A stretch of 64,000 nucleotides of DNA from Prochlorococcus sp. AG-418-C09 (GTDB lineage Bacteria > Cyanobacteriota > Cyanobacteriia > PCC-6307 > Cyanobiaceae): NCBI GenBank assembly GCA_003214355.1, contig QCLS01000001.1, positions 62,001 to 126,000 on the forward strand, written 5' to 3'. A model generated the notes under the pieces. That model was not told where the DNA came from and made no database searches. It worked only from the letters and a program-made list of their open reading frames with translations. Both the position numbers and the translations under genes were made by a program. Of the stretch, positions 1 to 64,000 are shown piece after piece (positions within the stretch are counted from its first letter, which is position 1; each line of letters starts with the position of its first letter).

Positions 1-546
1 TCAGATACATTTAAACCTGACGAAGAAATCATTAGAAAATGCTTCTTGAGTTTTGCAGAGCAACCTGATTTCTATGCTGAGCCTTGGAAACTAAGGAGAA
101 GTCTTGATCCTTCTGACATAGCAACCTTAGAAGATTGGTTCTTCAACATGGGAGGAAGGGGCGCATTAGAAAGCAGGGGCTCAAGACAAAAAAATGCATT
201 AGTTTCAGCAGGGCTAATTTCTATTCTTGGTGAACTTTATGGAGATCAGTTCCAGACTCTAATATTAGCCTCGGAGCCAGAAAGACTTGGAGAATGGAGA
301 AGAATACTTCAAGACTCACTTGGTCTAACAAGGGAAGATTTTGGCCCTAGTAGTGGTATTGTTTTGTTTGAAAGAGCTGAGGGTGTTGTTGAGAGAGCCG
401 ACAGATTAGAGGAAAATGATGAGGTACCATTAATCATTATTGATGCTGCAGAAGCATCTGTAGATATTCCTATTCTTCAATTCCCTTTGTGGCTTGCTTT
501 TGCTGGCTCAGAGGATGAACTCTATAATGATTTTGAACTCAATTAA
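1..546 (+). CDS. DUF3086 domain protein, 5' end outside window
   Basis: The reading frame is open from base 1, so the gene begins upstream of the window; the TTG at 46 is an internal codon rather than a convincing start. The visible 181 residues match my memory of the C-terminal part of the cyanobacterial DUF3086 family, for example [12 protein letters not shown] and an acidic tail. No catalytic motif or membrane segment is visible and the biochemical role is unknown. It ends 5 bases before plsY on the same strand, so the two are probably cotranscribed. Confidence 0.75.
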
Positions 547-551
547 TTTTA

Positions 552-1148
552 ATGTTTGAGATATTTATAGTCCTATCAATAAGTTATCTATTGGGTTCGA
601 TTCCGACAGGCTTCTTGGTTGCAAAAAAAATAAAAGATGTTGACTTAAGAGAACTAGGCTCTGGCTCCACAGGGGCCACGAACGTGCTTAGGAATGTTGG
701 AAAATTGCCTGCATTATTTGTCTTTATAATTGATGTATTTAAAGGATTCTTGGCCGTAAAGATTGCTTATATTTTTATAAATCAAGATTTAATTGCAATC
801 CTATCTGGGCTTTTTGCTATTTCTGGACATATTTGGCCGATATGGCTAAAAGGGAAAGGAGGTAAAGCTGTGGCAACGGGTTTAGGAATGTTTTTAGCTA
901 TTTCTTGGCAAGTCGGTCTTGGATCTCTAGGTATCTTTTTGTTAATTCTTTCAATCTCCAAAGTGGTTTCTTTATCTAGTATTATTGCAGCATTAGGACT
1001 ACCAATACTGATGTATTTAAAGGTTGGCACTTCAAATAACACCTTTATGATAATAAGTTTCGTAATATCATTTCTAGTCATATGGAAACATAGAACTAAT
1101 ATTAAACGTCTAATAAAAGGAGATGAACCAAAATTAAATGAAAGATAA
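552..1148 (+). CDS. plsY: Glycerol-3-phosphate acyltransferase PlsY
   Basis: PlsY is the membrane enzyme that transfers an acyl group from acyl-phosphate to glycerol-3-phosphate, the first step of phospholipid and glycolipid synthesis. The 198-residue length is normal. The family signatures are all present: GSIPTG near residues 15-20, [12 protein letters not shown] near 34-45, and [19 protein letters not shown] near 90-108. Several hydrophobic helices cover most of the protein. It sits 5 bases after the DUF3086 gene and converges on pyrF, with only 4 bases between the two stop codons. Confidence 0.96.
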
Positions 1149-1152
1149 GAAT

Positions 1153-1887
1153 TTAACTTATCTGCTTGCAAATTTCCTCAAATACCTCATTTGGATTTGG
1201 CGATTTAGTTATTGATCTTCCAATAACTATTCTTGAAGAGCCTCTACTTAAAGCATCATAAGGATTCATGACTCTACTTTGATCATCTTTTGTGTCATTA
1301 CCCATTCTAATTCCGGGTGTAATCAATTGAAATTTATCTCCAAAAGCTAATCGAAGTTTCTCAGCTTCCCAAGCCGAACAAACACAACCATCTAATCCTG
1401 CCTCATAAGATATCCTTGCAAATCTAATAACATTTTCTTCTATTGAGGAGCTTATATTTAAGTCGTCTCTAAATTCTTCTTTTGAAAGACTTGTTAATAC
1501 GGTGACACCAACTACTAATGGATGCTCAACATTTGCATTTTCAGCTCCTTCAATAGTTGCTTGCTTTGAAACCTTTAATGCTTTTGATCCTGACATTGCA
1601 TGTAAAGAAATAATATTTACTCCTAATCTTGAAATTTCATAGCATGCATTTCGCATCGTATTGGGGATATCGTGAAATTTGAGATCCAAAAAGATTTTTT
1701 TATTCATGTCTTTAAAAATTCGAATCACCTCTGGACCTTCCTTTGAAAAAAGTTCCAATCCAATTTTTATCCATTTTATTTTTGGACATTCCTCCAATAA
1801 TGAAAGTGCTTGATGCTTGTTAAGACCATCGACAGCTAAGATGACTTTGTCAGCAGGATCAGATTTATTCATGATTTCAGTTATCAA
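1153..1887 (-). CDS. pyrF: Orotidine 5'-phosphate decarboxylase
   Basis: PyrF converts OMP to UMP, the last step of de novo pyrimidine synthesis. The catalytic signature [10 protein letters not shown] (Asp68, Lys70, Asp73) is intact, and the C-terminal phosphate-binding stretch ([10 protein letters not shown]) follows. The called start overlaps the end of tyrS by 11 bases. A second ATG at codon 6 (MNKSDPADK, position 1872) would remove the overlap and aligns better with the usual family N-terminus. It is probably cotranscribed with tyrS on the minus strand. Confidence 0.96.
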
Positions 1888-3118
1888 ATCTAATAGTCTT
1901 TTTCTTACCTATTTGTAATATCTTTAGGATTAACTCTTCTTTAGTTTCGAAAACAATCTCAGAATCGGTTATTTTCAAACCATCAATTTTTACGGCCCCA
2001 CCCTTTATTGTTCTTTTTGATTCACTACTGGAGCTAAAAAGATTTAACTGACTTAATAGATAGAATAACTTTACAGGAAAGTTGATTTCTTTCAGTGAAA
2101 TAATTGGTATCTCTCCAACTCCTTCCTTTTCTCCAAGAAAAATCTTTTCGCAATTTGCTTGAGCCTCTAAGGCTTTTTCACGGCCATGAAATAAAGACGT
2201 AACCTCTAAAGCCATAAATCTCTGTAAATCTCTTGGTTCTTTTTTCGATAGAACTGATAATTTACATTCTGTAAGCAATTCTATATATGAGGGAATAATT
2301 TCATCTTTGACCTTTTCAAGTTTTGAATACATGAATAAAGGATCCTCAGTTAAACCAATCGTATTGGATTCTGACTTACTCATTTTTTTTACTCCATCAA
2401 GGCCAACAAGAATTGGCAGAAGAATACCGAATTGCGGTTTTTGTTTGAAGTGTCGTTGTAAATCCCTTCCAATTGCGATATTAAATTTCTGATCAGTTCC
2501 TCCCAGTTCTATATCTGAATTTACAACAACTGAATCATAGCCCTGTAACAATGGATATAAGAATTCATGTAATGATATTGGTGTTTGAGAATGATATCGC
2601 TTATTGAATTCTTCTTTTGCCAGCATTTGGCCAACCGTTGAACTACTCATAAGTTCGATGATTAAATTTAAATTCAAATTATTCAGCCACTCGCTGTTAT
2701 ATCTTATCTCAATCCTTCCTTCAGTTTCAAAGTCTAATATTGACTGATTTGGTGGCTTACCTAAACCCAATTGTTGCAAATATGTTTTTGAATTCTCTAA
2801 GACTTCTTGCTTTGAAATCTGAATACGAGTTTTATTCTTACCAGTAGGGTCACCTATCTGGGCAGTAAAATCTCCAATAATTAATACGGCAGTGTGTCCT
2901 TGGTCTTGAAAAGATCTTAATTTTCTAAATAAAATACTATGGCCTATATGTATATCCGTTCCAGTAGGATCAATGCCAAGTTTGATTCTTAGTTTATTAC
3001 CCTCATCACTAGTCGACTTAATTCTTTTGATTAATGAGTTATCAGAATGATCACTGGGAAAATATTCTGAAATTCCCCTAGTAATCCAATTCGGCAGTTG
3101 TGAGTCTTTCTCCATCAA
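1877..3118 (-). CDS. tyrS: Tyrosyl-tRNA synthetase
   Basis: This class I aminoacyl-tRNA synthetase charges tRNA-Tyr. The HIGH motif (HIGHS, residues 57-61) and the KMSKS motif (KKMSKSES) are both visible, and the protein ends in an S4-like RNA-binding domain ([13 protein letters not shown]). The length of 413 residues is typical of the bacterial TyrS type. It is followed by pyrF with a short overlap and preceded by the DUF1825 gene, all on the minus strand. Confidence 0.97.
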
Positions 3119-3148
3119 TATCGATATAAAGAGTTCTGTTGTGTTTAA

Positions 3149-3472
3149 TTAAGATGTTTTGTCAAGCTCATCTTTCATTCTTATCAAAGTCTTGTTCATT
3201 TGATCAAACATTTGATCCGGAGTGATTCCGAATTGACTTAATTGTGTCTTTAGTTGCTCAACAGTCATTTTAGCCTGAAAGTCCTCTGACAACTCAAATC
3301 TTTTCATAAATACCTTATAACGTTCCATAAGAGATTCCATTCTCTTAATAAACATTATCTTCCCTTCTCTATCAAATTTCCCATAATCAGATCCTATCTT
3401 CATAAGGTCTTGATAATCAGTAAAAAGCTTTTTTGCTTCTTCCTGAACAATATCAGACTCAAAAAAACCCAT
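3149..3472 (-). CDS. DUF1825 family protein
   Basis: A 107-residue soluble protein beginning MGFFESDIVQEEAKKLF. I recognise it as the cyanobacteria-restricted DUF1825 family, which is almost all helical and charged. Its function is unknown. The start is supported by a purine-rich stretch just upstream (GGGAGGAATATAATC then ATG). A damaged copy of this same start region lies 1.8 kb away at 5235-5285, beyond a foreign-looking insert, so the locus has been rearranged. Confidence 0.85.
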   Translation of the reverse strand: MGFFESDIVQEEAKKLFTDYQDLMKIGSDYGKFDREGKIMFIKRMESLMERYKVFMKRFELSEDFQAKMTVEQLKTQLSQFGITPDQMFDQMNKTLIRMKDELDKTS

Positions 3473-3971
3473 GATTATATTCCTCCCTTACAACCTTGAG
3501 ATATATTGCTAATAATGACTTGATAAAAGTTTGTCATCTGATTAAGTGTTTCACGCGTAAGACTTTCCTTGTTTTTCATTACCTATTTGCAACAGGTTTG
3601 AATAAAAGTTTTACAAATGTTTGATGTTATCTCATCTAACATAACAAAATTAACCATTTCTTAAAAGTGAAATACCACTACCCTGTAGAAATTGTTATTG
3701 ATACAGACATTAGTAATAGTGGTATACATGTCCCCCAATACCCTTGCCGCTACTGGAGTTAAGCGCATTCACTAGTTATCGCAGTTTTATCACAGATGGC
3801 ATTCAAGATTATCACACATGCCAATCTCAAAGTGTCACACATAGACTAAGCGCTTATGCCGCCTGAATTTCGCGAAGAGTTTACATAACTGAAATCACAG
3901 AAAAATTACAGGTCCTAAGCAGATAGGTATATTGCGTAAAGCAGAGAGGACTCATCAGAGTCTGAAAAGAA
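3473..3971. other. Intergenic stretch, left edge of foreign-looking insert
   Basis: About 500 bases without a convincing gene. The part up to about 3640 is AT-rich and probably holds the DUF1825 promoter. From about 3720 to 3971 the base composition changes to a clearly more GC-rich sequence with only short broken reading frames, which looks like degraded foreign DNA downstream of the acetyltransferase genes. It includes the left copy of a direct repeat (3638-3706). Confidence 0.6.
3638..3706 (+). repeat. Left imperfect direct repeat flanking the acetyltransferase insert
   Basis: It begins with the 17 bases AACATAACAAAATTAAC, identical to the start of the repeat at 4951. Further matching blocks follow in the same order: TTCTTAAAAG, then CACTAC and TAGAAA. 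On the minus strand it could encode the tail of a small protein ending SVSITISTG, comparable with the tail ending TTTSMTFSIE in the other copy. Confidence 0.8.
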
Positions 3972-4412
3972 TCACTCGGATTCAATATTTTTCAAGACAA
4001 AAGTCATCTGAAGGGGAAATGCACCACATTCCCTCAAATCATTCTGATATTCAGTGTCTGCCACATCAACATTAAAAACAAAGTCGCCATTTACGAGACT
4101 CGCTTTCGCAGGCAGTGGGCAATGTTTTTGCAAGAATGCCCTTATTACAGCAGGGCGATGCACAAGCGAATGGGGCAGTAACTGAATTCCAACACTATTA
4201 TCAAAACCAGCATAAACTGCACCAATAGGTCGACCGCCAACCTCAACTATGCTCCAGAATCGATAAGGATGATTTACAACAAATTCAAGATGACCTTCAA
4301 ATGAAGGCGTTTGATTGTGACTAATGGAATACCTCCTTTCAAGAAGAAGTTTATAAAGAAAGAATATATTATCCTCAGTTGGAGGGTCGGAAAGTGGCGT
4401 AAATGAAATCAC
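3972..4412 (-). CDS. GNAT-like acetyltransferase (tentative)
   Basis: A 146-residue protein that I can only place loosely. The order of elements (an N-terminal helix with SISHNQTP, then FWSIVEVGGRPIGAVYAG like GNAT strands 2-4, and an ending LRECGAFPLQMTFVLKN) resembles small GNAT-fold proteins from surface-polysaccharide clusters. A canonical acetyl-CoA loop is not obvious. Its start codon overlaps the stop of the upstream acetyltransferase by 4 bases (ATGA), so the two form one operon. The DNA is richer in G+C and CpG than the surrounding genes, consistent with transfer. Confidence 0.55.
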   Translation of the reverse strand: MISFTPLSDPPTEDNIFFLYKLLLERRYSISHNQTPSFEGHLEFVVNHPYRFWSIVEVGGRPIGAVYAGFDNSVGIQLLPHSLVHRPAVIRAFLQKHCPLPAKASLVNGDFVFNVDVADTEYQNDLRECGAFPLQMTFVLKNIESE

Positions 4413-4960
4413 AAGAAATCAAACGAATAGAGCAAAAATCCTTCGTGGGAGGAATCGCTCAGAGAAAAACCAGCGGAAGCAAAAAGACGACTACTTGCAA
4501 TATTGCCACTTTTAACCTCAGCATAAATGCGGAGGCACTGACATGTATCGCATGTATCGGCAACGAAAGCCCGAGTCCCACATTCGAGCAACAAACGCCC
4601 AAACCCTTTCCCTCGGACATAAGGCGACATGTTTATACTAATCTCCCAGTATCCTTTTTTAGAATCAAGCAAATCAAACCTAACCACACCAATAGGAGAT
4701 TGCTGGGGGTCTCTTATGGGTATACCGACATAAAAGAATCTATCGGGGTTGACAATAGACCGCCTAAACCAAGCATCATGCTCATCCCATGTGACAACTT
4801 CCGAATTTCTTGACACCGACCTAGAAACTTCATCATTCCTCCATTCCCAAATACTTCTTGAGTGATGCAAAGATGCCCTTTCAATAAGAAGTTTCTGCTG
4901 CAATTCCATTGGTATCTGCGAGGCGATAAATGAAAGATGAGGTCTGAAATAACATAACAA
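4409..4960 (-). CDS. GNAT family N-acetyltransferase
   Basis: A RimJ/RimL-like acetyltransferase of the type often found in sugar or flagellin modification clusters. An N-terminal WEWRNDEVSRS segment resembles the W-R-N-D pattern of PseH/FlmH-type enzymes. The acetyl-CoA loop YVRGKGFGRLLLE is clear, and SRLFASAGF follows at the C-terminus. The called start at 4960 lies inside the flanking repeat; ATG at 4909 (MELQQKLLIERA) is the more natural start and gives 166 residues. Base composition differs from neighbouring genes. Substrate unknown. Confidence 0.82.
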   Translation of the reverse strand: MLCYFRPHLSFIASQIPMELQQKLLIERASLHHSRSIWEWRNDEVSRSVSRNSEVVTWDEHDAWFRRSIVNPDRFFYVGIPIRDPQQSPIGVVRFDLLDSKKGYWEISINMSPYVRGKGFGRLLLECGTRAFVADTCDTCQCLRIYAEVKSGNIASSRLFASAGFSLSDSSHEGFLLYSFDFL

Positions 4961-5019
4961 AATTAACTAATTCTTAAAAGAGTAATCTCACTACTCTATA
5001 GAAAATGTCATAGATGTAG
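4951..5019 (+). repeat. Right imperfect direct repeat flanking the acetyltransferase insert
   Basis: The partner of 3638-3706, in the same orientation and about 1.3 kb apart. The first 17 bases are identical and similarity continues with scattered mismatches for about 65 bases. It overlaps the 3' end of a small minus-strand reading frame (4991-5137). The two copies delimit the GC-shifted insert. Confidence 0.8.
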
Positions 5020-5137
5020 TTGTCGTGTATGAGTATGCTTTTTTACCTGCAAAAACATTCTTTTTCGCTTCTTTTAGATACTTCTCAATTACGACTAAGT
5101 CTGCCTCAGTTGTATTATCTGGGAGTCGTAATTCCAA
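4991..5137 (-). pseudogene. Small reading frame or gene fragment (48 aa)
   Basis: The minus strand encodes MELRLPDNTTEADLVVIEKY and onward to a TTTSMTFSIE tail, from a TTG at 5137 or slightly upstream. The sequence looks like a real protein (mixed charge, good codon periodicity), but there is no ATG and the frame is closed a little upstream. Its 3' end is duplicated at 3638-3706 on the other side of the insert. I do not recognise the family. It may be a short gene or a fragment left by the rearrangement. Confidence 0.4.
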
Positions 5138-5234
5138 TGTTTTTTGTTTTATGTATTGTTTTATGCGCCTTAATTATAGAATCTGAATCTCTCTAATTCC
5201 AGTTATAACTTGATTCTTTAGTATCCCTTTTTAC

Positions 5235-5264
5235 TTAACCGACTTCTGACTCAAAGAAAGACAT
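5235..5264 (-). pseudogene. Remnant of a second DUF1825 gene start
   Basis: The minus strand reads MSFFESEVG and then stops, matching the intact DUF1825 start MGFFESDIV. The identity extends into the untranslated leader: AATATAATC precedes the ATG in both places, with a G-rich purine block further upstream. A decayed duplicate is the simplest explanation. Confidence 0.65.
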
Positions 5265-5271
5265 GATTATA

Positions 5272-5502
5272 TTACCCCCCCCTTATTTTACTAAAACTGT
5301 TATGGATTGAGTTCCCCTCTTGCATGTCTAGAAAAGCATAGTTAAATTCTACGCAACTCTTCATGTTTCTGATAGTTGGAATTGACTTCAAAATTGTAAG
5401 AGTCCAATAAAAGCCATAACAATTATGGCATGGACTTGCATTAAAGAATTTTTCAAAGATGTAGTAATTACTTGAACTTAAATAACATTTATAACTTCGC
5501 AT
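5272..5502 (-). CDS. Hypothetical protein, doubtful
   Basis: A 76-residue open frame with several cysteines and tyrosines (PCHNCYGFYW). I do not recognise it. It lies in the disturbed region between the DUF1825 remnant and the GIY-YIG-like gene, and its 3' end runs into the G-rich leader of that remnant. It could be chance coding or another decayed gene. Confidence 0.25.
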   Translation of the reverse strand: MRSYKCYLSSSNYYIFEKFFNASPCHNCYGFYWTLTILKSIPTIRNMKSCVEFNYAFLDMQEGNSIHNSFSKIRGG

Positions 5503-5748
5503 TGAATTAGGGAAGGTGATACCTGCAACTGAAATTTAAAATTTGAATATTATTTATATTTTCTCTTGTTCTATTCTAGATTCCCAGAAACTCATTTCTT
5601 AAGATATTAATATTTAATTGATATTATCTTTGAAGAAAACAAGAATATTATAAATTCAACTTCAGATTAAGAAAATTATAGTTTGAAAATAAATCATTTA
5701 TTGCTATTTAATTAGATATTATGATTTCAAAAAAGATTATATAAATTC

Positions 5749-6360
5749 TTGGGCAATAAAAAAAATCAAAATAATATAAGGAGTAGTAAGCAAACTGAAC
5801 TATTTGACACAAGAGATAGTTTTGCCGACCATTCCAAACAAACTAACTTCGTTGTGCAGTCTAGGGAAGAGATTCTTGAATGGAAAAAGAAAATCAATCA
5901 ATATCAGCAGAACATACTTAAAAATAAAGATAATTCGTTTTTACAAAAATCGATTATTTCAGATCAAGAGAATTCTAAAATTAGAGAAATTAATCCTTTT
6001 ATATTAGCCAGTAATTCAATTAACTTCTGGAGATCTAAAAAATTAATCAGCAAAAGTTCTGCTATTTATTTTGTAATTGATAATACACAAGATTATCAGA
6101 TTATTTTATACATTGGAGAAACTTTTTCAGCCGATTCGAGATGGAAGGGAGTTCATGATTGCAAAACCTACATTAATAACTATAAAGAATTACTTTCTGG
6201 GCATAACATTAAAAGTCATTTAGATATACGTTTTTTTTTAGATGTCCCCAAAGAGGCCAGGTTAAGGCGTAAATTAGAAAAGCAGCTAATTTATTTATGG
6301 TTTCCACCTTTTAATAAGGAGACTAGAAATAAATGGTCCAACACATTCACAAACATTTAA
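5749..6360 (+). CDS. GIY-YIG-like domain protein
   Basis: A 203-residue protein with a charged, poorly structured N-terminal 85 residues and a C-terminal half resembling the GIY-YIG nuclease fold. AIYFVI stands in the place of the GIY strand and LYIGET gives the YIG motif, followed by SADSRWKG with a candidate catalytic Arg and by a later helix (RRKLEKQLIYLW). Canonical GIY is degenerate, so nuclease activity is uncertain. The start is a TTG at 5749. It lies 21 bases upstream of pepA on the same strand. Confidence 0.6.
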   Translation: MGNKKNQNNIRSSKQTELFDTRDSFADHSKQTNFVVQSREEILEWKKKINQYQQNILKNKDNSFLQKSIISDQENSKIREINPFILASNSINFWRSKKLISKSSAIYFVIDNTQDYQIILYIGETFSADSRWKGVHDCKTYINNYKELLSGHNIKSHLDIRFFLDVPKEARLRRKLEKQLIYLWFPPFNKETRNKWSNTFTNI

Positions 6361-6381
6361 AAACTAGATTAGATTTCAAAA

Positions 6382-7857
6382 ATGCAATTTTCTTTTTTCC
6401 AAAAACCCTTAAATACCTGGGATGGCAAGATATTAATATTAGGACTTTTTGAGAAAGATCTAAAAAAACAATTAGAAGACGTTAGCTTTATTGCTGACTC
6501 TGAAGCACTACTTAAGAAATTAAAAACAAGAAAGTTCCATGGTGAAAAGGGGGAATCATTTAATCTTGAGTTGATCGATCAGAACATCCAATTGATAAGT
6601 TTCATAGGACTAGGAGATAAAAATAACTTTGAAATTATAAATTTGAAGACTGCATTATCAAAATGCATCCGAAGCATTTATGAATATGACAAAAAGATTG
6701 GAATAATTCTCCCTTGGAAAGATTTAGGTGAAAAAGGGATATACCTTGCTGCAGAAACCATGAGATTAGCAATATATAAAGACAACAGGTTTAACAGTAA
6801 GAAGAATGACAAAACCATTCTTCAAGAAATTGAATTTCTTAATTTAAATAACCCGTCTAATATCTCCTTAAGTGAAACCGAACAGATTTGTGAAGGAGTA
6901 GAACTTGCAAGAAGACTTGTTAAGGCTCCGCCAAATAGTCTCACCCCAAAAGAAATGTCAAAGATAGCTTTAGATATTGCAGATAAATATGATTTATCTG
7001 GAAAGATACTTGAAAAAAAAGAATGTGAAGAATTAGGAATGGGGGCTTATTTGGCAGTATCAAAGGGTTCAGATCTAGATCCAAAGTTTATACATTTAAC
7101 TTATAAATCGAGTATGCCAATTAAGCGAAAAATCGCTCTAGTAGGAAAAGGCCTAACTTTTGATTCTGGAGGATACAATTTAAAAGTTGGTGCATCGCAA
7201 ATAGAAATGATGAAATATGATATGGGTGGCAGTGCGGCAGTTTTAGGAACTGCTAGAGCTATTGGCGCTATAAGACCTAATGGACTAGAGATTCATTTTA
7301 TTGTTGCTGCTTGCGAAAATATGATTAATGGATCGGCTATCCATCCTGGGGATGTTGTCGAAGCATCAAATGGCAAAACCATCGAAATAAATAATACTGA
7401 TGCGGAAGGAAGGTTAACGCTTGCTGATGCTTTAACTTATGCTTCTAATTTAAATCCCGATTCTATAGTTGACCTTGCAACATTAACTGGTGCTTGTGTT
7501 GTCGCTTTGGGCAATGATGTCGCAGGTCTATGGAGTAACAATGATAAACTTACACAAGAATTATTAAGTTCCGCAAGAGAATCAGGCGAGGGGTTATGGG
7601 AAATGCCATTACAAAGATCATATAGAGATGGTCTTAAATCACACATAGCAGACATAAAAAATACTGGTCCCAGAGCAGGAGGATCAATTACAGCAGCTTT
7701 ATTCTTAGAGGAATTTTTTGATAAAAAGATTAGATGGGCCCATATAGATATTGCTGGTACTTGTTGGACAGAAAAAGATAAAGATATTAATCCATCAGGA
7801 GCTACTGGATATGGAGTAAAAACACTTGTAAGATTTTTAAAGAAACTGGAAAGTTAA
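6382..7857 (+). CDS. pepA: Leucyl aminopeptidase (M17)
   Basis: A cytosolic dinuclear-metal aminopeptidase that removes N-terminal residues from peptides. The family signature [14 protein letters not shown] (near residues 338-351) is intact, as are the metal- and substrate-binding blocks [15 protein letters not shown] and [11 protein letters not shown]. At 491 residues it is full length, with the variable N-terminal domain before the catalytic domain. It converges on msrA with a single base between the stops. Confidence 0.97.
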
Positions 7858-7858
7858 A

Positions 7859-8458
7859 TTAACTCCAAGGTTGATCTGTACGAGCTTTCGCTCCCCAAAG
7901 TTGATCTAATCTTTTGTCTCTTCCGCAAGAAAACCGATAAAATTTATATTTAATTTCATTATTAATTGCAAAATCCTGATGATAATCCTCGGCCATCCAG
8001 AACTTATCTTTTACTTTTAATTCAACCTTGATTTTATCCGATTGTACATCTAACTCATGGGATGCAGATATTAAAGCCGATCTAGATTCATCTTCCTCAT
8101 ATATGTCCTCAAAAAAGATTATTGGTCTATATGAATCTCCTCGATCGCAAAATTGCCCATTCCCATCAAGTGGATCAATATTTCTTAAATATCTCCTGAG
8201 AATATCTTTTAATTCAAGAACTTTTGAATCATAATCAATTAAAACAACTTCCTGATGGCCTTTGTGATTTTCATAGGTTGGATTATTCAAAGTTCCCCCC
8301 GAGTAGCCACTCAACACTGAATTAACCCCAACTACTGATTCCAAATCATGTTCCATGCACCAGAAGCATCCTCCAGCAAGGATTAAATTCTCAGCATAAA
8401 CATTTTGTGGTGTTATCAAAATGGATAAAAGAATAATTAAAGAAAAAATTTTTTTCAT
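7859..8458 (-). CDS. msrA: Peptide methionine sulfoxide reductase A, exported
   Basis: MsrA reduces methionine-S-sulfoxide in oxidised proteins. The catalytic motif GGCFWCMEHD is present near residues 29-38, followed by the usual YSGG and CDRGDSYRP blocks. The first 22 residues (a Lys-Lys start, a hydrophobic core and an Ala-rich end before ENLILAGG) look like a signal peptide, so this copy probably acts in the periplasm or thylakoid lumen. It is the last gene of the minus-strand lpx block, 12 bases after lpxB. Confidence 0.95.
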   Translation of the reverse strand: MKKIFSLIILLSILITPQNVYAENLILAGGCFWCMEHDLESVVGVNSVLSGYSGGTLNNPTYENHKGHQEVVLIDYDSKVLELKDILRRYLRNIDPLDGNGQFCDRGDSYRPIIFFEDIYEEDESRSALISASHELDVQSDKIKVELKVKDKFWMAEDYHQDFAINNEIKYKFYRFSCGRDKRLDQLWGAKARTDQPWS

Positions 8459-8470
8459 AAAGAGGTAATC

Positions 8471-9652
8471 TTAATTCAAGAAAGAATTTATTATTTCTTT
8501 AGCTGCCCTCTCAACTACTCCTTTTTCACCTAATTGTTTTTTAACCAAAGAATAACCTTTTTTCATCTTTATTTTATCATTCTTTCTTTCTATTAATTGG
8601 CATGATTTCTTATAAATTTTATCGACATCAAAATCCTTTTGGACAAATTCAGGAACAATTCTTTTCTTCATTAATAAATTTACTGGCGAAATGTGCTTTA
8701 CTTTAAAATTAAGAATTTTTCGAGCAATAAATGCAGTAACTCTACTAACTTTATATCCAACTATTTGAGGAATACCATTTAAAGCTATTTCCATATTAAC
8801 TGTTCCGGATTTACAAAGAGCTAATTTAGATAATGCATAAATATTTTCTTTTTCACTTTCAATATCACATCCGTTAATGACTTTCCCATTAACTTTATAT
8901 CTATTCAAGGCTTGATCAAATTTTTCGTCAAATTCTTTACGGCAAGAAGGGATATAAACAAAAAGATCAGGATATTTGTTTTGCAATTTGTAAGCAACTT
9001 TCATAAAAACTGGCAATAAGTATTTAATCTCTTGTTTTCTTGAAGCGGGCATTATTAAAAGTATGTTCTGTTTTGATTTAAGTTTTAACTTTTTTCTTGC
9101 TTCACTTTTTGTGGGCAATTGCCTTGTAAGATCAATCATGGGATGACCTACCCAAGAGACATTTCCTCCTCTTTGTTTATAGAATCTCGCCTCTTCTTTG
9201 AAAATTGCAAAAATTTTATCAGAAAACTTTATTAAGTCAGTAGTGCTATTATTCCCTACCCTCCAAGCCCATTCTTGAGGGGCTATGTAATAGTAGATAG
9301 GAATAGATATTCTTTCTCTTCTTAATTTTCTACCTATAGCAATGTTAGGCCCCATATAATCAATCAGTATCAAACAATTTGGTTTTGATGAAATTAATTT
9401 CTTATAGAAATTCTTTTGTATTTTAAGTGTAGGTAAAACCAAAGGTAGAGCTTCCCAAATGCCAATAGAACTAATAGAGGTTGTATTATGAAAAATATTT
9501 ACCCCTGCTCTTTCCATTCTTTCTCCTCCGAGTCCTAGAATTTCAATATCAATTGACCTTCTCTTTGCTTCGTTAAAAATTGCAGTTGCTAATAATCCTC
9601 CATGTAAATCACCAGAAACTTCTCCAGTACTGATAAATATTTTTTGTTTCAT
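8471..9652 (-). CDS. lpxB: Lipid A disaccharide synthase
   Basis: LpxB joins UDP-2,3-diacylglucosamine to lipid X to form the lipid A disaccharide at the cytoplasmic membrane. Visible signatures are STGEVSGDLHGG at the N-terminus, YYIAPQEWAWR in the middle and LCKSGTVNMEIAL toward the C-terminus. The length of 393 residues is normal. Its ATG overlaps the lpxA stop by 4 bases, which indicates translational coupling inside the lpxC-fabZ-lpxA-lpxB operon. Confidence 0.97.
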   Translation of the reverse strand: MKQKIFISTGEVSGDLHGGLLATAIFNEAKRRSIDIEILGLGGERMERAGVNIFHNTTSISSIGIWEALPLVLPTLKIQKNFYKKLISSKPNCLILIDYMGPNIAIGRKLRRERISIPIYYYIAPQEWAWRVGNNSTTDLIKFSDKIFAIFKEEARFYKQRGGNVSWVGHPMIDLTRQLPTKSEARKKLKLKSKQNILLIMPASRKQEIKYLLPVFMKVAYKLQNKYPDLFVYIPSCRKEFDEKFDQALNRYKVNGKVINGCDIESEKENIYALSKLALCKSGTVNMEIALNGIPQIVGYKVSRVTAFIARKILNFKVKHISPVNLLMKKRIVPEFVQKDFDVDKIYKKSCQLIERKNDKIKMKKGYSLVKKQLGEKGVVERAAKEIINSFLN

Positions 9653-10485
9653 GTATTTCCTATAGGCATTGGTCCTCGTCTATTTTTAGACATTGATTCT
9701 TTAACAAATTCACAAAGCTTTTTAGATGCGAAATCCAACTCACCTAACATTACTTTCTCTAAGGACTTAGAGAGAACATTTTCAGATTTAAAAATAGTAT
9801 TCCAGGTGTCTTGAAGCAGTTTTACATCAAGTTTATTTTTCTCAATCAAACCACTTCTTTTTATACCCACACGATTCAATCCTCTAAGTTTACCTGGGTG
9901 TCCCTCAGCCAAGCAAAAAGGTGGGACATCTTTTGCTACCCGAGTCATCCCACCAACCATTGCTAAATAACCAATGTGTACAAATTGATGAATACCCAAA
10001 CAACCTCCAATAATGGCATAATCATCAATTTTGACGTGTCCAGCTACTTGCACGCTATTCGATAAAACAATACTGTTTCCTAATTCGCAATTATGTCCAA
10101 TATGAGTGTAGGCCATAAGTAAATTATTGCTTCCAATAATTGTTTTTTCTTCTTCTTCAGTAGCTTTGTTAATGGTTACACATTCTCTAAAGGTATTATT
10201 ATCACCAATAATCACTTCTGTAGAAGCTCCTTTGTATTTTAAATCTTGAGGATCAAGACCTATAAAAACTTGCGGGTAAATCTTATTATTTTTACCAATA
10301 GTCGTTTTCCCTTTAATTACAGAATTAGGTCCGACTTTGGTCCCTTGACCAAGAACTACATTTGAGCCAATTATAGCTCCCTGCTCAATTACAACTCCTG
10401 TATGTAATTGAGCGCCTGGTTCTACATATGCGTTTGGATGTATAGAGACTTCGTCTGGACAAGATTTATTGTTTGTATTAATCAT
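9649..10485 (-). CDS. lpxA: UDP-N-acetylglucosamine acyltransferase
   Basis: LpxA adds the first acyl chain to UDP-GlcNAc in lipid A synthesis. The protein starts with left-handed beta-helix hexapeptide repeats (IHPNAYVEPGAQL onward), has the active-site block MAYTHIGHNCELGN with its catalytic His, and ends with the helical domain (GLIEKNKLDVKLL). It is 278 residues, slightly longer than the E. coli enzyme. It starts directly after fabZ and overlaps lpxB. Confidence 0.97.
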   Translation of the reverse strand: MINTNNKSCPDEVSIHPNAYVEPGAQLHTGVVIEQGAIIGSNVVLGQGTKVGPNSVIKGKTTIGKNNKIYPQVFIGLDPQDLKYKGASTEVIIGDNNTFRECVTINKATEEEEKTIIGSNNLLMAYTHIGHNCELGNSIVLSNSVQVAGHVKIDDYAIIGGCLGIHQFVHIGYLAMVGGMTRVAKDVPPFCLAEGHPGKLRGLNRVGIKRSGLIEKNKLDVKLLQDTWNTIFKSENVLSKSLEKVMLGELDFASKKLCEFVKESMSKNRRGPMPIGNT

Positions 10486-10486
10486 C

Positions 10487-10945
10487 TTAATCTACTAATG
10501 AAAATAGCAATTCACCGGAGCAAACAAGCTTGCCATCAACATGGGCTTCACCAATTACTTTCCCAAATCTTTTCCTCTTTATACTAATTAACTCACAAGT
10601 TATGACTAATTGATCACCGGGCACTACTGGTTTCCTGAATTTAACATTATTTATTCCTGCAAATACAAATAGACCTTTTGGCAAGTCAGGCATTTGTGCA
10701 ACTATCAATCCACCAACTTGGGCCATTGATTCAACTATCAAAACTCCTGGCATTAATGGTCTACTAGGAAAATGTCCTTGAAATTGAGGCTCATTAATAG
10801 TTATGTTTTTTATTGCTACAGCCTTTTCTCCCGGCACATGCTCTATAACTTTATCTACCAGTGCGAAAGGATATCTATGAGGTAAAAGCCCTAAAATATC
10901 TTCTGAGGAAAGTTGTTCGGCATTAATAGGATTTTGTTTGTCCAA
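10487..10945 (-). CDS. fabZ: (3R)-hydroxyacyl-ACP dehydratase
   Basis: FabZ dehydrates 3-hydroxyacyl-ACP in fatty acid elongation, competing with LpxA for hydroxymyristoyl-ACP. The hot-dog fold signature is clear, with the catalytic His23 ([10 protein letters not shown]) and Glu72 ([15 protein letters not shown]). At 152 residues it is complete. Its place between lpxC and lpxA is a widely conserved arrangement. Confidence 0.97.
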
Positions 10946-10961
10946 AACTTTATACGTAAAA

Positions 10962-11798
10962 TTAATTGTTTAGAGATGAGGCTAATAATGCATTTAAAGA
11001 ATGTGATCCTTTATAAACAATAATTTGCGCCTTAGGTAACCCTACCAAAGCAAGGTCTCCAATTAAGTCTAGAATCTTATGTCTTATTGGTTCATCATCA
11101 AATCTCAATGGTGGATTAACCCAGCTATCACCATCACAAACCAGTGCATTTTCTAAGCTTCCACCTTTAATCAGGCCTATTTCACTTAATTCCTGAAATT
11201 GATCCTTGAAGCCAAATGTTCTTGCAGGGGCAATATTTTCTACAAAACTTTTAGGGCTCAAGTCGATAATAAATGTTTGATTGCCAATTGCTTCGTAATC
11301 AAAGTCAATAGTTGATATTATCTTTAGTTGACTATGAGGAGTAATTGCAATTATAGAATTTCCCTTATTAAAGATGACTGGGGAACTAATTTCGAACATA
11401 TAATTCTTAGGCTTCAGAACCTTCTTAATGCCTACCTCTTCAAAAGCTCGCACCCACTGAATTGCAGATCCATCCAAAAGCGGTATTTCTTTACCATCAA
11501 CCTCAATATGAATATAACTCAATCCACAACCAGCTAGAGATGACAACAAATGTTCAATAGTATATAAATTTCTATTGCCTAACTTAACTGCAGTACATAG
11601 CATCGAAGTGCCAATTAAACTTTGATCTAACTTATAAATTTTCTTTGGCCTATCCGAAAAAGAAACGAAATATCCCTCCTCTTGATAGGGAGATATTACT
11701 GCCTTTGTTTTCTCTCCACTATGCAATCCTATCCCCTCTCTGGTGATTGGAGAACGCAATGTAAAACATGAATCGTAGTTAGAAGGCCAAGCAAACAC
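10962..11798 (-). CDS. lpxC: UDP-3-O-acyl-N-acetylglucosamine deacetylase
   Basis: LpxC is the zinc deacetylase that performs the committed step of lipid A synthesis. Recognisable blocks are GIGLHSGEK near the N-terminus, [13 protein letters not shown] with a zinc-ligand His, LDGSAIQW, and [19 protein letters not shown] with the second His/Asp pair. It is 278 residues. The stop of bamA is immediately upstream with no gap, so the two genes share a transcript. Confidence 0.96.
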
Positions 11799-13955
11799 TT
11801 AAAATTTCCATCCAACACCTAGTGTATATCTAATTTCGCCACTTAAGTCTTGACTCGCGATATCTAATCTAAGTGGACCAATAGGTGTCTTTACTCCAAT
11901 ACCTAATCCAAGGGAAAAGCCTGAGCCTTCTTTTTCTAGAAGCTGACCTGGCTTACCAGGAACATCAGATTGAGAACCTAAGTCCGTACCTGCATCAGCG
12001 AATAATGATCCTGAAATCATTCTCCAGACAGGAAATCTATATTCAATTGTTGCTTCTAAAAAACTTCTACTTACTGCAAGATCACATGAACTCCAACCTC
12101 TAACTGAAGATGATCCACCCATACAAAATGCCTCGTAAGGAGGAAGTTCACCAATTATAGATCCTGCTTTTAGTTGTATTCCTATTGTTTGGGGGCAACT
12201 ATTGCTATCTGAATCATCCGATTTACAGCCTTCAGTTAAATTAATTAATCTAGTAGGGATAAACCATGAATAGGAAATTCTCATCCTATTAAAAGTTGGA
12301 GAATCATTGCCTAAGGAGATAAATTGTTCAGTCCCAAATCTTAAAACATTTCCAGATGTTGGATTGACGGAGCTATTTAATCTATTACGAGAGGCACTGA
12401 CCAAGAAACTGATTAAGGTATTTTCTGAAGGGCAACTCCCATCAGGAGATGTATACCCTATACATATTATTTCACTTATGTTTGCTCTAGTTGGCTCTCT
12501 TGTAGCAAACGGTCTTTCGTTGCGATCGCTATCCATCATTTTCACTAGCTTAAAATTCATTCCTAATTGAAGTTTCCAAGCTGCATTGCTAAAAGGATCA
12601 CCTCCATTCAAAGGCCTAATAAATGAAAATCCTCCTCCAAAGTTCTCCAAAACTATTGAAGAAAATGTATCACTGCTATTACTAACTTGATCATCTACTG
12701 CATATAAATTACCATTATCTTCACTTTTGAATTCTTGCGGATAGTTTCTACTTAGATAAATGCTTGTCTTAAATGCAGTTCTGTATCGATCTCCTCTAAT
12801 CCAAGGATCTGCAAGTGCGAAATTATACGTAGTTGAATATTGCCCAAAATTTATATTTAAAGTAGAGGACCAGGATCTTCCAAAAGCATTGGATTCCTGT
12901 AAACCTAACTGTGCAAAAATACCTCCAGAATTACTGTATCCTATCCCTCCAGTTAATGACCCAGTCCTTTGTTCACTAATATCAAGTGTAATTATTATTT
13001 GCCCTGGGTTGTTAACATCAGGGGCAAGAGAAACTTTTATATCACTAAATAAAGCAGTTCCATAAAGTCTTTTTATATCATTTTCTAAAGTTATTCTATT
13101 AAAAACAGCTCCTGAAATTGTTTGCAATTCTCTTCGTATCACCCAATCTTTGGTTTTACCACTTCTTATCGTTTCATCAGGGCCAATAAAGCGTAATTCA
13201 ACATTAGAAACGATGCCTTCATCAATTCTTAATTCAACAAGTCCATCACTTGATATTCTCTCTGGACTATTAACCCTTGACAAAGAATATCCTCTTTCCT
13301 CATACCATTGCTTGATTAAATTCATTCTTTCCTGCAATTCATTTAAATTTAAAGTCATTCCATAGTATTCATTAAAAATTTCATTAATGTAATCTTTCGG
13401 AATAACTACGCTCTCTGGATTTATTTGTACTTCTTGTAAAATTGGATTGGGAACAATAATAACGATAAGCTTCACACCTAGAGGACCATCTTCAAATTTA
13501 ATTTGAACCCCAGAGAACCAACCACTTGAATAAATTGAGTTCAAATCCTTTGATACCATATCGTTATTAACAGCTGTTCCTGGTTTTATTAACATCGAAT
13601 CATAAGCTGCTAATTCTAGTTTTCTTCCTTCAGGATGTTCCTCCCAACCCTCAATCACAATTTCCGAAATTAAAACACTCGGATTTTCTTCATCTCCGTC
13701 ATTTTGAGCCAGGTTTAGTTGCTGAAAGCTATTTGAATTAGTAGTTTTAAAGCTAGATTCTTCAATATCAATTAGATCTTCAAGTTGAGGATTATTGATA
13801 ATTAAACTATTTTCTTCCCGATCATTATTAGATGCAAGTGCATATCTAGCACTTAGCTCTCCATTATTAGAGACAAAAATCAAGGAAATGAAACCTAAAC
13901 TTGTAAATAATCTTTTAACTCTAATTTGTTGATTTTTCATAATGATTTCTATCAA
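11799..13955 (-). CDS. bamA: Outer-membrane assembly factor BamA/Omp85
   Basis: This Omp85-family protein inserts beta-barrel proteins into the outer membrane and is related to chloroplast Toc75. At 718 residues it shows an N-terminal export signal (hydrophobic ISLIFVS stretch), a low-complexity linker, about three POTRA repeats (for example YEERGYSLSRV), and a C-terminal 16-strand barrel containing GGSSSVRGWS and ending in GVGWKF with a terminal Phe. The start may be the internal ATG at 13940 (MKNQQIRVKRL), which gives a more normal signal peptide. It lies between purC and lpxC on the same strand. Confidence 0.95.
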   Translation of the reverse strand: MIEIIMKNQQIRVKRLFTSLGFISLIFVSNNGELSARYALASNNDREENSLIINNPQLEDLIDIEESSFKTTNSNSFQQLNLAQNDGDEENPSVLISEIVIEGWEEHPEGRKLELAAYDSMLIKPGTAVNNDMVSKDLNSIYSSGWFSGVQIKFEDGPLGVKLIVIIVPNPILQEVQINPESVVIPKDYINEIFNEYYGMTLNLNELQERMNLIKQWYEERGYSLSRVNSPERISSDGLVELRIDEGIVSNVELRFIGPDETIRSGKTKDWVIRRELQTISGAVFNRITLENDIKRLYGTALFSDIKVSLAPDVNNPGQIIITLDISEQRTGSLTGGIGYSNSGGIFAQLGLQESNAFGRSWSSTLNINFGQYSTTYNFALADPWIRGDRYRTAFKTSIYLSRNYPQEFKSEDNGNLYAVDDQVSNSSDTFSSIVLENFGGGFSFIRPLNGGDPFSNAAWKLQLGMNFKLVKMMDSDRNERPFATREPTRANISEIICIGYTSPDGSCPSENTLISFLVSASRNRLNSSVNPTSGNVLRFGTEQFISLGNDSPTFNRMRISYSWFIPTRLINLTEGCKSDDSDSNSCPQTIGIQLKAGSIIGELPPYEAFCMGGSSSVRGWSSCDLAVSRSFLEATIEYRFPVWRMISGSLFADAGTDLGSQSDVPGKPGQLLEKEGSGFSLGLGIGVKTPIGPLRLDIASQDLSGEIRYTLGVGWKF

Positions 13956-13973
13956 AATAGATAATAGTGATAT

Positions 13974-14711
13974 TTAGGTTGAGCTATTAAAATGATTAAT
14001 TCTTTTGTTGATTTCACTATATGCATTAATCAAGCCTCCTAAATCATTTCTAAATCTATCTTTATCAAGACTTTTCATTTTAACATTCTTTGCCTTCATA
14101 TCCCACAACCTACAATTATCTGGACTAAATTCATCAGCCAGGACTATTTCTTTATTTTTATTCCATCCAAATTCAAGCTTAAAATCAATTAGATCAAGCT
14201 TAAGATTTAAAAAATACTCTTTTAATAGTTTATTTATCAAGAAAGTGAGATCTTCTAAATATTTTAGTTCTTCAAATTTTAATATCCCCATTAAACTAAT
14301 TCTATCTCTAGTCAATAAAGGATCATTTAAACTATCGTTCTTTAAATAAAAGTCAATCAATGGGTCTTTCAATACTGTTCCTGGCAAAAAAGTAGTTTGC
14401 TTACATATAGATCCATAGGCTGTATTTCTCAGAACAACTTCAATAGGAATAATTTCAATTTTCTGGGCGATTATTGATTTTTCATCTATTCTCTCAAGAA
14501 AATGTGTTGGTATTTTGTTTTCTATTAAATATTTAAAGATACTTGTACTAATAGAACAGTTAAGTATGCCTTTCCCCTCAAATTTTGCTTTTTTAGCTGC
14601 ATTAAATGCCGTTGCATCATCTTTGAATTCAATTATAACTTTATCTAGATCTTCATGAGCAAATATTTTTTTTGCCTTCCCTTCATAAATTAGTTTGCCT
14701 TTTATATTCAT
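13974..14711 (-). CDS. purC: SAICAR synthetase
   Basis: PurC condenses CAIR with aspartate in purine synthesis. The N-terminal GKLIYEGKAKKIF block, the IPIEVVLRN stretch and the LADEFSPDNCRLWD motif identify it. The length of 245 residues is standard for the bacterial enzyme. It heads the minus-strand purC-bamA-lpx block and is divergent from purD, with a 99-base AT-rich region that must hold both promoters. Confidence 0.97.
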   Translation of the reverse strand: MNIKGKLIYEGKAKKIFAHEDLDKVIIEFKDDATAFNAAKKAKFEGKGILNCSISTSIFKYLIENKIPTHFLERIDEKSIIAQKIEIIPIEVVLRNTAYGSICKQTTFLPGTVLKDPLIDFYLKNDSLNDPLLTRDRISLMGILKFEELKYLEDLTFLINKLLKEYFLNLKLDLIDFKLEFGWNKNKEIVLADEFSPDNCRLWDMKAKNVKMKSLDKDRFRNDLGGLINAYSEINKRINHFNSST

Positions 14712-14810
14712 AGAAAAAATTTTTTTAATTAAAAAAACATAGAATATAGTTAGATTAACTATATATTAATCTTTCTCAAAAACAATTCTCAGATTTTCAA
14801 ACCCAAATTC

Positions 14811-16136
14811 ATGAACTTAAATTCAGCTAATAACAAAACACTTGAGAATGTAGCAATTATTGGAAATGGAGGGAGAGAGAACGCCTTAGCCTGGGCCATA
14901 CAAAAAAATGATGCTATACAAAAAGTCTATCTGATTCCTGGTAATGGAGGTTCCTCCTCAATAAATAAATGTAAGACCATTGACCTGGATTATTCAGATA
15001 CAGATACTCTTTTAAATAAATTATCTGAATTAGAAATTGATTTAGTTGTGATAGGATCAGAAATCCCTTTAGGAATGGGCCTAGGAAATATCTTGAGAGA
15101 TAGAAATTTCTTGGTTTTTGGGCCAAATAAAGATGGGGCAAAACTTGAATCCAGTAAGTCATGGGCAAAGAGTTTCATGAGAGATGCAAATATACCAACT
15201 GCTAACTTCTGGAGAGTAACATCCATCGATGATTCTACAAATATAATAAATTCCAACAAGAATCCATTGGTTGTAAAGGCTGATGGACTAGCCTCTGGTA
15301 AGGGAGTATTTATTCCAGAGACAAAAGAAGAAACTGCTGCCATAACGAGAGACATTTTAAAAGGAAGATTTGGAGAGGCAGGCAAAGTTGTGGTACTTGA
15401 AGAAAAAATTAATGGTCCAGAAATTTCAGTATTTGCACTCTGTGACGGAGAAAAATATATTTTGCTTCCTACAGCCCAAGATCACAAACGTGTAGGAGAA
15501 GGAGATAAAGGTTTAAATACTGGCGGAATGGGCGCATACTCTCCAACACCGTTAATCTCAAACAATGAATTAATGGAAATCTGCAAGATAATAGTTGAAC
15601 CAACTATCAAAGAATTAAAGAAAAGAAAAATTAACTACAAAGGAGTTTTATATTTTGGGCTAATGATCACAGATGATGGTCCAAAAGTTATAGAATATAA
15701 TTGTCGTTTTGGTGATCCTGAATGTCAAACAATTATGCCCTTGATGGACAAAGAGTTTGTGAATCTTCTTTATAAATGTGCAATGGGAACTCTTAAAGGC
15801 GATGAAAAGATTTTAAAGAATAACAAATGTAGCGGATGTGTCATAGCAACCTCAAAAGGTTATCCTCTTGATTACGAAATTGGATTTCCAATCAAAATTA
15901 ATGATACTAAATCAAAAGATATGCAAGTTTTTCATTCAGGAACAACTTTAAATAATAATGGTGAATTATTAACCAATGGAGGAAGAGTTCTAAGTGTTGT
16001 TTGTCAGGGAAACAGTTTTGATGAGGCTTTCGAGAAAGCTTATTCAACTATAAATGATATTTCATTTAAAGGGATTTTCTACAGGAAAGACATAGGTCAT
16101 CAAGTAAGAAACATCAAAAAGGAAATAAATAAATAA
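14811..16136 (+). CDS. purD: Phosphoribosylamine-glycine ligase
   Basis: PurD forms GAR from phosphoribosylamine, glycine and ATP. The N-terminal NGGRENALAWA, the ATP-grasp segment (PLVVKADGLASGKGV) and RFGDPECQTIMPL are all present; at 441 residues it is complete. The last codons and the stop lie within an AAAT tandem repeat that also covers the start of the next gene, nblS. Purine synthesis is thereby transcriptionally tied to a sensor kinase. Confidence 0.97.
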   Translation: MNLNSANNKTLENVAIIGNGGRENALAWAIQKNDAIQKVYLIPGNGGSSSINKCKTIDLDYSDTDTLLNKLSELEIDLVVIGSEIPLGMGLGNILRDRNFLVFGPNKDGAKLESSKSWAKSFMRDANIPTANFWRVTSIDDSTNIINSNKNPLVVKADGLASGKGVFIPETKEETAAITRDILKGRFGEAGKVVVLEEKINGPEISVFALCDGEKYILLPTAQDHKRVGEGDKGLNTGGMGAYSPTPLISNNELMEICKIIVEPTIKELKKRKINYKGVLYFGLMITDDGPKVIEYNCRFGDPECQTIMPLMDKEFVNLLYKCAMGTLKGDEKILKNNKCSGCVIATSKGYPLDYEIGFPIKINDTKSKDMQVFHSGTTLNNNGELLTNGGRVLSVVCQGNSFDEAFEKAYSTINDISFKGIFYRKDIGHQVRNIKKEINK

Positions 16137-16150
16137 ATAAATAAATAAAT
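16123..16150 (+). repeat. (AAAT)7 microsatellite across the purD stop and nblS start
   Basis: Seven uninterrupted AAAT units. They include the last purD codons, its TAA stop, the whole purD-nblS spacer and the first bases of the nblS ATG. The only Shine-Dalgarno-like purine block for nblS (AAAGGAAA) lies at the left edge of the array, so repeat number sets the RBS-to-ATG distance. Confidence 0.95.
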
Positions 16151-18224
16151 GGAAAAAAAAGACCAGATCCTCAATAAAGAGAACATCTTTGAAGTAGAGG
16201 AAATAGATAATGACTTAGAAAGTAAATACATGTGGGAAAGAATCATTAAGTGGTGGAGCGGATTTAGTCTCAGAACAAAGTTACTTGCTATTGCAACACT
16301 TGTTGTTAGTTTATTGATGACAGGTATTACCTTCTTTGCTCTTAACAGCATTCAAAGAGATGCAGGAATGAACGATACAAGATATGCGAGAGATCTAGGT
16401 CTATTACTTTCTGGAAATGTTACTGAATTAGTTGCTAATAATCAAAAAAATGAGATATCCAATGTTGCAGAGAAGTTTTGGAGATCAAGTCGAAATTTGC
16501 GCTATATTTTCTTTACTGATGCTGAAGATATTGTTCAACTAGGTATTCCTATAAGTGCCACTCCTTCAAGTTCAAACAACCAGTTTCAACTAACTAGAAA
16601 GCTTAAATTACCTACGGAATTAAAAAAAAGACCTCAATTCCCTTTAGTAAGACAACACTCTACCCCTCAAGGCCAAGTTACTGATGTATTTGTTCCTATG
16701 TTATGGAAAGGAGAATACTTGGGCACACTTGCCTTAGGTGTAACACCCAATAAAAAAGCACTTGCAAGTGCAGCTCTAACAAGAGAAGTAACCGTTGCAG
16801 TTTTCATATCAATATGGGTATTAGTTATTTTGGGTGCAGTCTTTAATGCTCTTACAATTACTAGACCAGTAAGAGAATTAGTTAGAGGTGTTAGAGAGAT
16901 ATCGCAAGGAAATTTCAAATCAAGGGTTTCTTTACCAATGACTGGTGAGTTAGGGGAGTTATTAACTTGTTTCAACAAAATGGCATCTCAATTAGAAAAT
17001 TATGATGAGGCAAATATTGAAGAACTAAAAGCTGCACAGACAAAACAACAATCTCTCATCGCTACAATGGCCGATGGTGCAATATTACTAGACTCTCAGG
17101 GTAAAATTGTACTTACAAATCCTACAGCTAAAAGAATATTTAGATGGGAGGGGAGATATTTAGAAGGTAAAGACTTTTTAAATCAGATACCAGAAATCCT
17201 CTCAAACGATCTGCATACCACTATTGAATCGATATTAAAAAAGGAGAAAGAAACCGATGATATTAGATGTAGCGTAGGAGAGCCTCCCCGTACTTTAAGA
17301 ATCGTTTTACAATCAGTTCTAGATACGAACAAAGTCGAGTTAAAAGGTATTGCAGTAACTGTTCAGGATTTAACAAGGGAAGTAGAACTTAATGCTGCTC
17401 AAAATAGATTTATTAGTAATGTTTCACATGAACTAAGAACGCCCCTATTTAATATCAAAAGCTATGTAGAAACACTCTATGATTTAAAAGACCAATTATC
17501 GAATGAAGAGCAACTTGATTTCTTGAGTATTGCCAATTCAGAAACAGATAGATTAACTAGATTAGTTAATGATGTTCTTGATTTATCTAGGTTAGAGTCA
17601 GGCAAAATCATACAACTTGAATCCATTGATATAAAACCTGCAATAGAGCAAACATTAAGGAATTATAGATTGAATGCCACAGAAAAGAATGTATCTCTGG
17701 CTAAAGACATAGAAGATACAATACCTTTAATTCTGGGTAATTGGGATTTATTACTTCAAGTCTTCGATAATTTATTGGGCAATGGATTGAAGTTTAGTGC
17801 TAAAGGGAGCACATTGATGATTAGAGCTTATACTTGGCCCGATTCATGTCCTGCTTTTCCTCTAAATAATAAGAATCAAAATGCTCCCCAATGTGAATTA
17901 GTTTCCCCGCTACCAAAAGTTAGAATTGAAATTGCAGATACTGGTTCAGGTATTTCTCAGACTGATCAAGAGAAAATATTTGACAGATTTTACAGAGTTG
18001 AAAATGCAGTACATACTGAACAAGGAACTGGTTTAGGTTTATCAATAGTGCGTGGAATAATAGAGAAGCATGGTGCTGAGATCAGGATGGCTAGTGAACT
18101 CGGAACTGGTACTACCTTTTGGTTTGACTTACCTCTAGAACAATCTGATAAAGATGAGATTCTTATCCAGTCAATCAATACAGAAAGTAATACCTCTATA
18201 CCTCAAATAGAAGAATTAATTTAA
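16149..18224 (+). CDS. nblS: NblS/Hik33-type sensor histidine kinase
   Basis: A membrane two-component kinase of the NblS/DspA/Hik33 type, which in cyanobacteria senses high light, nutrient and cold stress and controls hli and photosynthesis genes. In order: an N-terminal helix near residues 43-67, an extracytoplasmic region, a second helix near 215-235, HAMP, a PAS-like domain (near 295-400), the H-box with His427 (NVSHELRTPL), the N-box (FDNLLGNGLKFS), G1 (IADTGSGIS) and G2 (GTGLGLSIV). Length is 691 residues. Its 3' end overlaps that of kaiC by 4 bases, tail to tail. The hli genes in this window are plausible targets. Confidence 0.92.
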   Translation: MEKKDQILNKENIFEVEEIDNDLESKYMWERIIKWWSGFSLRTKLLAIATLVVSLLMTGITFFALNSIQRDAGMNDTRYARDLGLLLSGNVTELVANNQKNEISNVAEKFWRSSRNLRYIFFTDAEDIVQLGIPISATPSSSNNQFQLTRKLKLPTELKKRPQFPLVRQHSTPQGQVTDVFVPMLWKGEYLGTLALGVTPNKKALASAALTREVTVAVFISIWVLVILGAVFNALTITRPVRELVRGVREISQGNFKSRVSLPMTGELGELLTCFNKMASQLENYDEANIEELKAAQTKQQSLIATMADGAILLDSQGKIVLTNPTAKRIFRWEGRYLEGKDFLNQIPEILSNDLHTTIESILKKEKETDDIRCSVGEPPRTLRIVLQSVLDTNKVELKGIAVTVQDLTREVELNAAQNRFISNVSHELRTPLFNIKSYVETLYDLKDQLSNEEQLDFLSIANSETDRLTRLVNDVLDLSRLESGKIIQLESIDIKPAIEQTLRNYRLNATEKNVSLAKDIEDTIPLILGNWDLLLQVFDNLLGNGLKFSAKGSTLMIRAYTWPDSCPAFPLNNKNQNAPQCELVSPLPKVRIEIADTGSGISQTDQEKIFDRFYRVENAVHTEQGTGLGLSIVRGIIEKHGAEIRMASELGTGTTFWFDLPLEQSDKDEILIQSINTESNTSIPQIEELI

Positions 18225-19750
18225 CCCTTTTCAATCCCTTTAAAAACATTTGGGATATTATCATCAGCAATCACTCTATGGGGTGCACCACTAAATATTT
18301 GTTCAAAATTAGAAAAAGAATCTTTTATTTCAGGGCCATCACTTGTGATAATAAATTCTCTTATGCGCTTATCGTGCCATGAGCCTCTCATTTTAAATAC
18401 ATTTAATGCTCGTGCCATTTCACCTTTTATTTCGACATATTGCAATAACAAAATAGTATCAGTAATTGTAGAAATATGAGAATCTGTAATTGAGTGACTT
18501 CCCATAAATTCTTCTGCAGTATTTGTAAAGAATCCGGCAATCTCTTCTTGCTTTGCATAACCAGTAACGCCTATTACAAATTGCCTGAAAGCATTCAAAC
18601 TAACTCCCCTTGCCAGTGCCGAAAGAGAATCAATTGCCATCCTTGATGGCTTAAACTGATTGATTTGTGTTTTTATAATTTGCAAGTGATCTTCTAATCC
18701 AGTTGATTCTGGATACGCGCAAATAATTTTTAGTAAGCCATCCGCTTCCATTTTTTCAAAATCTATTCCCCAACTTGTCGCATTCCTGAGTAATTGTGCC
18801 CTTGATTCTTCATATGCAAAAAGAATTGCTCTCTCTTTATTCTTATAGGCATCTTCAATAAACTTAGAAACAAGCATAGTCTTGCCTGTTCCAGTTGCAC
18901 CAGTTGCCAAAATAATTGAATCTTGGAAATATCCCCCACCACACATTTCATCAAGATCTTTTACTCCTGAACTAATTCTGACATTTGATGATCTTTGAGT
19001 TAATCGCATAGCCCCCAAAGGGAACACACTTATTCCCTCTTCACCCATAGTGAAAGGAAATTCACCTTTCATGTGAACAGTCCCTCTAAGTTTAAGAACT
19101 TCTAAAGTTCTTCGTCTTTTTTCTGATTCGAGGACATTTCTTAACAAGACTACATTGTCAGAAACAAACTCTTCAACTCCATAACGAGCAATTGGTCCAT
19201 AGTCATCTACTCTTTCGGTTGTCATAACTGTAGTTACACCTATTTCTTTCAATCTTGCGATTAATCTAAAGATCTCTCTCCTTACTACATAAATTGCATC
19301 ATATTGTTGGAAAACGGCAGTAATTGAATCAATGGCAACTCTTTTCGCTTTGTATTTCCTAATTGCATAACTTATCCTTTCAATTAACCCTGAAAGATCG
19401 AAATTGCCAGCAACATCTTGACCATCAGGATCAGGAGATGCATCTAGAATAAAAAGTTTATTTTGATCTATAAGTTCCTGTAAATCCCAACCAAAACTAG
19501 CTGCATTTCTAATGATATCTAGAGGAGACTCTTCAAAAGTGACAAAAATACCAGGTTCATCAAAATTAAAGATTCCGTGATGCAAATATTGTAATGAGAA
19601 AACAGTTTTCCCTGTGCCTGATGTACCACTAACTAAAGTACTTCTAGAAGTGGGCAATCCTCCCCTACAGACATCATCAAACCCCTCAATTCCCGTTGGT
19701 AATTTCTGGACTTGCATTTTTGTTGAGCTATTTTGTTTTTTATCTTTCAT
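18221..19750 (-). CDS. kaiC: Circadian clock ATPase KaiC
   Basis: KaiC is the central hexameric clock ATPase, kinase and phosphatase. Two RecA-like domains are visible, each with a Walker A motif (SGTSGTGKT in CI, GATGTGKT in CII) and adjacent catalytic glutamates (FVTFEES, LFAYEES). The CII autophosphorylation pair is conserved as Ser427-Thr428 in SHISTITDT. The length of 509 residues is slightly shorter than the roughly 519 of Synechococcus KaiC. It lies 87 bases downstream of kaiB. No kaiA is present, so phosphorylation probably behaves as an hourglass rather than a self-sustained oscillator, as reported for Prochlorococcus. Confidence 0.97.
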   Translation of the reverse strand: MKDKKQNSSTKMQVQKLPTGIEGFDDVCRGGLPTSRSTLVSGTSGTGKTVFSLQYLHHGIFNFDEPGIFVTFEESPLDIIRNAASFGWDLQELIDQNKLFILDASPDPDGQDVAGNFDLSGLIERISYAIRKYKAKRVAIDSITAVFQQYDAIYVVRREIFRLIARLKEIGVTTVMTTERVDDYGPIARYGVEEFVSDNVVLLRNVLESEKRRRTLEVLKLRGTVHMKGEFPFTMGEEGISVFPLGAMRLTQRSSNVRISSGVKDLDEMCGGGYFQDSIILATGATGTGKTMLVSKFIEDAYKNKERAILFAYEESRAQLLRNATSWGIDFEKMEADGLLKIICAYPESTGLEDHLQIIKTQINQFKPSRMAIDSLSALARGVSLNAFRQFVIGVTGYAKQEEIAGFFTNTAEEFMGSHSITDSHISTITDTILLLQYVEIKGEMARALNVFKMRGSWHDKRIREFIITSDGPEIKDSFSNFEQIFSGAPHRVIADDNIPNVFKGIEKG

Positions 19751-19837
19751 GACTTTCAGAATTAAAAATAACTATACCTACAGTGTTTAAACACTATTAC
19801 TTAATTTATTATATGCAATTTAGCTAGTTTTTATCTT

Positions 19838-20149
19838 TTAAGAACTAAAGTCTGATTCTTTTAATTCATCAAATAATAAATCTAGACCGATAAGAACCTT
19901 CTCTCTATCTGATAAGTCTCCGATAATTTTCCTTACTGGTGGTGGTAAGATCTTAGAAAGAGTTGGTGTAGCTAAGATTTTATCTTCTTCTGCTAATTGA
20001 GGATTTTTTAAAACATCAATTACCTTCAAAGCATAAACGCCTTTAAACTCAGTATCTAAAATTTCTTTTAGAGTATTTAACGCTCTCATTGAATTCGGAG
20101 TATTGCCCGCCACATAAAGCTTAAGAATATATGTTTTCATAGCAACCAT
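19838..20149 (-). CDS. kaiB: Circadian clock protein KaiB
   Basis: KaiB is the small fold-switching clock protein that binds KaiC CI and promotes dephosphorylation. Typical segments are [28 protein letters not shown] and [21 protein letters not shown]. At 103 residues it is normal; the ATG at codon 4 is an alternative start closer to some family members. It is divergent from rplU with 146 bases between them, where kaiA would be expected in other cyanobacteria. Confidence 0.97.
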
Positions 20150-20295
20150 TATAAAACCCTCAAATATTCTGTATTTATTCTAATGATGCCTTGACTAATT
20201 ACACATATTAATTAGAAAATAATATTAACTTAATTGATTACATAACGGCATAATCAAACTTTCTAAGATTTGAGCCTTAATGTGTCTTAATAAAT

Positions 20296-20766
20296 ATGGC
20301 TACTACAACAAAATCATCTAAATCATCCGAAAAGGATGATAATTCATTTGCAATTGCAGAAACATCAGGCAAACAGGTTCTATTTGAGGTCAATCGATAT
20401 TATGACCTTGATAGAATGGATTTAAAGGAGAAGGATAAAATTACTCTAGATAATATCTTACTCGTTAAAGAAAAAGATAAAATATCAATTGGCCAACCAT
20501 ATGTTAAAAACGCCAAGATTGAATTAGAGGTTATTTCTCATAAAAGAGATAAAAAAATCATAGTTTATAAAATGCGTCCCAAGAAAAAAACAAGGAGAAA
20601 AATGGGCCATAGACAAGAATTAACAAGAGTTATGGTAAAATCAATATCAATAACAAAAGGCACGTCAAAAACTACAACTCCTAAAGAGAGTTCTAAAAAA
20701 ATGCCTACTACAACTCCTAAAAAGAGTTCTAAAAAAACTACTACTACATCTTCTAAAAGTTCTTAA
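20296..20766 (+). CDS. rplU: 50S ribosomal protein L21 with low-complexity ends
   Basis: L21 binds 23S rRNA in the large subunit. The core ([10 protein letters not shown] to [19 protein letters not shown]) is canonical. Unusually, the protein carries a Ser/Thr/Lys-rich N-terminal extension of about 17 residues and a C-terminal tail of about 35 residues (from [14 protein letters not shown] on), built from a duplicated 12-codon unit. The tail is basic and probably disordered. It forms an operon with rpmA, 14 bases downstream. Confidence 0.96.
20671..20736 (+). repeat. In-frame 36-base tandem repeat in the rplU tail
   Basis: Two copies of a 30-base block starting ACTACAACTCCTAAA occur at 20671-20700 and 20707-20736 with one mismatch. 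They are offset by 36 bases (12 codons) and encode TTTPK-x-SSKK twice. A recent in-frame duplication is the likely origin. Confidence 0.9.
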
Positions 20767-20780
20767 TTACAATTTTCATA

Positions 20781-21041
20781 ATGGCTCACAAAAAAGGTAC
20801 TGGATCAACACGAAATGGAAGAGATTCAAACTCCAAAAGACTTGGAGTTAAAGCTTATGGGGGAGAGAAAGTAACAGCAGGTTCCATCTTAATAAGACAA
20901 AGAGGAACATCATTTCTTCCTGGTGTAAATGTAGGAAGAGGTAAGGATGATACTCTATTTGCATTAAAAGATGGGATGGTTAGTTTTGATAGTATTAAAA
21001 GAAACCTAAGGAACAGAAAAAGAATAAATATTGTTGCTTAA
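20781..21041 (+). CDS. rpmA: 50S ribosomal protein L27
   Basis: L27 sits near the peptidyl transferase centre. The N-terminus [20 protein letters not shown] and the [10 protein letters not shown] block are canonical, and 86 residues is normal. It follows rplU directly, and its stop overlaps that of the convergent methyltransferase gene by 4 bases. Confidence 0.98.
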
Positions 21042-21781
21042 TTATATTTATTTTTCCTATATGTCCTTGTTGTAATTAACAGAGGATGAAAAATCTCTAT
21101 GTATTTAGTTTGTAGCACATTAAAAAACTTCTCAACGATTTTAATGTCGTCTACATGAAATGGATATTCATTATTATCACCTTTATAAAAGTACCAGTTT
21201 AATACCGCAATAGAATTAGGTCCCATCCTTTCATAAAAGATATCTAATTGAGCTGACGGATCAGATAAATGTTCTAAAACATCAAGGCAAATGATGGTAT
21301 CAAATTTATCTAAACAAACCTCTTGAATAGATTTATAAAAAGATATTTTCTTATCTAATCCTAGTTTCTTAGCTCTGAACTGAACAAAGTTTCTATTAGT
21401 TTCATTAATATCCACAAAATATACATGTTTGACATTATCAGACATAGCATTTGCTAGAGAATGTGTTCCAATCCCACCGCCAAAATCAATTACATTACCT
21501 TTAGAAAAGATCTCCTGTAATTTCAAGGTATTAGAAATATAATCTTTGCTAGAAATATGCCAGGCTGCTAACTCAGCCAAATGGATATCCCCAACAATAT
21601 TCTCATAAAAATCAGCGCAATTAATTGTGTTATCTCCAGGATGTAAATTAGCTAATTCTTTTTTTGCATTTTTTAAAAATTCATCTAAATCAGTTAACTT
21701 TATAGGTAGAAACTCTGATAAATGGATTCTCAAATCGTATGCGGATGCAAGAAATTCATTAATAAGATTTGTTTTACTCAA
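21038..21781 (-). CDS. Class I SAM-dependent methyltransferase, substrate unknown
   Basis: A 247-residue protein with a Rossmann methyltransferase core. [14 protein letters not shown] is the SAM-binding motif I, VYFVDIN is the following strand with an acidic ribose ligand, and [12 protein letters not shown] is motif IV/post-IV. The first 80 residues are helical. No relative of known substrate is recognisable to me. Tandem 16-base repeats lie immediately upstream of its start. It probably lies on its own transcript between rpmA and truB. Confidence 0.8.
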
Positions 21782-21787
21782 TTTCTA

Positions 21788-21835
21788 ATTAATACCTAAT
21801 TTAATTAATACCTAATTTAATTAATACCTAATAAA
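21788..21835 (+). repeat. Tandem 16-base repeat, about 2.8 copies
   Basis: The unit ATTAATACCTAATTTA occurs at 21788, 21804 and 21820, the third copy differing at its last bases. It lies 6 bases upstream of the methyltransferase start, in the shared promoter region with truB. Confidence 0.9.
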
Positions 21836-21880
21836 ATAATAAAATAAAGATTAACTATAAAAAAAAGCTTAAAAATTAAT

Positions 21881-22801
21881 ATGAATAATGTTAATGGTTT
21901 TTTAATCCTAGACAAGATGAAAGGGTGCACCTCTCATGATTGTGTAAATCAAATAAGGAAATTATTCAAGACTAAAAAGGTTGGCCATTCAGGGACATTA
22001 GATCCTCAAGTTGATGGGGTTCTCCCTATAGCTATTGGCAAAGCGACAAGACTTATTCAGTATCTATGTCAAGAGAAGACTTACATGGGTACTATAAAAC
22101 TTGGAATTAGAACAGTAACTGATGATATATATGGAGAAATAATAGCTGAAAAAGAATGGCCTAATTTAAGCCATGCAGAGCTTAACGAATATCTAAATGA
22201 TTTCAGAGGAACTATCAGTCAAATACCACCTAAAGTATCTAGTGTGCATATTAATGGCGATAGGGCATACAAGAAATTACTAAAAAACGAAGATTTCGTA
22301 TTAAACGCAAAAGAAGTAACAATAAAAAAGCTAGTACTCCAAAATTGGGATCAAATTAATGGGAAAATCGATTTAATGATTACCTGTTCATCAGGTACAT
22401 ATATAAGATCTTTAGCAAGAGACCTTGGATTAGCATTAAATTCTGAAGGTTGCTTATTTAACTTGCGCAGAATAAAAGCTTCTGGTTTTTCTGAAAGCAG
22501 TTCATACACTATTTCGGATTTAGAGAAAGCTGGAAATAATATTGTTAAATCTGTTATTCCAATAAAAAGAGCACTTCAACATATCCCAGAAATCATCTTA
22601 AGCACTGAAGAGGATATTTATTTCTGGAAAACGGGTAGAAGAATTCCAATAAAGGATCCAAATTTTCTAACAAAAGAACTTAATCATTCAAATAATATTT
22701 TTCAAGTTCTAGATAGCCAAAATGATCTTATGGGGATAGGAAATGTTAATTTACATCATGAAAAATTCTTACAGCCAAAACTTGTCCTAAATGCAATTTG
22801 A
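21881..22801 (+). CDS. truB: tRNA pseudouridine-55 synthase
   Basis: TruB makes pseudouridine 55 in the T-loop of tRNAs. The catalytic motif [15 protein letters not shown] contains Asp41. KATRLIQYL, the [11 protein letters not shown] block and [14 protein letters not shown] are also as expected. The length of 306 residues is standard. It converges on the SpoIID-like gene with 2 bases between stops. Confidence 0.96.
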
Positions 22802-22803
22802 AG

Positions 22804-24024
22804 TTAAATATAACTTTCATCAAAAGGTTTAATTTCAACTCCAGTATAGAAATACTCAAGAATTTCATTAGCTTTATAACCTGCTTTAGCCATAAATTTT
22901 GCTCCCCATTGACTCATTCCTACTCCATGTCCAGATCCCATGCCTTTTATAAGAAGTACAGTTTTATTATTGCTTTTCACAAATTTGAAGCGAAATAAAG
23001 TACTTTTAAGATCTAATTTTTTTCTTAATTCTGTTCCTTTCATTAACATTGACCCATAATTACCAAAAATCTCAACTTTCTTAATCCTTCCACTACCGGA
23101 CAACTCTAATATTTGGATTTGCTTAATACCTCCAATTTTAGGAAATAATTCTTCTAAATCTGTTTCTAAGAAAATCTTCTTCCAATTTCTCTTAGGATTA
23201 TTTGTATCAAAATCTTTAACACTTACCAAGTAGGGAAGCTCATTATCCCAAACATCCTCACTATTTTCAGTCATACCTCCAGAACTACTATGAAACAATG
23301 CATTTATTAATTTCTTATTGTGAAGAATAACCATTGACCTAGTTCTCCTAACTGCTTTTCTTGTGTTATCAGTTTCAGATTCCAAACCGTTATATACTTG
23401 ATCATTTTTAGTAGAATCTATATCGTATAAGTCATTATTCTTTTTCTTCAAAGCATAAGTTCTTGAAGCTATTGCTTGAGCCTTCAAAGCCTCTATAGGC
23501 CATTTGTATGGCATTTCTGATCCAACAACACTACTTAAATATTCCTCAACACCTAAAACATTCACGGCGTAAATTCCATTCTCCAAAGAAGTAACGTTTA
23601 TTTTCCCAGAGAATCTTTTACCACCGACCCAAATACCTTTCTTATCTGAAGACCGCACTTCAAATCCTTCTGTATTATCTAACTCATACAACTTTGTTTT
23701 ATCTTTATCAAAAAACAATATAGTTTTTGTATCATTTTTTTTTACTGTGATACCTTTTACTCTCTTATTAGCAAACATATCACCTTTAACTATCAAAGGT
23801 ATTGTCTTATCTGATCTAATTCTCAGAAAATTATCTTTTAATATTAATACTCGCATTTCAGGTTCAGCTAAAGCTTGCACTTTACTCTGAAGTGTCGGTA
23901 GAAATAATATGGATATTAATAATAAGGAAAGCAGAAATTTTGTAATTTTATGATTCACTTTGTTGTAGAAACAAATTTTGGGTTTGCCATACTTTGCCGT
24001 AAAGTATAGATTTAATCTAGACAT
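22804..24024 (-). CDS. SpoIID/LytB domain protein
   Basis: A secreted protein of the SpoIID (amidase enhancer, peptidoglycan-binding or lytic) family. From ATG 24024 it has 406 residues, with an N-terminal signal segment (KFLLSLLLISILFLP). The domain signatures are VEEYLSSVVGSEMPYKWP, LKAQAIASRTYAL and GHGVGMSQWGA near the C-terminus. The longest open frame starts at 24117, but that would overlap the divergent rnz start, so 24024 is preferred. It probably acts on the cell wall. Confidence 0.88.
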   Translation of the reverse strand: MSRLNLYFTAKYGKPKICFYNKVNHKITKFLLSLLLISILFLPTLQSKVQALAEPEMRVLILKDNFLRIRSDKTIPLIVKGDMFANKRVKGITVKKNDTKTILFFDKDKTKLYELDNTEGFEVRSSDKKGIWVGGKRFSGKINVTSLENGIYAVNVLGVEEYLSSVVGSEMPYKWPIEALKAQAIASRTYALKKKNNDLYDIDSTKNDQVYNGLESETDNTRKAVRRTRSMVILHNKKLINALFHSSSGGMTENSEDVWDNELPYLVSVKDFDTNNPKRNWKKIFLETDLEELFPKIGGIKQIQILELSGSGRIKKVEIFGNYGSMLMKGTELRKKLDLKSTLFRFKFVKSNNKTVLLIKGMGSGHGVGMSQWGAKFMAKAGYKANEILEYFYTGVEIKPFDESYI

Positions 24025-24047
24025 AAAATACACTAATATTTGAAAAA

Positions 24048-24986
24048 GTGAATATAACTTTCCTTGGAACCAGTTCAGGAGTTCCAACATTAACAAGAAA
24101 TGTTTCTTCATTAGCACTAAAGCTCCCTCAAAAGTCTGATATATGGCTTTTTGATTGTGGAGAAGGCACTCAGCACCAACTTATGAAGAGTAAACTAAAA
24201 TCCTCTCAAATTAAAAAGATCTTCATAACACATATGCATGGCGACCATATCTATGGTTTACCAGGTTTATTGGCTACTTTAGGTCTTTCAGGGAATAGTA
24301 ATGGGATTGAACTTTATGGACCTTCTGATCTAAAAGAATTTGTAATTTCTGCCTTAAAAAATAGTTATTGCAAGCTATCTTTTCCACTAAATTTTTTCAA
24401 AGTAGAAGACTATGCCTCAACAAATGAACATCTATACGAAGATAATCAAATAAAAGTTAAATGCGCTAGCCTAAAACATAGACTTCCTGCTTTTGGATAT
24501 AGAGTAAGTGAAAAAGATAAGCCGGGAAGATTCAATATTGAGAAAGCTAGAAAATTTAAAATACCCCCAGGACCAATATATGCAAAATTGCAATCTGGTC
24601 AAATGATCACACTTGATGACGGAAGAACCTTTAACGGTTCTGAATTCTGTGGAAAGTCTAGAAAAGGTAGAAGCTTTGTTTATTGCACAGATACCATTTT
24701 TAGCGATTCAGCCATAAAACTCTCAGAAAATGCAGATTTATTAGTCCATGAGTCCACTTTTTCAGAAAAAGATGAAAGTATGGCTTACGAAAAATTACAT
24801 TCAACAACAATAATGGCAGCTAAGACTGCTTTACTGTCAAACACCAGAAAACTAATCCTTACGCACCTAAGCCCTAGGTATACACCCAAGAGCTCAATCA
24901 GGCCAAGCGATTTACTAGAAGAAGCCAAAAATATATTCCCAAATACATTCTTGGCATCTGATTTTTTCACAACAGAAATTGAATGA
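24048..24986 (+). CDS. rnz: Ribonuclease Z
   Basis: RNase Z is the metallo-beta-lactamase-fold endonuclease that trims tRNA 3' trailers. The N-terminal LGTSSGVPT, the zinc motif THMHGDH and the later HLSPRY block are all visible. It is 312 residues. The start is GTG at 24048. It is divergent from the SpoIID-like gene with only 23 bases between the start codons, so the two promoters must overlap the coding ends. Confidence 0.96.
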
Positions 24987-25045
24987 ACTGCAACAGTTCG
25001 TGAGAAGAAGTCTCTTATACGGCCAACCCATGAAATAATATTCAT

Positions 25046-25621
25046 ATGGTTTTTATTAATTTGATGTCGATCGAAATGGTTTCTCTTTTTTCGTTCCTTA
25101 AAAAGTCTTTTACAAGGCTTCTTATTCTTCCTTTGATGTTAGGTCTAATTTTAATTCCAACATCCGCATATGCCCTTTATCCAAGTGATCCTTCGTCAGT
25201 AGACGGTCTAAAGGGTGATCTTCATGGTAAAGATCTTCAAAATACTGAATACGTAAAGTATGATTTATCTAGCATGGATCTAGGAGAAGCTAATCTTGAA
25301 GGTGCTTATTTCAGTGTCACAACTGCAAAAAACGCTAGTTTCAAAGGTGCAAATATGAGTAATATCATTGCATATGCTGTACGCTTTGATAATGCTGATT
25401 TAACAGATAGCGACTTCTCTAATGGAGAACTTCTAAAAAGTGTTTTTGACGGTGCTCAAATAGATGGGGCAGATTTCACAGATGCTAATTTAGACTTAGA
25501 CCAAAGAAAATCCTTGTGCTCCAGAGCATCAGGCACTAATCCAACAACTGGAGTTGACACTTTCGAAAGTCTTCAATGTAATGGATTAGCTGGATATACT
25601 CCTCCAACACCTAAAGCTTAA
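25046..25621 (+). CDS. Exported pentapeptide-repeat protein
   Basis: The protein has an N-terminal signal peptide (hydrophobic LLILPLMLGLILIP, then SAYAL) followed by pentapeptide repeats of the A(D/N)LXX type from about residue 55 to 150 (for example LGEANLEGAYF, FKGANMSN, DNADLTDSDFS). A Cys pair and a Pro-rich tail follow. Such proteins are usually thylakoid-lumen components of unknown function in cyanobacteria. Later ATGs at codons 7 or 11 are possible starts. A strong hairpin terminator follows at 25657. Confidence 0.85.
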   Translation: MVFINLMSIEMVSLFSFLKKSFTRLLILPLMLGLILIPTSAYALYPSDPSSVDGLKGDLHGKDLQNTEYVKYDLSSMDLGEANLEGAYFSVTTAKNASFKGANMSNIIAYAVRFDNADLTDSDFSNGELLKSVFDGAQIDGADFTDANLDLDQRKSLCSRASGTNPTTGVDTFESLQCNGLAGYTPPTPKA

Positions 25622-25632
25622 TATTTACTACC

Positions 25633-25998
25633 TTAACTTTTTGAAGGTACTACATTACCAGGCTCCTTTGAGCCTGGTTTTTTGCTATACCACCATTCCT
25701 GTATTTCTGTTGAAAATTTCTCAGAAAAAAAAGTTATAACAGTATTTACAGGTTTAGAGCCTGGTTCTAATATTTCCACAGAATATGAAGGACATCTTCG
25801 AGAAGCCATATCTGCAACAAACCTTGCACCTATTCTTCTCCAACTAGGTTCTTTACTCCTCCATGCGATCCTAGAACAAGGCCATGGCAACTCTTCTCTA
25901 TCATAAAGCCTACAACAAGGTCCAATTATCTTATAACTATATTGACCCCCAATACTTGACTTAATAGAACCATATTTAATAAATTCATAATCACTCAT
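25633..25998 (-). CDS. Conserved-looking Cys/Trp-rich hypothetical protein
   Basis: From ATG 25998 (MSDYEFIKYG) it gives 121 residues; the longer open frame starts at 26019 but includes the petF terminator. It is rich in Cys, Trp and Arg (GPCCRLYDREELPWPCSRI, WWYSKKPGSKEPGN) and has the codon character of a real gene. I do not recognise the family. Its last codons coincide with the convergent terminator of the pentapeptide gene. Confidence 0.65.
   Translation of the reverse strand: MSDYEFIKYGSIKSSIGGQYSYKIIGPCCRLYDREELPWPCSRIAWRSKEPSWRRIGARFVADMASRRCPSYSVEILEPGSKPVNTVITFFSEKFSTEIQEWWYSKKPGSKEPGNVVPSKS
25657..25684 (+). terminator. Rho-independent terminator inside the end of an opposing gene
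   Basis: ACCAGGCTC-CTTT-GAGCCTGGT is a near-perfect 9-bp stem followed by a T run. It terminates the pentapeptide gene on the plus strand, while on the minus strand the same bases encode the Lys-Pro-Gly-Ser-Lys-Glu-Pro-Gly part of the opposing protein. Confidence 0.9.
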
Positions 25999-26001
25999 AT
26001 T

Positions 26002-26036
26002 GATAAAAAAAAATGCCACCTTAAATAGAGGGTGGC
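26002..26036 (-). terminator. petF terminator
   Basis: On the minus strand GCCACC pairs with GGTGGC across a 10-base loop and is followed by a run of about nine T residues. It lies 58 bases after the petF stop and overlaps the region just upstream of the next minus-strand gene. Confidence 0.85.
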
Positions 26037-26093
26037 AGAAAAGATTTAAACTAACAACAAAATTCAGTTGTTTTTGATAATTTGATTATCGAT

Positions 26094-26393
26094 TTAGTAA
26101 AGTTCTTCCTCAGCATGAGTAGTTATTGTGACATCAGATGTGGGATATGCAACACAAGTAAGAACAAAGCCAGATTCAAGCTGATCATCGTCTAAGAAAC
26201 TTTGGTCTGACTGATCTACTGTTCCAGATGTAATTTTTCCTGCACAGGTTGAACAGGCACCAGCTCTGCAAGAATAAGGGAGATCAATTCCCTGCTCCTC
26301 AGCAGCATCAAGAATATATTGATCATCAGGTACTTCAATTGTTGAATTGATACCTTCACTCTCACTGATGAGTGTAACTTTGTAAGAAGACAT
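26094..26393 (-). CDS. petF: Plant-type [2Fe-2S] ferredoxin
   Basis: The soluble electron carrier that receives electrons from photosystem I and feeds FNR, nitrite reductase and other enzymes. The cluster ligands are visible as CRAGACSTC near residues 41-49 plus a later Cys in VLTCVAYP. It is 99 residues, acidic, with the usual EEELY end. It has its own terminator downstream and a long AT-rich upstream region. Confidence 0.96.
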
Positions 26394-26541
26394 TTGGAAA
26401 AAAAATTGTTGGTAAAAAAAAATACCTTTATAAATACTTTTTTAACACTGATTGAGTCAATTTGGGTGATAAGTTAGTAAAAAATGAAACAATACAATGT
26501 GTTTTACCATAAATATAAGAAAAACTTATGTATTTCTTATT

Positions 26542-27444
26542 CTATGGTATCTGTCTTGCGACAATACATATCCAATCATTTTTTGATGATACATCAACTA
26601 CCTCAAAATTATTTAAATTTAATAATTTTATAATTTCGTCTTTTTGAGAATTTATTATCCCGCTCAGAATTAATTTGCCTTCCTTAGAAAGAACGTTATT
26701 CAAATAAGGGATTATCTTTAGAATTACTTCAGCAAGAATATTACATAAAATATAATCAAAGTTGCTAAAGGTATATTCTTTTAGTAATTCGAGAAATTCA
26801 CCTTCGTAAATTTTAAGGTCAGTCATACTACCAAAATTTAATATGAAATTCTCTGCAGTTGAATTACAAGCTAGATAATCAGAATCTAAAGCATATAAAC
26901 TTTTAGCACCCAACAACTTAGAAGCAATAGTTAAAATTCCACTACCTGAACCAACGTCTAAGATCTTCTTTTTATCAAATTCATTTAGTTCAATTTGCTC
27001 TAAGCAAAGAGATGTTGAGGGATGACTTCCAGTACCAAAAGCTGCTCCAGGATCAATTTTGATAACCAATTTATTACAAAATTCTTTTGGTAATTCCATC
27101 CAGCATGGAAGAACAACTAAATTATTTCCAATTTGAGAAGGGCCCCAATATTCTTTCCAAGCTTCAGTCCAATCTTCTTCTTTAATTAAATCCCAGGAAA
27201 AACTCAGATTAGTTAAATACTTTTCTTTTAGGAAATCTGATAATTTACCTTCTAATAAGATTCTTTTTTCTTTATTCCACTTTTCTTTAGGCAACCATAT
27301 ATCTAGTAAGAATTTCTCTTTTTCAGCTATTTTTGTATTAAAGGCAAAACTAAATATTTTTAATTCATGTAATTTCCATATAATTAAATCTTCAAGTTCT
27401 TTCTCTAATTCAACACTAAATTTCCACCAAGCTTTAATTAACAT
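26542..27444 (-). CDS. prmA: Ribosomal protein L11 methyltransferase
   Basis: PrmA trimethylates ribosomal protein L11. The N-terminal substrate-recognition domain is followed by the linker motif KIDPGAAFGTGSHPST and the SAM site DVGSGSGILTIA, with NILAEVI as the post-I catalytic block. It is 300 residues. It follows serA by 12 bases on the minus strand, so the two are likely cotranscribed. Confidence 0.95.
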   Translation of the reverse strand: MLIKAWWKFSVELEKELEDLIIWKLHELKIFSFAFNTKIAEKEKFLLDIWLPKEKWNKEKRILLEGKLSDFLKEKYLTNLSFSWDLIKEEDWTEAWKEYWGPSQIGNNLVVLPCWMELPKEFCNKLVIKIDPGAAFGTGSHPSTSLCLEQIELNEFDKKKILDVGSGSGILTIASKLLGAKSLYALDSDYLACNSTAENFILNFGSMTDLKIYEGEFLELLKEYTFSNFDYILCNILAEVILKIIPYLNNVLSKEGKLILSGIINSQKDEIIKLLNLNNFEVVDVSSKNDWICIVARQIP

Positions 27445-27456
27445 ATAAGTTTAAAG

Positions 27457-29043
27457 TCATAAAGTTACTGGATTTGCGCTAGTGATTCCTTCTACTTTAA
27501 GTATAGATGTAAGTAGATTGGATGGAATAGGATCATCAATACTTAAAACCATTACAGCTTCTCCTCTTACAATCTTTCTACCTACTTGCATAGATGCAAT
27601 GTTAACATTATGATCCCCAAGTAAAGAACCTAATTTTCCAATAATCCCAGGCATATCTCTATGCCTTGTAACTAACATGAATCTGCTTGGAGATACGTTA
27701 ACTGGGTATTGATCTATACTAATAATTCTTAATTCACCATCAGCAAAAATACTTCCAGCAACACTATTCTCCCCTTTATCTCCATAGGTTGTAAGCTGTA
27801 GCAATCCACTTGCAAACTCTGGTCTAGACTCGTCCTTATTCTCGATTACACTTATCCCCCTAGATTCAGCTTCTATAGAAGCATTAACATAATTTATTCT
27901 ATCTCCTAATGCCTTAGATAAAAGCCCTTTTAGACTTGCAATAATAAGAGGCTTGGAGGGATGTTGAACAAATTCTCCTTGCAGTTTAAGTTCCAACTTA
28001 TTTATGTTACCACCAGAAAGTTGCGTTATGAGGAGTCCTAATGTTTCAGCAAGTTGCAAATGTGGCTTAAGACTATCCATAATATCTGGACTTAATCCAG
28101 GTATATTTACAGCTGTCCTAGCCGAAAGGCCCAAAAGAACATCTCTTATCTGTTCTGCTACATCGACAGCTACATTTTCTTGGGCCTCTTTAGTAGAGGC
28201 ACCTAGATGAGGAGTGAGAATTAGATTTTCTTTAATTTGCAACAGAGGAGATTTTGGATTTAGAGGTTCCTCTGAAAAAACATCAATTGCCGCACCACCA
28301 ATTACTGAATTCTCAAGAGCATCAGCCAATGCACTTTCATCAATTATCCCTCCCCTCGCACAATTTATTAACTTAGCTTCATTTTTCATTGACTTAAGGA
28401 TATTAATATCTACCAAATTTTCTGTTTCAGGTGTTCTTGGCAAATGAAGAGTAACATAATCAGACTCTTTAAACAAAACCTCCAATTCTGATAATCTTAC
28501 TTGTAATTGCAATGCCCTTTCATTGGATACAAATGGATCGTATCCAACCACATCCATTCCAAGAGCATTAGCTACCTTTGCAACATGGGTACCTATTTTA
28601 CCAAGACCTACTACACCCAATTTCTTTTTGAATAATTCATTCCCCACAAAATTCTTTCTTTCCCATTTACCAGAAATGGTACTGCTGTGAGCAATCGGAA
28701 TATTTCGTGATAAAGCTAACATCATCGCAATAGTATGCTCAGCTGCAGCTATGGTGTTACCTCCAGGAGAATTAACCACAAGGACTCCCTTTTGCGTAGC
28801 GGCTTTTACATCTACATTATCAACACCAACACCTGCTCTTCCAATTATTCTTAATTTCTTTGAAGAATTAATAATTTTCTCCGTTACTTGCGTACCAGAG
28901 CGTATCATTAGAGCATCATAATCTTTAATGATTTCAGCCAAATCCGCATCAGATATACCTATTTTCTGATCGACTTGTGCGACTTGGGAAAGAATATCAA
29001 TTCCGGATTGATCTATTGGATCAGTAATTAGAACTTTGGTCAT
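27457..29043 (-). CDS. serA: D-3-phosphoglycerate dehydrogenase
   Basis: SerA oxidises 3-phosphoglycerate in the first step of serine synthesis. It is the long (528-residue) form: an N-terminal substrate domain, the NAD-binding motif GLGKIGTHVAKVANALG, the catalytic His in LTPHLGASTKEAQ, an intervening domain, and a C-terminal ACT domain (LVTRHRDMPGIIGKLGSLL) for regulation by serine. It is divergent from the gene at 29142. Confidence 0.96.
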   Translation of the reverse strand: MTKVLITDPIDQSGIDILSQVAQVDQKIGISDADLAEIIKDYDALMIRSGTQVTEKIINSSKKLRIIGRAGVGVDNVDVKAATQKGVLVVNSPGGNTIAAAEHTIAMMLALSRNIPIAHSSTISGKWERKNFVGNELFKKKLGVVGLGKIGTHVAKVANALGMDVVGYDPFVSNERALQLQVRLSELEVLFKESDYVTLHLPRTPETENLVDINILKSMKNEAKLINCARGGIIDESALADALENSVIGGAAIDVFSEEPLNPKSPLLQIKENLILTPHLGASTKEAQENVAVDVAEQIRDVLLGLSARTAVNIPGLSPDIMDSLKPHLQLAETLGLLITQLSGGNINKLELKLQGEFVQHPSKPLIIASLKGLLSKALGDRINYVNASIEAESRGISVIENKDESRPEFASGLLQLTTYGDKGENSVAGSIFADGELRIISIDQYPVNVSPSRFMLVTRHRDMPGIIGKLGSLLGDHNVNIASMQVGRKIVRGEAVMVLSIDDPIPSNLLTSILKVEGITSANPVTL

Positions 29044-29141
29044 TGAAGATTTGTTCTTTAATTATCTACTTTACTTATCTATAGTAAATAGATCTTGATT
29101 TATTAAATTCAATCAAGAAATCAACATTTGAGGTTTAAAAT

Positions 29142-29705
29142 TTGACTAAATGCATTTTGATATTTGAAGAGTTTCAAAATTGTTTAAATCTTATTCAAAA
29201 GTTCGAAGAAAAATCAATTTCAGTTTCCGAAGCTACTGTAGTTTCTCCTGCAGTAAAAAATATAACTGCCGAACAAAGGTCATTGATTAAAGAAAATGAG
29301 AAAGTCACAAAAGTTGAACCAATAGATAAAGTGAGAACCCTGAATCCAAAATTAGATCGTGCAATAAGACAGAGGAGCATGATGATATGGCTTATGCCTT
29401 TTGGCTTTATAGCTGGTCTGACATTTTCTAAAATGACAAATCTATCGACTTTTTCTTTTATCGGATTAAATAAATTAGGTGAATCACTACTAGGTGGAAT
29501 ATTGGGTATGGCTTCGGGTTACATGGGGAGTTTTTTTTCTGCTGCGAGTATAAATATAAATAGAAATAAGGAAATACGATCCATCCTAAATTACAATAAA
29601 AACGGCAAGTGGCTTATTTTAATAGAAAATCAAGTAGGACTTGAAATGCCTTGGCTAATAATTAAGGAATCAGAAGCTATCGAAATGATTATTCTGGAAA
29701 ATTAG
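29142..29705 (+). CDS. Hypothetical membrane protein upstream of PSII S4 gene
   Basis: A 187-residue protein with a TTG start. A charged N-terminal 80 residues precede two hydrophobic segments (MMIWLMPFGFIAGLTF and the Gly-rich LGGILGMASGYMG), and a soluble tail ends at the stop directly before the S4 gene. I recognise it only as a conserved cyanobacterial type without known function. Its adjacency to the S4 gene suggests cotranscription. Confidence 0.65.
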   Translation: MTKCILIFEEFQNCLNLIQKFEEKSISVSEATVVSPAVKNITAEQRSLIKENEKVTKVEPIDKVRTLNPKLDRAIRQRSMMIWLMPFGFIAGLTFSKMTNLSTFSFIGLNKLGESLLGGILGMASGYMGSFFSAASININRNKEIRSILNYNKNGKWLILIENQVGLEMPWLIIKESEAIEMIILEN

Positions 29706-30497
29706 ATGATTGATATTAAAGACTTTAAAATCAGTCATACTTATAAAAAGGAATTAGAAGAACTGATTAAGGTTTCAAACTTAGCATTAAAGAACTGGGA
29801 TATTAATTGGACTAATTTTCTACAAAATTATATCTTTGAAGAAATATCTATCCAATTAAAGAATCTAAGCGATATTTCTTTTTTTGTTTTTGGAGGGTAT
29901 GAGAATCCAAGCAGAATTAAAGTTGCTTGCTTTAGAACATCTCTTGCTCCATCTTCAAAAGATTTAATCAACTCATTCCCAGGAGAAGGTATTGATATTA
30001 GAGGTAATTTCTTATTTGATAATGCAAATCAAACTGATTTTCGAAACTTCATAATGCGATTCAATTTAAAAGAAAATGAAATTGGAGATATTTGGACATT
30101 GGGAGATAAGGGTGCTCAAGGGATTATTTCAAAGAACAGTTTAAATTTAATTAAAAATGAACCATACTTCTTAAGAGATGTAAAAACCAATTTCAAAATA
30201 GTTAGATTAGACGAGCTAAAAACTCCAATCATAAGAACTAAGAAGTTAATCAATACTGTAGAGGCATCTGTCCGATTAGATGCAATAGCATCAGCAGGTT
30301 TTAGAATATCCAGAAATAAAATATGTGATCGAATTAAGAATGGTCTACTAATCTTAAATGGGGAGAAAGTTAATAAATCTACTATTTCCTTAAAAGTTGG
30401 AGACAAAATAATACTTGAGAACAAGGGCTTTGTTGAAATATTAGAAATGGAGAAAACTAAAAGGGAACGATGGAAAATTAAATTAATTAAAAAATGA
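29706..30497 (+). CDS. Photosystem II S4 domain protein (YlmH-like)
   Basis: A 263-residue RNA-binding protein. The C-terminal S4 domain (SVRLDAIASAGFRISRNKI) follows a YlmH-type N-terminal region. Cyanobacterial and plastid members of this family are annotated as photosystem II S4 domain proteins. Its ATG starts immediately after the stop of the upstream membrane protein gene. The precise RNA target is not known from the sequence. Confidence 0.85.
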   Translation: MIDIKDFKISHTYKKELEELIKVSNLALKNWDINWTNFLQNYIFEEISIQLKNLSDISFFVFGGYENPSRIKVACFRTSLAPSSKDLINSFPGEGIDIRGNFLFDNANQTDFRNFIMRFNLKENEIGDIWTLGDKGAQGIISKNSLNLIKNEPYFLRDVKTNFKIVRLDELKTPIIRTKKLINTVEASVRLDAIASAGFRISRNKICDRIKNGLLILNGEKVNKSTISLKVGDKIILENKGFVEILEMEKTKRERWKIKLIKK

Positions 30498-30555
30498 ATC
30501 CATGAACTGCTATTTTATATAAAGCACATATTACTTTTTGGATTATTAAAGACAA

Positions 30556-30627
<72 letters not shown>

Positions 30628-30709
30628 TTATAAAATTGAAAGAATTGATAACTATATTTACGCCATCCTATTCCACGAACAAATATTTATTATCCTAAAT
30701 TAGTAATAA

Positions 30710-31327
30710 ATGAAATTAAATCAAATTATAAATTTGCATAAAGGTCTTACCCCCTTGGTGGTTGTAATTCTAATGTTAATCTATAAAAACTTTTCTCTAC
30801 CAGCTTACGTTTATCTCTCGCTTCACGGAACATACGGTATTTTATGGTTGCTAAAAGAAAGAATTTTTCCAGACCCATATTTCAAAGAGGAAATTAACCT
30901 TTCCACCTCCTTAGCAGGTTTTATATTTCTTGGCAGTTATTGGATAGCTCCATATATTCTAATATCCTCCCAAAAATTAGTCCCAATTCCAGTTATTGCG
31001 ATTTGTATTTCTTTAAATATTTTTGGTGTTTTTCTTCACTTTGCAAGCGATGCTCAAAAATTCTTTACTTTAAAATTACAAAAAGAACTTATTAAAGATG
31101 GGTTTTTCAAAAATATCAGAAATACAAATTATTTAGGAGAAATTATTATATATCTCTCTTTCGCTCTACTATCATTAAATATTATCCCCTTTCTAATCTT
31201 AGCTATTTTCTTCTTTATTGTGTTCTTACCAAGAATGTATAAAAAAGATAAGTCCCTATCGAAATACAAAGCATTTAAGGAATATAAAAATAAAAGCGGT
31301 TTATTATTTCCAAAAATGAATGGATAA
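30710..31327 (+). CDS. Membrane protein, isoprenylcysteine methyltransferase/DUF1295-like
   Basis: A 205-residue protein with about five hydrophobic helices and a C-terminal segment (DGFFKNIRNTNYLGEIIIY, then FLPRMYKKDKSLSKYKAFKEY) typical of the ICMT / steroid 5-alpha-reductase-like fold. In that fold this part binds SAM or NADPH. The substrate is unknown. The stop overlaps the next gene start by 8 bases, so translation of the pair is probably coupled. Confidence 0.7.
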   Translation: MKLNQIINLHKGLTPLVVVILMLIYKNFSLPAYVYLSLHGTYGILWLLKERIFPDPYFKEEINLSTSLAGFIFLGSYWIAPYILISSQKLVPIPVIAICISLNIFGVFLHFASDAQKFFTLKLQKELIKDGFFKNIRNTNYLGEIIIYLSFALLSLNIIPFLILAIFFFIVFLPRMYKKDKSLSKYKAFKEYKNKSGLLFPKMNG

Positions 31328-31865
31328 AACTGGAATACCTCAATGGAGACAAATACTAAAATCTGCCCAAAAAAAGGAAGGGCATATTCCCTCAAGTAAA
31401 TGGATACAACTTGCCACGATCAACGAAAACCAGGAACCAAGATTAAGAACAGTTGTCTTTAGAGAGTGGATAGATAATACGTCTTTTATTATTTTTACAG
31501 ATAGAAGGAGTGAAAAAGTAATTGAAATAAAAGAAAATAAAAGTGTAGAAATTTTATGGCTTTTCTCCAAAAGTAAATCTCAATTCAGATTTAAAGGAAA
31601 AGCAGAATTTATAAATGATAATAAGAACTATTGGAAAAACCTTTCTGAAAAGTCTAAACATAAATGGTTTTGGCCTCATCCAGGAAAAAAAAGAGATGAA
31701 TTTTCTTTAAATAATATTTCTTTAAAGTCCATTGCTCCTTATAATTTCCTAGTCATTAAAATAAATATTGAAATTACAGAGCTATTAGAACTAACTAAAC
31801 CCTTTCATAAAAGATATTTATGGAGTAAAGATAATAATTGGAAATTGATTGAATTAAATCCGTAA
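31320..31865 (+). CDS. PPOX-class FMN-dependent protein (Alr4036-like)
   Basis: A 181-residue pyridoxamine-phosphate-oxidase-like split-barrel protein. QLATINENQEPRLRTVVFREW followed by FTDRRSEKVIEI is the FMN-binding half, and FWPHPGKKRDEFSLN near the C-terminus is characteristic of the cyanobacterial Alr4036 group. The substrate is unknown; a redox role on small molecules is an inference from the family. It overlaps the upstream membrane gene. Confidence 0.82.
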   Translation: MDKTGIPQWRQILKSAQKKEGHIPSSKWIQLATINENQEPRLRTVVFREWIDNTSFIIFTDRRSEKVIEIKENKSVEILWLFSKSKSQFRFKGKAEFINDNKNYWKNLSEKSKHKWFWPHPGKKRDEFSLNNISLKSIAPYNFLVIKINIEITELLELTKPFHKRYLWSKDNNWKLIELNP

Positions 31866-31939
31866 ATATTTCTATTTTGTTTCTAAACAGTTGCAAACAA
31901 GTTAGCTTGAGTCAGATTAAGTTAAAAGTTTGAGGTGGT

Positions 31940-32113
31940 ATGAACTTTAGTTTGATTTATGAAAATCATTTTCTTATACTTCTTTGGGTTACAACTATTG
32001 GTTTATTTATAAGTTTAACTGAAGCAACTTTAAGAATCAAATATGAGAAATCGTTAGAGATCAAAAAAAGGAACTTACTAATTAAATCTCTTTATCCAAA
32101 AAAACTAGCTTGA
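31940..32113 (+). CDS. Small membrane protein, 57 aa
   Basis: A hand-found reading frame preceded by a good ribosome-binding site (GAGGTGGT directly before ATG). One hydrophobic helix (FLILLWVTTIGLFISL) is followed by a basic tail (KKRNLLIKSLYPKKLA). Its end overlaps the end of the convergent doxX-like gene by 9 bases. Function unknown. Confidence 0.6.
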   Translation: MNFSLIYENHFLILLWVTTIGLFISLTEATLRIKYEKSLEIKKRNLLIKSLYPKKLA

Positions 32114-32659
32114 AATATCAGAAAGAAGGTTATCTTGCAAAAACTGAAAAAAGCCTTCTTTCTTCTCTGTGTCATTATTTAGATTATTTTTTGGTTGAAA
32201 ATTATTAATTGTATTAGTTTCATTAATGTTATTTTCTTCAGATTTTAAAGTTCTAATAATTACTTCATCTATTGAGAAATTACCTGGACCTGAGAGTGCA
32301 ATGCATGACGATGAAGCAAAATACAACAAAAGTAATTCCAACAAAAATATGTTAAATCCAGAAGTTATCAAGGCATGATAAATGGCAACTGAAATAGTAC
32401 CCATGATTGCTAGAGCACCAAACCTTGTTGCAAGTCCTATTATTAAAAGCCAGCTTCCACCTATCTCTGAAAAAGCAGCTATGTATGATAAGAAAATCGG
32501 GAAAGGTAGATGAAGAGGCCTTACAAAAGCATCAGCAAAATTCTCTATATTAGCCAACTTCTCATATCCATGATGGATTAAAACAGTGCCAGTAATAACT
32601 CTGAGGAGCAACAAAGCTGTATCTTTGCTGATTGATTTTGTGAGGATTGTAGTAAGCAC
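32105..32659 (-). CDS. DoxX family membrane protein
   Basis: A 184-residue protein with four hydrophobic helices and the family features LLLLRVITGTVLIHHGYEKL near the start and FSEIGGSWLLIIGLATRFGA in the middle. DoxX-like proteins are membrane components linked to redox or sulfur stress in other bacteria. The C-terminal tail of about 55 residues is Asn/Glu-rich and non-conserved in look. Confidence 0.85.
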   Translation of the reverse strand: MLTTILTKSISKDTALLLLRVITGTVLIHHGYEKLANIENFADAFVRPLHLPFPIFLSYIAAFSEIGGSWLLIIGLATRFGALAIMGTISVAIYHALITSGFNIFLLELLLLYFASSSCIALSGPGNFSIDEVIIRTLKSEENNINETNTINNFQPKNNLNNDTEKKEGFFQFLQDNLLSDISS

Positions 32660-32827
32660 TATTTAATATATTTCTTAAGTAAAAATAACTATTGTAATAA
32701 TCCATCGTGGATATAAAACCGAAACTTGTCGTTAATTAAGTATTTATACTTAGACTGATAGATCATTTCGGGCAAATAACCTTTAAATTTACTCTCAGCG
32801 CATGAAAATAAATATTATTAAAAATAT

Positions 32828-33970
32828 TTACCAAACCATTTTCTCAATATATTTATTAATACTAGGAATATTCTCTTTAAACTTAAAAAAACCTTTCTTG
32901 GCAAATTTCCAAGCATATAAATCTGGAGAACGGACTAGATTATGAATGGTTATATTATTTTTTAATTTATATTTCTTTATAAAATTTAAATTCTCCCCAA
33001 CACAAGGATAAAGCAAATCAAATTGATTCTTATTTTTTGAATAAATGAGAAATTCTTTAGAGTTTATTAGTTTAATATTAGAGACTTTTTTTGCGAATTC
33101 CAAAACTATTTCTCTTTTAAAATTCATAACATTCTCAGATAACTTAATATCTCTAACTTGATTTTCTAAAAGGACTAAAAATACATTCCTATAGTTCTTA
33201 AAAACATTTCTAAGCGTTTCAATATTAAGATCATTCTCAAAAATAATTAATTCATCTGATTTTTGAGACATATCTGCACTGAATATTTCTTCTGAGGGGG
33301 GTGCTTCATATTTATCTAAAATATTAATTTTTTTATTATGAATAGATTTTACGTAGAATCTTTCATTAGAGAATTTAATCAAATTTTCTGGAGTAAAGAA
33401 ATATTGTTTCCCTTTAGTTTGTAGCCCAGCAACCCACCTCCAACTTAGGAGATTTGAAGCTGCATCTCCATCATATAAATGCTCAAAGAAAAGTTTTGCC
33501 CCTAATTCCCAGGGTAGACCTAGATTGAATATCCATGTACTAGCGAACCACATCCTCGTATGATTATGCAAATAGTTAAATTCCCTAAGTTCAAATATCC
33601 AAGAATTAAAAAATGATAAGTTTGTTTTACCTTCTAAAGCCAAGCTATAAAGTTCCTTATCATAGTTTTTAGTTTCAATTGACAGGAAATGCTCCCATAA
33701 TGATGGATTATGCTCTAACCAGCCTTTCCAATAAATACGCCAATATATCTCTTCAATAAATTTGTTTACTTTATTAATTTCATAATTATTTTGTAATTCT
33801 TTTATGAGTTTAAACTCAAATAATATTCTATGGGTAATAAATGGCGAAAGTTTAGAGACTGCAGATTCCTCATAAGGTCCATAATCATAATTCCTTTTAA
33901 AGCTATATTCTAAAACTTTTTTATCCAAAAAATTCTTCCAGCTAATCTCTGCCTCTAAAAAATTAGACAT
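32828..33970 (-). CDS. Photolyase/cryptochrome-like FAD-binding protein, unusual domain order
   Basis: The first 215 residues match the FAD-binding helical domain of photolyases: SKLSPFITHRIL, the EIYWRIYWKGWLE helix, NHTRMWFASTWIFNLGLPWE, and the flavin loop DGDAASNLLSWRWVAG. The usual N-terminal antenna-binding alpha/beta domain is absent. Instead, residues from about 240 on (DELIIFENDLNIETLRN, then NVFLVLLEN) resemble its first strands. The protein may thus be rearranged, with repair or photoreceptor function unproven. Length is 380 residues. Confidence 0.75.
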   Translation of the reverse strand: MSNFLEAEISWKNFLDKKVLEYSFKRNYDYGPYEESAVSKLSPFITHRILFEFKLIKELQNNYEINKVNKFIEEIYWRIYWKGWLEHNPSLWEHFLSIETKNYDKELYSLALEGKTNLSFFNSWIFELREFNYLHNHTRMWFASTWIFNLGLPWELGAKLFFEHLYDGDAASNLLSWRWVAGLQTKGKQYFFTPENLIKFSNERFYVKSIHNKKINILDKYEAPPSEEIFSADMSQKSDELIIFENDLNIETLRNVFKNYRNVFLVLLENQVRDIKLSENVMNFKREIVLEFAKKVSNIKLINSKEFLIYSKNKNQFDLLYPCVGENLNFIKKYKLKNNITIHNLVRSPDLYAWKFAKKGFFKFKENIPSINKYIEKMVW

Positions 33971-34229
33971 TTTAGGAATAATCTCAAATAGTATTAATAA
34001 AATTAATATTAAATAAATAATTATTTATTTGAATAAATTTTGGAAAAATACTTGAAATTTATTTAGACATTAATTTGGATCATTTTATACTTTTCACAAA
34101 GACTCTACCGTAGGAGAATAAGAGTTATGGATTTTATCTTTCGTTGAAATCTAAATTAAAGAATCTTAAAACATCTTTTAAATTCTAATAAATATTAATC
34201 CATTAATCGCAAAAGAAGTTATTTCCATT

Positions 34230-34979
34230 ATGAGAAATGCACTGGAAAATAAAATCAAGTACCTTGACGAGCAGTACAGAATAGGGAATGCATTAATATC
34301 CGATAAAGCATTTGATCAACTTGAAAGAAATCTATTAAGAAAAGAAGCTTCCTGTGATTACTTTATTGAAAAAAATCATTTGTGTCTCCCTGGAATAGCA
34401 AATTTAGACTATAAACAATTTTTAAATACTTTACTAAAGAATACGAGATTAAGTATTGAACCCAAAATAGATGGTTGCGCTATTGCAATCTATTATAAAA
34501 ATGGCAAATTTAACAGAGCTATATCAAGAAAAGGATCAGATGTATCAAACAAAATTATACAGATTCCACACGTACCCGATTCGATTCCTGTCAAACGAGA
34601 TTTTCAAGTTAGGGGAGAGCTCTACATTGCAAATCCAGCTTCCTCATTTTCCCAAAGAATTACAAGCCAATACCTTTCTAATCAAAAAGTATCTGGAGAA
34701 GATTTCTGCTTTTGCTGTTTCCAAATACTTAATGGAAGACTTAACCAATATGAAACCCTTAATTATCTTAAAAAATGTGGTTTCAGCACCCCTCAAAGTT
34801 ACTTCACTAATTTTACAAGCCAAGTCGAGATTTTTAGAAATAAATGGTTAAGCGGAGAACTGTTTACAAATTATCCTACTGATGGAATAGTTATTAAAGT
34901 CAACAGTAGGAAATTACAGCTGCTTAGAGAAAAAAGTAACAGCGAATATAGAGATTGGCAATATGCCATTAAAAAATAG
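34230..34979 (+). CDS. Stand-alone NAD+-dependent DNA ligase adenylation module
   Basis: A 249-residue protein equal to domain Ia plus the nucleotidyltransferase domain of LigA. The N-terminal YRIGNALISDKAFDQLERNL is the Ia NMN-binding pattern. EPKIDG gives the adenylated Lys79, and RKGSD, VRGELYI and DGIVIKV (Lys223) are the following motifs. The protein stops with WQYAIKK, which looks like motif V. The OB fold, zinc finger, helix-hairpin-helix and BRCT domains are absent. It may self-adenylate but needs partners to ligate, or it may modify another substrate. Confidence 0.82.
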   Translation: MRNALENKIKYLDEQYRIGNALISDKAFDQLERNLLRKEASCDYFIEKNHLCLPGIANLDYKQFLNTLLKNTRLSIEPKIDGCAIAIYYKNGKFNRAISRKGSDVSNKIIQIPHVPDSIPVKRDFQVRGELYIANPASSFSQRITSQYLSNQKVSGEDFCFCCFQILNGRLNQYETLNYLKKCGFSTPQSYFTNFTSQVEIFRNKWLSGELFTNYPTDGIVIKVNSRKLQLLREKSNSEYRDWQYAIKK

Positions 34980-35148
34980 TCTTTTCAGGCAAGGGTTAAA
35001 AAACACTTAGATAAATCTTAATTAATCTATGAAGATTTCTAAGAAAAAAGGAGTCAAAATTTGTTTGTATCTTTCCACGAATTTTTGCGAGTTTATTTAT
35101 TATTAGTAAAAGTCCCCGACTCAAAAGAGGAAAACAATAGAGATTATT

Positions 35149-36072
35149 TTGCTAAGTAACGCTACCAACTCGAAGACAAAATGGGATATAACTGATATTC
35201 CCTTTCTCACAGGAAAATATGCTCTCATAACTGGTGCAAACAGTGGTATAGGATATTGCACTGCTAAGGCCCTAGCAAAAAAAGGTTGTAATGTAATATT
35301 AGCTTGTAGATCTCTAAGGAAATCTGAAGAGGCTAAATCAAAATTACAAAATCTAATTCCTGATTCAAAGTTAATTCCTTTAGAACTTGATCTTTCCGAT
35401 TTTAAAAATGTATCTAATAAATCAAATGAAATCTTAAATGATTTTGAACATATTGATTTATTAATAAATAATGCTGGAATTATGCATCCTCCAAAAACTT
35501 TAAATGCACAGGGATATGAAATTCAATTTGCTGTAAATCATTTGGCACATATGTTATTAACCCTTAAATTATTGCCAATAATAGAAAATTCTGATGATTC
35601 CAGAGTGGTTACAATAACTTCTGGGGCGCAATTTTTTGGCAAAGTTGGCTGGAGTAATCTAAAAGCAGAAAATTATAATAAGTGGGAATCTTATGCTAAT
35701 AGTAAATTAGCAAACATTATGTTTGCTGTAGAACTTCACAACAGAATAGATACACAAAAAACCTCCTCATTAGCTGCCCATCCGGGTATTGCAAAAACAA
35801 ATCTTTTTACTGCACAGAAGCCAAAGCCAAATTTTCTTGAATCTATTTCATTAGATATTTTTTCTCCACTTTTCCAATCTGCAGAAATGGGTTCACTCCC
35901 TCAGCTATTCGCTGCTACATCACCATCAGCAAAAAGTGGTGAACATTATGGTCCTAAATATAACTTCAGAGGAAATCCCAAATTATCCCCAACTGCTAGA
36001 GCAGCTACAAATTCAAATGAAAGAAAAAAACTTTGGAATTTAAGCGAAGAAATTATTCATAATTTTATTTAG
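35149..36072 (+). CDS. Short-chain dehydrogenase/reductase
   Basis: A 307-residue SDR with a TTG start. The cofactor loop TGANSGIGYCTAKALAKKG, NNAGIMHPP and the catalytic YANSKLAN (Tyr-X-X-X-Lys) are intact. The overall pattern resembles the retinol-dehydrogenase/protochlorophyllide-reductase-like SDR group, but the substrate cannot be told. Its 3' end overlaps the convergent small gene by 8 bases. Confidence 0.88.
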   Translation: MLSNATNSKTKWDITDIPFLTGKYALITGANSGIGYCTAKALAKKGCNVILACRSLRKSEEAKSKLQNLIPDSKLIPLELDLSDFKNVSNKSNEILNDFEHIDLLINNAGIMHPPKTLNAQGYEIQFAVNHLAHMLLTLKLLPIIENSDDSRVVTITSGAQFFGKVGWSNLKAENYNKWESYANSKLANIMFAVELHNRIDTQKTSSLAAHPGIAKTNLFTAQKPKPNFLESISLDIFSPLFQSAEMGSLPQLFAATSPSAKSGEHYGPKYNFRGNPKLSPTARAATNSNERKKLWNLSEEIIHNFI

Positions 36073-36331
36073 ATTTATTTTGCAATTTGACCAACCTCAA
36101 AAAATATTTAAGCACTTGTAGTTCACTCTCAGAAAGTGTCATAAATACTTTTAAATCTTCGTAACTGTCGTAATTAAAATCTTTAGCTATTTCTAGCAAC
36201 CGAATTTGATTTTCCTCAATAAATCTTTCCGCAACGAAAGAAGGCTGCAATCCATTATCTATCAAGTCTCCAGGACAATAATCCTTCCAAGTCTCATAAA
36301 ACCATTCAAACCAATCTTCACTATTATTCAT
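36065..36331 (-). CDS. Small acidic hypothetical protein (related to 49645 gene)
   Basis: An 88-residue acidic, Trp-rich protein (DWFEWFYETWKDYCPGD). The pattern W-x-x-W, T-x-W-x-x-Y, then VAERF and DFNYDSYEDL is repeated in the protein at 49645-49986, so the two look like distant paralogues. No known domain. Function unknown. Confidence 0.6.
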   Translation of the reverse strand: MNNSEDWFEWFYETWKDYCPGDLIDNGLQPSFVAERFIEENQIRLLEIAKDFNYDSYEDLKVFMTLSESELQVLKYFLRLVKLQNKSK

Positions 36332-36343
36332 AAGAAATAAGTC

Positions 36344-36604
36344 TCAAGTTTTCTTAGATTTTGGAAATAGAAATAAACCTGATATTAATGCCAAAAGGCT
36401 TGAAATCCCAATTACTGGAGAGTAAAAGGGCTGTAAATTTAATATTAAGAAATTTCCTGTATGCATTTTTAATATCCAAATAGCATCAATATCTAGAAGG
36501 ATAAGTAGAGAGTACATACTCCCAGTTATTAAGGTTATAAGAAGGGGCAAGAACGCAACAATTGTAAGACGTCTATGAATAATTCTAGATTGTGTTGTGG
36601 GCAT
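36344..36604 (-). CDS. Small two-helix membrane protein (PepSY-TM-like)
   Basis: An 86-residue protein starting MPTTQSRIIHRRL with two hydrophobic segments (LTIVAFLPLLITLITGSMY and VIGISSLLALISGLFLF). The N-terminal R-x-x-H-R-x-L and the MHTGN motif resemble the membrane part of PepSY-associated proteins. It is followed on the same strand by the DUF3721 gene's region at the other side and preceded closely by it (10 bases). Confidence 0.6.
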   Translation of the reverse strand: MPTTQSRIIHRRLTIVAFLPLLITLITGSMYSLLILLDIDAIWILKMHTGNFLILNLQPFYSPVIGISSLLALISGLFLFPKSKKT

Positions 36605-36613
36605 AAAACTAAC

Positions 36614-36853
36614 TTAGTTCTTCATTAAATACTCGTGTAGTACTTTTTCGTTTATACAAGGCATCCATAAGTCACCTATTTTAAAAGCACCCTCACAGCC
36701 TAATTCTCTTGCCTTCAACATAGCCTCATCCTCACTTTTATAAATACCTTTATAGTGAGAATATAATTTAGGAATATGAATTAATAAAAACAATATTACG
36801 GGTATCAACTTTAAAAATTTATATCCTCTAATTGATTTATTAAAAGAGTTCAT
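36614..36853 (-). CDS. DUF3721 domain protein
   Basis: From ATG 36853 (MNSFNKSIRGYKF) it gives 79 residues: one N-terminal hydrophobic helix (LIPVILFLLIHI) and a DUF3721 domain recognisable as YKSEDEAMLKARELGCEG followed by GDLWMPC. The longer open frame from 36919 has a poor N-terminus and would run almost to the murD start. Probably an exported or membrane-anchored small protein; function unknown. Confidence 0.75.
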   Translation of the reverse strand: MNSFNKSIRGYKFLKLIPVILFLLIHIPKLYSHYKGIYKSEDEAMLKARELGCEGAFKIGDLWMPCINEKVLHEYLMKN

Positions 36854-36931
36854 TAACATTAAATAAATAAAGTTATTTGCTACATAAATATAATATAAAC
36901 AATTCCATACCAAAAACATAAACTTTTACTA

Positions 36932-38329
36932 ATGCAAGAAAATAAAAAAATGAATTTCGTGATTGGGTTGGGTAGATCAGGTTTTTGGGCGGCTAAATAT
37001 TTAAAAGAAACCGGTATGAATGTCACTGTGATAGAGAATAAGACAAATGCAACTTTAGAAGAAACAAAAAAAGAACTAGAACTATTAAGTATCAAAGTAT
37101 TACTCAATCAACCCTTTGAATATAAAACTTTCTCCAATTCAATTCATGATATTGAATCTATAATCTTAAGTCCCGGAATTAATCTGGATAATAAAACAGT
37201 TCTAGATCTAAAGAAATCAGGGGTTAAAATATCAGGAGAAATCAATATTGGATGGGATGCATTAAAACATCTAAATTGGGTGGGAATAACTGGAACTAAT
37301 GGGAAAAGTACAGTAACGCATTTATTAAGCCATATTCTACAATGCAATGACTTTAAAGCCCCCACTGCAGGTAATATTGGCACTCCCTTATGTAAGTATG
37401 CATATGAATGTAATACTAACGACACGAAATTAGATTGGATTGTTGCTGAATTAAGTAGCTACCAACTTGAGATGGGGAAAGAAATAAAACCTAAAATTGG
37501 AATATGGACAACTTTTACTCCTGATCATTTAGAAAGGCATAAAACAATTGAAAATTATTTTAATATTAAGAATAATTTACTCATTCAATCAGAATTTAGG
37601 ATTTATAATTATGACGATAAGCATTTGAGAGAATCAGTCAATATTCTAAGTAAAGGTATTTGGGTAACGACTAGTTGTAAAGAAGAATATATTAATAGAT
37701 GTGATTATTGGATTAATGAAAAAGGGTATATTATTGAGCAAGGTAAAAGTTTATTTAAAATTGATGAATTTAAATTAATTGGACAGCATAATCTGCAGAA
37801 TTTACTACTAGCCATTGCAGCAGTAAGAAAGATAGGTTTGAAGGAAATTGAAATTAAAAAAGCCTTAAAAACATATATACAACTACCTCATAGATTAGAA
37901 ACAATTTATAAGACAAAATCACTTGAAATAATAAATGATAGTAAAGCAACAAACTTTGATTCTTCTATTGCAGGGATTAATTCAGTTAAAGGGAGTCCAA
38001 TCATAATATGTGGGGGAATAATTAAAGATGGAGATAGTAATTCATGGGTTAGTAAAATAAAAGATAAAGCTGATTCGATTTTTCTTTATGGTGAGAGTGC
38101 TAAAACATTGCAATTTTTATTGAAGAAAGGAGGATTCAGAAGAGAAATTTATATTTATAACGATCTCTCCGAACTAATTAATGCAGTTCTCTGCTATGCA
38201 GAGAATAAAAAAATTAAAACTATATTATTTTCCCCGTCCTGCTCTAGTTTTGATCAATTTAAAGACTTTGAGGAAAGAGGGAACCACTTTAAATCAATAG
38301 TTAAAAGATCTTTAAAAAAGAAGACATAA
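36932..38329 (+). CDS. murD: UDP-N-acetylmuramoyl-L-alanine:D-glutamate ligase
   Basis: MurD adds D-glutamate to the peptidoglycan precursor in the cytoplasm. The ATP loop GITGTNGKSTVTHLL, the ELSSYQLE block, PDHLERH and the NDSKATN motif of the C-terminal domain are all present in order. Length 465 residues. It is divergent from the DUF3721 gene. Confidence 0.97.
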   Translation: MQENKKMNFVIGLGRSGFWAAKYLKETGMNVTVIENKTNATLEETKKELELLSIKVLLNQPFEYKTFSNSIHDIESIILSPGINLDNKTVLDLKKSGVKISGEINIGWDALKHLNWVGITGTNGKSTVTHLLSHILQCNDFKAPTAGNIGTPLCKYAYECNTNDTKLDWIVAELSSYQLEMGKEIKPKIGIWTTFTPDHLERHKTIENYFNIKNNLLIQSEFRIYNYDDKHLRESVNILSKGIWVTTSCKEEYINRCDYWINEKGYIIEQGKSLFKIDEFKLIGQHNLQNLLLAIAAVRKIGLKEIEIKKALKTYIQLPHRLETIYKTKSLEIINDSKATNFDSSIAGINSVKGSPIIICGGIIKDGDSNSWVSKIKDKADSIFLYGESAKTLQFLLKKGGFRREIYIYNDLSELINAVLCYAENKKIKTILFSPSCSSFDQFKDFEERGNHFKSIVKRSLKKKT

Positions 38330-38423
38330 TTAAAAATTTTCTTATTGGACGGTCATTACAACCTCACCGAACTGGCTGTTCCCCTTTTGAAGATTGTAGT
38401 TTAGGTTTAAGCAAAAAAAATTC
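38330..38423. other. Short GC-richer spacer, possible terminator or small RNA
   Basis: Between murD and the next gene a block at about 38346-38397 is much richer in G+C than its surroundings. It contains GAAC-TGGCT-GTTC followed by CCCCTTTT, a weak terminator-like hairpin. No reading frame is visible in it. Confidence 0.35.
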
Positions 38424-38735
38424 ATGAACAATTCCAACAATTTACCTAAAGCCATAAGCCATAAGAAATTATCTCATCTACTATCCAACGCGCCAAAGGA
38501 TAAATATTCTCAACATATTTCTTCAGAAATTTACGATTCAGAAGCAGAAAAGATATTACAAGCGATAAATACTTGGGAAGAAAGTACAAAGAATTTAATA
38601 TATCAGATATCGGAAATAAAGCAGAAATCTTTGAAAAATAAATCGTCAAATGCGCTTATTGCCTTAGGAGCAATGGAAGCGCATTTAAATATGGCCATGC
38701 AAGCATTAGGTGCTTTTAAAAACGACCAGAATTAA
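38424..38735 (+). CDS. Hypothetical soluble protein, 103 aa
   Basis: A hydrophilic, probably helical protein with AIGAMEAHLNMAMQALGAF-like alternation at its end (ALGAMEAHLNMAMQALGAF). It has normal codon character and a clear ATG. I do not recognise a family. It stands alone between murD and an AT-rich spacer. Confidence 0.6.
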   Translation: MNNSNNLPKAISHKKLSHLLSNAPKDKYSQHISSEIYDSEAEKILQAINTWEESTKNLIYQISEIKQKSLKNKSSNALIALGAMEAHLNMAMQALGAFKNDQN

Positions 38736-38898
38736 ATTTAATTATAAATTTCTTTCATTGAAAATTAAATTTATTTTTGAATCCAACCATTGATTCTTGG
38801 TAATAAATAACTGTTGAGATCTATTTATTGTAAATTCTAAAAACTATTCTTAATTGTCTTAGTTTTACGAGAAATTGAATAAAAATTATTTTACAGAT

Positions 38899-39045
38899 TT
38901 AAATATTTATTTTCTCTTCAGTTTTATTAGCTTTTAACAATATCTTTTTAGCTTCTTCTCTCGTTAAGCATTTTTCTGCCTTAACCTGTAAATTATTTAA
39001 CTTTTTATGTTGTTTTGAAATGTTCAAAAATTTTTTTTGTATCAA
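38899..39045 (-). CDS. Possible very small basic protein (48 aa)
   Basis: The minus strand encodes a Lys-rich helix-forming peptide containing VKAEKCLTREEAKKILLKA, with a TTG at 39045 as the only plausible start. The heptad-like Leu/Ala spacing and the lack of rare stops make it protein-like, but no ribosome-binding site is evident. Confidence 0.35.
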   Translation of the reverse strand: MIQKKFLNISKQHKKLNNLQVKAEKCLTREEAKKILLKANKTEEKINI

Positions 39046-39125
39046 TTTATAATAACATAAAAATTTTAAAAAGTATAGCCATTACTACTTAATCTAATGA
39101 TCTATTAATTCAACATTGATTACTC

Positions 39126-39680
39126 TTATTGAGAATCGTATGATTTACAATCATATAAATCGTATTCAGTAAGTATAGAATTGTTAGAGCAATAAAGTGG
39201 ATGGATAGGGTTTAGTTTTTTTGTCTTTTTTATACATAGAGGTCCTAATGTTTTCTTGAAAATATTAATTTTATATTGAAGATATGGTTTTAGTTTATTA
39301 AAAAAAAATTTATTTCTTCCTAAATAGGTACCATAATTTCCCCAGCCAATCCATAAATTACAATTTTTCTCGTTTGACCAGTATTTTAAACTTTCGTTGA
39401 TCACATGATTATTAAAATCTCCTATTGGATTATTATCTGAAAATAAACTTTTAGGAGAAGTAGAAATAAGTCCAAAAAGGTTAATAATTTTTACCTTCCC
39501 ATAACTATATTTTTTAGATATATTAATAATCTTTTTTGTTGTATTGTCTGTAAATTCTTCACTAGATAATGATGGATTCAAACCAATAAATATTATTTGT
39601 TTACTCTCTTCAGATATTTCCAAGTCAAGAGTCCATCTATATCGTCCACATGTGCTAATGTTACAAGACTTTATAATCAA
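39126..39680 (-). CDS. DUF1643 domain protein
   Basis: A 184-residue protein recognisable from SCNISTCGRYRWTLDLE, FIGLNPSLSSEEFTDNTTKK and INLFGLISTSPKSLF, the hallmarks of DUF1643. The family looks like a small nucleotide- or DNA-associated enzyme fold, but no function is established. It is followed upstream on the same strand by the DUF2214 gene (5-base gap). Confidence 0.85.
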   Translation of the reverse strand: MIIKSCNISTCGRYRWTLDLEISEESKQIIFIGLNPSLSSEEFTDNTTKKIINISKKYSYGKVKIINLFGLISTSPKSLFSDNNPIGDFNNHVINESLKYWSNEKNCNLWIGWGNYGTYLGRNKFFFNKLKPYLQYKINIFKKTLGPLCIKKTKKLNPIHPLYCSNNSILTEYDLYDCKSYDSQ

Positions 39681-39685
39681 TTTGC

Positions 39686-40189
39686 TTATCCAAGGCCCAC
39701 ACCTCTTGCCATCAAAGTAGCAAAGAAAGGTATTGTTGCGAAACCTATTAATTCAGCAGTTATGATAAATCTAAATCTATCTACAAGATTTTTGGAAATT
39801 TCAGGTAATTTATTTTTACTTAGAGGTATTGCCCAAAGAATATATGTTGTTGTTGGATAAAGAGATAACAAACCTACAAAAACATAAAGTCCAACTTTAA
39901 TCCAGAAAACTGGGTTACTCGTATAAAAATCACCTCCTTGGCCAAAATACTTAACTCTCAAAATACCCGTAACCAAAATTGCTACTCCAGCAATACCATA
40001 AACAACATCAGCAATAATCATAGAAATAGTTTCATTTCTGTTTAAATCAACTTTTAACATTAACCTCTCGAAAAGAAGAGCTCCAAAACAAAGTATTATG
40101 CCCAGATAATGAACATATGCCACTAAAGCACTTTTGGCTATATTTCCATTTAGGAGAGTTCCAAGTAACATCTTTTTGTTAAATTTCAT
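39686..40189 (-). CDS. DUF2214 family membrane protein
   Basis: A 167-residue integral membrane protein with four hydrophobic segments. VAYVHYLGIILCFGALLFER, then RVKYFGQGGDFYTSNPVFW and LYPTTTYILWA, fit the DUF2214 family found in cyanobacteria and proteobacteria. The conserved His and Lys in membrane segments suggest a cofactor or proton role, which is inference. It is cotranscribed with the DUF1643 gene. Confidence 0.85.
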   Translation of the reverse strand: MKFNKKMLLGTLLNGNIAKSALVAYVHYLGIILCFGALLFERLMLKVDLNRNETISMIIADVVYGIAGVAILVTGILRVKYFGQGGDFYTSNPVFWIKVGLYVFVGLLSLYPTTTYILWAIPLSKNKLPEISKNLVDRFRFIITAELIGFATIPFFATLMARGVGLG

Positions 40190-40254
40190 ACGATGATAGC
40201 TATTCCAGTTATTAATCGTTTAATTTATATTTCCAGAACTTTTTTTTTAACCAT

Positions 40255-41007
40255 TTAAGAATTCAAGAATCTTTTCTGACCCTCTTTAAAAACATCTTTT
40301 TTGTTCCAAACTTCTACTACATCTGGGAAATGCTTCTCCATACATTTATCACAGACACCATGACTAAATCTCATATCACTAACACTTGATAAGTACTTTT
40401 CTAAATGTTGCCAGTCACCATCTTTATTTTTGACTTCTCTGCAATAGGAGCATACAGATAATATGCCCTCTTGCTTATGGAAATTAGATAATGCATCTAA
40501 TAAATTTAGAGATCTTTTTCTTAACTCCAAAAAAGATACGATTTGCTTAGACAATAACTCCATCACACTAAATTGATTAGAATTCAGTCTCCCAGGTTTT
40601 CTATCAATAACGCATAATGTTCCTAGCTTATTACCTCCACTAGTTTTGAGAGGAAATCCTGCATAAAAACGAATCATTGGATCTCCGGTTACTAAAGGGT
40701 TATTGATAAATCTTTTGTCTTGTAAAGCATCATTGATTATTAAAGGATTATCCTCTTTTATTGCATGTGTACAAAAAGACCAGTCTCTTTTTGTTTCATT
40801 AATTTCTAAACCAATCTTTGATTTAAACCATTGTCTATCTTTATCAACCAAAGTCATCAAAGATATCGGAACATTGCAAGTTACAGCTGCTATTTGAGTT
40901 ACATCGTCATAACATGATTCCGGTTCAGTTCCTAATATCCTATATTCAGCCAATGCCTTTAACCTTTGTTCTTCATTATCCTTATCTGAAATGATTTGTT
41001 TCATCAT
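40255..41007 (-). CDS. GAF-domain protein with C-terminal CxxC pairs
   Basis: A 250-residue soluble sensor-like protein. A GAF domain spans about residues 25-165 (PISLMTLVDKDRQWFKSKIG, FCTHAIKEDNPLIINDA, FYAGFPLKTSGG). After it comes a compact Cys module CSYCREVKNKDGDW and SHGVCDKCMEKHFP, a four-Cys arrangement often seen at the C-terminus of response-type signalling proteins. It likely binds a small ligand and possibly a metal. No output domain is attached. Confidence 0.85.
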   Translation of the reverse strand: MMKQIISDKDNEEQRLKALAEYRILGTEPESCYDDVTQIAAVTCNVPISLMTLVDKDRQWFKSKIGLEINETKRDWSFCTHAIKEDNPLIINDALQDKRFINNPLVTGDPMIRFYAGFPLKTSGGNKLGTLCVIDRKPGRLNSNQFSVMELLSKQIVSFLELRKRSLNLLDALSNFHKQEGILSVCSYCREVKNKDGDWQHLEKYLSSVSDMRFSHGVCDKCMEKHFPDVVEVWNKKDVFKEGQKRFLNS

Positions 41008-41091
41008 TACCCTCCATCATTTTTCACTTTAAAAAGGTAAAGGTTAAAAAATTCTTTTACTTAATAAAAAAAAACTAAACTTAGTGCTTTG

Positions 41092-42330
41092 TTACGAAAT
41101 TATATTAGCTTGAGAAATAGATCTTCCCGCAAGCCAACCGCTGGTCCAACAATGTTGAAAATTAAAGCCTCCTGTAATACCATCAACATTTAAAACCTCC
41201 CCTGAGAAATATAAACCTGGGCAAATAAAACTCTCCATACTTCTAAAATTAACCTCATCAAGAGTTACTCCTCCGGACCTAACAAATTCCTCTCCAAAGG
41301 GGCCTTTCGCTGAAATCAAATATTCATCTTCTAATAAAATTTTAATCATATCTTTTTTTTCTGATGCTAAAAGTTCAGACCATTTCTTATCTTTATCAAT
41401 CCCTATTTTATTAAGTAAGAAAATCCACAACCTTTTTGTTAAGCTTGGAATTGGGCGCGAATTTAATAAACTTGATTTTCCTCTTAATTCTCTCAGTTCA
41501 TTGATCTTCTTCAATAAAGATTCATGATTTAAATTAGCCCACCTAATTAAGAGATTACATTTATACTTAGCAATATATAGATCTCTAGCAGCAACAGCTG
41601 ATAATTTCAATATTCCTGGACCACTAAAACCCCAATGAGTAATGAGCAAATCGCCATGATTTTCAAATACTTTTTTATTTATAAAAATCTTTAATCTTAT
41701 ATTTCTCAAAGATACACCTGCGCATTCCTTAAGGCGTTTATCTTTAGATGTAAGAGTAAATAAGGAAGGGACTGGTTTCACTATTTTGTGACCCAAGGAG
41801 GATGCTAGTTTATACCCACTAGGGTGACCACCGGTGGCTATTAGAATTCTTCTAGAAGATATATATTCTTCTTCTGAAAAGAAGACTTGAAAGAAATCAT
41901 GTTCATTCCTGAGAATCTTATTAACATATTTATTCGTATTAATTTCAACTCCTAATTTTCTTGCAGTATTTTCTAAACAATTCACTACATCAATTGATGA
42001 GTCTGAAACTGGAAAGACCCTAAGATCATTCTCTATTTTAAGCTTCAAGCCGTGTTCTTCAAACCATGCAAAAACATCTCCTGTAGCAAAACGACTTAGA
42101 GATTCAAGAAGCTTTTTACCACCTCTAGGATAATTATCAATTAATTCATGAGGGATCCAAGAGGCATTAGTTACATTACATCTTCCTCCACCGCTAATTC
42201 TTACTTTCTCCAATAATTTAGATGAAGATTCAAGGATCTTGATATTTTTTACGCCATGCTCTGCAGCTGTAATTGCAGTCATAAAGCCAGAGGCACCACC
42301 TCCTATAATAACTAAATCACTTATATCCAA
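41092..42330 (-). CDS. HI0933/YhiN-type FAD-dependent flavoprotein
   Basis: A 412-residue flavoprotein with the dinucleotide motif IIGGGASGFMTAITAAE at the N-terminus, ISGGGRCNVTN and ILIATGGHPSGY in the middle, and the C-terminal GGFNFQHCWTSGWLAG block. The family (HI0933/YhiN/BaiN) has few characterised members, and the substrate here is unknown. It stands alone on the minus strand. Confidence 0.9.
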   Translation of the reverse strand: MDISDLVIIGGGASGFMTAITAAEHGVKNIKILESSSKLLEKVRISGGGRCNVTNASWIPHELIDNYPRGGKKLLESLSRFATGDVFAWFEEHGLKLKIENDLRVFPVSDSSIDVVNCLENTARKLGVEINTNKYVNKILRNEHDFFQVFFSEEEYISSRRILIATGGHPSGYKLASSLGHKIVKPVPSLFTLTSKDKRLKECAGVSLRNIRLKIFINKKVFENHGDLLITHWGFSGPGILKLSAVAARDLYIAKYKCNLLIRWANLNHESLLKKINELRELRGKSSLLNSRPIPSLTKRLWIFLLNKIGIDKDKKWSELLASEKKDMIKILLEDEYLISAKGPFGEEFVRSGGVTLDEVNFRSMESFICPGLYFSGEVLNVDGITGGFNFQHCWTSGWLAGRSISQANIIS

Positions 42331-42477
42331 AAAATCTAGAAATACAACTTACATTTTGATAATAGCAATTAAAATCAATTGAAAAATACAGTCAATATGT
42401 TTGATAACAGGCTATTAAAAAAAGTTCTGTTGTGAGCATTTTTCTCGAAATACTCTTTTTTATATTATTTTTGATAG

Positions 42478-42705
42478 ATGATCAATATATTTTCATACGT
42501 AAAATATTCAGAAGCAAGTTTCCAAATGAGCAGTCAATATTCTGCTTTGCTTATAATTACAATATTAATTTGGATTCTTTTGTGGATAGGTTATAGAAAT
42601 AATAAAATTAACGATGAAAATATAAAAAGGGAAAGAGATCAGAAACTCCTTAAAAAAAATGAGCAAAGAAAAAAACTAGAAAGCTTATACCCAAAGGATA
42701 AATAA
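42478..42705 (+). CDS. Small membrane protein with basic tail
   Basis: 75 residues with one hydrophobic helix (ALLIITILIWILLWIGY) near the middle and a long charged helix after it (KINDENIKRERDQKLLKK). The gene has its own ATG and an AT-rich upstream region. No family is recognised. Confidence 0.55.
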   Translation: MINIFSYVKYSEASFQMSSQYSALLIITILIWILLWIGYRNNKINDENIKRERDQKLLKKNEQRKKLESLYPKDK

Positions 42706-42719
42706 ATCTTAATATAAAA

Positions 42720-42887
42720 CTAAACTTTCACTGATTGTTTTTTGCCAAGTATGAAATTCTCATTAAATTCAGGTCTCGGTTGGATAAGTTTTAGCAATTC
42801 TTTGTTTAACTTATCTTCGGATTCAAAACCTAAAACATCGTAGGGTTCTAAACCTAAAGAAAGTTCATATTTATTAGTAAATCCCAT
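42720..42887 (-). CDS. Small soluble protein, 55 aa
   Basis: A hand-found frame starting MGFTNKYELSLGLEPYDVLG and ending KKQSVKV. It has mixed composition, no membrane segment and good coding character. It converges on the 42478 gene. Function unknown. Confidence 0.55.
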   Translation of the reverse strand: MGFTNKYELSLGLEPYDVLGFESEDKLNKELLKLIQPRPEFNENFILGKKQSVKV

Positions 42888-43258
42888 TTTATTTATGATC
42901 TGTAATTTAAATCTAAATATACATCCTCTAAAAACTTGTATAAATCTTTAATTCAAGATATTTAATTATCCAGTTACCTAATTATCTGATTATGGTTTTT
43001 ATTAAGAAAAAAGAATTTATGATTATTGAACTCAAATTAAAACTAATCAGAAATAATCGACTTCAGAATAAAAACCGAAACGTAATTAATACATTAATTT
43101 CTAGAGATAATCTTCTTTCTTCGAAATTCTTTTGGATTTATTCTGTGTATTCTTTTCACATCTATTTCTCTGCTAACACGTTTACATATGTATGAATACT
43201 TAAAATGTGATTTTCTTAAGTTTTAAAAAAATGGCCCGGCTATATTAATCTATAAAAT
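42888..43258. other. Gene-poor AT-rich stretch
   Basis: Nothing convincing. A 67-codon frame at 42992-43195 is made of low-complexity Lys/Asn/Ile codons without a ribosome-binding site. Confidence 0.5.
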
Positions 43259-43381
43259 ATGCCCACTAAAATATTTATGGAATTTAAAGATCTAAAATCA
43301 TATCTACAGTACCTTCCTGGTATTCTTGTGCTTTTATACGTATTAATTCTAATTGTGACCCAGATTTCCAAGTCGACTTAA
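43259..43381 (+). CDS. Small single-helix membrane protein, 40 aa
   Basis: MPTKIFMEFKDLKSYLQYLP is followed by a hydrophobic helix (GILVLLYVLILIVTQI) and a short tail. It lies 13 bases upstream of the EamA transporter gene on the same strand and may be cotranscribed with it. Confidence 0.5.
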   Translation: MPTKIFMEFKDLKSYLQYLPGILVLLYVLILIVTQISKST

Positions 43382-43394
43382 ATATATTTAAATT

Positions 43395-44270
43395 TTGATT
43401 GGTATCCTTTCTGCTTTTGGTGCTTCTTTTGCCTGGACTTATGCATGTTTTATTTGGCGAAGAAATTCATTTATATTAGAGCCCATAAAATTAAATCTGC
43501 TTAAGAATCTTGTTGCATTTTTAGTCTTCATACCAGCACTTTTTAGTGTAAATTTCACTCAAGATACTCCATACTTATTAATTCTTTTAATTAGTGGAGT
43601 TTTAGGCATAGGCATTGGAGATACATTCTATATAAAGTCCTTAAAATCAATAGGCACCAGGAAAACATTATCAATTGAAGCAATTTCTCCAATAATAGCA
43701 GCATTTTCTGGAGGAATTTTTATCAAAGAAACTTTATCATTAAGTTCTTGGATTGGAATACTTATCGTTTCACTATCACTAATAAAAATCATCACAATGA
43801 GACATACCTATTTGTTTAGGAATAGTGAGGATAAGACTTTAAAAGTTAATCTTACTGACTATTCTTATTCATTCTTATCCGTCTTATGTGCTGTCATAGC
43901 TGCTTTATTATCCAGATTAGTTTTTATAAAAACAAATCTAAATCCATTTCAGACAACCGAACTAAGATTACTTGGTTCAATAATATTCTTAATAGTTGTA
44001 ACTAAGCTAAAAACGAATTTTTCCCTGTCCAAGTTCAAAAATGATGAAAGGTTTTGGTTTTTAGTATCGATAATTTTTGGAACAAATATTGGTATTCTGC
44101 TCCAACAGATTGTTTTTAAAACGCTACCTTTGGGTATTGGCTGGACTTTATTAAGTACATCTCCATTGATTTCGCTTCTATTTGTCAAGAAAGAGGAAGG
44201 TGAATTATCATTCGAAATTATTTTAATTACTCTAATTCTTTGTATTGGTATAGGTCTAACAATTTTATGA
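43395..44270 (+). CDS. DMT-superfamily (EamA) transporter
   Basis: A 291-residue inner-membrane protein with about ten hydrophobic helices in two EamA-type halves. ILSAFGASFAWTYACFIWRR and SGVLGIGIGDTFYIKSLKSI belong to the first half, and TLPLGIGWTLLSTSPLISLL to the second. The substrate cannot be predicted. The start is a TTG at 43395. It follows the 40-residue membrane protein. Confidence 0.85.
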   Translation: MIGILSAFGASFAWTYACFIWRRNSFILEPIKLNLLKNLVAFLVFIPALFSVNFTQDTPYLLILLISGVLGIGIGDTFYIKSLKSIGTRKTLSIEAISPIIAAFSGGIFIKETLSLSSWIGILIVSLSLIKIITMRHTYLFRNSEDKTLKVNLTDYSYSFLSVLCAVIAALLSRLVFIKTNLNPFQTTELRLLGSIIFLIVVTKLKTNFSLSKFKNDERFWFLVSIIFGTNIGILLQQIVFKTLPLGIGWTLLSTSPLISLLFVKKEEGELSFEIILITLILCIGIGLTIL

Positions 44271-44345
44271 TTGCTAATTGTAATAAATACTCATGTTAGA
44301 AATTGAAAATCTTATTTAATATTTGAATTAAAGTTATGGCTTTTT

Positions 44346-44462
44346 ATGAAGATCTTAAAGAAAAAATATCTTGGTAACTTCGAAACATATATTCTGTTTT
44401 TATTTTGTATTTATGCCGGCTACTTTAGTTACATAACATTAGCAAATGCATTTTTCAAGTGA
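44346..44462 (+). CDS. Small single-helix membrane protein, 38 aa
   Basis: A hand-found frame: MKILKKKYLGNFETYI then a hydrophobic stretch (LFLFCIYAGYFSYITLA). Its stop meets the stop of the convergent 44463 gene with no gap, a packing typical of real gene pairs here. Confidence 0.5.
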   Translation: MKILKKKYLGNFETYILFLFCIYAGYFSYITLANAFFK

Positions 44463-44597
44463 TTATTTGATTTTCTGAGTCGCTTTTACTAAGTGACCAC
44501 CATCATGATCATCATCATCATTTGAGTAAAAGAAGATAACAAAAATCCCTAAAGATGCTATTGATATTGCTATTGATAGTGATCGAATCTCATCCAT
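44463..44597 (-). CDS. Membrane microprotein with Asp-run (family member 1)
   Basis: From ATG 44597: MDEIRSLSIAISIASLGIFV makes one helix, followed directly by YSNDDDDHDGGHLV and a basic tail, 44 residues. The longer frame from 44657 has an atypical N-terminus. The layout of helix, then an acidic Asp/Gly run, then a short tail is shared with genes at 45695 and 56881. Confidence 0.65.
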   Translation of the reverse strand: MDEIRSLSIAISIASLGIFVIFFYSNDDDDHDGGHLVKATQKIK

Positions 44598-44722
44598 TAG
44601 TAAATTTTTTTTTATTTTAGTATTAAACTGATTAATTGATTGTAAAATTATTGACAATTTATAAAAGAAAAGTATTTATATAGCTAATAAGCACTTACGA
44701 TAAATATAAATTATTTTTTATT

Positions 44723-44998
44723 TTGGAAATTTCAAAAATTTCTCCTTGTAAAGCAAGTACTATTATTAAATATGGCATCAAAAATTGGCCGGTTTGGGAA
44801 TGCGAGCCTAGCAGCTTTCCTTGGAAATATGATGAAAAAGAAACTTGTTTAATTCTTGAAGGTGAAGCTACTATTGAAACCGATTCAAATCAAATAATTG
44901 ATATCAAGTCTGGAGATCTAGTTACTTTCCCTCAAGGCCTTAATTGTAATTGGAAAATACATAAGAGAATTAGGAAGCATTATCGATTTGGGAATTAG
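44723..44998 (+). CDS. Cupin-domain protein
   Basis: 91 residues from a TTG start. NWPVWECEPSSFPWKYDEKE, CLILEGEATIET and SGDLVTFPQGLNCNWKIHK match the small DUF861-type cupin pattern (a double-stranded beta-helix that may bind a metal or sugar). Single-domain cupins of this kind are common in marine cyanobacteria. Function unknown. Confidence 0.82.
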   Translation: MEISKISPCKASTIIKYGIKNWPVWECEPSSFPWKYDEKETCLILEGEATIETDSNQIIDIKSGDLVTFPQGLNCNWKIHKRIRKHYRFGN

Positions 44999-45077
44999 TA
45001 AAAATTATTATTTAAAGAAAACTTAGATATAAAAATAAAAAAATAGTATGCTTTAAGAAAATATAAAGTATTGTCTT

Positions 45078-45248
45078 ATGACTTTTTCAGATGAAGAATA
45101 TTATGAAGTAATTCAAAAGAATAAAAGTGTTGAAGAAGCATATCAATCAATAAAGGTTATTTGCAATAAATTACAAAATGAAACCAATTGCCCTGAAGAA
45201 GACGTAGATTGTTTTCTAAAATTTATTTGTGGAAAGTGGAAGAATTAA
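45078..45248 (+). CDS. Small acidic protein with Cys, 56 aa
   Basis: MTFSDEEYYEVIQKNKSVEE, then AYQSIKVICNKLQNETNCPE and a final CFLKFICGKWKN. There are four cysteines and no membrane helix. Its stop overlaps that of the convergent 45245 gene by 4 bases. Family unknown. Confidence 0.55.
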   Translation: MTFSDEEYYEVIQKNKSVEEAYQSIKVICNKLQNETNCPEEDVDCFLKFICGKWKN

Positions 45249-45400
45249 TTTCCTCCTGGAGTATTTGAAGTTTCCCAATCTTTTTTTGGACCAGTATTAA
45301 TACTTGATTGCCCCTTAGCGGCTGAAACAAAGAAAAAGAAACCAACAACACCGGATATACCAAAGATTGCTGCAAGTGGATCAAATGAGAAAGAAAACAT
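45245..45400 (-). CDS. Small membrane protein, 51 aa
   Basis: From ATG 45400: MFSFSFDPLAAIFGISGVVG then FFFFVSAAKGQ and a polar tail ending NTPGGN. One or two membrane helices. A longer frame from 45451 adds an unlikely charged N-terminus. Function unknown. Confidence 0.6.
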   Translation of the reverse strand: MFSFSFDPLAAIFGISGVVGFFFFVSAAKGQSSINTGPKKDWETSNTPGGN

Positions 45401-45694
45401 AAAATTATTCAAATCAGAATAAATAATAGATTTTGAATCCAAATTATACAATTATTGTTAAGTATCAAAAATCACATAAAGGGAATTCATTATGTCATTT
45501 TTAGCGTGATTCTAATTTTGAAGTATTTTAAATACACTATTAGAATAATTAGTTAAATACGAAAAAACCTTTTAGTTTGAATTACTTCTTTAGAAATTTC
45601 TTAATTATTAGATTTAATGAATTTTTTAGAGGTTGAGCATACAAAATTTAAAGATAAAGCCACGATTTAAGAAATTCTTCATTATTATAAATAT

Positions 45695-45874
45695 ATGGAA
45701 AATATGTCTGAAACATCCTCTATATCTCCAATTTTTGCTTTATTTTGGTGTTTTTACCCTATTGCTATTCTGATTTTGATTGAATTAGTTTTAGGTGGTG
45801 GATTTGATGATGATAACAATGATGACCAAGACGGTGGCATGTTAATACCAGCTTATTCAAATGTAAAGGCATAA
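45695..45874 (+). CDS. Membrane microprotein with Asp-run (family member 2)
   Basis: 59 residues. A hydrophobic helix (IFALFWCFYPIAILILIELV) runs into GGG and then FDDDNNDDQDGGMLIPAY. The acidic run and the DGG step match the genes at 44463 and 56881. A second ATG at 45704 is also possible. It is followed 8 bases later by another tiny membrane protein. Confidence 0.65.
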   Translation: MENMSETSSISPIFALFWCFYPIAILILIELVLGGGFDDDNNDDQDGGMLIPAYSNVKA

Positions 45875-45882
45875 TATTAGAC

Positions 45883-46017
45883 TTGATTTCAATTTATATT
45901 TCATTAACCCTATTAACTCTTTTATTGATTGGCTTCTTTATTTGGATTTTTAATACTACCCTTAAAGAAGGCAAAAATGCATTAGTAAAACCTAATGATC
46001 TAATAAAAAACAAATAA
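45883..46017 (+). CDS. Small membrane protein, 44 aa
   Basis: TTG start, ISIYISLTLLTLLLIGFFIW as the helix and a charged tail with KEGKNALVKPNDLIKNK. It lies directly downstream of the Asp-run microprotein and just upstream of the small-RNA array. Confidence 0.5.
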   Translation: MISIYISLTLLTLLLIGFFIWIFNTTLKEGKNALVKPNDLIKNK

Positions 46018-46133
46018 TTTAAATTCATTTGTGAGTGAGAAGACATAATTATACTTTTGATAATAAAAACTGTTTGATTATTTTGTATATATTTTTCTTG
46101 AATAATTGTTTAGAAAAAGATATTAATCTATAA

Positions 46134-46240
46134 GTAGATCTTGGGAAATCTACAATTCGCAATTTAATTTGCGATTATTCATTAGAATCCCTAAAGACCC
46201 TCCCTTACTTGGCATAGATGAGGGAGGTTTTTCTTTTTTT
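46134..46240 (+). ncRNA. Structured RNA gene A of a three-copy tandem array
   Basis: Hairpin 1 is GTAGAT-CTTGGGAA-ATCTAC (46134-46153) and hairpin 2 is TCGCAA-TTTAAT-TTGCGA (46157-46174). The unit ends in a perfect terminator, CCTCCCT...AGGGAGG with a long T run (46199-46240). A TATTAAT/CTATAAG -10-like block lies just upstream, and there is no reading frame. The layout recalls the Yfr2-Yfr5 family of Prochlorococcus RNAs, but identity is not proven. Confidence 0.8.
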
Positions 46241-46316
46241 AACCTTAGATAATGAACATTAGTTTGTATAAAATCTTTCTTGTCATTAATCATCCATTCG
46301 ATTTAAATATAATCAA

Positions 46317-46424
46317 GTAGATCAGGGAAATCTACTAGCCGTCAGCTTTGATAACTACGGTTTAATGAGAACCTCCCTTAAACCTCATTTTCTTTCTCGC
46401 AATCTTAAGAAAATGAGGTTTTAA
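46317..46424 (+). ncRNA. Structured RNA gene B of the tandem array
   Basis: TATAAT at 46308-46313 acts as a -10 box. Hairpin 1 is GTAGAT-CAGGGAA-ATCTAC and hairpin 2 is CCGT...ACGG enclosing CTTTGATAAC. A 14-bp terminator follows, AACCTCATTTTCTT pairing with AAGAAAATGAGGTT, then T residues. Hairpin 1 has the same stem as unit A, and CTTTGATAAC is shared with unit C. Confidence 0.8.
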
Positions 46425-46540
46425 ATTAATTTCAAAGAAACTTTTTAATTATTTCTTCTTTTAGATATATTAAATTAAAATTAATTCACCACTTTGTATA
46501 TTATTTACTTTCCATAAAATAAAAAGTTATTTATAAAAGA

Positions 46541-46650
46541 GTAGTAGATTTTGGGCAGATTTACTACCGTTCAGATCGGTCTTTGATAACCAGCCCTTTA
46601 ATAAAATCCTAACTACTTTTTTGTTATTTTTGTAGTTAGGATTATTTATA
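46541..46650 (+). ncRNA. Structured RNA gene C of the tandem array
   Basis: A TATAAA box precedes a 9-bp hairpin 1, GTAGTAGAT-TTTGGGCAG-ATTTACTAC, with one G-T pair. Next come ACCG-TTCAGAT-CGGT and CTTTGATAAC, then a 12-bp terminator AATCCTAACTAC...GTAGTTAGGATT. The stem sequence has drifted in paired positions relative to A and B, which suggests selection on structure. Confidence 0.78.
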
Positions 46651-46730
46651 AAAAATTTTTAAATTAATTATTTTACATTTAAATTTTCTTCTTTAAATTA
46701 ATTTTAATTATTATTATTTAGAATAATCAA

Positions 46731-47138
46731 ATGCCTAACAAATCTAAAGCTTCATCAGATATTGAGAATATTTATAATCTTTTAGAATCCGGTATTAATA
46801 AAAATAATTCCATCAAAGAATATATATTGCCAAACCCAAGGCAATGGCTTGGTGGCAGATTTTTTGCTATTTGGGTCCTCCCCATATTCCTATTAAAAAA
46901 ATTAAATCAATTTGCTAAATCATCAATATTTATAAGACCATATTCTAAGAATGGGCCCTCATATAACCGACCTGAGACTCTCCATACATCATTAAAAATG
47001 GTTTTTAAAGGATCAGATCACTTAAGATTCTTTGATCATAGATTTATTGGAATATGGGTATTACCTTTTGCGGTTACTGGAATAATATTTGAGATTTTAT
47101 TTATATCTCCTTTGAGGAATTCTTCACCATTTAGTTAA
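46731..47138 (+). CDS. Hypothetical membrane-associated protein, 135 aa
   Basis: Two internal repeats of similar text occur, WLGGRFFAIWVLPIFLL and DHRFIGIWVLPFAVTGIIFE, each a hydrophobic segment after an Arg-Phe. The remainder is polar. The repeat suggests two membrane helices produced by internal duplication. It lies just after the RNA array. Family unknown. Confidence 0.65.
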   Translation: MPNKSKASSDIENIYNLLESGINKNNSIKEYILPNPRQWLGGRFFAIWVLPIFLLKKLNQFAKSSIFIRPYSKNGPSYNRPETLHTSLKMVFKGSDHLRFFDHRFIGIWVLPFAVTGIIFEILFISPLRNSSPFS

Positions 47139-47406
47139 ATAATTAGATATTTATATTGCTTAATTAAATAAATAAAATAATTTGAGCCCTATTGACTAAA
47201 TCAAGAAAAAATTTCTTCTATTCATAATGCCATAAATAAATTCAGTAGGTTTTGAATTAAGTTATCTCGAATATAATTTCACTAATTATCTAGAAAAGTT
47301 AAACATTTTCAAATGTTTTAGTAAATAATCCTGTATAGTTGTTAGAAACATTAATTGAATAAGAGACTATTTTATTAAAAGACATTTAATTTAATTAACA
47401 AAGCTG

Positions 47407-47502
47407 ATGCACCTTAACTCTATTCTATATATTTCTTCTATAGGACTTTTTATTTATATTTTAGCCTTATTTTGGAGGGATATTCCTAACCAGAAGAAGT
47501 AA
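47407..47502 (+). CDS. Membrane microprotein, 31 aa
   Basis: MHLNSILYISSIGLFIYILA, then LFWRDIPNQKK. Size and layout resemble tiny photosystem or cytochrome b6f subunits, but the sequence does not match any that I know. It has an ATG with no clear ribosome-binding site. Confidence 0.4.
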   Translation: MHLNSILYISSIGLFIYILALFWRDIPNQKK

Positions 47503-47619
47503 GCCTGAATCACATACAAGGCATTCTAAAAAAAATAATATTATTTTTTTATTTTCATAGTTCAGCTATACAAAAAGCCGTTTCTATTTCTTTTGTAAGG
47601 TTTATGTTTATATGAATGC

Positions 47620-47769
47620 GTGCCTATATTGGGAGGTAGTTCATTTTTTATTGGATGGAAAAAAGCAATTGCCATTGCCTCAGATAAATTTGAAAGCCAA
47701 TTTCTAAAAGAGGTCATCATTTGTAAGGGATATCTTTTAAAATTTTCTACTAAAGTTAAAAAAAAGTAA
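47620..47769 (+). CDS. Possible small basic protein, 49 aa
   Basis: From a GTG: MPILGGSSFFIGWKKAIAIA, then a stretch with SQFLKEVIICKGYLLKF and a Lys-rich end. It reads like a protein in this frame only. The start is uncertain. Confidence 0.4.
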   Translation: MPILGGSSFFIGWKKAIAIASDKFESQFLKEVIICKGYLLKFSTKVKKK

Positions 47770-47852
47770 ATCAGTGTAAATTCTTATTCTTAAGTTGCTT
47801 TAATATATAAAAATAGTTATTAATTAAGTTATAAACTAATTTCAGTTCTTAA

Positions 47853-48017
47853 ATGAAAATCCAGTCACAAGATGATCTTAAGGGAGAATTTAAAAATAAC
47901 GATGCCATAGAAAAACAATCTCTGACATGTAAAGATGGTTTCTGCTCAATTCCAGATTCAAACCAATCAGAAAAATCTAACCTTGAAAACATAAATATTT
48001 TTGATCCAATTCAATAA
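47853..48017 (+). CDS. Small polar protein with CKDGFC motif, 54 aa
   Basis: MKIQSQDDLKGEFKNNDAIE, then LTCKDGFCSIP and an Asn/Ser-rich tail. The Cys-x-x-x-x-Cys step is the only distinctive feature. The gene has a clean ATG and no membrane helix. Confidence 0.5.
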   Translation: MKIQSQDDLKGEFKNNDAIEKQSLTCKDGFCSIPDSNQSEKSNLENINIFDPIQ

Positions 48018-48410
48018 AAAATATTTATCAATTTGATTTCTAAGAAAAATCTGAAACACGACCTTTGCACAAGAGAATTAAATCAAAGTCAAAACTACTT
48101 ATTAAGTAAAATTCAAACAAATAATTTAAAAGATCCCAAAATCTTATATTTTTTTTTAATTTTTTAAGCTTTGTTAAAAGGCGATAGCTAAAAAACTATT
48201 GGCCTATTAGTCTGTTTGATTTTGAATATTTTTTTATTGGAATCATAACTTATCAATCACAAACAGAAACCTAAAAAAATATATCTTAAATTAATTATTA
48301 AACCCTTTTACTACAATGATTAGCCAAAAGATTATTAAAGAAATAATGCTTGATCAAATTAACTCCGTTCAGTTTGTTTTACAAATTAATATCTATCACA
48401 GAGTCAAGAA
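48018..48410. other. Gene-free AT-rich stretch
   Basis: No gene seen. A 9-bp bulged hairpin (AGGCGATAG...CTATTGGCCT) lies at 48179-48205 without a strong T run. The right part must hold the promoter of the hli pair that follows. Confidence 0.5.
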
Positions 48411-48524
48411 ATGAGTCCTCTAAGCGCATTTATCATTGTATTAATAGCTATTACTATTAAGTTCTCGCTATTTACTTTAAGGAGGCTAAGAGAGCCCATT
48501 GTAGCCTCTCCAACTGGAGAATGA
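48411..48524 (+). CDS. Membrane microprotein upstream of hli, 37 aa
   Basis: MSPLSAFIIVLIAITIKFSL makes one helix, followed by an Arg-rich FTLRRLREP and a polar end. Its stop lies one base before the hli start codon, so the two are translated from one message. Confidence 0.6.
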   Translation: MSPLSAFIIVLIAITIKFSLFTLRRLREPIVASPTGE

Positions 48525-48525
48525 A

Positions 48526-48663
48526 ATGGTCAACTTTAAATCCTCAGAAAAGAAATTTTGGGTCAATGCTGAACTTACTAACGGAAGACTTGCAATGATG
48601 GGGTTCTTAGCACTAATAATCAATTACGGTTTATTTGGCTGGATAATCCCAGGTTTTTTTTGA
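48526..48663 (+). CDS. hli: High-light-inducible (Hli) protein
   Basis: A 45-residue single-helix chlorophyll-binding protein of the LHC superfamily. The motif ELTNGRLAMMGFLALIINYG has the Glu-x-x-x-Gly-Arg chlorophyll-binding pattern, and FGWIIPGFF is a typical end. Hli proteins protect photosystems under high light. It is coupled to the microprotein just upstream and may be controlled by NblS. Confidence 0.93.
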   Translation: MVNFKSSEKKFWVNAELTNGRLAMMGFLALIINYGLFGWIIPGFF

Positions 48664-49032
48664 ATTTAAGTTGATAAATACTTTAATTAAATAGCTAAAA
48701 GCTAATATATTTAAATAGCTCTTAAAAGTCCAAATACATATTAGAGAATCTAATGATCATTTTTCCTTTATGCTTAAATTTAATGTTATTAGTAAATATT
48801 GAGAATAAACTCTAGTTATTATTACTCAAATAGGAATATATTCTTTACATAATGGATATTTACTTAGCGAATCATGCTATAAACATCTCACTCTTAAATA
48901 TATTGCAGTCTCGAAATCTTTCCTGAGTTTCAGGAATCAAATCAATTCAACTTAAAATAGATTTATTAATTTTGCAATTAGTCTATGAGAAAACTTTTGA
49001 TTCAGTAATTTTATTCCATAGGAGAAATTAAC
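48664..49032. other. Gene-free AT-rich stretch
   Basis: No reading frame or strong hairpin seen. The last bases hold a good ribosome-binding site (AGGAGAAATT) for the small gene at 49033. Confidence 0.5.
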
Positions 49033-49179
49033 ATGAGCAAGAAATTTTATCCTCAAAGAAAAACAACATTAAAGTGGAAGGAAAATGGAGACTTATCTGA
49101 AATTGATATGTTAAGGATACTAGATAATTTATCTAGATATGAACTAAATAACTGTGAACTCACTTGTGATTTGCAGTGA
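49033..49179 (+). CDS. Small soluble protein, 48 aa
   Basis: MSKKFYPQRKTTLKWKENGD, then LSEIDMLRILDNLSRYELNN and a Cys-containing end. A clear AGGAG-type ribosome-binding site lies 7 bases before the ATG, which makes it one of the better-supported microgenes here. Function unknown. Confidence 0.6.
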   Translation: MSKKFYPQRKTTLKWKENGDLSEIDMLRILDNLSRYELNNCELTCDLQ

Positions 49180-49216
49180 ATTATAAAAACAGATTAAATT
49201 ATTTTAGATTAAATAA

Positions 49217-49247
49217 GAGTTTGCTTTCTAAGGTTAGAAGCAAACTC
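49217..49247 (+). other. Long hairpin without T run
   Basis: GAGTTTGCT pairs perfectly with AGCAAACTC, extended by TCTAA with TTAGA after a one-base bulge, a 14-bp stem with a 2-base turn. No T run follows on either strand. It may be a processing or stability element at the 3' end of the 49033 transcript. Confidence 0.6.
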
Positions 49248-49644
49248 ATATTGAAGCTAACCAAGACGCTTCCAATCGCCTTATTAATATGATAATAAGT
49301 AAAACTACTTAGTGTGAGTATTTTTACTTAATCAGCTAATGATCCTTTCAGGAATATTTATACTTAATATTTTTGAAAAAACTTTAATTCAGAAACATTT
49401 GCAGCAATAATTAATTATTGCCAAAAGAATCAAGATCCCTTCTGTAATGAACCAAAATCTTTTTTTCAGGATCTCTATTTGAATGTTTTTTATCCAGATT
49501 TCTTACAAAATTAGATAATAGGAAAATAATTTTCATCAATTTAAATTTATTTTCAATCTAATAAAAAATTTATTGTTCTTAATTAATTAACCGAACAAAA
49601 AAAGTACTTTAAACCGAACAAACGTTATTTATTAGAACTGTGTT

Positions 49645-49986
49645 TTAATTATCTTTCTTAGTTAACCTTTTGTTCTTAAAGTCCACATAGGTAACTTTGT
49701 TTATGTTGTTAATCTGCTTTTTAATTAACTTAAAAACATGAGACTCCGATTCCGCTAACTTTTGGAATTGATCTAAAGCATCAATAGCATCTAAATCTTC
49801 ATAATCAAAGTCATCCAAAAAAGCCATGAATTCCCTTTCGTTGGAAAATAAGAAGTTTTCTGCAACCTGTTCAGGATTATCTCCAAATTCAAAATCTGCA
49901 AATGCTTCATAGGCATTCCATCTTGTATTTAACCAATTAATCCAATTGATGATCTCCTTTTTTTCATTTTTCACTACTTGCTTCAT
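49645..49986 (-). CDS. Acidic hypothetical protein (related to 36065 gene)
   Basis: A 113-residue protein: INWINWLNTRWNAYEAFADF, then VAENFLFSNEREFMAFLDDF and DYEDLDAIDALDQF. The Trp and acidic pattern parallels the protein at 36065-36331, with extra basic ends here. Probably all helical. Function unknown. About 460 bases upstream of its 3' end hold no gene. Confidence 0.6.
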   Translation of the reverse strand: MKQVVKNEKKEIINWINWLNTRWNAYEAFADFEFGDNPEQVAENFLFSNEREFMAFLDDFDYEDLDAIDALDQFQKLAESESHVFKLIKKQINNINKVTYVDFKNKRLTKKDN

Positions 49987-50169
49987 CTAAAAAATTTATT
50001 CATATATTTATACTTATAGTAAATTCTTTTTTTGACACCTGTAGAATTACTCATAGTGATCAAATAAGACAAAAAATTAACCAATTTTAGAATTCTCAGA
50101 AATAAGTCAAAATACTTTGAATAAGACTCTTGCTATCAAATAAAAATAGCTATTATTAAGATTTATAAA

Positions 50170-50391
50170 ATGTTGTCTGTTCCTTTTTATGAATTTCCAA
50201 ACTCACCTTTACTTTTAATAGGTGCTGTTGGAATTGTGGTTGCACTGGTAGTTTTCTTTCTTGCCTATCAAAAATATTTCAGTTCTCCGCTTAATAGAGA
50301 ACTACAACAAAAAAAGAAAGCTCTCGCAAAGGAGAAAAAAGACATCTATGAAAGATTAAATAAAATAGAACAAGAACTTAAGAATCTTTAA
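50170..50391 (+). CDS. Small membrane-anchored coiled-coil protein
   Basis: 73 residues: a short N-terminus, a strong hydrophobic helix (LLLIGAVGIVVALVVFFLAY) and a Lys/Glu-rich C-terminal helix with heptad character (KKKALAKEKKDIYERLNKIE). Looks like a single-pass anchor with a cytoplasmic coiled coil. Confidence 0.65.
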   Translation: MLSVPFYEFPNSPLLLIGAVGIVVALVVFFLAYQKYFSSPLNRELQQKKKALAKEKKDIYERLNKIEQELKNL

Positions 50392-50526
50392 ATCTCTTTT
50401 CCGCTAATCTAGTATGAATTTAAACAAATTTATAATTTTAAGAATTATCTATTTAGCTAGATAAAGAAATTAATTTATCCAATAAACCATAATTGAACAA
50501 AATCGAGACAGGATTAACTAAATGGT

Positions 50527-50673
50527 TTAAAACAAGCTGTCAGACCAATCTTTATGTTTTTGTTCTATATCTTTAATTAATTTCTTTTGATAATTCAGTT
50601 TCTCTAAGTTTCTTTTGAATTCATCTTTAGATACTGCTACGTTATTAGAAAAGAACTTTTCTTGAGTACTCAT
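50527..50673 (-). CDS. Small charged helical protein, 48 aa
   Basis: MSTQEKFFSNNVAVSKDEFK, then a Lys/Leu/Glu-rich helix and a final DWSDSLF. No membrane segment. Clean ATG. Function unknown. Confidence 0.55.
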   Translation of the reverse strand: MSTQEKFFSNNVAVSKDEFKRNLEKLNYQKKLIKDIEQKHKDWSDSLF

Positions 50674-50815
50674 AACTATTTTATTTATTATATTTATTTT
50701 TATATAATCAAAATAAAATTTTTCTGTTATTTTTAAGAATTTCTTAACCTTAAGTTATTAGTTATTATTAATTCTCTTAAAAATTTTAATTTAACCTCAC
50801 ATAAAGTCTAAGAAA

Positions 50816-50986
50816 ATGAGTTATGCAGTCCTAAGAATAGACGGGAAAGATGATTTGATAACTAGAAAAGATTATAGTTCATATGATGAGGCATATAATG
50901 CCATAGAAAAAATTTGTGGTGCTCTGTGTTGCTCAGATACAGATTTAGACTTTGGACTACATTATGAAATATTAGAAATAGAGTAA
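50816..50986 (+). CDS. Small acidic protein, 56 aa
   Basis: MSYAVLRIDGKDDLITRKDY, then SYDEAYNAIEKICGALCCSD and GLHYEILEIE. The pattern of two strands around a helix with a Cys pair resembles small cyanobacterial proteins whose sequence begins with a Y-x-x-L-R-x-D-G strand. Function unknown. Confidence 0.6.
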   Translation: MSYAVLRIDGKDDLITRKDYSSYDEAYNAIEKICGALCCSDTDLDFGLHYEILEIE

Positions 50987-51144
50987 GTTTAGAAATTGAC
51001 TTAAGAAGAGAAATTACAAGCAGACAATTTAAAATATTTCTAGAAAAAAATAATTAATTTATAATTTTCAATGAATTTCTTATTGTGAAATATTTTTTTA
51101 AACAACTACAGAGAAATAAATTAAAAAGTTTTTATTTTTTTAAA

Positions 51145-51684
51145 TTAGAAATCTAACCAAATATTAGATTGAATTAGAAGATTTAGAGATAAATAATAAA
51201 AGTATGAACCCAAAAGATTTAATATAAATATTCTTGAAATACTAAGCTTGCTTGATGAAATAATATAATTTCCAAATAAAAATGGAAATAATGGCAGAGC
51301 TCTAATTAAAAATATCTTTGAGGCATTTAAATTAATATTTACATTAGAAATCCATTTAATTTTTTTACCTTTTTTTAACAAACTATCCCATAAAAGGAAC
51401 TGCAAGTTATTTTTTCGAAATAAGAATACATGCAAAGAACTTATAAATCCAATAATTATTGGAAATAATAAAAAATAATTTATTTCATAATGATTAATTA
51501 ACAAGATATCCAAAATAAGTGGAATTGGAATGCCTATTAAGAAAAGAATTATATTAATAATTAACAAGAATAATATAGGAATTCTTGAAAAAAACGTCTC
51601 ATCAATAAATCCAACTCTTAAAAAATTGATCAAAAGTAAAGCAAATAAATAAGTGAGCGAGACTTTCCAAAATATCCTTTTCAT
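51145..51684 (-). CDS. VTT/TVP38-like membrane protein
   Basis: A 179-residue very hydrophobic protein. Its C-terminal RALPLFPFLFGNYIISSS and ISRIFILNLLGSYFYYL fit the R-x-x-P-x-F-P-F-x-x-x-N pattern of the TVP38/DedA (VTT) family. The N-terminal half is less conserved. The gene is 3 bases after the glycosyltransferase on the same strand, so a shared role in envelope lipid or glycan handling is possible. Confidence 0.65.
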   Translation of the reverse strand: MKRIFWKVSLTYLFALLLINFLRVGFIDETFFSRIPILFLLIINIILFLIGIPIPLILDILLINHYEINYFLLFPIIIGFISSLHVFLFRKNNLQFLLWDSLLKKGKKIKWISNVNINLNASKIFLIRALPLFPFLFGNYIISSSKLSISRIFILNLLGSYFYYLSLNLLIQSNIWLDF

Positions 51685-51687
51685 TAG

Positions 51688-52770
51688 TCAAGATATCCAA
51701 AATAATATACTAATCTTAAGTAGTTTCAAACCATCAATCCATCTTGATATATTTGGCGATCCTGCCTTCCTAGCATAATATCTTACTGGATAATTTAAGA
51801 TTTTATTCTTATTCTTTGCCGCCTGAAAAAGTATTGTGAAATCGCCGAAAGGATCTTGTTTGGAATACCAGCTACCGTTATTCTTCATTTTTTCAAAAAG
51901 TTCTCTAGAAAAAACTTTAGTACCACAGAGCGCATCTGAGATCTTTTGATTGGTTAGACATGAAAGAAAAATAGCAAATAAACGATTTCCAATATAATTA
52001 GCCCATCGCATTGCATCTTTTTCCATAGGGAAAATTGTTCTTGAGCAATTAATTAGAACATTATTTAATTTAGAGGATTGTATAATTGCTCCAATACTAT
52101 CATCAAGATCAACAGTAAAATCACTATCAATAATTGCTAATATTTCGCCTTGAGAGTGATCGAATCCATTTACAACGGCGTTCTTCTTTCCTTTGCCATT
52201 TTGCTTAAAGAGGAGTATGGGAATATTATTTGAATATTTTTTATTTAATATATTTAATAAATCCCATGTATTATCTTTACTATTCCCTTCTACTAAAATG
52301 ATTTCCTTTAGATTTGGCAAATTATTAAGTTCTAAAAGAGCTTTTTCTAAAAGATCAATATTACCAGATTCATTCCTTGCCGGTATTACTATAGATATTG
52401 ATTTAGAGTTATTAAGTGTCTCAACTTTAAACATAGATATATTTATTTCATAAGCAATACTTCTTAAAATTGGTAACTTTCTTAAAATATTTTTTATCAT
52501 TTGGGGTATTAATTTAGTACTGATAGGTGTCAACTTTTGTGCTTCCCAGCTAATTAGAGTAAATCCATAAATTTCCCCTAATGACTCTATATCCGCTAAA
52601 GTGATTCTTGCTTTAAATGTTTCTTTCCTGAAAATTCTAGAATCAAATCTAACCCACCTTGTTATGGGTTCCCAGGTATTACCTCTTACAATAAATGTTA
52701 ATATGTCTTTCTCGTTCTGGAATAATTTATGTAAATCTGTATTAGATAAATTCCAGGTTTTTATTTTCAT
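51688..52770 (-). CDS. Family 2 glycosyltransferase with methyltransferase-tail N-terminus
   Basis: Residues about 120-340 are a GT2 domain: ISIVIPARNESGNI, LVEGNSKDNTWDLL, GKGKKNAVVNGF, IIDSDFTVD (the metal-binding Asp pair) and KQDPFGDFTILFQAAK. The first 110 residues contain LADIESLGEIYGFTLISWEA and a following LRKLPILRS segment. These resemble the last part of SAM methyltransferases that are fused to GT2 domains in some bacteria, but the SAM-binding part is missing. Probably adds a sugar to a lipid or surface polymer. Confidence 0.82.
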   Translation of the reverse strand: MKIKTWNLSNTDLHKLFQNEKDILTFIVRGNTWEPITRWVRFDSRIFRKETFKARITLADIESLGEIYGFTLISWEAQKLTPISTKLIPQMIKNILRKLPILRSIAYEINISMFKVETLNNSKSISIVIPARNESGNIDLLEKALLELNNLPNLKEIILVEGNSKDNTWDLLNILNKKYSNNIPILLFKQNGKGKKNAVVNGFDHSQGEILAIIDSDFTVDLDDSIGAIIQSSKLNNVLINCSRTIFPMEKDAMRWANYIGNRLFAIFLSCLTNQKISDALCGTKVFSRELFEKMKNNGSWYSKQDPFGDFTILFQAAKNKNKILNYPVRYYARKAGSPNISRWIDGLKLLKISILFWIS

Positions 52771-52838
52771 TTTTAAAAATATATAAATAGAATTATAATA
52801 TAGTTTCTTTTAAAATTTTGAATATATCTAATTATCTA

Positions 52839-52949
52839 ATGAAATTTTATTTGTTAAATAAAACAAAATATATCTTTATAATTGGAGAAAATATTTTAGT
52901 AAAAGCTTCTCAAGAAATAATTTCATACTTCCTAAGAAATCTTTTTTAA
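52839..52949 (+). CDS. Possible microprotein, 36 aa
   Basis: MKFYLLNKTKYIFIIGENIL, then VKASQEIISYFLRNLF. It has an ATG but no ribosome-binding site, and could be a chance frame in AT-rich DNA. Confidence 0.25.
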   Translation: MKFYLLNKTKYIFIIGENILVKASQEIISYFLRNLF

Positions 52950-53017
52950 GTATTTTTACACTTGATTTTCATATATTAAATTAACTAAAAATATAATAAA
53001 TAAAGAGAAAAATTAAA

Positions 53018-53104
53018 ATGTCTAATCTAGTTATCGAAATCCTTTTTTGGTTTGTCTTATTAACTTATTTTGGAGTAAGACTAAATCAAACAAAAAAGGC
53101 TTAA
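53018..53104 (+). CDS. Membrane microprotein, 28 aa
   Basis: MSNLVIEILFWFVLLTYFGV followed by RLNQTKKA: one helix with a basic tail, like a tiny photosystem-type subunit in size only. A purine-rich AAAGAGAAAAATTAAA leader precedes the ATG. Confidence 0.45.
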   Translation: MSNLVIEILFWFVLLTYFGVRLNQTKKA

Positions 53105-53217
53105 AACAACAAAATTAAGTAGAAAAAGAGGTCCACAAAAAAAATATGCTACTCTTTCTAATATCTAAAAAAAAATAATTAAGAAAAGGATATTATAGAA
53201 GTCTATTAAATATCTTT

Positions 53218-53361
53218 TTAGCTGCAAAGAATATCAAAATTTATTTTGTTGGTGCTTTCATTGGCCAATTCATTAATGATACGATCTAACCATTCAGAAT
53301 TTGTTTCACAAAATCCTACATTAACTATAGTCTTATTGGTTTGATTGTCTTCGTTTTTCAT
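53218..53361 (-). CDS. Small acidic protein, 47 aa
   Basis: MKNEDNQTNKTIVNVGFCET, then SEWLDRIINELANESTNKI and a Cys-containing end. Soluble, one Trp. Function unknown. Confidence 0.5.
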   Translation of the reverse strand: MKNEDNQTNKTIVNVGFCETNSEWLDRIINELANESTNKINFDILCS

Positions 53362-53483
53362 AAGAAATTAAGCTCTCTTCTTAAATTAACCATGTTATTA
53401 TTTATAAGCAATTAGGTCTTTATGACTAATTGCCTAAATAGTTTTATCTAATACACTTTTTATTATCCAGAATGTATAAAAAC

Positions 53484-53506
53484 AAAAAAAGGGCTTGATA
53501 AGCCCT
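53484..53506 (-). terminator. hli terminator
   Basis: AGGGCTT-GAT-AAGCCCT is a perfect 7-bp stem. On the minus strand seven T residues follow, so it ends the hli transcript 30 bases after its stop. The flanking A and T runs would allow action on both strands. Confidence 0.9.
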
Positions 53507-53537
53507 AAAAAGGAAATCCTTATAAATAGATATTTAT

Positions 53538-53666
53538 TTAGAATATTCCAGGAATAATTTGACCAGTAAAATAATAAGCTCCAACAAGAGCAAACATTCC
53601 AAGCATTGCAGCTTTTCCATTAAACTTTTCAGCTTTTTCGGTCATAAATTTCTTAGCGAATTCCAT
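53538..53666 (-). CDS. hli: High-light-inducible (Hli) protein
   Basis: 42 residues. The helix carries AEKFNGKAAMLGMFALVGAY, with the Asn/Gly-Lys variant of the chlorophyll-binding motif, and the end is TGQIIPGIF. It stands alone with its own terminator. Of the three hli genes in the window this is the most divergent. Confidence 0.92.
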   Translation of the reverse strand: MEFAKKFMTEKAEKFNGKAAMLGMFALVGAYYFTGQIIPGIF

Positions 53667-53899
53667 AATTAGTTAATGTAGTTGATATTTATAAGTTACT
53701 CAATTTAAAAATGTAATTGATGTAGTGCTTCCTACCAAAAGTACTATTTTCTGAGAACTTTATTATTATTTAATTTTCATATATAAAGTCAGTTAAATTT
53801 GTTATAAATAAATATCTTTTTAAATATAATTTTTTGGCTTTACAAAAAACTTATTTGAAATGTTAGATATTGATTATAAAAAAGTTAACTAAGGATGAT

Positions 53900-53989
53900 T
53901 CATTTAACAAAAAACATAATTAATCCAACAAAGGAGCTGCCGAATAAGAGAAGAACCATTAAAAGTGCAATTAATTTGGCTAATCCCAT
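53900..53989 (-). CDS. Membrane microprotein, 29 aa
   Basis: MGLAKLIALLMVLLLFGSSF then VGLIMFFVK: a single hydrophobic helix. Its ATG overlaps the last 10 bases of the upstream DUF3804 gene, so translational coupling is likely. Confidence 0.55.
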   Translation of the reverse strand: MGLAKLIALLMVLLLFGSSFVGLIMFFVK

Positions 53990-54369
53990 AATGATAAATC
54001 AGATTCACCTGAAGATCTTTGCATCCAATAAATTTTCCAATTATTGACTTCTTTCCTAAAAATAGAAGTAACTGTTGGCAAATCATCGTTATGTATCCCT
54101 TTATAAGTGAATTTAGAACCCAAAGTAAAAATACACATTACTACATCTTCACTTAAAAAATCGAATCTGTGTATCTTAGTTATTGCTGATTCTTCTTGAA
54201 TGACATCACCAGATAACATCATCTTTTCAAATCCTTTAGCAGTTATTGGATTTCCACTTGGTCTGATAAACAAAAAGTCTGAGGTGGCATTGTTTACGAA
54301 AAAAGATCCCATTTTCTTAGGGTTTGCAAATTCATTCAACATTGAAATGATTTTATCTCTATCTTCCAT
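53980..54369 (-). CDS. DUF3804/SnoaL-like protein
   Basis: From ATG 54369 (MEDRDKIISMLNEFANPKKM) it gives 129 residues. The SnoaL/NTF2-like cone fold is suggested by the FLFIRPSGNPITAKGFEKMM and VTSIFRKEVNNWKIYWMQRS blocks, and the family DUF3804 is familiar from Prochlorococcus. Ligand unknown. An upstream in-frame ATG at 54384 is possible. Followed by an overlapping membrane microprotein. Confidence 0.78.
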   Translation of the reverse strand: MEDRDKIISMLNEFANPKKMGSFFVNNATSDFLFIRPSGNPITAKGFEKMMLSGDVIQEESAITKIHRFDFLSEDVVMCIFTLGSKFTYKGIHNDDLPTVTSIFRKEVNNWKIYWMQRSSGESDLSLWD

Positions 54370-54614
54370 CAAATAAAAAGACAATACTTCTATTTATTAT
54401 GATCAATTTTTTCTTAAATTCCAAGAAAAGTTTTTAATAGCTGATCTGAATTAGATAAATAAAACATAATTGAATATGAGAGGTTTATTCTCATTAAATC
54501 TTGTTATTAGATTGATAATAATACTGGTATCTTAAAAAACAATAAAAATTAGTTTTATTAGAAGATTTTGATTTAATAGAGAAAGAAAGATTTTAAGGAG
54601 TTAAATATTTGATG

Positions 54615-54758
54615 TTAAGCTGCCTCTCTAAGCATCTCTTTTAATTGTTCACTATCTAACTGATCCAAATAATTAATCATTGCTTGATAAGACTTAAGTG
54701 TGTTTGGTCTTCCGAATAGTTTTTTACTAATAAGATAAATTAAAAAGTTTTTGTTCAT
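54615..54758 (-). CDS. Small helical protein, 47 aa
   Basis: MNKNFLIYLISKKLFGRPNT, then LKSYQAMINYLDQLDSEQLK and EMLREAA. Amphipathic helices, no membrane segment of full length. Clean ATG. Function unknown. Confidence 0.55.
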   Translation of the reverse strand: MNKNFLIYLISKKLFGRPNTLKSYQAMINYLDQLDSEQLKEMLREAA

Positions 54759-54865
54759 TTTGTTTTAATTAATAGGCATTAATTAAGCTGCTATAAGTAG
54801 AAATATGTAACTATTGTTAATCCAATATTTGTAATAGCTTCTTGAAATAGCTTCATTCTTTGGAT

Positions 54866-55174
54866 TTATAATGATACAGTTTCAGGTAACTCGAACTCTT
54901 CAAAAGTCCAATCTTTTAATTGAAGATCATGCCACTGATTCCATGCATCATCTAGAGAAGTTTTGCTCGAATGTTTTATAGCGATAGGTTCTCCATATTG
55001 GTTTGTATAATATGTATGTACAAAAATCTTAATATTATTTGTTGCCGATCTTTTGCACAATTCAAAAAGAATTATTATTTTTCGGCTTGGACTAAGCAAC
55101 CAACCACTTGGAGTATCATTACGATAGCCGTAAGAAAAATTAGACCAAACATTCTCTCCACCTAAAGTCATCAT
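54866..55174 (-). CDS. Hypothetical protein, 102 aa
   Basis: A mixed alpha/beta protein rich in Trp (GWLLSPSRKIIILFE, WNQWHDLQLKDWTFEEFELP). The coding character is good and the ATG is followed by a second ATG codon. No family is recognised. Confidence 0.6.
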   Translation of the reverse strand: MMTLGGENVWSNFSYGYRNDTPSGWLLSPSRKIIILFELCKRSATNNIKIFVHTYYTNQYGEPIAIKHSSKTSLDDAWNQWHDLQLKDWTFEEFELPETVSL

Positions 55175-55349
55175 AGTAATACATGTGTACTATTAATATA
55201 AACTTACTTGTGGCAAGCGTCAAGTATTATTTATTTTGCTTTATTTGAAATACTAATTCAAAGTAAATATAAATATCTTTTTTAATTGGATGGATAAGAA
55301 TTTTATTAAGATTTAAAATTTTAATTATAATAAATTTTTAAAAAGATTA

Positions 55350-55511
55350 ATGACAATCTCACACTATCGAGAACAAAGGATAATGCTATTAGCAAAATTG
55401 AATCTTTGCCTAGCTAGTGATGATCCAGAGGAAATTGATCTTTATAATAATTTTTCAAAAAAAATTAGATTCAAAAGAAAACACCTATGCAATATTAAAA
55501 TTATTCTTTAG
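55350..55511 (+). CDS. Small basic protein, 53 aa
   Basis: MTISHYREQRIMLLAKLNLC, then LASDDPEEIDLYNNFSKKIR and a Lys-rich end. No membrane helix. It precedes another microgene at 55577 on the same strand. Confidence 0.45.
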   Translation: MTISHYREQRIMLLAKLNLCLASDDPEEIDLYNNFSKKIRFKRKHLCNIKIIL

Positions 55512-55576
55512 AAAGTTTTGATGTTGAAAATTTAAAAAATAGCGCTAAAATTATTTCTATAAATAGAAAAAAAAAA

Positions 55577-55732
55577 ATGAATTCAGCTCTTATTAGAATT
55601 TCAAATTTAAAAATTAATAGGATTTCTAAAATTGGTATTACTCTTGCATCCTCAACCTTCTTTTTATATGCTTTAGGACATGCTCCAATCTTTAAAAATA
55701 TATTAGCAGGTGTTTTTTCTTGCTCTAGTTAG
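55577..55732 (+). CDS. Small membrane-type protein, 51 aa
   Basis: MNSALIRISNLKINRISKIG, then ITLASSTFFLYALGHAPIF as a weak hydrophobic helix and a Cys-containing end. The ATG follows an A-run. Function unknown. Confidence 0.4.
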   Translation: MNSALIRISNLKINRISKIGITLASSTFFLYALGHAPIFKNILAGVFSCSS

Positions 55733-55812
55733 TTAAGAATTATTTGGATCAAATTAAGATATAAATTAATGGAGTAAAGACCTTCTCTTTAAACTTTTTT
55801 TGATAGAGAATT

Positions 55813-56439
55813 TTGGACCAAAGACTATTTTTTCCAGCTACCCAAAGAAATAAAAAAGATATCGGAGATGTATTATCCAAGATTCTTCTTAAAAAAGGTT
55901 CTATATTAGAAATAGGCAGCGGAAGTGGTGAACATGCTATTGAATTCCAAAAAAGATTCCCAGGCATAATATGGCAAACAAGTGATCCTGAACTTATTCA
56001 TAGAAAAAGCATTAGTTCTTGGATTGATTATGAAGAATTAAATAGAAAAATGCCTGCACCTTTAGGAATTGATGTAAGAGTATGCCCTTGGGAAATATCA
56101 TCAGAATTGAGGGATTCCCTTCAAGGTATTATTTCTATAAATATGATTCATATAGCATCCTGGGAATGTACTAAATCATTATTTAAAGAATCTGGAAAAT
56201 TATTAAATAATGGGCAATTTCTGATGATTTATGGACCGTTTAAAATCGGAAATAAGCACATAAGCCAGAGCAACGAATTATTTGATAAAACATTAAAACT
56301 ACAAAATAAAAATTGGGGTGTTAGGAATTTAGAGAAAGTTAGCGCAGAAGCATTTAAGAATGATCTAATTAGAGAGGAACTTATAAAAATGCCATCTAAT
56401 AATTTAGCTTTAATATATAGGAAATTTATTAGTATATGA
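55813..56439 (+). CDS. DUF938 SAM-dependent methyltransferase
   Basis: A 208-residue protein with a TTG start. RLFFPATQRNKKDI is the family N-terminus, LEIGSGSGEHAIEFQKRFPG the SAM motif I, WQTSDPELIHRKSISSW motif II and INMIHIASWECTKSLF motif IV. This pattern identifies DUF938. The methyl acceptor is not known. Confidence 0.9.
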   Translation: MDQRLFFPATQRNKKDIGDVLSKILLKKGSILEIGSGSGEHAIEFQKRFPGIIWQTSDPELIHRKSISSWIDYEELNRKMPAPLGIDVRVCPWEISSELRDSLQGIISINMIHIASWECTKSLFKESGKLLNNGQFLMIYGPFKIGNKHISQSNELFDKTLKLQNKNWGVRNLEKVSAEAFKNDLIREELIKMPSNNLALIYRKFISI

Positions 56440-56565
56440 TTTATAAAATTTCTAATTTTTTATAGAAAAATAATTAAAAAAAAAAGATTTAGTTTTATTT
56501 TTCTAATTTTAACCAGACAATTTATATTCCTTTATTAGAATATGTATTACATGTATTAGCAAAAA

Positions 56566-56862
56566 ATGGCTGTTTATCAAGACTATAAAATTGAGATTAA
56601 TCTCAATGAATTGATTGAAAAAAGAATACCATGCTGCGATTTATTGCATCCCGATCATTGTTTAACTGAAAAACAGGTTGCAGAAATAGCTCATGATATA
56701 AGGATGGATTTAAATCTTCATGATATTTATAAGCAAGTCGATCAACATATTATAAATTATGCAAATGCCGCTGGTATTGAAAATAAAGATCATTGGATAG
56801 AAAACAAACTTCCAGATCTAGATAGAGACCAGAAAGAAGAAGTTGGTATTGATTTTGAGTAA
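56566..56862 (+). CDS. Acidic hypothetical protein, 98 aa
   Basis: MAVYQDYKIEINLNELIEKR, CCDLLHPDHCLTEKQVAEIA and DIRMDLNLHDIYKQVDQHI. The Cys-Cys and His-Cys residues could bind a metal. No family is recognised. The gene has good coding character and its own ATG. Confidence 0.6.
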   Translation: MAVYQDYKIEINLNELIEKRIPCCDLLHPDHCLTEKQVAEIAHDIRMDLNLHDIYKQVDQHIINYANAAGIENKDHWIENKLPDLDRDQKEEVGIDFE

Positions 56863-56880
56863 ATAAAAGAAATTTAAAAC

Positions 56881-57036
56881 TTAAAAATAATTTCTTGCTC
56901 CTAAATATTCGAGATTATATATATACCTTTCACCATCACCATCACCATCGTCATCGTCATCACTAAAAGATGAGATGAAAACTATTACTCCTCCTATTCC
57001 TAAGAAAAAAGAAACATAAAGAATTGGATCAAACAT
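56881..57036 (-). CDS. Membrane microprotein with Asp-run (family member 3)
   Basis: 51 residues: MFDPILYVSFFLGIGGVIVF as the helix, then ISSFSDDDDDDGDGDGERY and a short tail. The six-Asp run and the Asp-Gly alternation parallel the genes at 44463 and 45695. It converges on the 56566 gene with an 18-base gap. Confidence 0.65.
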   Translation of the reverse strand: MFDPILYVSFFLGIGGVIVFISSFSDDDDDGDGDGERYIYNLEYLGARNYF

Positions 57037-57314
57037 AATTCAATCATGCATCATTAAAATATATTCTGAGAGCTACTGAAGATATCTATATAAATTTTTA
57101 ATTATTGAAAGTTTATTTATAAAATAAATACTTTCTTTAGCAAGAAAAAGATTTTGTAGCTACGTAAATAAATACTTTGGTAAATCAAATTCAGTAGAAG
57201 CTTTTACTATTTATTATCTACTTTTAAAAAATGAGAAGATCTCTAATTAAATTTTTAATAGTGAATTGGGGTATTCATGAATTTTCGAGAAATAGATTAT
57301 TATTACCAAATATT

Positions 57315-57500
57315 TTATTTATCACTACGATCGAGGATCAATAAATCTTGAGCTTGAATTGTATCGATCTCCTGCTCATCTTCAGAGTCTTTATAAGATT
57401 CAATCTCAGAATTAACTCTATCTTTATATAGTTCCTTAATGCAATCTATCTCTCTTCTTTTCTTATTAAGTACCGAAAATGGTGATATTTTTAAATTCAT
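57315..57500 (-). CDS. Small charged protein, 61 aa
   Basis: MNLKISPFSVLNKKRREIDC, then an acidic middle (SYKDSEDEQEIDTIQAQD). Soluble, no motif. It follows the 57508 gene on the same strand with a 7-base gap, so the two may form an operon. Confidence 0.5.
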   Translation of the reverse strand: MNLKISPFSVLNKKRREIDCIKELYKDRVNSEIESYKDSEDEQEIDTIQAQDLLILDRSDK

Positions 57501-57507
57501 AATTGCC

Positions 57508-57693
57508 TCAGAATTTTCGTTGGATTCTGACTACAGAATTTGGATGTTTATAAATGTATTTATTAAATTCCCTTGCCAGAAGAAGACAATTGTATGCGTC
57601 GAGGGCATAGATTCCAATATGATGGATTTTATTTGATGAATCTTTATAACTCAATAGATATTTATTACAAGATTTAATTGGTGTTGAAGACAT
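57508..57693 (-). CDS. Small protein, 61 aa
   Basis: MSSTPIKSCNKYLLSYKDSS, then HIGIYALDAYNCLLLAREFN and KHPNSVVRIQRKF. This looks like a short beta-alpha-beta unit. Likely cotranscribed with 57315. Function unknown. Confidence 0.55.
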   Translation of the reverse strand: MSSTPIKSCNKYLLSYKDSSNKIHHIGIYALDAYNCLLLAREFNKYIYKHPNSVVRIQRKF

Positions 57694-58119
57694 TTAAGTG
57701 ATAACAAAATACACTTACGTTCTAACTAAAAATCAACTTTATCTAGCAACAAATAATGTACGGTTTAAGGAACTTATATATACGGATAAAGGATCGTCAA
57801 TTAAATTCCTTAATGGTTAAAATAATCAAAACTTGGATTTGCATTAAAATCTCTAATAAGAGAATTTATTTTTTAGAAATCTTGAACTCATTGGCTTTAT
57901 TTTCAGAGAACCCGCATTATAAGAATCGTAATTGATGGCTGGTAAAATTAATAATTTATTCATATAATTGAACTTTGATATTAGATAATTTCAGTAGATA
58001 GTAAAACTAAAATATTTTAATTTAAAGTAAATTTAAGAAAAAAGTTATTTCCTCGATTTTTATTTCCAATCATAAAATTTTTTGCTATTAATTAATAGCC
58101 AAAAGAAAAAATACAAAAA
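57694..58119. other. Gene-poor AT-rich stretch
   Basis: Only a weak 40-codon GTG frame at 57698-57820 is visible, starting 5 bases from the divergent gene at 57508-57693. No hairpin of note. The right part must hold the promoter of the DUF3303 gene. Confidence 0.45.
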
Positions 58120-58392
58120 ATGCTATATGTTCAGCATTGGTCATTTAAGACTGGATATCATCAAAAAGGTGCAAAAAAATTTCTAGCAGGAGGAGGCGAT
58201 TATCCTGGAGTTGAAATGATTGGAAGGTATCATTCACCAGGTTCTTTAGAGGGTTGGATTATTTTAAAGACTGATGATCCAAAAGCCATATATGAGCATG
58301 TTGCTGAGTGGGCAGAGTTCCTCAATTGGGAAACCACCCCGGTATTCACTGATGAAGATGCTGGTCCAATAGTCGCTAAAGTTTACTCATAG
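58120..58392 (+). CDS. DUF3303 family protein
   Basis: A 90-residue ferredoxin-like-fold protein: MLYVQHWSFKTGYHQKGAKK, GRYHSPGSLEGWIILKTDD and HVAEWAEFLNWETTPVFTDE. These match DUF3303. Such small dimeric alpha-beta barrels often bind small ligands; the role here is unknown. Clean ATG after a purine-rich leader. Confidence 0.88.
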   Translation: MLYVQHWSFKTGYHQKGAKKFLAGGGDYPGVEMIGRYHSPGSLEGWIILKTDDPKAIYEHVAEWAEFLNWETTPVFTDEDAGPIVAKVYS

Positions 58393-58442
58393 ATTTAAGT
58401 TGACAGCTGATTTAGATTAGAGAAATAAGACCTTTCTTAAAA

Positions 58443-58661
58443 ATGGCTGTAAACTCCAATGAATACACAACGCAAGATAATGAACTTACTCCAAAGCAAA
58501 AGGAGTTTGTAGATTTCCTTCAGGAAGCATCAAATCAATCAAAAGAATATAAGCAGCCAAAATTAAATACAATACGGAACCTAATTATTTATGGTGGCTT
58601 TGTAGCTATAGGAATCTTTTTGGTTTATCTCTACTCTTCTTATATCTTCATAAATAAATGA
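58443..58661 (+). CDS. Small membrane-anchored protein, 72 aa
   Basis: A hydrophilic N-terminal 45 residues (LTPKQKEFVDFLQEASNQ) are followed by one helix (NLIIYGGFVAIGIFLVYLY). C-tail-anchored layout. It lies 50 bases downstream of the DUF3303 gene on the same strand. Family unknown. Confidence 0.6.
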   Translation: MAVNSNEYTTQDNELTPKQKEFVDFLQEASNQSKEYKQPKLNTIRNLIIYGGFVAIGIFLVYLYSSYIFINK

Positions 58662-58683
58662 CATGTTTGTCGAATTAAATTAA

Positions 58684-58821
58684 ATGAATAAAAAGAAGCT
58701 ACTATTTTCCGTACTTAAATGTTTCTATTCCCGCCATTTAAATATCAAAAACAAAGGTGAGGCTATAGTTATCAATCAAGGAGGTCTAAATGAAAGAAAA
58801 ACTTCCTTTCACTATTCTTAG
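58684..58821 (+). CDS. Possible small basic protein, 45 aa
   Basis: MNKKKLLFSVLKCFYSRHLN, then a polar end. It overlaps the better-supported start at 58790 in another frame, so at most one of the two is likely to be real. Confidence 0.3.
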   Translation: MNKKKLLFSVLKCFYSRHLNIKNKGEAIVINQGGLNERKTSFHYS

Positions 58822-58870
58822 AAATGTCAATGCAGAAATTTCTAAGATGTATGTTATTGCTTTTCTATAA
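58790..58870 (+). CDS. Possible 26-aa peptide with a strong ribosome-binding site
   Basis: MKEKLPFTILRNVNAEISKM, then YVIAFL. A perfect AAGGAGGT lies 5 bases before the ATG, rare among genes here. It may be a leader peptide or the start of a truncated gene. Confidence 0.4.
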   Translation: MKEKLPFTILRNVNAEISKMYVIAFL

Positions 58871-58986
58871 GAAAAAGAAGAGATGAGAAGTTAATGGGAA
58901 CAAGAATGTAAAGAGCATCCAGCTATTAAGCATTGTTTATTATATTGCGACTAGAGATTTGGAATTTTTCTCAGTAATTTTGAAAT

Positions 58987-59007
58987 AAAAAAAGACTCTT
59001 GCGAGCC
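58987..59007 (-). terminator. Terminator-like hairpin with GCAA tetraloop (minus strand)
   Basis: On the minus strand GGCTC-GCAA-GAGTC (5 bp, one G-T) is followed by seven T residues. No minus-strand gene ends just upstream, so the transcript it would stop is unknown, possibly an antisense or small RNA. Confidence 0.55.
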
Positions 59008-59133
59008 TAGGTGATGGGGATCCTTATTCTGACAAAATTTCATAAAGGAAACAACCCCATAATTAGGTAGAATTTATTGTGTTAAAACACTATATGTAGT
59101 GCTATTATAATATAAAGGCTAGGTGATGGGGAT
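59007..59133 (+). repeat. 15-base direct repeat, two copies
   Basis: CTAGGTGATGGGGAT occurs exactly at 59007-59021 and 59119-59133. The second copy lies at the predicted 5' end of the small RNA at 59117. G-rich motifs are rare in this AT-rich island, so the match is unlikely to be chance. Confidence 0.85.
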
Positions 59134-59172
59134 TATCAAGCATTTTATTTAAGGGGGTTATGCCCCTTTTTT
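59117..59172 (+). ncRNA. Candidate small RNA, about 55 nt
   Basis: TATAAT at 59106-59111 is a perfect -10 box. The predicted RNA starts at GGCTAGGTGATGGGG and ends with the terminator AAGGGG-GTTATG-CCCCTT plus T run. No reading frame fits. It could be a free small RNA or an attenuated leader of the DUF3764-like gene 184 bases downstream. Confidence 0.65.
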
Positions 59173-59355
59173 ATTGGATCCTTTGCATTCTTTAGATTGA
59201 ATTTGGCATTAAAAGATGCATTATGGTTAAAGTTTTTTCATAACTACAAGCCTACTTAAATAGATTAGTAAACGCCTACTATCAAAACTATGCAGTGACT
59301 TTATTTGAACTTTGGCCTAAATTATACGTATAAAACCTTATTTATTATCTTTCTT

Positions 59356-59646
59356 ATGTCTGATTCCATAACATCTGTTTTTACCTTTAGAATTGAAAGT
59401 ACTTTCGAGGAATGGTCAGCAATATTTGATAGTGCTGAAGCAGATAAGAGACATACTGAATTTAATATAAAGCCTCTTTTTAGAGGCGTAAGCAATGAAG
59501 ATCCTCAAAAAGTTATTGTCATTCATCAAGCTCCAAAAGGAAATGTTCAAAAGTTTGTTGAGGCAAATGGTGAATGGATGGCAACTCACAGAGTTGACCT
59601 TACAACAATGGAAGAATCGTCCTGGACTGATTCACCAAAATGTTAA
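59356..59646 (+). CDS. DUF3764-like protein
   Basis: From ATG 59356 (MSDSITSVFTFRIESTFEEW) it has 96 residues. FDSAEADKRHTEFNIKPLFR and VIVIHQAPKGNVQKFVEANG fit my memory of DUF3764, a small family in marine picocyanobacteria. It looks like a dimeric alpha-beta barrel. The longer frame from 59305 adds a non-conserved hydrophobic N-terminus. Confidence 0.72.
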   Translation: MSDSITSVFTFRIESTFEEWSAIFDSAEADKRHTEFNIKPLFRGVSNEDPQKVIVIHQAPKGNVQKFVEANGEWMATHRVDLTTMEESSWTDSPKC

Positions 59647-59810
59647 AGTTGTTGAGTTTCAGGGATTATCTAAATTTGATGAATAAAATGTTTATTGTCT
59701 AATGACTAAACAGTTGAATTAAATACTTAAAAATACTATTGAGAATGAAAAAATTGCATAGCACATATTCAATAAAAGTTTTTTGAATATCTAAATAAAT
59801 ATGCAATCTT

Positions 59811-59912
59811 TTATCTTAAGTAAATAGCTCCTCTATAAGTAAGCTTTATTCTCTTCTCTTCTTGGCTCTTACAATATACAAATGACGTTCCATTGAAATA
59901 CATGTTTACCAT
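59811..59912 (-). CDS. DUF4278-like microprotein, 33 aa
   Basis: MVNMYFNGTSFVYCKSQEEK is followed by KLTYRGAIYLR. The Leu-Thr-Tyr-Arg-Gly-x-x-Tyr ending is the hallmark of DUF4278 proteins of cyanobacteria. It is preceded by an unusually structured leader (59913-60010). Function unknown. Confidence 0.6.
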   Translation of the reverse strand: MVNMYFNGTSFVYCKSQEEKRIKLTYRGAIYLR

Positions 59913-60010
59913 TTTGCAGCTCCTAGGCTCGCTCAAGTCCCCGTCCTATGGCTTGAGTCTTACTGCGGTCTATCCTATAGTAGATCGGACGATTTAGTAG
60001 CAATTGCTAC
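59913..60010 (-). promoter_or_regulatory. Highly structured leader or small RNA
   Basis: Three clean hairpins lie in a row (plus-strand coordinates): CTCAAG/CTTGAG (59932-59957), a 7-bp CGGTCTA/TAGATCG stem with an 8-base loop (59966-59987), and the perfect palindrome GTAGCAATTGCTAC (59997-60010). A TATATA box lies upstream on the minus strand. The block is GC-rich for this region. It may be a riboswitch-like leader of the DUF4278-like gene or an independent RNA. Confidence 0.6.
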
Positions 60011-60453
60011 ACTTTATATATAGAGCATTTATACTTAGTTGTCAATCTTTAGGTGTAAATAAAATTCAATTTAAGCATTAACTCTTCTCTTAGAAACTCC
60101 TTAAAAATAAGAACCAACATATAACTACGAGTAAATACTACACAAAACGTAAAAAATGCTAGAGCTACACAAATCGGACAATGTAGAAATCCCATTCTTA
60201 ATTCTCTAATATAAATTTTAATTGAGCCTCTGATATTAGAATATCAATTCTTCTTTTAAGTAATTTAAGAAATTTAATCATCTATAAAAAATAAACCTTT
60301 AATAAAGTTCGATATTGAATATAACTCTGAGAATTCATTATTATCAATGAGCAAAAATACTGAATCTATTGATATAACAAAGATAAAGTAATAAATACAT
60401 ACAACAAAATATTCCTAATCATGCTTAAATACATTAGTTCTTATTAACTGAAG
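60011..60453. other. Gene-free AT-rich stretch
   Basis: No frame longer than about 20 codons with a plausible start and no strong hairpin. The left end holds the minus-strand promoter of the structured leader and the right end the promoter of the 60454 gene. Confidence 0.5.
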
Positions 60454-60699
60454 ATGGCTTATTCAGATACAAGAATAGTGATAGGTGGTCTAGCCCATAT
60501 TCCTGTTCTTATCTTTATAGCCAATTTCGTTAAAGGCAAGTTTGGAATAAAAGCAAAAGAAGTAAATGAACCTGAAGTAAAAAAAGAGCCCGTTAAAGGT
60601 ATTGAGATCCAAGGGACTATTTTTAAGGAAGAGAAAGCAAATGTCATCAAAGAAATCTCAAATAAGCTAGAAGATATTGAAAAAAAACAGAAAGTTTAA
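60454..60699 (+). CDS. Small membrane-anchored Lys/Glu-rich protein, 81 aa
   Basis: MAYSDTRIVIGGLAHIPVLI forms an N-terminal hydrophobic segment, followed by a long charged region (KEPVKGIEIQGTIFKEEK). Probably anchored at the N-terminus with a disordered cytoplasmic tail. Family unknown. Confidence 0.6.
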   Translation: MAYSDTRIVIGGLAHIPVLIFIANFVKGKFGIKAKEVNEPEVKKEPVKGIEIQGTIFKEEKANVIKEISNKLEDIEKKQKV

Positions 60700-61195
60700 A
60701 AGAACAAATAAAGAAGAAGAAGAAAAGGGATTAACTGATCGCTAACCAAATGGGATATATACCCCCTTATTTTCTAAATAGAAACTTTAATGGATAATAA
60801 ATTTATATGTAAAATATTATTCAAACTTCATTTGAAACTTATATATCTCCCTAAGATACAAACGAAAAAAAGGAAAGAAAAACTCTTTGTTGACTAATTA
60901 AGTTGGAAAAACCTGACTTTCGAAAAGCTAACTTCAATGTCAATCACATAAATGATTTAAATAATAAACACAAAAATCATAAGAGCCGTGTTAAGCAAAA
61001 AGCTAAGTGACTTGGAGGTAATCTTCATTTTAAAAAGGTTTTTATACTCGTGTGTAGGAGTGCGGAGTTAACCTTGAAACCGCAAGGCTCGAGTCCTTAT
61101 GTCCAGACAAGTCCTTAGCCCTTTTATAACGAAAATATATAAGAAAGCAAATTGCTATACTCAGAATATATTAAATAGTTGATCAAATAAAAATA
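60700..61195. other. Non-coding stretch with a possible pseudoknot RNA
   Basis: No gene seen. At 61062-61087 GCGG (61062-61065) can pair with CCGC (61080-61083) while CCTT (61072-61075) pairs with AAGG (61084-61087), an H-type pseudoknot or two alternative hairpins. A 7-base loop hairpin AAGG-CTCGAGT-CCTT follows, similar in shape to a tRNA T-arm. The block is GC-rich for the region and lies 110 bases upstream of the PAP/fibrillin gene. Confidence 0.45.
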
Positions 61196-61738
61196 GTGGA
61201 CATAGAACTAGAATTAATAAAATCACTTCGTGATAAACCAAATTCAAAAGAAAATTTATTATTGGCAACAAAACTTGAAACTAAAGGCAATTTTATTTTA
61301 AGTCGGGATATTGAAAAATTAAAGGGAATATGGGAACTCAGGTGGAGTAGTTCTAATGCGCCATTTTTAAATTATTCTCCATTGATAGATAATCTGCAAA
61401 TATTAGATCCTTTACAATTCAATGCCATGAACTTGCTTAAGCCAAGAGGGATTAATGCAATTGTTGGGACTGGGATCATAGCTAAATTAAACCCAATTAA
61501 TGATATAAGAGTTGAAGTTAAATTTACTCATGCTGGATTGATAGGGCCCCAAATTGGATTCAAAAAGATAAAAGCTTTAGCCGAAATAAAGAAAGCACAA
61601 AAAGGTTGGCTAGATATTACTTATCTAAGTAATGAAATAAGAATATGTAGAGGAGATAAAGGGACATTATTCGTATTGAGGAGGATAGATAATGAAAAAC
61701 TATTGAAGAGATTTCAAGAATTTGTTGATAAAATTTAA
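61196..61738 (+). CDS. PAP/fibrillin family protein
   Basis: A 180-residue protein with a GTG start. KLKGIWELRWSSSNAPFLNY and the C-terminal WLDITYLSNEIRICRGDKGT followed by LFVLRR fit the plastid lipid-associated protein (fibrillin) family. These lipocalin-like proteins bind isoprenoids or lipids at thylakoids and plastoglobules. The role in Prochlorococcus is probably membrane stress protection, by inference from plants and other cyanobacteria. Confidence 0.85.
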   Translation: MDIELELIKSLRDKPNSKENLLLATKLETKGNFILSRDIEKLKGIWELRWSSSNAPFLNYSPLIDNLQILDPLQFNAMNLLKPRGINAIVGTGIIAKLNPINDIRVEVKFTHAGLIGPQIGFKKIKALAEIKKAQKGWLDITYLSNEIRICRGDKGTLFVLRRIDNEKLLKRFQEFVDKI

Positions 61739-62022
61739 AGCATAAAAAAGGTACCAAAGATGAGAGGCCTTTTATTCGAATGATCTATTAATCTAATAGA
61801 ATTCTTCATTAATTATCTTTGTCTCTTAATTCTGGGAAGGAATTAGAAATTTTAATTAAATCATAAACGTCTTTACTATAGTATTTTTATCTAAAATTCC
61901 ACTCCAAATTCAATCCTTTAGCTTTCATTTTCTTGATAATCAGTTCATGACTTTAAATCCTATAAATAGACTTAAATCATTCTTTTCCTTCTTTTTCTTC
62001 ATTAGATCTTATGAAATTAATT
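61739..62022. other. Gene-free AT-rich stretch
   Basis: A weak terminator-like hairpin (AAAAGG...CCTTTT, 61745-61773) follows the PAP/fibrillin gene. Nothing else was seen on either strand. Confidence 0.4.
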
Positions 62023-62127
62023 CTATTTTTTTTCTTTTAATGGATCGAATCTAATATCAAAAGTAACTACTATGCCAATACTTATAAGGAGTAAAGCAAT
62101 CACAATTTGTGGAGAAGGTAACATCAT
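62023..62127 (-). CDS. Membrane microprotein, 34 aa
   Basis: MMLPSPQIVIALLLISIGIV then VTFDIRFDPLKEKK: one helix and a charged tail. Its ATG-ATG follows the stop of the 62128 gene with no gap, which strongly suggests a two-gene operon. Confidence 0.6.
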   Translation of the reverse strand: MMLPSPQIVIALLLISIGIVVTFDIRFDPLKEKK

Positions 62128-62259
62128 TTATCTATTCATTACATAAGCAAGAAAACCGGTAAGGGTTAGTAATTTGAATCCAATAAAAAAAGGTAAATAC
62201 TTCCTAGATAGTTTTGCAACAGGTAATAATTTATTGAATGACTTGACTATTGTTTCCAT
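62128..62259 (-). CDS. Small membrane protein, 43 aa
   Basis: METIVKSFNKLLPVAKLSRK, then YLPFFIGFKLLTLTGFLAYV as a hydrophobic segment and a short MNR end. First gene of the pair with 62023. Such tiny membrane pairs often neighbour hli genes in Prochlorococcus islands. Function unknown. Confidence 0.55.
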   Translation of the reverse strand: METIVKSFNKLLPVAKLSRKYLPFFIGFKLLTLTGFLAYVMNR

Positions 62260-62437
62260 TTTTTAATTGAAGTTATTGAATACTCTAACTAATTATTTTT
62301 ATAAATTAGTCCTTACAGTTAATTTGTAAAATTATTACCTCAAAATCACAAGAGACTGAACTATTACTAAAAGAGATTCTAATTAAGAAATATAAACTCT
62401 GTTAAATTTAATTTAATACTATTTTGGATTACCATAA

Positions 62438-62881
62438 CTAATTACATTGGGCATTACCTAAACCTCCACCGATAACTGCACCTAAAGGCACTGTCCAACC
62501 ATAAGCATCATGAGTTGACAAGGATGCTGCAATCGCACCTCCAATCAATCCGCCTAAGACTGTATTTCCAGTGCACCTTTGTACAGATTCATAATTAGAA
62601 TTAGAAGTTATTGGTTCAGTCTCTAAATGATAATAATTTGAAACCGTGGTATTACCATTACAGGGGATAGAAACCCTCTCTTTATAAGAATGAACATACC
62701 CAGGGGAATTGGAATTACCTGGAACATAATATTCACGATATTCATAACGGAAACATGTATTCTCTAATGCGTATCCTTCTTGCGACTCATATCCATCACG
62801 ACTGGTTAGTTTCCCAAACCCCTCAGAAGCATTTAATGGTATTGAAACTAATAGGAAAATTGATGCAATAATAGTTTTCAT
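62438..62881 (-). CDS. Exported glycine-zipper protein, 147 aa
   Basis: A signal peptide (MKTIIASIFLLVSIPLNASE) precedes a Tyr/Ser-rich middle with Cys residues and a C-terminal glycine zipper (NTVLGGLIGGAIAASL then LGAVIGGGLGNAQC). Glycine-zipper proteins insert in or line the outer membrane in proteobacteria. Function here unknown. Confidence 0.7.
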   Translation of the reverse strand: MKTIIASIFLLVSIPLNASEGFGKLTSRDGYESQEGYALENTCFRYEYREYYVPGNSNSPGYVHSYKERVSIPCNGNTTVSNYYHLETEPITSNSNYESVQRCTGNTVLGGLIGGAIAASLSTHDAYGWTVPLGAVIGGGLGNAQCN

Positions 62882-63153
62882 TGAAATAAAATGTAGATTT
62901 TTTCAATAACTCACACAGTCTAAGAATAAACAATTAGCCTTGAAATTCAAGTTAAGATATTATTGTTTGCTAATTGTCACATGCGACAGTTTGTAAATTT
63001 AATAGGAAATTCATAACTTGAAATTCGGAAGTCTAAACTGCAACTTTTTCTCGCAAAGCATTCGGTACCTAATACACTTTTAAGTAGGAAATTTAATGGA
63101 TAATAATATATTTAATACGATTTCAAAGAGTCTAATTACAAAGCCTTTTGTCC

Positions 63154-63444
63154 TTATCTAAAGCTTAGGTTATGTTGATGAATTAATTTCTTAAAATTCT
63201 CAACTCTTTTTTGTCTGTTTTTTAATGGTCTTGAGGAGTCAAGCACAGCTGCACAACATAATTGCCAACAAGATCTTTCATCTAGGTCTAATTTCTCGCA
63301 TATATTTTTTGGGGCTAAAGTCACTGTATTTAATTCTGCAATATGTTGAGTAGTTTCCCATAACTCTCCCTCAAGAAAGTCAAGTTCAATATTTGATAAT
63401 GATTCTGTAGCTAAGTAATCCTTAATTAGTTCAATTAATTCCAA
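63154..63444 (-). CDS. Hypothetical helical protein, 96 aa
   Basis: MELIELIKDYLATESLSNIE, then LDERSCWQLCCAAVLDSSRP and VENFKKLIHQHNLSF. Helical, with four Cys in the middle. No family is recognised. It is the last conventional-size gene before the hli cluster at the window's end. Confidence 0.6.
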   Translation of the reverse strand: MELIELIKDYLATESLSNIELDFLEGELWETTQHIAELNTVTLAPKNICEKLDLDERSCWQLCCAAVLDSSRPLKNRQKRVENFKKLIHQHNLSFR

Positions 63445-63569
63445 AATTTTTTATTGAAGCAGAATAAGTTAAATGTTCTTTAAGTATTTAATATAGGTAT
63501 AGCAAGATATAAAAAAGCCAACATATTTTCCTTAAAGCAAGCTTAGGATGATTTATGTATAAAACAAAT

Positions 63570-63749
63570 TTATGCTGGCAATCTACAATCAAGTTCTATT
63601 ATTCCTTGATCCATTAAGCGACCAATTTTTAAAATTACTGCCATATCCAATCTTGAAAAGTCTGATTGATGATTTGTAATCCAATCTAAATCAGATAAAG
63701 TTATTACACCAATGATATTAACTTTGAGAAAGAGAATGCCTAAATTCAT
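63570..63749 (-). CDS. Small protein downstream of hli, 59 aa
   Basis: MNLGILFLKVNIIGVITLSD, then LDWITNHQSDFSRLDMAVIL and KIGRLMDQGIIELDCRLPA. The middle resembles a short helix-turn-helix-like unit. It starts 4 bases after the stop of the 63754 gene, so it is the third gene of the hli operon. Confidence 0.6.
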   Translation of the reverse strand: MNLGILFLKVNIIGVITLSDLDWITNHQSDFSRLDMAVILKIGRLMDQGIIELDCRLPA

Positions 63750-63753
63750 TTTT

Positions 63754-63843
63754 TTAGTTAGTTACTTTTTTTCCTTTAGATATCATCACGACTGGTACTA
63801 AAAGATATGTAAAGAAGGAAATCAAGAAAATGTCTATGTTCAT
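63754..63843 (-). CDS. Membrane microprotein in hli operon, 29 aa
   Basis: MNIDIFLISFFTYLLVPVVM then ISKGKKVTN: one helix with a basic tail. Its ATG follows the hli stop codon after a single base, so it is almost certainly cotranslated with hli. Confidence 0.6.
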   Translation of the reverse strand: MNIDIFLISFFTYLLVPVVMISKGKKVTN

Positions 63844-63844
63844 T

Positions 63845-63973
63845 TTAAAAAATCCCAGGGATGATCCAGCCAAAAAGACCGTAGTTTACTACTAGTGCAA
63901 ATAAGCCCATCATTGCCATTCTTCCATTAGTTCTTTCAGCGTTTTGCCAATAATTAGAATTTGTTTTTTCCAT
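63845..63973 (-). CDS. hli: High-light-inducible (Hli) protein
   Basis: 42 residues. AERTNGRMAMMGLFALVVNY carries the Glu-x-x-x-Gly-Arg chlorophyll-binding motif, and FGWIIPGIF is the end, very similar to the Hli at 48526. It is the first gene of a three-gene operon with two small downstream proteins. Light- or stress-induced by analogy with other hli genes. Confidence 0.94.
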   Translation of the reverse strand: MEKTNSNYWQNAERTNGRMAMMGLFALVVNYGLFGWIIPGIF

Positions 63974-64000
63974 TTTTAATTAATTTTTTGATGATCTTTT

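Follow-up and report, generated by a model that had tools for sequence, protein, structure and literature searches.

Three tandem units in the window, by which we mean the whole 64,000-nt stretch of Prochlorococcus DNA analysed here, follow one plan on the + strand from 46082 to 46648: an upstream box and a -10-like box are followed by a first hairpin (P1), a second one (P2), a run of CCC and finally a terminator-like hairpin. The units, called A, B and C, look like an undescribed family of RNAs with pseudoknotted heads, and unit C lies directly 5' of a single gene, orf137. We regard it as an even call that A and B are free small RNAs and that C would serve, in addition, as an attenuating leader of orf137.

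An earlier note on this DNA had described three tandem paralogous RNA genes with -10-like boxes, GTAGAT/ATCTAC-type hairpins carrying GGG in the loop, second hairpins and terminators, and all these elements were found at the positions it gave (Table 1). The same holds for CTTTGATAAC, reported for both B and C (46346-46355 and 46581-46590). Paralogous structured units with promoter- and terminator-like ends stand, whereas the plan is more than one of consecutive hairpins: since the GGG and its neighbours are complementary to the downstream CCC in every copy, each head is a pseudoknot. A TTTGTATA-like box precedes GTAGAT by 51-54 nt in A, B and C, and the U-run behind the B hairpin is only three or four nucleotides long.

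Table 1. Features of units A, B and C and of orf137 in the window (PK, pseudoknot helix; R1, covariance model of the B and A type; R2, covariance model of the C type).
Feature	Position	Strand	Sequence or basis
A, upstream box	46082..46095	+	TTTGTATATATTTT; one mismatch versus TTTGTATAWWATTW; 52 nt 5' of P1
A, -10-like box	46121	+	TATTAA; sequence inspection
A, pseudoknot domain	46134..46191	+	R1, E 1.2e-8 (unit A in training set)
A, P1	46134-46139/46148-46153	+	GTAGAT/ATCTAC
A, PK	46143-46146/46188-46191	+	GGGA/TCCC; loop/downstream complementarity
A, P2 hairpin	within 46154-46180	+	
A, terminator-like hairpin and T-run	46197..46240	+	sequence, fold, descriptor
B, upstream box	46263..46276	+	TTTGTATAAAATCT; box scan
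B, -10-like box	46308..46313	+	TATAAT; region conserved in 83 distinct B stretches
B, pseudoknot domain	46317..46378	+	R1, E 5.4e-14 (unit B in training set)
B, P1	46317-46322/46330-46335	+	GTAGAT/ATCTAC
B, PK	46324-46327/46375-46378	+	AGGG/CCCT
B, P2	between PK strands	+	CCG/CGG; loop holds CTTTGATAAC
B, terminator-like hairpin, short T-run	46382..46423	+	near-invariant sequence in B stretches
C, upstream box	46493..46506	+	TTTGTATATTATTT; exact match
C, -10-like box	46532..46537	+	TATAAA; conserved in 85 distinct C stretches
C, pseudoknot domain	46541..46596	+	R2, E 1.6e-16 (unit C in training set)
C, P1	46543-46549/46559-46565	+	AGTAGAT/ATTTACT
C, PK, short P2 between strands	46553-46556/46593-46596	+	GGGC/GCCC
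C, terminator-like hairpin	46605..46648	+	sequence, fold, conservation
orf137, 135 aa, directly 3' of unit C	46731..47138	+	two hydrophobic IWVLP segments

Units with their terminators folded better than shuffled sequences (z scores of -3.5, -3.9 and -3.1 for A, B and C); with the terminator left off, the values were -2.8, -1.2 and -0.5, i.e. clear for A only. As a pseudoknot is present, a nested folding program is unable to show it together with P1; for A and B, its fold of minimum energy has no P1, and the GGG/CCC helix stacks instead on a helix formed by the 3' strand of P1 and the linker. A descriptor of the whole plan (P1, pseudoknot, terminator), composed after the units had been seen and hence not blind, was run on both strands of the window and matched exactly A, B and C, while 200 dinucleotide shuffles gave 73 matches in total (mean 0.365 per 64 kb, maximum 4). 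Scanning the whole genome, strong scores were obtained at A, B and C only (R1, 5e-14 and 1e-8; R2, 1.6e-16), as is partly expected of models trained with the window units among others; the next-best scores were 0.74 (R1) and 0.026 (R2).

The earlier claim that stems change in paired positions between copies held for the pseudoknot, for P2 and, by eye, for the terminators; P1 itself varies little in A and B. An alignment of 51 distinct rows (46 of B and five of A; A4), fitted to P1 and P2 and not to the pseudoknot, was assessed by five measures, two of which gave no excess over shuffles. Standard pairs made up 94.2% of the named structure with the pseudoknot, compared with 39-57% for slid partners, and both sides had changed in 26 cells versus 9.9 in shuffles, related rows weakening controls of this kind. 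The pairs changed on both sides (4) were matched in 64 of 500 shuffles and the pair types (10) in 265 of 500, so that neither count rose above the shuffles. All pseudoknot cells with letters were paired; the variable pair was GC in 34 rows, AU in 12 and GU in four, and the AU rows may go back to one or few origins. Five P1 pairs are invariant in this alignment and thus uninformative on pairing, and in 17 of the 51 rows the remaining P1 pair does not form.

Across strains and copies the letters of the pseudoknot vary with pairing kept (AGGG/CCCU, AGAG/CUCU, GGGA/UCCC, GGGC/GCCC and UUGGC/GCCAA). Counted over distinct rows, four pairs form in 5/5 A rows and in 42/46 B rows, the other four B rows having GGG/CCC (among them L202, misaligned by the model); C rows form five pairs in 47/51 and four pairs in 4/51, wobbles counted. 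The C pseudoknot is UUGGC/GCCAA in 43 of the 51 rows and UGGGC with GCCC or GCCU in five window-like rows; of the four rows short of one pair, L012 is without the second and three window-like ones are without the outer pair. In C P2 the middle pair reads GC in 46 rows and is swapped to CG in another four (one row uncounted). In C P1, wobble changes occur in several rows and one pair is changed on both sides in the row set of window C; the C alignment marks two inner P1 pairs of L008-type rows as broken. Bases of the P1 loop pair 3' of P1 and this pairing is kept through compensatory change, which identifies the pseudoknot as H-type.

A conservation profile was computed from 83 distinct B and 85 distinct C stretches. 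Conservation was 0.94 at the upstream box (-50 to -31), dipped 5' of the -10 box (0.78 in B and 0.88 in C), stayed at 0.91-0.98 from the -10 box through the terminator and was 0.37-0.74 downstream of the latter; 5' of the upstream box the C stretches had 0.65-0.77 and the B stretches, which there contain a peptide-like frame, 0.79-0.89. Conservation bounded by the promoter region and the terminator points to RNAs of about 110 nt. In a scan accepting at most one mismatch, or a bare TGTAT, the upstream box was found 51-54 nt before P1 in 100/100 B units, 50 or 52 nt before it in 6/6 A units and 49 or 51 nt before it in 94/99 C units.

Covariance models, the search that the earlier note had proposed for Rfam and Prochlorococcus, gave no match in Rfam and placed the family in 120 of 249 genomes of the genus with R1 (52 of 83 among those at least 90% complete). 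At E 0.01, R2 matched 163 of 248 genus genomes, with strong matches (E 3e-13 or better) clearly separated from those at 2e-4 and worse. When 200 genus genomes were searched at the DNA level, 132 were hit, often weakly. Strong R1 and R2 matches were confined to the window's genus when 251 genomes of the taxonomic family were scanned. Weak matches outside the genus (R1, one genome, E 0.0075; R2, eight genomes, E 0.0013-0.0078) and a recurrent 19.7-bit R2 match within it were rejected, the plan being absent by eye; the 13 weak loci inspected in this way (the own genome's included) were mostly coding-like and none had the plan. A pattern scan returned 93 loci, all from Prochlorococcus or uncultured Synechococcaceae and including MIT 9201, MIT 9401, MIT 9107, HNLC1 and HNLC2. 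The genomes that we take to be MIT9312, AS9601 and MIT9215 carry the RNAs, and those that we take to be MED4 and MIT9301 have no convincing match; from these five strains we infer that the window's genus is the high-light group. A phage origin was rejected: in viral contigs neither the B nor the C pattern was matched and none of the 18 stretches fitting the orf137 peptide pattern was confirmed as a relative, and phage records compared by blastn shared no more than short stretches (coverage at most 8%).

At the gathering score, Rfam models matched neither the units of the window nor those of three other loci (L192, L138, L224), and up to E 10 the region 45900-46800 gave eight matches, Cyano-1 not among them, which we regard as noise (the best, with E 0.029, is to a model of an archaeal sRNA and lies on the opposite strand). 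The Yfr2-5 RNAs (Cyano-1, RF01701), of which the earlier note had been reminded, are like the units small cyanobacterial RNAs with several copies per Prochlorococcus genome; unlike the units, they are matched by Cyano-1 and not by R1 or R2. Cyano-1 finds Yfr2, Yfr4 and Yfr5 in MED4 (three matches), stretches that R1 and R2 miss, and it does not match the units, so membership in Yfr2-5 was rejected and the note's suspicion of a separate family was strengthened. Further Prochlorococcus small RNAs are Yfr8-Yfr21 of MED4, several of which are only 80-150 nt long and which are mostly shared with other high-light strains only, according to PMC2518516. R1 and R2 find no homology to them: up to E 10, nothing was matched in 13 MED4 stretches holding the genes of Table 1 in PMC2518516, whose coordinates were confirmed in three of the 13 by matches to Yfr10 and Cyano-1, and at E 0.01 nothing was matched in MED4 as a whole. 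That the units are Yfr19 or another of the MED4 Yfr RNAs was rejected since the models miss their stretches; Yfr19 is also listed for MIT9301 in PMC2518516, and in the genome taken as that strain the best R1 match has E 4.5 and R2 has none at 0.01. The open-access literature covered, supplements aside, yielded no description of the family. The window also contains a Glutamine-II riboswitch (RF01704; 59932-59994, - strand, 57.6 bits), a leader RNA that is pseudoknotted like the units (PMC6698751) and whose model misses them.

Both models were run on 100 loci (sets of 20 and 80, some genomes being present twice). The order was BC in 93 loci, ABC in six and B alone in one (L151), i.e. B and C occur together in 99/100, and in the one exception the locus ends after B. 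The window itself has the order ABC, with A as an extra copy; of the six ABC loci, L029 and L211 apparently represent a single genome, HNLC1 (L215) has two R1 units and one C, and in HNLC2 (L224) the locus starts too near B to judge an A unit. Thirteen weak B rows had been removed from the R2 alignment (A5) by a rerun at E 1e-10. An orf137 of 135-137 codons follows C directly in 97/97 testable loci, 139-197 nt from the C start, a count that leaves out two loci ending before the gene (L193, L194) and pools two gene searches (L015 comes from one, L203 was placed by the other). Six orf137 frames are shorter than 137 aa, five because they run off the locus end and one (L134) with 127 aa. The adjacency was also seen in 18/18 further loci, some genomes being in both sets. 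In two loci (L137 and L222) about 1.5 kb separates B from C, and C adjoins orf137 in both; the L137 insert, between B (3882) and C (5348), carries by eye a Crp/Fnr-like regulator gene. From the C terminator to the ATG there are about 30 to 89 nt, often ~30, which are AT-rich and not conserved and in which no conserved promoter was found in the loci compared.

The product of orf137 is like a small membrane protein and has no significant relatives in Pfam, NCBIfam, PHROGs or PDB sequences. Among 15 chosen genomes, 3/3 with the RNAs have orf137 and 11/12 without a strong RNA match lack it; the twelfth (G172) keeps a broken orf137 remnant, the RNAs being gone, and another genome (G050) has both RNAs and orf137 in two copies. 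Relatives of orf137 were matched in 34 of 151 genomes of the taxonomic family, the own genus included, and none of 20 loci in other genera had the RNA 5' of the gene (opposite-strand R2 scores of 8.7 and 7.5 bits were ignored). Because the relatives in these 20 loci lack the RNAs, the latter look like a later addition to orf137 in one genus. The constant position of C next to orf137 in the loci tested, which a reading of all three units as independent RNA genes leaves aside, makes C at least as likely a leader.

From the observed anatomy, conservation, compensatory pairing and linkage to orf137 we infer transcription, termination, read-through and an influence of the pseudoknot on read-through. 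Each unit would have its own promoter and give an RNA of ~110 nt that starts near P1, folds its head as an H-type pseudoknot (GGG of the P1 loop with CCC beyond P2) and ends at its own terminator hairpin. Unit C would form the 5' leader of orf137: most polymerases would stop at its terminator and leave a short RNA, and a minority would read through to give the orf137 mRNA. Such read-through is probably what orf137 depends on, no conserved promoter lying behind C, and this argues for C as an attenuating leader. B, and A where present, would be released as free RNAs from the same kind of promoter, there being no gene directly behind them. The RNAs may control orf137. We count in favour of C as leader that the regulator-like insert of L137 separates B from C and yet leaves C with orf137, and against the model as a whole the 20 RNA-less loci of other genera, the nested folds that lack P1 (A and B), the P1 pairs that are invariant or often broken and the two pairing measures that do not rise above shuffles; the AT-rich gap may hold a weak promoter serving orf137. 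No conserved antiterminator was seen by eye in the A, B and C units, and the candidate pairing of AATGAG in the B linker with CTCATT of the terminator was rejected as it is missing in A, C and the B unit of L029. The pseudoknot itself may sense something, protect the 5' end or pair in trans.

Alternatively, all units including C might be trans-acting small RNAs that pair with distant mRNAs, with orf137 as a neighbour served by a weak promoter of its own and linked to them through joint inheritance of the cassette, an alternative that we consider possible though rather doubtful. It would account for the conserved promoter-like region and terminator-like hairpin end of each unit, for the retention of B with C in nearly all loci, mostly with no gene directly behind B, and for the conserved P2 loop and linker of B, which may be exposed. 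It does not explain why C stays directly before orf137 in both sets of loci while B can be about 1.5 kb off, nor does it fit a gap behind C that is short and variable in many strains and holds no conserved promoter.

The units could also represent a new class of pseudoknot sensor, duplicated in series to two or three copies with distinct pseudoknots, each able to end transcription, before orf137 in what are the ocean's most abundant photosynthetic cells; this we think unlikely. Quite unlikely, too, is a reading in which the pseudoknot binds a ligand as an aptamer and the units, as tandem riboswitches of a new class, control orf137. The H-type pseudoknot with an extra hairpin resembles the class II preQ1 riboswitches, and in preQ1-II and SAM-II, as in C, bases of the P1 loop pair downstream in a leader before a gene; the linker is conserved within B and within C, C leads one gene, and in A and B a different fold is in competition with P1. 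However, unlike preQ1-II and SAM-II, the units have no Rfam match or ligand link, and A and B directly precede no gene. Moreover, A, B and C share little beyond P1, the pseudoknot and one short motif of the linker, the single associated gene has no assigned function, the family was not found outside one genus, and no conserved alternative pairing with the terminator was seen. That the conserved stretch is instead a mini-ORF with incidental structure (ATG AGA ACC TCC CTT stop in many B units, the stop being TAA, TGA or, once, TAG four codons after the ATG) is very improbable and was rejected, because this five-codon frame, which overlaps the 3' strand of the pseudoknot (e.g. in L002, L023 and L177), is not kept across units by eye (window A, window C, the B unit of L029 and several C units have no ATG there, window B and L013 no stop, and the C unit of L018 has a shifted frame) and the pseudoknot changes are compensatory.

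According to PMC2518516, regulatory proteins are few in Prochlorococcus, which appears to rely on RNA regulators, and the small-RNA set described there was mapped in MED4. As MED4 lacks the family, an RNA cassette conserved in many further high-light strains, among them those taken to be MIT9312, AS9601 and MIT9215, may have been overlooked. An environmental Prochlorococcus RNA study mapped its reads to MED4 and NATL2A (PMC7368042), and such mapping would miss any family absent from both. Unit C and orf137 offer a defined leader-and-gene pair for testing RNA control in Prochlorococcus.

Several further observations concern the surroundings of the units. The orf137 remnant of G172 (locus L229) lies beside an apparent tRNA fragment, and tRNA-like remnants appear by eye 3' of orf137 in L149 and L138, which suggests a genomic-island setting for the orf137 locus. 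The insert gene of L137 is preceded by a palindrome, GATAATGAGAAT...ATTCTCATTATC, which looks like a Fur box. A 98-aa frame lies just 5' of unit B in L192 and L138; with E 7e-64, the one in L192 belongs to the NCBIfam entry 'cytochrome b559 subunit beta, long form', and the 60-aa frame that follows it there resembles the N-terminal half of the cytochrome b559 match, far below the curated cut-off. Where PsbF has its haem-ligand His, Asn seems to stand in the 98-aa protein. In the window itself, two small ORFs (44463-44657 on the - strand and 45695-45874 on the + strand) share similar acidic stretches followed by DGG and perhaps encode related small proteins.
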